From positions 1-17,795 of the forward strand of contig JAUXGM010000029.1 in the NCBI GenBank assembly GCA_030622125.1: a stretch of 17,795 nt of DNA, read 5' to 3'. The position numbers and the translations under genes are program-made. The notes below the pieces were generated by a model. That model was given only the letters and a program-made list of their open reading frames with translations. It was not told where the DNA came from and did no database searches. Positions 1 through 17,795 of the stretch are shown here, piece after piece (within the stretch, counting starts at the first letter, position 1; every line of letters begins with the position of its first letter). The DNA is from a bacterium (GTDB lineage Bacteria; AUK180).

Positions 1-84
1 CAGTATACCGTATTCCGTGTTGAGTAAATAGAAATGGAATTTCTTAAACTCAGTACGAAAAACTTAGTACTTAGTACGATTACT

Positions 85-122
85 CCTTGAACCCTTGAAC
101 CTTTGAACCTTTAAACCTTTTT
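85..122. repeat. Heptamer tandem repeat (CCTTTGAA-like)
   Basis: Four to five imperfect copies of a seven-base unit (CCTTGAA, CCCTTGAA, CCTTTGAA, CCTTTAAA) stand in a row and end in a T tract. This is simple-sequence DNA in an intergenic region. Its complement resembles the short string AAAGGTTCAAATG found inside the longer dispersed repeat at 197-206 and 4309-4320, which hints that the two kinds of repeat share pieces. Confidence 0.6.
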
Positions 123-250
123 TATGTGTCCCTGATTCTTCCTTAGATAACGATAAATTACCCGAAAACAATATAGCCAAGGAAAATAGAATCAAAGGTT
201 CAAATGTAAGGGTAGACACATGGGTCTACCCCTACGGCTTTGTACTACAT
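122..250 (+). repeat. Dispersed intergenic repeat, copy A (5'-truncated)
   Basis: From ATGTGTCCC at about 124 this matches, with scattered substitutions, the segment 4236-4360: the TTAGATAACGATAA string, the ACAATATAGCC string, the AATCAAAGGTTCAAATGTA string and the terminal hairpin with CCCCTACGG. The left half of the unit, which carries the GGGACAT hairpin arm, is missing. No open reading frame or transposase is associated, so this looks like a non-autonomous repeat. The terminal hairpin arms are GGGTAGAC (210-217) and GTCTACCC (224-231). Confidence 0.75.
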
Positions 251-306
251 TTTACTCTCAATTCTCAATTCTCAATTTTCAACATTTTTTTTTATTCCCT
301 CCCCTC

Positions 307-335
307 TTGAAAAAAAAAGTGAAATCATGTAAAAT
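307..335 (+). promoter_or_regulatory. Sigma70-type promoter of the plus-strand operon
   Basis: TTGAAA at 307-312 and TAAAAT at 330-335 are separated by 17 bases, close to the consensus for the vegetative sigma factor. The expected transcription start, about seven bases after the -10 box, falls at 341-343. This coincides with the ATG at 342 and would give a leaderless or nearly leaderless message. The same promoter architecture is seen before the 6S-like RNA, which supports the call. Confidence 0.6.
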
Positions 336-341
336 AAAATA

Positions 342-926
342 ATGAAAAGTAAAAATATCAACAATCTAACAATTTTATCACTTTTATCGTTATTGATAAT
401 TGTCGGAGGATGCGGAATAAATCCTTTAACGCCTTCATTGAATGAGTTAGAAAAGGGACAAAACTACTTCCCTCTAAATCAATATTCATCATGGAATTAT
501 GAAACGGATAGCGGAGATACACTCATTTTAACAATAACCGATACATTCTATAGGGACGGAAACAAAATATATACTCTATTGGAAACATCATTATCAAATA
601 CCCTAACATATCAATTTGCAATATTTGATGATGGTATATACTTTCATATATTGGGACAATACAATCCATTTATAAAATATCCGTTAATAAAAACATTTTC
701 CTGGGATTTTTTGAACATTGACGGAATGCATAATATTTTTACCATTGTTAAGGATAGTGAAAATATCAATAATTATGATAATGTCAAGGTTTTGCAATGG
801 GATTTTTATAAGACATATCCGGTAGAAAAATATGATCATTCTTACTTTTATTATTTAAAAGATGGCGTAGGACCTGTTGTAATAGAAAAGAATGCTAAAT
901 TATACTTTTTGAGGAACTATATATGA
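342..926 (+). CDS. Predicted lipoprotein of unknown function
   Basis: A 194-residue protein that I do not recognise as a named family. Residues 1-24 form a lipoprotein signal peptide: a Lys/Asn-rich start, a hydrophobic run (about 9-21), then the lipobox V21-G22-G23-C24, so the mature protein should be lipid-anchored on the outer face of a membrane. The following segment (FPLNQYSSWNYE near residues 43-54, then beta-rich alternation) resembles the short extracytoplasmic beta domains with a 'PL..G..W.Y' opening common in lipoproteins of FCB-type bacteria; this is a loose resemblance. No Shine-Dalgarno is visible before the ATG, and the promoter -10 box ends only six bases upstream, suggesting a leaderless start. 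It overlaps ribD by four bases (ATGA) and heads the plus-strand operon. Function unknown. Confidence 0.75.
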   Translation: MKSKNINNLTILSLLSLLIIVGGCGINPLTPSLNELEKGQNYFPLNQYSSWNYETDSGDTLILTITDTFYRDGNKIYTLLETSLSNTLTYQFAIFDDGIYFHILGQYNPFIKYPLIKTFSWDFLNIDGMHNIFTIVKDSENINNYDNVKVLQWDFYKTYPVEKYDHSYFYYLKDGVGPVVIEKNAKLYFLRNYI

Positions 927-1999
927 ATCAAATTGATGAAGATTATATGACGGTAGCACTTAACCTTGCAAAAAAAGGCAGGGGTACTACTTCACCAAAT
1001 CCTATGGTTGGAGCAATTATAGTTAAAAAAAACAGAATTATCGGAAAAGGCTACCATAAAAAAGCCGGACTACTACACGCCGAGATATACGCATTAAAGG
1101 AAGCAGGAAATGATGCTAAGGATGCAACAATGTATGTTACATTGGAACCATGTTCTCATTGGGGAAAAACACCTCCCTGTACAGATGCAATAATAAAGGC
1201 AAAACTAAAAAGAGTGATCATAGGAATGAAGGATCCGAATCCCCTTGTCTATGGCAACGGTATCTTAAAGATGCAGGAAAATGGAATTGAAGTTGAAGTT
1301 GGAATATTGGAAGATAAGGCAAAAGAATTAAATAAATTTTTTATAAAGTATATTACAAAAAAAATTCCATATGTAATAATGAAAGCAGCAATCTCTCTGG
1401 ATGGAAAGATCGCAGTAAAAACCGGTGATTCAAAATGGATATCAAGTAATGAGTCACGGAAAAGAGTTCAGCTTTTAAGAAATCAGATTGATGCAATAAT
1501 GATCGGCATTAACACTTTAAAGATCGACAATCCCCATCTGAATGTAAGGATAAAAAATAAAAAAAAGGAACCTTATAAAATTATTTTGGCTGGAAAGCAA
1601 AAAATAAGGGGATTGAAAAATCTTAATTTATTCAAGGAAAATCATGATAAGATCATAATTATCCAATCTATGGATGCAGGAAATGAAATATATGAGGATC
1701 TTGTTCATAAAATAATTACCTTACAAGAAAATTATACATTAAAGGAAGTGCTGAAAAAACTTGCGAAATTGGAAATAATATCAGTACTTGTTGAAGGCGG
1801 CAGCAGGGTCTTTACGAACTTCATTGACGAAAAGTTAGTTGATGAATATCTATTTTTTATTGCTCCTATTATTATCGGATCGGATGGAATTCCAATTTAT
1901 CAGGGAAAATCACCTGAAAAAGTAAAAAAAACAATTAAATTTACCAAAGTAAAAGGAAAATTTTTAAATGGAAACATATTTTTGGAGTTAAAAAGATGA
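923..1999 (+). CDS. ribD: Bifunctional riboflavin biosynthesis protein RibD
   Basis: A full-length 358-residue RibD. It performs two consecutive cytosolic steps of riboflavin synthesis: deamination of the GTP cyclohydrolase II product, then NADPH-dependent reduction of its ribosyl side chain. The N-terminal cytidine-deaminase-like domain (about 1-145) shows SPNPMVGA at 24-31, the zinc/catalytic motif H52-A53-E54, and the second zinc motif P76-C77 through C86 (PCSHWGKTPPC). The reductase domain (about 148-358) shows KAAISLDGKIA (154-164) and EGGSR (291-295). The start is supported by GAGGA about seven bases upstream. The gene lies between a lipoprotein and a sugar epimerase, overlapping both by ATGA. 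No other rib genes are in the window, so the pathway must be completed elsewhere. Confidence 0.95.
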   Translation: MNQIDEDYMTVALNLAKKGRGTTSPNPMVGAIIVKKNRIIGKGYHKKAGLLHAEIYALKEAGNDAKDATMYVTLEPCSHWGKTPPCTDAIIKAKLKRVIIGMKDPNPLVYGNGILKMQENGIEVEVGILEDKAKELNKFFIKYITKKIPYVIMKAAISLDGKIAVKTGDSKWISSNESRKRVQLLRNQIDAIMIGINTLKIDNPHLNVRIKNKKKEPYKIILAGKQKIRGLKNLNLFKENHDKIIIIQSMDAGNEIYEDLVHKIITLQENYTLKEVLKKLAKLEIISVLVEGGSRVFTNFIDEKLVDEYLFFIAPIIIGSDGIPIYQGKSPEKVKKTIKFTKVKGKFLNGNIFLELKR

Positions 2000-2925
2000 G
2001 TAATATTTTAGTAACGGGCGGGGCAGGTTTTATCGGCTCCAATCTCTCATTTAAATTGACTGAAATGGGACATAAGGTTTTTGTGCTTGATAATTTTTCA
2101 ACCGGAAAAACGGAAAATCTTAACGGATTTAAGGGTGAAATAATAGACGATGATATGATGTCATATAGTATATTGGAAAACTTCCTGGAAAATTATGATA
2201 TTGAATATATCTTTCATGAAGCCGCAATACCTTCTGTAAAAAAATCAATTGACGATCCCCATAGAAATGTCGGTAATAATGTTAATTCAACATTGAATCT
2301 AATGGAAGCGGTAAGATTGCACGGAAGAATAAAAAAAGTGATAGCAGCATCTTCATCATCTGTTTATGGTGATGCGGTAAAACTTCCCAAAATAGAGATT
2401 GATGCGATAGATCCGGTTTCTCCTTATGCACTTTCCAAATATTTTACGGAAAAAATAGTGCTTCACTACGGGCAATTTTACGATATTCCCGTTATTGCAT
2501 TGCGTTATTTTAATGTATTCGGTCCGAAACAAGACGCTAAAAGTCCATATTCGGCGGTAATAGTAAAATTCATTGAAAAAATAGCTGGAAATGAACCCAT
2601 TGAGATATACGGTGATGGAGAACAGACAAGGGATTTTACTTATGTTAGTGATGTTGTAAATGCAAATATAAACGCAATGAGATCAAATGTAAAATGTGAT
2701 TTCTTTAATATTGCGACGGGCTCTCGCATATCATTAAATGATTTAAAGGATAAATTATTTAAATTAATGGGAAAAAAAGTTGAAGTCAAATACTTAGCTA
2801 CCCGCCCCGGTGATATAAAACATTCATTATCTTCCATTGACAAGGCAAAAAAAATTCTAAACTACAAACCACAATATACTATTGAAAAAGGGTTGAAAAA
2901 AACCATCGAATATTTTACCAAATGA
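1996..2925 (+). CDS. NAD-dependent sugar-nucleotide epimerase (UDP-glucose/UDP-GlcNAc 4-epimerase-like)
   Basis: A 309-residue extended short-chain dehydrogenase. The Rossmann motif GGAGFIG is at 8-14, the adenine-ribose acidic residue follows in LDNFSTG (31-37), the catalytic Ser lies in ASSSSVYG (118-125), and the Tyr/Lys pair is Y144-x3-K148 (YALSK). The GEQTRDFTYV string (208-217) and RYFNVFGPKQ (170-179) are typical of UDP-glucose / UDP-N-acetylglucosamine 4-epimerases (GalE/WbpP branch), though related NDP-sugar dehydratases share parts of them. It likely supplies an epimerised nucleotide sugar for surface polysaccharide in the cytosol. GGAG lies eight bases before the ATG. It overlaps ribD and the PLD-family gene by four bases each. 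The exact substrate cannot be read from the sequence. Confidence 0.88.
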   Translation: MSNILVTGGAGFIGSNLSFKLTEMGHKVFVLDNFSTGKTENLNGFKGEIIDDDMMSYSILENFLENYDIEYIFHEAAIPSVKKSIDDPHRNVGNNVNSTLNLMEAVRLHGRIKKVIAASSSSVYGDAVKLPKIEIDAIDPVSPYALSKYFTEKIVLHYGQFYDIPVIALRYFNVFGPKQDAKSPYSAVIVKFIEKIAGNEPIEIYGDGEQTRDFTYVSDVVNANINAMRSNVKCDFFNIATGSRISLNDLKDKLFKLMGKKVEVKYLATRPGDIKHSLSSIDKAKKILNYKPQYTIEKGLKKTIEYFTK

Positions 2926-3974
2926 GAAAATTTGCTTTTATTGGATTTATTTTTTTACTATTTGTTCCTTTAATTAATTGCACAAAAACAATAAAATCTA
3001 ATGAAATTTTACCACCGTTTGAAAAACTTTATCAAAAAAATGAGATGTTATCTGAAATTGTTCCCGTTGTTGACAGAGAATATTATCCAACTGCGAAAAA
3101 AATAATTCGAGAAGCTAAGGAATCTGTTTCTATTAGTATGTTCGTAGTAAAAAGAGGAGTGAAGGTAAATAATTTAATTAAGGAACTGGAAAATGCAGCT
3201 TATCGTGGTGTGAAAGTAAAAATATTACTTGAAGATAACATAAAAGCAAATCATTTTATAATTAATTCTTTGAATGGTGCAAAGAATATTGAAATAAAAT
3301 TTGATTCTCGTAAAAAGATAACCCACAATAAAATAATCATTGTTGATGAAAATATTATTTTAATTGGTTCAACAAATTGGACTGAGTCCTCATTAAGCTA
3401 TGCAGATGAAGCGAATGTAATTATTAAAGACCAAAATATCGCTAAATATTTTCAAGACTATTTTGGCAAATTATGGAAGAATTCTTCAAAAGATATCTCT
3501 CCGTTTAAGAATTTTAACGGCAAGATAATACCAATTATTGATCGACAGTACTTTGATGTTGTTAACAAAATGTTGAATAAATCCGGTAAAAGAATATATA
3601 TTATGCTATATGGTTTTAAATTAAGTGATACAGGGAATACAAATGGTGATATTTTAGCAGATAAAATCATAAAAGCAAGAAAACGGGGAGTTGAAACAAA
3701 GATATTATTGGAAAAAAGTAATTTTAATGAGCGGCTAAATAAGATGAATAACAAAACGATAGAATATTTTAAAGAAAATGGGGTTAATGCCAAATTTGAT
3801 AATAGACATATCATTACTCATTCAAAGATTGTTATTATAGATGATGTTGTCATTTTAGGTGCAACAAATTGGTCTTATAGCGGACTCACAAAATGGCATA
3901 ACACCGACATTTTAATAAAGGAAAAACTGATTGTAGAATATTTTGTAAATTACTTTGAAGAAAAATTTAGGTAG
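2922..3974 (+). CDS. Secreted or lipid-anchored protein with two phospholipase D (HKD) domains
   Basis: A 350-residue phospholipase D superfamily protein. The N-terminus is a signal sequence with a hydrophobic core (about 4-18) ending in L17-I18-N19-C20, a lipobox-like site with an unusual Asn at -1. Thus it probably works outside the cytoplasm, anchored by lipid or an uncleaved helix. Two homologous halves (about 48-160 and 203-321) each carry a complete HKD motif: H135-x-K137-x4-D142 followed by GSTNW, and H300-x-K302-x4-D307 followed by GATNW. Each half also opens with a similar string (PVVDREYY / PIIDRQYF), so an internal duplication is evident. Such proteins include nucleases of the Nuc type and phospholipid-modifying enzymes; the GSTNW form is closer to Nuc-like members, but the substrate is unknown. 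No Shine-Dalgarno; the ATGA overlap suggests translational coupling. Its stop codon lies inside a repeat hairpin. Confidence 0.85.
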   Translation: MRKFAFIGFIFLLFVPLINCTKTIKSNEILPPFEKLYQKNEMLSEIVPVVDREYYPTAKKIIREAKESVSISMFVVKRGVKVNNLIKELENAAYRGVKVKILLEDNIKANHFIINSLNGAKNIEIKFDSRKKITHNKIIIVDENIILIGSTNWTESSLSYADEANVIIKDQNIAKYFQDYFGKLWKNSSKDISPFKNFNGKIIPIIDRQYFDVVNKMLNKSGKRIYIMLYGFKLSDTGNTNGDILADKIIKARKRGVETKILLEKSNFNERLNKMNNKTIEYFKENGVNAKFDNRHIITHSKIVIIDDVVILGATNWSYSGLTKWHNTDILIKEKLIVEYFVNYFEEKFR

Positions 3975-3996
3975 GGGCAGATCTATGTGTCTACCC
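3971..3996 (-). repeat. REP-like hairpin, inverted copy, overlapping the PLD gene stop
   Basis: Read on the minus strand this is GGGTAGA, a short loop, TCTGCCC, then CTAC: the same hairpin-plus-CCCCTAC design as at 4323-4348 and 210-235 but in reverse orientation. The stem holds seven pairs if one G-T pair is allowed. The TAG stop of the PLD-family gene (3972-3974) is part of the element's GTAGGGG end. Because it lies between convergent operons, the hairpin may also help end transcription, but no T tract follows it. Confidence 0.65.
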
Positions 3997-4005
3997 GTTG
4001 AGAGT

Positions 4006-4133
4006 AAAACAATATTAATTTCCGTAACCAACAAAAGAGGGACATTACCTCAACTTTCTGATTTTTAAAGTTGAGGTGTGTCCCGGATTCTTCCTTAAAT
4101 AACGATATACCACCCGGGAACAATATAAACAAG
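4006..4133 (+). repeat. Dispersed intergenic repeat, divergent copy B1
   Basis: It begins with AAAACAATATTAAT and contains a strong hairpin at 4039-4084: outer arms GGGACA/TGTCCC and a perfect ten-base inner stem CCTCAACTTT/AAAGTTGAGG with a CTGATTTTT loop. After it come CCCGGATTCTTCCTTA, ATAACGATA, CCACCCGGGAACAATATA, all recognisable in the other copies. Copies 4166-4360 and 17670-17795 carry the same outer arms but a different inner stem, whose two sides differ from this copy in a mostly paired way. Confidence 0.75.
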
Positions 4134-4165
4134 GCAATAAGGAAATAAGGGAATAAGGAAATAAG

Positions 4166-4360
4166 AAAAACAATATTAATCTCCGCTCCCCATTAAAAGA
4201 GGGACATACCTCATCAAACTGATTTTTTTTGTTGAGATGTGTCCCGGACTCTACATTAGATAACGATAACCCACCCGAGAACAATATAGCCAAGGAAAAT
4301 AGAATCAAAGGTTCAAATGTACGGGTAGACACACGGGTCTACCCCTACGGTTTTGAATTA
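4166..4360 (+). repeat. Dispersed intergenic repeat, fullest copy B2
   Basis: This is the longest copy of the family in the window. Positions 4166-4291 match 17670-17795 without gaps and with two mismatches by eye. The hairpin is at 4201-4245 (outer GGGACA/TGTCCC, inner CCTCATCAAA/TTTGTTGAGA with two mispairs, T-rich loop). The 3' half continues through AATCAAAGGTTCAAATGTA to a terminal hairpin, GGGTAGAC (4323-4330) and GTCTACCC (4337-4344), followed by CTACGG, and matches copy A at 122-250. There is no coding capacity. The near-identity over 13.5 kb suggests recent spread or gene conversion. Confidence 0.85.
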
Positions 4361-4388
4361 TATTTGACTGGAGACTGGTGCTCTAAAT

Positions 4389-4412
4389 GGGCACGGCATG
4401 CCGTTCCCCTAC
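4389..4412. repeat. Palindrome with CCCCTAC foot, second REP-like type
   Basis: The ten-base perfect palindrome CGGCATGCCG sits inside longer arms (GGGCACGGCA / TGCCGTTCCC, one mispair) and is followed by CTACG. Its base composition is much richer in G and C than its surroundings. It shares the GGG...CCCCTACG frame with the GGGTAGAC hairpins nearby but has a different stem, so it looks like a second subtype of the same element class. Confidence 0.6.
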
Positions 4413-4490
4413 GAATGACTGGTGCTCTTCCCGTATTTCCTCATCCACCCATCAACCCATTTACTCATTCCCTTCTTTCATAATCTTCTC

Positions 4491-5555
4491 CTATAAAATA
4501 AAATCGTCTTTATTTTTGATTTTCATAATTGTCTTTGCTATTAACAATGCTACATTTTCCGCATCCTTAAGAGAAACAACCTCTACGGGTGTATGCATAT
4601 ATCTATTTGGAATACTTATTAAAGCGGTTGCAACTCCACCTCTTGAAAGCTGAATAGCATTTGCATCCGTTCCTGTTCCCCGTGGTGCAGCTACAATTTG
4701 GATCGGGATCTTATTTTCTTTTGCAACTTTTTTTATTAAAGCAAAAAGTTTAGGATTTATATTTGGTCCTCTTGCAATAACAGGACCGCCGCCAAGTTTT
4801 ACTTCCCCGATAATTTCAGGTTTTATTCCGGGAACATCAGATGAAAATGTAACATCCACTGCAAATCCGATCTGTGGATTAACATTGTAAACACTTGTAA
4901 TAGCTCCTCTTAATCCGATCTCTTCCTGAACAGATGCTACAGCTGTAACCTTATGTCTTAATTTGTCCTTATTTTCCGAAAGGATCCTTAGTGCCTCTGC
5001 AACTGTAAAAGCACCTATTCTGTCATCAAATCCTCTTGCAACATAGAGAGAACCTCTTAACTTTTTAAATCCGACATCTATTGTTATAGCATCCCCTATC
5101 TCAACAATTTTTTCAGCATCTTTTTTATCTTTTGCACCAATATCCACCCATATTTCATTTGCAGTTGATACCTTCTTTCTCTCTTCGGGAGTTAAAAGAT
5201 GGATCGGTTTTCTCCCGATTACGCCGTATACTTCTCCCTTTTTTGTATTGACATTGACTCTTTGCCCAACAACAACATGAAGGTCAATTCCTCCAACAGG
5301 AGCGATCTTTAAAAAACCTTTTTCCGTAATTCCGCTTATCACAAAACCAATCTCATCAATATGTCCCGACATGAAGATAGAGGTTTTACCTTTTTCATTT
5401 AGTATTCCATAGGAATTCCCATGAAAATCGCCATGAACCTTGTCTGCAAAACCTTGGACATAGTTTCTCCAAACGGCAGAAGTTTGCTCTTCATAACCGG
5501 AAGGACCTGCTTGATCTAATAGCCCTTTTAAAAACTTTAAAGAATTTTTCTCCAT
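4491..5555 (-). CDS. M42 family metallo-aminopeptidase
   Basis: A 354-residue, full-length member of peptidase family M42 (glutamyl aminopeptidase / TET-type, FrvX-YsdC group), which forms large cytosolic shells that trim peptides left by proteases. The two-metal site is complete by comparison with the family: H65 (GHIDEIGF), bridging D178 (FDDRIGA), catalytic E211 and ligand E212 (VQEEIGLRGA), D234 (FAVDVTFSSD) and H321 (HTPVEV). The start is supported by AGGAG six bases upstream. It is the last gene of the minus-strand train, three bases after the acyl ligase gene, and stops at TAG facing the repeat-filled convergent region. Some M42 proteins have been annotated as endoglucanases; the metal site argues for a peptidase. 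Confidence 0.93.
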   Translation of the reverse strand: MEKNSLKFLKGLLDQAGPSGYEEQTSAVWRNYVQGFADKVHGDFHGNSYGILNEKGKTSIFMSGHIDEIGFVISGITEKGFLKIAPVGGIDLHVVVGQRVNVNTKKGEVYGVIGRKPIHLLTPEERKKVSTANEIWVDIGAKDKKDAEKIVEIGDAITIDVGFKKLRGSLYVARGFDDRIGAFTVAEALRILSENKDKLRHKVTAVASVQEEIGLRGAITSVYNVNPQIGFAVDVTFSSDVPGIKPEIIGEVKLGGGPVIARGPNINPKLFALIKKVAKENKIPIQIVAAPRGTGTDANAIQLSRGGVATALISIPNRYMHTPVEVVSLKDAENVALLIAKTIMKIKNKDDFIL

Positions 5556-5558
5556 ATA

Positions 5559-7274
5559 TTACTCCTTTACTTTAAATCGTTTAATTTTTCTCGTTGTTGT
5601 TTCTTCCATAGATTCGCTAAGTATTTTAACTCGCTTGATCTTCTTATAAATAACAAGATCGTCATTAACCTCTTTGATGATGGTATTGATTTTATTTTCA
5701 ATATATTGATCACCAACTTTTATTTTTTCTTTTTTTTCAAGTTCATTAAAATATTCTTTGGAAGGATATACAAGTGCTTCAATATCTTCCGTTTTCATTT
5801 TTTTGTCCTTGATAAAGCCTCTGACAAGTATCTGCTCTATCTCATCATAAAGTTGAAATTTATCTTCTATTTCCTCAGGGAAAACATTTTTTCCGCCTTC
5901 GGTAACGATTAAGGTTTTCTTTCTTCCTGTTAAGAACAGATAGTTGTCTTTGTCAAGATAACCCTCATCCCCTGTCATTAAATAACCGTCTTCTGTAAAT
6001 ATTTCCTTTGTAGCACTTTCATTCTCATAATATCCTTGCATTACAATGGGACCTTTAACAAGTATCTCGCCTATACCTTCGGTATCCGGATCAAAAATCC
6101 TCATATCTACCTTCGGAAGTACCTTTCCAACCGATGATTCTTTGTAATGATCGGGCGGATTCAGAGTAATGATCGGTGATGTTTCAGTTAACCCGTAACC
6201 CTGAACAAAATCTATGCCGAATTGATTATATTTTTTAAAAGTAGATGAAGCAAGAGGAGCGCCGCCTGAGATACAAATTCTTATCCTATCAATTGATGCT
6301 TTTTTCAATATTGGTTTAAAAAGCCAATGACCAAGATTAATTTTAAATGCTTTCTTGAAAAAGCCGCTTATTCCCATAAGTACATTTATCAACCCATAGA
6401 TAAATACTCCTTTTTCTCTTATTCCTTTTAATATTCCTTTTAATAATTTATTAAATAACACCGGTACGCCTAAAAACATTGTTACCTTCCCGTGTTTTAG
6501 GTCGAAAAGGATCTGTTTTGATGCTATTCTTTTACCGAAAACAATTTCTGCACCGACAGAAAGCGATTCCAAAAAAACCGCTGTCATAGTATATGAATGA
6601 TGTAATGGTAAAAGAGCATAAAAGATATCCGTTGGATAAAGTTTCATATAGGTTTGAGCCAAAAAACAATCCGAAACGAAATTCTTATGTGTAAGCATTA
6701 CACCCTTTGCAATACCTGTTGTGCCGGAAGTATACAAGATCGCAGCAAGATCGTCTTCCTTTAATTTCGGTAATTTGGCACTTTTATTAAGTTTAATATC
6801 CATAATATAATTCGGTTTATTCGGTGAAAGAGAAATTTTTGCACTCAGATCATACTTTGCCATATTAAAGTCATCATATTTTTCTTCATCTATGAAAACT
6901 ACCTTGATATCGGCTAATTTTGCTATATGTAGTATTTCTTTTTTATTCAATTGATAATTGATAGGAACAATAATTCCGCCGGCATATAATGTTGCAAGGT
7001 ATGCAACACCCCATTCGGGCGAATTCTTTCCGGTAAGACCGATCTTATCACCTTTTTTTATACCGATATTGATAAGATGACCTGCTACTTTTTTAACAAT
7101 ATCATTAAGTTCCTTATATGTCAAAGAAATGTATTCGGGTTCAAAAGCGGTAAATACTTTATTGTCTGGAAATCGTTCCGTTGTAATTGAAACCATCTCC
7201 GGTAATGTAGGCCATTGCCCTTCAAATATTCCTCCCCTATAATCGTTTAAAAAATCCCACGGTTTTTCTTTCAT
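5559..7274 (-). CDS. Long-chain fatty acid--CoA ligase / acyl-ACP synthetase (AMP-forming)
   Basis: A 571-residue ANL-superfamily adenylating enzyme that activates a carboxylic acid, most likely a fatty acid, as acyl-AMP and passes it to CoA or acyl carrier protein. Seen motifs are the P-loop-like YTSGTTGIAKG (181-191), YGLTETSP (360-367), TGDEGYLD (434-441), the hinge GRKKTLIVTEGGKNVFPEEIE region (450-470), and the C-terminal catalytic Lys in TTRKIKRF (560-567, probably K563). The C-terminal motif departs from the common 'LPRTSTGKIKR', having R where G is usual. An insertion of hydrophobic and basic residues around 280-325 resembles the membrane-associated segment of long-chain ligases. AAGGAG precedes the ATG. 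It lies 11 bases after asnS. Substrate chain length and acceptor cannot be told from sequence alone. Confidence 0.88.
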   Translation of the reverse strand: MKEKPWDFLNDYRGGIFEGQWPTLPEMVSITTERFPDNKVFTAFEPEYISLTYKELNDIVKKVAGHLINIGIKKGDKIGLTGKNSPEWGVAYLATLYAGGIIVPINYQLNKKEILHIAKLADIKVVFIDEEKYDDFNMAKYDLSAKISLSPNKPNYIMDIKLNKSAKLPKLKEDDLAAILYTSGTTGIAKGVMLTHKNFVSDCFLAQTYMKLYPTDIFYALLPLHHSYTMTAVFLESLSVGAEIVFGKRIASKQILFDLKHGKVTMFLGVPVLFNKLLKGILKGIREKGVFIYGLINVLMGISGFFKKAFKINLGHWLFKPILKKASIDRIRICISGGAPLASSTFKKYNQFGIDFVQGYGLTETSPIITLNPPDHYKESSVGKVLPKVDMRIFDPDTEGIGEILVKGPIVMQGYYENESATKEIFTEDGYLMTGDEGYLDKDNYLFLTGRKKTLIVTEGGKNVFPEEIEDKFQLYDEIEQILVRGFIKDKKMKTEDIEALVYPSKEYFNELEKKEKIKVGDQYIENKINTIIKEVNDDLVIYKKIKRVKILSESMEETTTRKIKRFKVKE

Positions 7275-7285
7275 AGTATCTCTCC

Positions 7286-8584
7286 TTATGGATATATTCT
7301 ATTTATTGTTCTTGGAAACGGGATCGTAGTTCTTATATGTTCTACACCGGTTATCCATGCAATAGTTCTTTCTAATCCTAAACCAAAACCACCGTGAGGA
7401 CAACTCCCCCATCTTCTAAGATCAATATACCATTTATAGTCATCTTCGTTTAAATTTGATTTTTTTGCCTCTTTCAAAAGCCTTTCATAATCATAGATCC
7501 TCTGTGAACCGCCGATCAGTTCACCATAACCTTCTGGTGCATACATATCAACACCTAAAACAAGATCGGGATTTTCTTGATCTATCTCCATATAAAATGG
7601 TTTTATCTTTTTGGGAAAATGATGAATAAAAACCGGTTTATCAAAATTTTTACTGAGAATAGTATCTTCTTCTGCACCGAAATCATCTCCCCATTCCATC
7701 TTTCCGCCATTACCATTTATTATATCCAATGCTTCATCATAAGTTATTCGATAAAAAGGTTTTTTGATCATTTCAAGTTTAGAAAGATCTCTGCCTAACA
7801 TTTTAAGTTCATTTGATTTCTTTTCAAGAACTCTTTGAACAATATATATCACAAAATCCTCTGAAATATTTATTACATCATTTAGATCTGCAAATGCTAT
7901 CTCCGGTTCAACCATCCAAAATTCCGTTAAGTGTTTTTTCGTCTTTGATTTTTCCGCTCTGAAAGTGGGACCGAAACAGTAGGTCTTTCTAAAAGCAATT
8001 GCACCTGCCTCTTGATATAACTGCCCTGATTGCGACATATATGCCTTATTTCCGAAATATTCCGTTTCAAAAAGAGTGGTCGTTCCCTCGGTCACCGTTG
8101 GAGTAAATATAGGTGAATCAAAAAGAATATACTCATTATCATACATATAATCCCTTATTGCCTTTACAACCTCATCTCTTATCCTCATTATTGCGAACTG
8201 TTTCTTGCTTCTAAGCCATAGATGTCTATTGTTAAGTAGAAAATCTACCCCGTGTTCTTTTTTTTGTATAGGATATTCCTCATCCTTATAGTGGTTGATC
8301 ATCTCTATTGATTTTAATAATATCTCTACTCCACCAGGGGCTCTCGGCGATTCCTGAACAATACCGTCAACTGCTATTGTATCTTCCATAGATAAAAGTT
8401 TTACCTTATTGAAATCTTCTTCCGATACCTCATTTTTGACTACTACATTCTGTATAAAACCTGTTCCATCCCTTAAAATAAGAAAAGCGATCTTTCCCGA
8501 ACTTCTGATATTATAAACCCAACCCTTTAATTTAACTTCTTTTCCGATAAATTCTTTGATGTGAGATATCGTTGTCTCCGTCAT
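7286..8584 (-). CDS. asnS: Asparaginyl-tRNA synthetase
   Basis: A 432-residue class II aminoacyl-tRNA synthetase of the short, Bacillus-like AsnRS form. The N-terminal OB-fold anticodon-binding domain (about 15-100) includes VKLKGWVYNIRSSGKIAFL. The catalytic domain has motif 2 with FRAE (208-211) followed by HLTEFWMVEPE (218-228), a pattern that separates AsnRS from AspRS, then GELIGGSQR (354-362), and motif 3 GLGLERT (401-407) with the C-terminal IPFPRTINRIYP. It charges tRNA-Asn in the cytosol. The ATG overlaps the stop of the ABC permease gene (ATGA), and the ribosome site GGAGG lies five bases upstream, inside the codons for the last residues of the permease. Having AsnRS suggests direct charging rather than reliance only on the amidotransferase route. 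Confidence 0.95.
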   Translation of the reverse strand: MTETTISHIKEFIGKEVKLKGWVYNIRSSGKIAFLILRDGTGFIQNVVVKNEVSEEDFNKVKLLSMEDTIAVDGIVQESPRAPGGVEILLKSIEMINHYKDEEYPIQKKEHGVDFLLNNRHLWLRSKKQFAIMRIRDEVVKAIRDYMYDNEYILFDSPIFTPTVTEGTTTLFETEYFGNKAYMSQSGQLYQEAGAIAFRKTYCFGPTFRAEKSKTKKHLTEFWMVEPEIAFADLNDVINISEDFVIYIVQRVLEKKSNELKMLGRDLSKLEMIKKPFYRITYDEALDIINGNGGKMEWGDDFGAEEDTILSKNFDKPVFIHHFPKKIKPFYMEIDQENPDLVLGVDMYAPEGYGELIGGSQRIYDYERLLKEAKKSNLNEDDYKWYIDLRRWGSCPHGGFGLGLERTIAWITGVEHIRTTIPFPRTINRIYP

Positions 8585-10104
8585 CTATTCCTCCATTTTT
8601 TATGTAAAACAAGAAACTTAATTATTATATACAAAATAAATAAAAAAATCAAGGAACTACTGAAAATAAGATAACTTTTTTTGATAAATTCACGATAAAT
8701 AATAAATCCGAAAATAGTAAATGGAATAAGCAATACCATATTTATAAATATAACGATCTGATTACTTCTGGTATTAAAAGGGGCTGAGAACGGCATTGTC
8801 GGATTAAGAAAGATATAGAGATAAATGAGTAATCTGAGAAGCAAATAGATAATAATAAGCAGAACTATTCCATTCAAAGTACCCTCCTTTAAAATAAAGT
8901 AGGCACCGATGATCAAAAAAAGAATATTATAGATCGAATTGAATATTCCATCAACATAAGAAATAAGTAACTTTCCCCTTCCTATTGGAGATAACTTAAA
9001 TATGTATGCTGCTTTATAATCCTTACTAAAAGTAGTATTCCAAAACACCAAAAGAAAAATATATAAAATAAACGGGACAATAAAATAAATAAATGAAAAT
9101 GAAGAGCTTCCGCTTTCATTTGAAAATATTTTAAATTCACTTAATAAAATAAAAGCAATTAAGATACCGATAGTTGAAAATGTTCTTGTTCTAAGTTCGC
9201 GCTCTCTTTTAAATAAAATAGCGATGAGATCAGAAATGGGATTTGCATTATGAATATTTGAATCATTTTTAAAATTCAACGCCTTTTTTTCATAATTTTT
9301 TAGATACCTTTCATAATTTTTTGAAAATAATTTATACAAAAGGAAAATCAAAAAGAGGCAAATAGTAATTATGGAAAAAAGGAGAATAATTCCATCTTTA
9401 AAATTATTGGTATATATATATTCATATAATCGTGCAAAATAATATGTTGGAAGATAACGGGTAAATCCTATTTTTTCAAGAGATATCTCTTTTTGAATAA
9501 GATAAACATAGAAAATATAGACTCCAATGGTAAAGATAGTTGAAAAATAAACAATGATCTTATCAAATTTTGTTACATTAAAAATAGAAATAATACCTAA
9601 AAAAAGAAAGGAAGCAATCAGCGTTACGGCGACGGAATTAAAAAACAATACAACAAGCATTCCTAAAATACCTAAAATTCCAGCACCGCCTTTTAAAAAA
9701 TAGCCGGCAAAAAGTGATAAAAAACCCATTGAAAAACTGATAATAAATGTGTACAAAAAGATAAATGAAACCTTTCCTAAAAGGATTGTTTCAGTTTTTA
9801 TCGGAAGCCGTAAAAGGATATAACTATCTTCCGGCATTATAAGAAATCTTCTGAGTTCAAGTAAAAGTAACATCATGGTCATAAAAAAAAGTATTGTCAT
9901 AAAAAAAAGTGTGAAAGTAAATGGTGAACCTTTTGAGTAAACAGCGGATATTGCAGTAAAATATAGACCCGTCATAAGATAAAAAAAGAAAAGAAGGATC
10001 ATATAATATCTTGATTTTGCAGAATTTTTGAGTATCTTACTGCCCCGCATTTCATTTTTTAAAAAGATATTCAATAAAAGAAAATATTTTTTCCCCTCAG
10101 TCAT
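8581..10104 (-). CDS. ABC-2 type exporter permease, about 12 membrane segments
   Basis: A 507-residue, strongly hydrophobic, Phe/Ile-rich protein. By eye there are about twelve membrane spans, in two groups of six (roughly 35-260 and 308-498) separated by a charged cytoplasmic loop around 262-305 (KNYERYLKNYEKKA...RERELRTRT). This matches large ABC-2-like exporter permeases in which two six-span halves are fused. The LMPEDSYILLRLPIK-like string around 88-103 resembles the 'LP....R' loop found in such permeases. It is encoded directly after its ATPase with an 8-base overlap and no clear Shine-Dalgarno, so the two are probably co-translated and form one transporter. Cargo is unknown; lipids, peptides or drugs are all possible. 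Confidence 0.82.
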   Translation of the reverse strand: MTEGKKYFLLLNIFLKNEMRGSKILKNSAKSRYYMILLFFFYLMTGLYFTAISAVYSKGSPFTFTLFFMTILFFMTMMLLLLELRRFLIMPEDSYILLRLPIKTETILLGKVSFIFLYTFIISFSMGFLSLFAGYFLKGGAGILGILGMLVVLFFNSVAVTLIASFLFLGIISIFNVTKFDKIIVYFSTIFTIGVYIFYVYLIQKEISLEKIGFTRYLPTYYFARLYEYIYTNNFKDGIILLFSIITICLFLIFLLYKLFSKNYERYLKNYEKKALNFKNDSNIHNANPISDLIAILFKRERELRTRTFSTIGILIAFILLSEFKIFSNESGSSSFSFIYFIVPFILYIFLLVFWNTTFSKDYKAAYIFKLSPIGRGKLLISYVDGIFNSIYNILFLIIGAYFILKEGTLNGIVLLIIIYLLLRLLIYLYIFLNPTMPFSAPFNTRSNQIVIFINMVLLIPFTIFGFIIYREFIKKSYLIFSSSLIFLFILYIIIKFLVLHKKWRNR

Positions 10105-10822
10105 TTACAATGGAAAGAAACGCCTCGTCAAATGCTGATTTTTCTGTTCTTTCAAGCAGTTCACCTATCGTCCCGTAAAAAAGTATCTTTCCCTTATTTA
10201 TGATAATGATCTTTTCTGCATACTTCTCAATGATCTCAATTATATGAGAAGAGTAAACGATCGTTTTATTATGCCTCTTAAAATTTTGTAATAGGTCCTT
10301 GAATTTGAATTGCCCATTGATATCAAGTCCATTCATCGGCTCATCAAAAAAAATTATGTCGGGATCATGAAGGATTCCACTAATGATCAATAACTTCTGC
10401 TTATTCCCTTTTGAAAGAGATGATATCATTGAATTTTTACTCGATCCTAATTCAAAAAAGTCAAGATAGTGATCTATCTTTTCTCTCAATTCATTTTTTG
10501 TTATATTATAAATTTTTCCCACAAAGACAAGATATTCAAAAAGAGTTAAATGTTGATAAATATATTGACTTTCAGGTACATATCCCATTTTATACTTAAA
10601 TTTTTCACTGTTTTTATCATATTTTTCACCGAATATTGATATCTCTCCCTCATCTTTATCTATTATGCCGTTCAATATATTTATTGTAGTTGTCTTTCCG
10701 GCACCATTCGGTCCAATATATCCCGTTATCTTTCCTCTTTCAATATTAAATGAGGCATTGGATATTGCTTTTACCTTACCAAAATTCTTTGTTAGATTTT
10801 TTACCTCTATTGCACTATCCAT
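10097..10822 (-). CDS. ABC transporter ATP-binding protein (ABC-2 exporter type)
   Basis: A 241-residue nucleotide-binding subunit. Seen motifs are Walker A GPNGAGKTT (37-45), a Q-loop region in VPESQYIY (82-89), the signature LSKGNKQKL (136-144, a form typical of CcmA/ABC-2 exporter ATPases rather than LSGGQ), Walker B IIFFDEP (156-162) with D-loop NGLD, and the switch His in SSH (191-193). It should energise the neighbouring 12-span permease from the cytoplasmic face. The ATG shares one base with the stop of the deoxynucleoside kinase gene (TAATG), and no Shine-Dalgarno is apparent, so translation is probably coupled. The C-terminal ~25 residues (ELLERTEKSAFDEAFLSIV) are the usual short tail of this class. 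Confidence 0.93.
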   Translation of the reverse strand: MDSAIEVKNLTKNFGKVKAISNASFNIERGKITGYIGPNGAGKTTTINILNGIIDKDEGEISIFGEKYDKNSEKFKYKMGYVPESQYIYQHLTLFEYLVFVGKIYNITKNELREKIDHYLDFFELGSSKNSMISSLSKGNKQKLLIISGILHDPDIIFFDEPMNGLDINGQFKFKDLLQNFKRHNKTIVYSSHIIEIIEKYAEKIIIINKGKILFYGTIGELLERTEKSAFDEAFLSIVND

Positions 10823-11472
10823 TATTTTACTTTTAAGGGATCAAAATATTTTCTTCCGCCTTGAAAATTTTGTATCTCATTTAATATCATTTTAAGATGG
10901 GTATCATCCTCAACGAAATCAATCTCATCCGTTTTTATTAAAAGGAGGTTTGTTTTATTATAATGAAAAAAGAAGTAATTGTAAGCTTGATTTAACCTTT
11001 CTATATATTCCCTATCCATATCTCGTTCAAAGATCCTTCCTCTCTTTATAATTCTTTCCATCAAGGTATCTGTCTCTGCTTGCAGGTAGATAACAAGATC
11101 AGGATTAGAAACCCTTCTTGCGAGCATCGTCCAGAGGATCTCATAAAGCCCGAGTTCCTTTTCACTTAGATTAAGATAGGCAAATATTCGGTCTTTTTCA
11201 AAAAAATAATCCGATACAATGAATTTAGAAAAAAGATCCATCTGTAAAAGCTCTTCCTGCTGTTTAAATCTTGAAAGGAGAAAAAATAATTGCAACTGAA
11301 AAGCATATTTATCCGGTTCAACATAAAAATCCTCTAAAAACGGATTTTTCTCAACTATCTCTAAAAATTCTCTACCATTAAACTTTTTTGCAATAATGCT
11401 TGAAAGAGTAGTTTTACCAACCCCTATAACCCCTTCTATTGCAACATAATTACCTTTTGATAAAAAATTCAT
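10822..11472 (-). CDS. Deoxynucleoside kinase
   Basis: A 216-residue member of the deoxynucleoside kinase family (dGK/dAK/dCK group), which phosphorylates deoxynucleosides to monophosphates in the cytosol as a salvage step. The P-loop GVIGVGKTT is at 14-22, the region around 86-99 (IVSDYFFEKDRIFA) corresponds to the catalytic 'DR' motif of bacterial members, and the lid has KRGRxxE (143-149) followed by RDMDREYIERLNQAYNYFF, as in bacterial dGK/dAK enzymes. Base specificity cannot be called. It starts at an ATGA overlap with the amidohydrolase gene without a visible Shine-Dalgarno and abuts the ABC ATPase gene. With DeoC and the amidohydrolase in the same operon, a nucleoside salvage role is plausible. 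Confidence 0.88.
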   Translation of the reverse strand: MNFLSKGNYVAIEGVIGVGKTTLSSIIAKKFNGREFLEIVEKNPFLEDFYVEPDKYAFQLQLFFLLSRFKQQEELLQMDLFSKFIVSDYFFEKDRIFAYLNLSEKELGLYEILWTMLARRVSNPDLVIYLQAETDTLMERIIKRGRIFERDMDREYIERLNQAYNYFFFHYNKTNLLLIKTDEIDFVEDDTHLKMILNEIQNFQGGRKYFDPLKVK

Positions 11473-12755
11473 TTATCTGAGCCCGTAAATCTTCCATTTT
11501 TAGCGATCAATGAAGCGTTATCATAAGTTAATCTACCATTTATCAATGTTTTTTCTATTTTCCATTTATTTACCATTGATGAATAGGGATTGTATCCGGA
11601 GGTATCAAAAGGTGAGGGTTCAATTGGTGAAGGCATTTTTTCTCTGACAAGAACTATATCTGCATAGTTACCTTTTTTTAATTCTCCTCTTTTTGGGATG
11701 CCGAATATTTGTGCCGGTTCTGTTCCCATCAATGAAATGATCCGATTAAACCGCTTTTCTTCAAATAGGTTTAACATCAAACGAAATGAATATCCAAGTG
11801 ACGGTAATCCATAAGCCATCTTGTTCGTATTTGTATTTTCCATCTTCGTTTCTTTTGTGAAGGAACAATGATCTGTTGTAAGCATATTAAATGCACCTTT
11901 TCTAAACTTTTTCAGCATGTTATCAACATTTTTTTGATCTCTTAACGGGGGGCAGGTAGTAAAAAGCGGTGCATCTTTTCCCGATAACAATGAATTATCA
12001 CAAAAGAGATATTGCGGGCAGGTTTCCAATGTCATATTCTTATTTTTTCTATTATAAAGTTCAATAATATCAACTGATTCAGCCATTGTAATATGAACAA
12101 AATGTAATTTAACACCAATATCCATAGCAAAAAAGGCAATTTTGTTTACAGCTTCAAGTTCCGCCAGGGGTTCTCTGATCTGTGGTAAATTCTTGATCTC
12201 AGGTGAATATTTTTTTATATTGTTCAGGATGATCCCATCATTTTCACAATGCACTTCAAGAACACCGTCCAACTTTTTGATATTTTCCATCAGATCAACT
12301 ATCTGACCATCATTCAACATCCATCCGTTGTTGGAATATGTGGTAAATATCTTGAATGATATTATTCCCTTACTTACATAGTTTTTTAAATATTGAAGAT
12401 CAACTTTTTCTGTTATCACTTTATGAAAATTATAATTTACGAACTGCTTTTCCGACGGTATCTTCTCTTCTTTATAGGGGAGGTAATCTATTACTGTTGT
12501 AATCCCTTGCGAGAGAGCGATCTTGGTCCCGTTCTCAAAGTTATCGGATGTATGAAATTCGCCCTGCTGCAAATCCAAATGAGTATGTGCATCGATCAAT
12601 CCCGGAAAAACAAAACATCCGGTTGCATCTATCTCACTATCATATTTAATATCTTTATTTGTAATTGCAGTTATCTTTTCATCCTTTATGTAGATATTAA
12701 GTTTCTTGATACCTTTTTTTGTTACAATTTTACCGTTTGTTATTTTTGTTATCAT
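11469..12755 (-). CDS. Dihydropyrimidinase/dihydroorotase-type cyclic amidohydrolase
   Basis: A 428-residue amidohydrolase with the full two-metal centre: H57 and H59 (DAHTHLD), the Lys expected to be carbamylated K135 (SFKIFTTYS), H169 (EVHCEND), H221 (HFVHITM) and D295 (LTTDHCSF). The ETCPQYLFCD string (244-253) and DHCSF are closer to D-hydantoinases/dihydropyrimidinases than to classical PyrC, but both reactions open or close a six-membered pyrimidine or a hydantoin ring and the split is not safe by eye. The start is supported by AAAGAGG about six bases upstream, which places it 26 bases inside the ftsB-like gene. It is followed by a deoxynucleoside kinase (ATGA). A role in pyrimidine turnover is likely; no phosphoribosyl or dihydropyrimidine dehydrogenase partner is in view. 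Confidence 0.85.
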   Translation of the reverse strand: MITKITNGKIVTKKGIKKLNIYIKDEKITAITNKDIKYDSEIDATGCFVFPGLIDAHTHLDLQQGEFHTSDNFENGTKIALSQGITTVIDYLPYKEEKIPSEKQFVNYNFHKVITEKVDLQYLKNYVSKGIISFKIFTTYSNNGWMLNDGQIVDLMENIKKLDGVLEVHCENDGIILNNIKKYSPEIKNLPQIREPLAELEAVNKIAFFAMDIGVKLHFVHITMAESVDIIELYNRKNKNMTLETCPQYLFCDNSLLSGKDAPLFTTCPPLRDQKNVDNMLKKFRKGAFNMLTTDHCSFTKETKMENTNTNKMAYGLPSLGYSFRLMLNLFEEKRFNRIISLMGTEPAQIFGIPKRGELKKGNYADIVLVREKMPSPIEPSPFDTSGYNPYSSMVNKWKIEKTLINGRLTYDNASLIAKNGRFTGSDK

Positions 12756-13071
12756 CTTTTGCCTCTTTAAAATATATTATTTGTTCATCCGCCTTTTTAA
12801 AATGAAGCTCTTCCCTGCCAACTTTTTCAATAAGGTAATTAGGGTCCTTTTTCATCTTAATAATTTCTTGTTCTATCTTGAAATTTTCTATCTTTAATTT
12901 TTCAATACCACGATCAAGGGTTTCTATTTGTTTTTTTAATTTTAGATTTTCTTTGATCCCGCCTTCACCATGCCAGTATACAAAAATTAAAAGAATTACA
13001 ATTACTGTAAAGGCTAATGTAACCCAGATAATAGCATTTTCTTTCTTCTTATTTTTTTTAGTTTTTATCAT
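12730..13071 (-). CDS. FtsB/DivIC-like septum formation protein
   Basis: A 113-residue bitopic membrane protein: a Lys-rich cytoplasmic start (1-11), one membrane span (about 13-33), a heptad-like coiled coil (about 38-75), and the family's signature tail [16 protein letters not shown] (76-91) followed by an EQIIYF strand, matching the 'DP..IE..AR..L....GE..' pattern of FtsB/DivIC. These proteins form a complex with FtsL and FtsQ/DivIB at the division site. The gene sits directly after eno; an eno-ftsB neighbourhood is common in bacteria, which supports the call. It overlaps eno by ATGA and the next gene by 26 bases. FtsB versus DivIC naming cannot be settled here. Confidence 0.85.
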
Positions 13072-14336
13072 TTCTTAAAACAATCTATAAATATTGACCC
13101 TTTAAGTTCTTCTTCTATTCTCATCAGCTGATTATATTTTGCGATCCTCTCTCCCCTTGACAGTGAACCCGTTTTTATCTTCCCAAGATTAAAAGCAACC
13201 GTCATATCGGCGATAAAGGTGTCTTCCGTTTCACCGGATCTATGAGAAACAAGCGTTTTATAACCATTGTTTCGTGCAAGTTCAATCGTTTCAATTGTTT
13301 CCGTCAATGTGCCGATCTGATTTAATTTTATCAAAACCGAGTTTGCAACACCCTCGTCTATTCCTTTTTGAACTCTTTTCTTGTTTGTAACGAATATATC
13401 ATCACCAATAAGTTCTATCTTACTGCCTAATACCTTTGTCAGCTCTTTCCAACCTTCCCAATCATCCTCTGCAAGACCATCTTCAATTACCACAATTGCG
13501 AATTTTTTTGTGATATTCTCATAAAATTTTATCATTTCCTTTGCACTATGCTCTTTTCCCTCAAATTTATATCTTTTCTTCTTTTCATCATAAAATTCCG
13601 ATGCAGCAACATCAAGACCGATACTAATTTGAGTTCCAGGTGTATAACCTGCTTTTTCAATTGCCTCAGTGATAAATTTCAACGCTTCAACATTACTTGC
13701 CAAATTCGGAGCAAAACCTCCTTCGTCTCCAACTGAAACCGATAATTTTTTTGATTTTAATATCTCTTTCAGGTTATGAAATGTCTCACTTGCAGCTCTG
13801 TATGCCTCTTTAAATGTCTCAAAACCATGCGGGGCAATCATAAATTCCTGAATATCTACGACCCAATTAGCATGCCTACCGCCATTTAATATATTCATCA
13901 TTGGAACGGGAATAATCCTCGGCATAACCCCGCCAAGATATTTGTATAACGGTAATTCATAAAAATTCGCAGCGGTTCGAGCACAGGCAAGGGAGACACC
14001 AAGTATTGCATTTGCTCCCAATTTTGATTTATTTTCCGTGCCGTCAATCTCTAACATCTTTTTATCAATTGCCAACTGATCAGTAACATCAGTGCCGATA
14101 ATTGCGGGAGCAATAATATCATTTACATTAGCTATCGCTTTTTGAACGCCTTTACCAAGAAATCTATTCTTGTCTCCATCTCTCAATTCAAGTGCTTCGT
14201 GTATTCCGGTAGATGCCCCCGACGGGACCTCTGCTCTTCCTCTAACACCCGATTCAAGAATTATATCGACCTCAATTGTCGGATTTCCTCTTGAATCCAA
14301 TATTTCTCTTGCATGAATATCATCAATATGTTTCAC
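13068..14336 (-). CDS. eno: Enolase
   Basis: Full-length enolase (about 422 residues), converting 2-phosphoglycerate to phosphoenolpyruvate in glycolysis; in many bacteria it also joins the RNA degradosome. I favour the GTG at 14336 as start: GGAGG lies five bases upstream, and the resulting [19 protein letters not shown] aligns without an offset with known enolase N-termini. An ATG 12 bases earlier (14348) is the alternative. Numbered from GTG, visible sites are SGAST (39-43), H155, E205 (GDEGGFAP), metal ligands D242, E285 and D312, K337 (KLNQIGT), H365-S366 (SHRSGETED) and K387. The loop normally reading HADNNVDIQEF is [11 protein letters not shown] here. It overlaps the DeoC-fusion gene by 14 bases and the ftsB-like gene by four. 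Confidence 0.96.
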
Positions 14337-15609
14337 TACTTCCTCCATTTAAACCTTTAACTATTTTTATTCCTGCCGATGCACCAATTCTTGTTGCACC
14401 TTTTTCTATCATCTTAATAACGGTTTCATAATCTCTGATCCCGCCGGCAGCTTTTACTTCCATATCGCTACCAACCGTCTGCTTCATCAAGTAAACATCA
14501 TCAAGGGTAGCACCACCTTTTGAGAAACCGGTGGATGTTTTAACAAAATGAGCCTTTGCATTTCTGGAAAGAAGGCATGCTTTTACTTTTTCTTCATCCG
14601 TTAACAGGCAGGTCTCAATGATTACCTTTACCGTTTTACCCTGTGCCGCTTCTACAACCGCCTTGATATCATCCTCTACGACCTGGTAGTTGCCTGCTTT
14701 AAGTTCACCAATGTTAATTACCATATCAATTTCATCTGTGCCATCCTCTATTGCTCTTTTGGTCTCATACGCTTTAACTTCTTTCGGCATCGTTCCAAGT
14801 GGAAATCCAACAACAGTGGCAATGAGAACATCAGAGCCCTTTAAATTATCACTTGCTCTTTTTGTCCAGTAAGAATTAACGCATACCGCTTTGAAATGGT
14901 ATTCTTTCGCTTCATTACATATCTTATCTATTTCTTTGTCCGTGGCTTCGGGTTTCAAATAGGTATGATCTATGTATTTTGCAACATCAATTTCAGTCTC
15001 ATTTTTGGATTCGGTTTTGACTTCATTTTCAACCGCACTCTTTGCTTCACACTCAACTTTACCTTCTACTTCAGTCTCAATGTGAATCTCTTTATCACTG
15101 TATCCCATGATTCCAAGCCTTATCTCAAATTCTTTTTGGGACATAAGTTCAACACCCACGGATTTTAATCCATTTTTAAGTTCAATAACTTCTTTTATCA
15201 TTTTACTGCCGTCGTAAACATCATCCTTGAATGTTGAAATTACGGGTATTTTTTGATTTATTGCTTCAATAATAATTTTAACATAGTTCTTCGATGAATC
15301 GAAATTAACGATCTCTTTCCCCTCAAATATATCAATACTTGGTAAAATAACCTCTTTAATGTCAATCAATAATTGCTTCGGTGGGAAAAAATCTTTATTA
15401 TAGATGATCTTGTCAGCCCATTTGCTGATACTTGGAGAAGCAATAGTGTCATAATTATAGATTACAATTACTTTTTTCCCCTTATTGTAATGGGCATAAA
15501 CCAATTTTTGAAAATCGGTAAGATCATAAGAACTATTTTTAATTATGATCACGCTCATTTTTTCGGATCTTGACGGATCACTATCCGACGATCTATTCCA
15601 GTCATTCAT
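14323..15609 (-). CDS. deoC: Deoxyribose-phosphate aldolase with a ~200-residue N-terminal extra domain
   Basis: A 428-residue protein whose C-terminal half (about 208-418) is a complete DeoC aldolase, which cleaves deoxyribose 5-phosphate to glyceraldehyde 3-phosphate and acetaldehyde. Seen sites are IDHTYLKP (213-220), D295 in EIDMVINIG, the Schiff-base Lys K357 in VKTSTGFS, and K386 in VKAAGGI. DeoC alone is usually 210-260 residues. The extra part begins with a Ser/Asp-rich tail (1-18), then an alpha/beta region (about 18-168), then an acidic Glu/Lys/Val linker (about 172-207). The region [13 protein letters not shown]...[13 protein letters not shown] (86-125) loosely resembles the flavoprotein-like proteins of bacterial microcompartment loci; this is a weak, by-eye likeness. 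AGGAG six bases upstream supports the start, so the fusion is translated as one chain. It follows rny by 12 bases. Confidence 0.88.
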
Positions 15610-15621
15610 AATTCACTCCTT

Positions 15622-17220
15622 TTATTTTGCAATTCCAGTTACCCTTACTTCTCTCACCACTATTACCTTTATTGTACCGGGGTATTTGCCTTCATCCTCT
15701 ATTTTTTTTGTGATATTTCTTGAAAGAATTGCCGCTTCGTCATCACTGATCTCCTGACTATTTACAATAACTCGTAATTCCCTTCCTGCCTGTATGGCGA
15801 ACGATTTTTCAACACCTATGAAGGAATTTGCAATTGCTTCAAGGGTATTAATTCGTTTTATATAAAATTCATAAGTCTCTCTTCTCGCACCCGGACGAGA
15901 AGCGGAAATAGCATCAGCTACCTGAACAATTACCGCTTCTGTCGATTCAAACGGAACATCATGATGATGGGCTAATATAGCATTTACAATAATAGGATTC
16001 TCGCCATATCTCTTTGCAATATCAGCTCCAAGTTGTTGGTGATTGCCCTCCTGTTCCCTGTCTATGGCTTTGCCGATGTCATGAAGTAAACCGGCTCTCA
16101 CTGCATTGCTCGGTGACATTCCAAGTTCCTTTGCAATATATCTTGATATATAAGCAACTTCCTTTGAATGGTGAAGTCCATTTTGCCCATAAGATGTTCT
16201 GAATTTTAGTTTTCCGATCAATTTAACCAATTCGGGGTGAATATCGTTAAATCCGAATTCATAAACCGTTTCTTCCCCTGTTTTTATTATTTCTTCATTT
16301 ACATCTTTTTTTACTTTTTCAGCGATCTCTTCTATCCTCTTTGGATGGATCCTGCCGTCTGCAATTAATTTTTTTAGAACACGGCTTGCTATTTCCCTTC
16401 GGACGGGTAAAAAAGAGGAAACCGTTACCACCTCGGGTGTATCATCAATGATAAGATCAACACCAAGTAGATTTTCAAATGTTCTGATATTCCTACCTTC
16501 CCTTCCTATAAGCCGACCTTTCATCTCATCGTTGGGTAATTCCACCGATGAAATAGTGTTTTCACAGATATAATCAACAGCAAGCTTTTCAATTGACGAA
16601 GAAACAATGTCTATTGCCTTTAATTTTGCTTCTTTCTCATAATTCTCCTCAAATTTTTGTAATTTTGAGGCAAAGTCATATTGTGCTTCTTTCTCCATAA
16701 GTTCAATTAGTTGTGCCTTTGCATCATCTGCCGAAAGATTGGCAATTCCTTCAAGGGATCTTATCTCGGCGGCTTCCGCTTCATTAAGTTCAGCTTGCCT
16801 TTCTTTCAATGCTTCTTGTGATGCTTTCAGTCGGCGTTCCTTATCTTTTATATCAAGGATCCTTTTTTCTATGACATTGCTTTTCTTGTTCAGGTTATCC
16901 TCTTTCTGAATGACCCGTTTTTCTAAATTATTCAGCTCATTTCTTTTTTGAGAAGTTCCCCTTTCAAATTTTTCTCTTTCTTCAACCATCCTTGTTTTGA
17001 CTTGGATACTCGATTGCTTTACTGTTTCAAGTTTGATCCTTTCCGCTTCTTTTTTTGCGTTATTTATGATTTCTTCCGCTTTAGAATTAGTATTTTCAAT
17101 GATCAACTTGTTTTCATTGGACTTACCCAGTATTTTTTTCGTTTGAAGTTTTTTCCCGATAAAAAAAGCCGTTACACCAATAATTATCATTACAATAATT
17201 GCAATTATATAAATAATCAT
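15622..17220 (-). CDS. rny: Ribonuclease Y
   Basis: A 532-residue RNase Y of normal length and order: a membrane anchor (about 2-22), a long charged coiled coil (about 40-210), a KH RNA-binding domain with GRLIGREGRNIR (235-246), and an HD phosphohydrolase domain with the metal-binding H380-D381 (LLHDIGKA), plus H350/H351 (LHHSKEV), the HHHD cluster (418-421) and D436 in VADAIS. It is a membrane-bound endoribonuclease that starts mRNA turnover. GGAGG lies just upstream of the ATG. A 6S-like RNA gene precedes it on the same strand, an arrangement (6S RNA then rny) I recall from other bacteria. Enolase, a known degradosome partner of RNase Y in Firmicutes, is encoded two genes downstream. Confidence 0.97.
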   Translation of the reverse strand: MIIYIIAIIVMIIIGVTAFFIGKKLQTKKILGKSNENKLIIENTNSKAEEIINNAKKEAERIKLETVKQSSIQVKTRMVEEREKFERGTSQKRNELNNLEKRVIQKEDNLNKKSNVIEKRILDIKDKERRLKASQEALKERQAELNEAEAAEIRSLEGIANLSADDAKAQLIELMEKEAQYDFASKLQKFEENYEKEAKLKAIDIVSSSIEKLAVDYICENTISSVELPNDEMKGRLIGREGRNIRTFENLLGVDLIIDDTPEVVTVSSFLPVRREIASRVLKKLIADGRIHPKRIEEIAEKVKKDVNEEIIKTGEETVYEFGFNDIHPELVKLIGKLKFRTSYGQNGLHHSKEVAYISRYIAKELGMSPSNAVRAGLLHDIGKAIDREQEGNHQQLGADIAKRYGENPIIVNAILAHHHDVPFESTEAVIVQVADAISASRPGARRETYEFYIKRINTLEAIANSFIGVEKSFAIQAGRELRVIVNSQEISDDEAAILSRNITKKIEDEGKYPGTIKVIVVREVRVTGIAK

Positions 17221-17321
17221 TTTTCCTCCAGGGTAAAAGGTTGAATATAAAATTTGATTGATAAATCACATATAAAAAGTATATTTACAATTACCATTCT
17301 TTCACCTTCTACGCTATATAT

Positions 17322-17456
17322 AAAACAAGCGGCTATGACAGCATAATGGTAAATCCCTAATTATTAGGGGGGCGCAGTTTAAAAAGGTTCTGCCTTCTCA
17401 GTGACTGTTCCCAAGTTTAAATGATTGGTTCGCCAAATTGCATGCCTATCATAGCC
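17322..17456 (-). ncRNA. ssrS: 6S-like regulatory RNA
   Basis: An intergenic RNA gene read on the minus strand. Its ends close by a perfect eight-base stem (GGCTATGA at 17456-17449 with TCATAGCC at 17338-17331), continued after a bulge by GCA/TGC. The core carries GAGAAG...CCTTTTTAAACTGCG, which resembles the conserved GAGAAGCCTTAAAACTGCG of Escherichia coli 6S RNA. A near-consensus promoter lies directly upstream, and a T-rich stretch (GCTTGTTTTATATATA) follows the closing stem, so the 3' end is probably near 17320-17330. 6S RNA binds the sigma70 holoenzyme and mimics an open promoter. At about 135 nt it is shorter than the usual 160-200 nt. Position upstream of rny supports the call. Another structured RNA is possible. 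Confidence 0.7.
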
Positions 17457-17461
17457 AATAC

Positions 17462-17490
17462 ATTATAAACCTTTTTTTATTTTTTTGCAA
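17462..17490 (-). promoter_or_regulatory. Sigma70 promoter of the 6S-like RNA
   Basis: On the minus strand TTGCAA (17490-17485) and a perfect TATAAT (17467-17462) are separated by exactly 17 bases. The predicted start, six to seven bases after the -10 box, is the G at 17456 or 17455, which is the first base of the closing stem. The fit between promoter and structure is strong evidence that this is a transcribed RNA gene. The promoter may also feed the rny operon by read-through, since no better promoter was seen between the RNA and rny. Confidence 0.75.
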
Positions 17491-17669
17491 GTTTTTTCAA
17501 AAAAAATACAAGTAGAAAGTCAAAAATCGTAAATAATGGAATAACCACAGAACACACAGAGGACAAAATAGTTGAGAGTTAAGAATTGAGAGTAAAAAAT
17601 ATTAAATTCAGAAAACAGGCGGGACATCACCAAATACAAAGGATAGAGGTTGGAGGTTAGAGGATAGTT
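17491..17669. other. Gene-free stretch with short simple repeats
   Basis: No coding frame or RNA structure is apparent. It contains an A-rich run, CCACAGAACACACAGAGG (a string of the kind seen as scattered intergenic repeats in several uncultivated bacterial genomes, from memory), GTTGAGAGTTAAGAATTGAGAG (17572-17591), whose complement resembles the CTCAATTCTCAATTCTCAA run at 254-282, and a GGTTGGAGGTTAGAGG purine repeat just before the next dispersed repeat copy. Confidence 0.5.
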
Positions 17670-17795
17670 AAAAACAATATTAAACTCCGCTCCCCATTAA
17701 AAGAGGGACATACCTCATCAAACTGATTTTTTTTGTTGAGATGTGTCCCGGACTCTACATTAGATAACGATAGCCCACCCGAGAACAATATAGCC
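17670..17795 (+). repeat. Dispersed intergenic repeat, copy C (cut by window end)
   Basis: Aligns without gaps to 4166-4291 with two mismatches found by eye over 126 bases, including the hairpin (17705-17749) and the ACAATATAGCC string. It lies upstream of the 6S-like RNA promoter, so both flanks of the 13-kb minus-strand block carry a copy in the same orientation. The rest of the unit, including the expected terminal GGGTAGAC hairpin, would lie beyond the window. Confidence 0.85.

Follow-up and report, generated by a model that had tools for sequence, protein, structure and literature searches.

A DeoC aldolase fused to a degenerate flavoprotein domain between rny and eno, a possible displaced aldolase of an SPU-type microcompartment

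The window, by which we mean the whole 17,795-nucleotide stretch of contig JAUXGM010000029.1 that was analysed, carries at 13068..17220 a tight block of rny, deoC and eno that is kept in four related genomes. The deoC gene of this block encodes a fusion protein of 428 residues, in which 207 extra residues precede the aldolase, in line with the roughly 200 given in a preliminary description of this DNA. The features of the block are as follows.

15622..17220, minus strand: rny (RNase Y), the upstream operon neighbour (open reading frame; order kept in L113, L114 and L115)
15616..15620, minus strand: Shine-Dalgarno sequence AGGAG of the fused gene, overlapping the rny 3′ end (from the sequence)
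14323..15609, minus strand: fused gene, degenerate BMC-type flavoprotein domain plus DeoC aldolase, 428 aa (open reading frame; fusion also in L085–L089)
15559..15609, minus strand: residues 1–17, Ser/Asp-rich disordered tail without an encapsulation helix (low pLDDT; no amphipathic motif)
15109..15558, minus strand: residues 18–167, flavoprotein domain of the HFCD/UbiX fold with eroded FMN motifs (hhalign, PDB fold matches, motif columns)
14989..15108, minus strand: residues 168–207, acidic disordered linker (pLDDT <50 over 168–205; start scan; sequence)
14323..14988, minus strand: residues 208–428 and stop codon, TIM barrel of DeoC, deoxyribose-phosphate aldolase (TIGR00126, PDB, phmmer)
14539..14541, minus strand: Lys357 of KTSTGF, invariant in all fused homologues
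14452..14454, minus strand: Lys386 in VKAAGG, invariant, equal to K184 of BH1352 by the numbering offset read from 6d33/6msw
14326..14328, minus strand: C-terminal Tyr428, invariant in the alignments
13068..14348, minus strand: eno (enolase), its first 26 nt shared with the deoC end (open reading frame; conserved order)

A clean ribosome site, AGGAG, lies upstream of the ATG of the fused gene and inside the rny end, as the preliminary description had claimed, and a scan of the 35 codons ahead of the DeoC core of the window gene found no start codon preceded by a ribosome site. The AF2 model of the protein comprises a disordered tail (residues 1–15), an alpha/beta domain (about 19–165), a disordered linker (168–205) and then the TIM barrel, which bears out the disordered Ser/Asp start, alpha/beta region and acidic linker that had been read from the letters. 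In some bacteria RNase Y and enolase work together in the degradosome, so the rny-deoC-eno block may link the regulation of deoxyribose salvage to that of nucleic acid turnover.

The fusion was found as a single open frame without stops in five other assemblies (G001–G005, with the genes on L085–L089), among which G001–G004 belong to the family of the window (f1) and G005 (L089) to a second family in the class. Since the fusion recurs in separate assemblies, an assembly join or frameshift artefact was ruled out, and the earlier view that the frame is not misjoined stands. The fused gene sits between rny and eno in all four family members, the wider order rny-deoC-eno-divIC holds in the three of them in which it was checked, and in G005 rny lies directly upstream of the fusion. 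In profile searches over 386 genomes, relatives of the N-terminal domain turned up in 23; of these relatives, 13 are fused to DeoC, nine stand alone (222–295 residues) and one is CoaBC; the queries themselves contained G000–G005 and G275, and the independent finds are six fused proteins, the nine stand-alone proteins and CoaBC. The same DeoC fusion occurs inside SPU-type microcompartment (BMC) loci of other phyla, so that the proposed search for it in other genomes succeeded both within the class and beyond, and seven of the nine stand-alone flavoprotein genes adjoin AldDH, PduL or BMC-H genes.

The aldolase half is intact, as had been stated: the NCBIfam model deoC (TIGR00126) matches residues 209–417 with 285.6 bits against an equivalog cut-off of 117.3, phmmer gives an E value of 9e-81, and the nearest solved structures are DERA (8qps, Z 36.9; 5dbu, 63% identity). 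Lys357, the expected Schiff-base lysine, Lys386, the second catalytic lysine of DERA, and Tyr428 are invariant across the aligned fusions, and the catalytic lysines and the C-terminal tyrosine are accordingly present. In a family-by-family search (PF01791), the fusion was the sole PF01791 protein found in G000–G004 and the sole DeoC found in the window's genome, which is 96% complete. As a separate observation, many SPU-type DeoC proteins (L024, L089, L070, L073, L060, L027, L083 and others) repeat their own C-terminal phosphate-binding motif ahead of the barrel, for example AGVGRIGASFGIKV versus GATRVGASASIAIV, often behind a cysteine cluster (CSSCGKC, CGGCGLC); this is lost in the window's family.

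Residues 1–207 returned nothing credible from Pfam or NCBIfam, and the window protein did not match PF02441 even at E 10, thus staying below its gathering score. Profile–profile comparisons by hhalign, made without the intermediate L089, nevertheless joined three groups: the five f1 N-terminal domains (window and G001–G004) matched nine stand-alone BMC flavoproteins at 94.7% and E 5.7e-8, the f1 domains matched ten distant DeoC-fused N-terminal domains at E 1.9e-10, and the latter matched the stand-alone flavoproteins at E 1.2e-26. Three of the seven stand-alone proteins scanned (L145, L147 and L148) pass the PF02441 Flavoprotein cut-off, which the related domain in L070 also reaches. The structures listed by VIA-align for the whole 428-residue protein were almost all DeoC and say nothing of the N-terminal domain, which was therefore folded and searched alone (25 sequences; pLDDT 88, pTM 0.82). 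The first 37 PDB entries matched by this model all have the HFCD/UbiX fold (Z 15.8 to 13.4; next fold Z 9.6) and consist of FMN-dependent cysteine decarboxylases, PPC decarboxylases, CoaBC, UbiX, DmrB and dipicolinate synthase B, with only FMN-dependent decarboxylases and prenyltransferases at the top, and Foldseek agrees on the fold. A PDB sequence search with the f1 N-terminal profile gave only ribosomal S4, as chance matches. These results firmly identify the N-terminal domain as a divergent flavoprotein domain (PF02441, HFCD/UbiX fold) and kin of BMC-locus flavoproteins, and the profile matches indicate that it descends from the flavoprotein of many BMC loci. The profile search and structure prediction that had been suggested for the extra residues thus gave a definite fold, and the loose likeness to microcompartment flavoproteins noticed at first is upheld by the profile comparison, the fold and the fusions inside SPU-type loci.

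The FMN-site motif (glycine loop, PxLSxNxAAK...D) is not preserved in the five f1 proteins. According to the motif columns, the glycine loop after strand 1, the Asn and Lys of PxLSxNxAAK and the following Asp are replaced or missing in all five, as is a loop of 10–15 residues in the f1 domains; several stand-alone members retain all of these elements. With the flavin motifs gone, flavin chemistry by the window copy is unlikely, and the f1 domain has probably lost flavin binding. That the domain is still a working flavoprotein, for instance an electron carrier from DeoC/AldDH to PduS that was fused for proximity, would fit its FMN-enzyme fold, the PF02441 score of the related L070 domain and the electron-shuttle role suggested for BMC flavoproteins by Axen et al. 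(PMC4207490), but is highly improbable given the replaced or deleted residues in the window's family. The N-terminal domain is nevertheless under strong purifying selection and as constrained as the catalytic core: in one closely related congeneric pair, G001 and G004, taken from outside the window's own genus, omega was 0.09 for the domain, 0.087 for the DeoC core and 0.32 for the linker. The constraint, persisting though the motifs are lost, therefore serves something other than those motifs. Other fused DeoC proteins have an amphipathic encapsulation helix at their start (MEIENLVERITREVMASL in L060, for instance), and AldDH and PduL of the window's genome carry one as well, but none was found at the N terminus of the window protein.

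No shell genes lie in the window, as had been noted, and the recommended search of the rest of the genome for BMC shell proteins found them on contig 82 (L090). The confirmed families on this contig are arranged in the order PduL, BMC-H, BMC-P, AldDH, PduS, a 122-aa ORF, BMC-T, RpiB and BMC-P, so that shell genes (PF00936 and PF03319) and AldDH, PduL and PduS share one locus. The SPU microcompartment is defined by DeoC and RpiB with AldDH (PMC4207490, PMC8217296), and these papers also agree with the preliminary description in treating DeoC as an enzyme of sugar-phosphate microcompartments. DeoC (PF01791) and RpiB (PF02502) are both present in the window's genome; DeoC is absent from the contig 82 locus, and the only one found in the genome is the window fusion. 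Contig 82 is hence an SPU gene set minus its aldolase. The endomicrobial locus L070 (PduL, BMC-H, EutN, AldDH, PduS, BMC-T, RpiB, RpiB, EutN, then a fused DeoC) has the same gene order, except that contig 82 ends without DeoC. A locus of the contig 82 type was found in six class relatives, complete or partly sequenced (that of G006 on a short contig), with DeoC in none of the six. A search of G000–G004 for a separate BMC flavoprotein yielded only CoaBC. Since pyrimidine and purine nucleoside phosphorylases occur in all seven genomes, the substrate of the aldolase could derive from nucleosides.

Several further observations concern these BMC genes. The 122-aa ORF (L090:10155-10523, minus strand), which separates PduS from BMC-T in the window's genome alone, looks like an insertion into the BMC operon and by eye resembles a four-helix-bundle protein of the 23S rRNA intervening-sequence type. 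In G001–G004 (L109:8215-9090, minus strand, in G001; G002:C348; G003:C13; G004:C15), one ORF of some 290 aa encodes three BMC domains (PF00936) in tandem; it sits upstream of gmk and coaBC and was not found in the window's genome. Known BMC-T shell proteins have two domains, and a three-domain chain would form a pseudohexamer from two chains; a literature text search found no paper on such a three-domain protein. A link to encapsulins was also considered, as DeoC adjoins archaeal A-domain encapsulins (PMC8346489), but was set aside, the window's class having BMC shell genes.

In the free DeoC tree, the f1 cores group with plain DeoC, outside the SPU-type group, and the stem branch of the N-terminal domain is very long (2.33 changes per column). 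One clade of f1 and L089 was rejected by neither half (p-AU 0.353 for the core, 0.281 for the N-terminal domain), nor was one clade of f1 and all SPU-type cores, a test that included L067, a close sister of L047, and L037 (p-AU 0.309); all fused DeoC as one clade was borderline (p-AU 0.063). In G001–G004, an in-frame ATG with AGGAG upstream lies 6–14 codons before the aldolase core (approximately L085:2002, L086:2083, L087:1491, and L088:1993 and 1999), and the window genome is without it. An in-frame ATG with such a ribosome site is rare inside other genes (0.4–0.6% per 15 codons), but the four genomes are related by descent, the site had been noticed before it was tested, and redrawing synonymous codons alone under fixed amino-acid sequences gives an internal ATG and site in 26–46% of draws. 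The internal ATG may function as the start of a free DeoC or be left over from a gene that once stood alone. These data bear on the proposal that the fusion arose separately in the window's family, by joining of a flavoprotein gene to an ordinary deoC and apart from the SPU-locus fusions of other phyla. The separation of f1 from the remaining fusions in the free tree, the borderline one-clade test and the ribosome site and ATG right before the core in L085–L088, as expected of a once separate deoC, all speak for it; the f1–L089 clade that neither half rejects, and the L089 fusion lying likewise directly downstream of rny, speak against it, and on balance we regard a separate origin as possible though somewhat unlikely.

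At their C-terminal end, the stand-alone BMC flavoproteins have a module of some 50 residues (vITxxDv...iiTPLArDlAxxxgI). Its model matches the C-terminal extension of RpiB in the window's genome and its relatives (six RpiB among 810 ORFs, E 2.9e-9 to 1.8e-5); in the RpiB of L090:8918-9532 (minus strand), the module spans residues 158–204. In the window's class the flavoprotein is thus split, with its flavin-fold half on DeoC and its C-terminal half on RpiB. As the module also occurs at the N terminus of an L155 protein, presumably EutT-like, and in a 99-aa L144 protein that bears an encapsulation-type helix, the module may serve BMC interactions in general.

Taken together, the reading that we favour, with somewhat better than even confidence, is that the fusion is the displaced signature aldolase of an SPU BMC, in which the one-time flavin domain has been turned to assembly or docking; both the encapsulation of the aldolase and the docking role we infer. 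Nucleoside phosphorylases would yield deoxyribose phosphate, and the fused DeoC would split this sugar phosphate and release toxic acetaldehyde, which the BMC AldDH and PduL would carry inside the shell to acetyl-CoA and then to acetyl-phosphate. The aldolase would work with the contig 82 enzymes inside the shell, and the N-terminal domain would be a protein–protein module that ties it into the enzyme core by docking or cross-linking. As HFCD/UbiX proteins usually form trimers or larger assemblies and DERA forms dimers or tetramers, the fusion is expected to be multivalent and could build an extended enzyme core, and PDB titles among the fold matches of the N-terminal domain include dodecamers and a cubic cage. 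All this is compatible with the targeting, scaffolding or regulating role first proposed for the extra domain. The aldolase-less contig 82 locus and the fusion as the only PF01791 protein in G000–G004 count for the displaced-aldolase reading. Against it count the missing encapsulation helix, present on AldDH and PduL in these genomes, the location of the gene in the housekeeping operon rny-deoC-eno-divIC and not in the BMC locus, the placement of the f1 cores near plain DeoC in the free tree (even if a common clade with the SPU-type cores is not rejected) and the failure of the window protein to reach PF02441.

The same points could mean that the aldolase has left the microcompartment and is a cytosolic salvage enzyme, with the N-terminal domain a remnant that only stabilises or regulates DeoC. 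The lack of a helix, the place between rny and eno, the long stem branch and the nearness of the core to plain DeoC would suit such an enzyme, as would a general salvage duty, which the fusion must also perform as the sole DeoC of its genome. Yet every complete relative keeps the BMC locus with no other aldolase, and the N-terminal domain is constrained like the catalytic core and folds with high confidence, which makes a purely cytosolic enzyme unlikely. The displaced SPU aldolase may be carried further. A trimer-forming pseudo-flavoprotein would replace the encapsulation peptide and cross-link the aldolase, its C-terminal module would sit on RpiB, and the internal start of the sister genera would add free aldolase, giving a long/short pair like that of CcmM but arrived at independently in a catabolic microcompartment; this full version is unlikely.

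If the favoured reading holds, the fusion would provide the aldolase that the SPU organelle of a sparsely sampled class of bacteria otherwise lacks, and a BMC signature enzyme could be encoded at a distance from its locus and have no encapsulation peptide. A BMC-locus flavoprotein appears to have been repeatedly fused to, or split among, sugar-phosphate enzymes, and a catalytic fold that is constrained despite the loss of its flavin-motif residues points to an assembly role for BMC flavoproteins. No description of a DeoC–flavoprotein fusion was found in the literature searched, which is not proof of absence; in this limited sense, relative to that literature, an SPU aldolase that is displaced, has no helix and is joined to a pseudo-flavoprotein appears to be a new element.

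Among known systems, the SPU BMC (Axen et al. 2014, PMC4207490; Sutter et al. 2021, PMC8217296) shares a DeoC-type aldolase, RpiB, AldDH, PduL, PduS and shell proteins with the window's genome. A DeoC–RpiB fusion is mentioned for it; it differs here that the aldolase is encoded in a housekeeping operon and not in the locus, that DeoC carries a flavoprotein domain, which the searched text of the two papers does not mention for DeoC, and that RpiB bears the flavoprotein C-terminal module. The HO-type BMC (PMC8217296) likewise has a remote DeoC with an N-terminal extension away from the shell locus, but that extension is EP-like, whereas the window's is a full folded domain without an encapsulation-peptide helix. 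The BMC-locus flavoproteins, for example that of GRM3 (PF02441; PMC4207490, PMC6384099), have a homologous domain of the same fold; the window's differs in being fused to DeoC and in lacking the flavin-motif residues, the encapsulation helix and the C-terminal TPLA module. CcmM of beta-carboxysomes (PMC8580825) is not homologous, its scaffold carries Rubisco small-subunit-like modules where here the cargo enzyme itself is fused, and the window gene has no internal start. The likeness is one of working principle: the N-terminal domain of CcmM, an enzyme fold without its former active-site motifs, has turned into a trimeric scaffold for the core, and a short form is made from an internal ribosome site, as suggested for the four relatives of the window.
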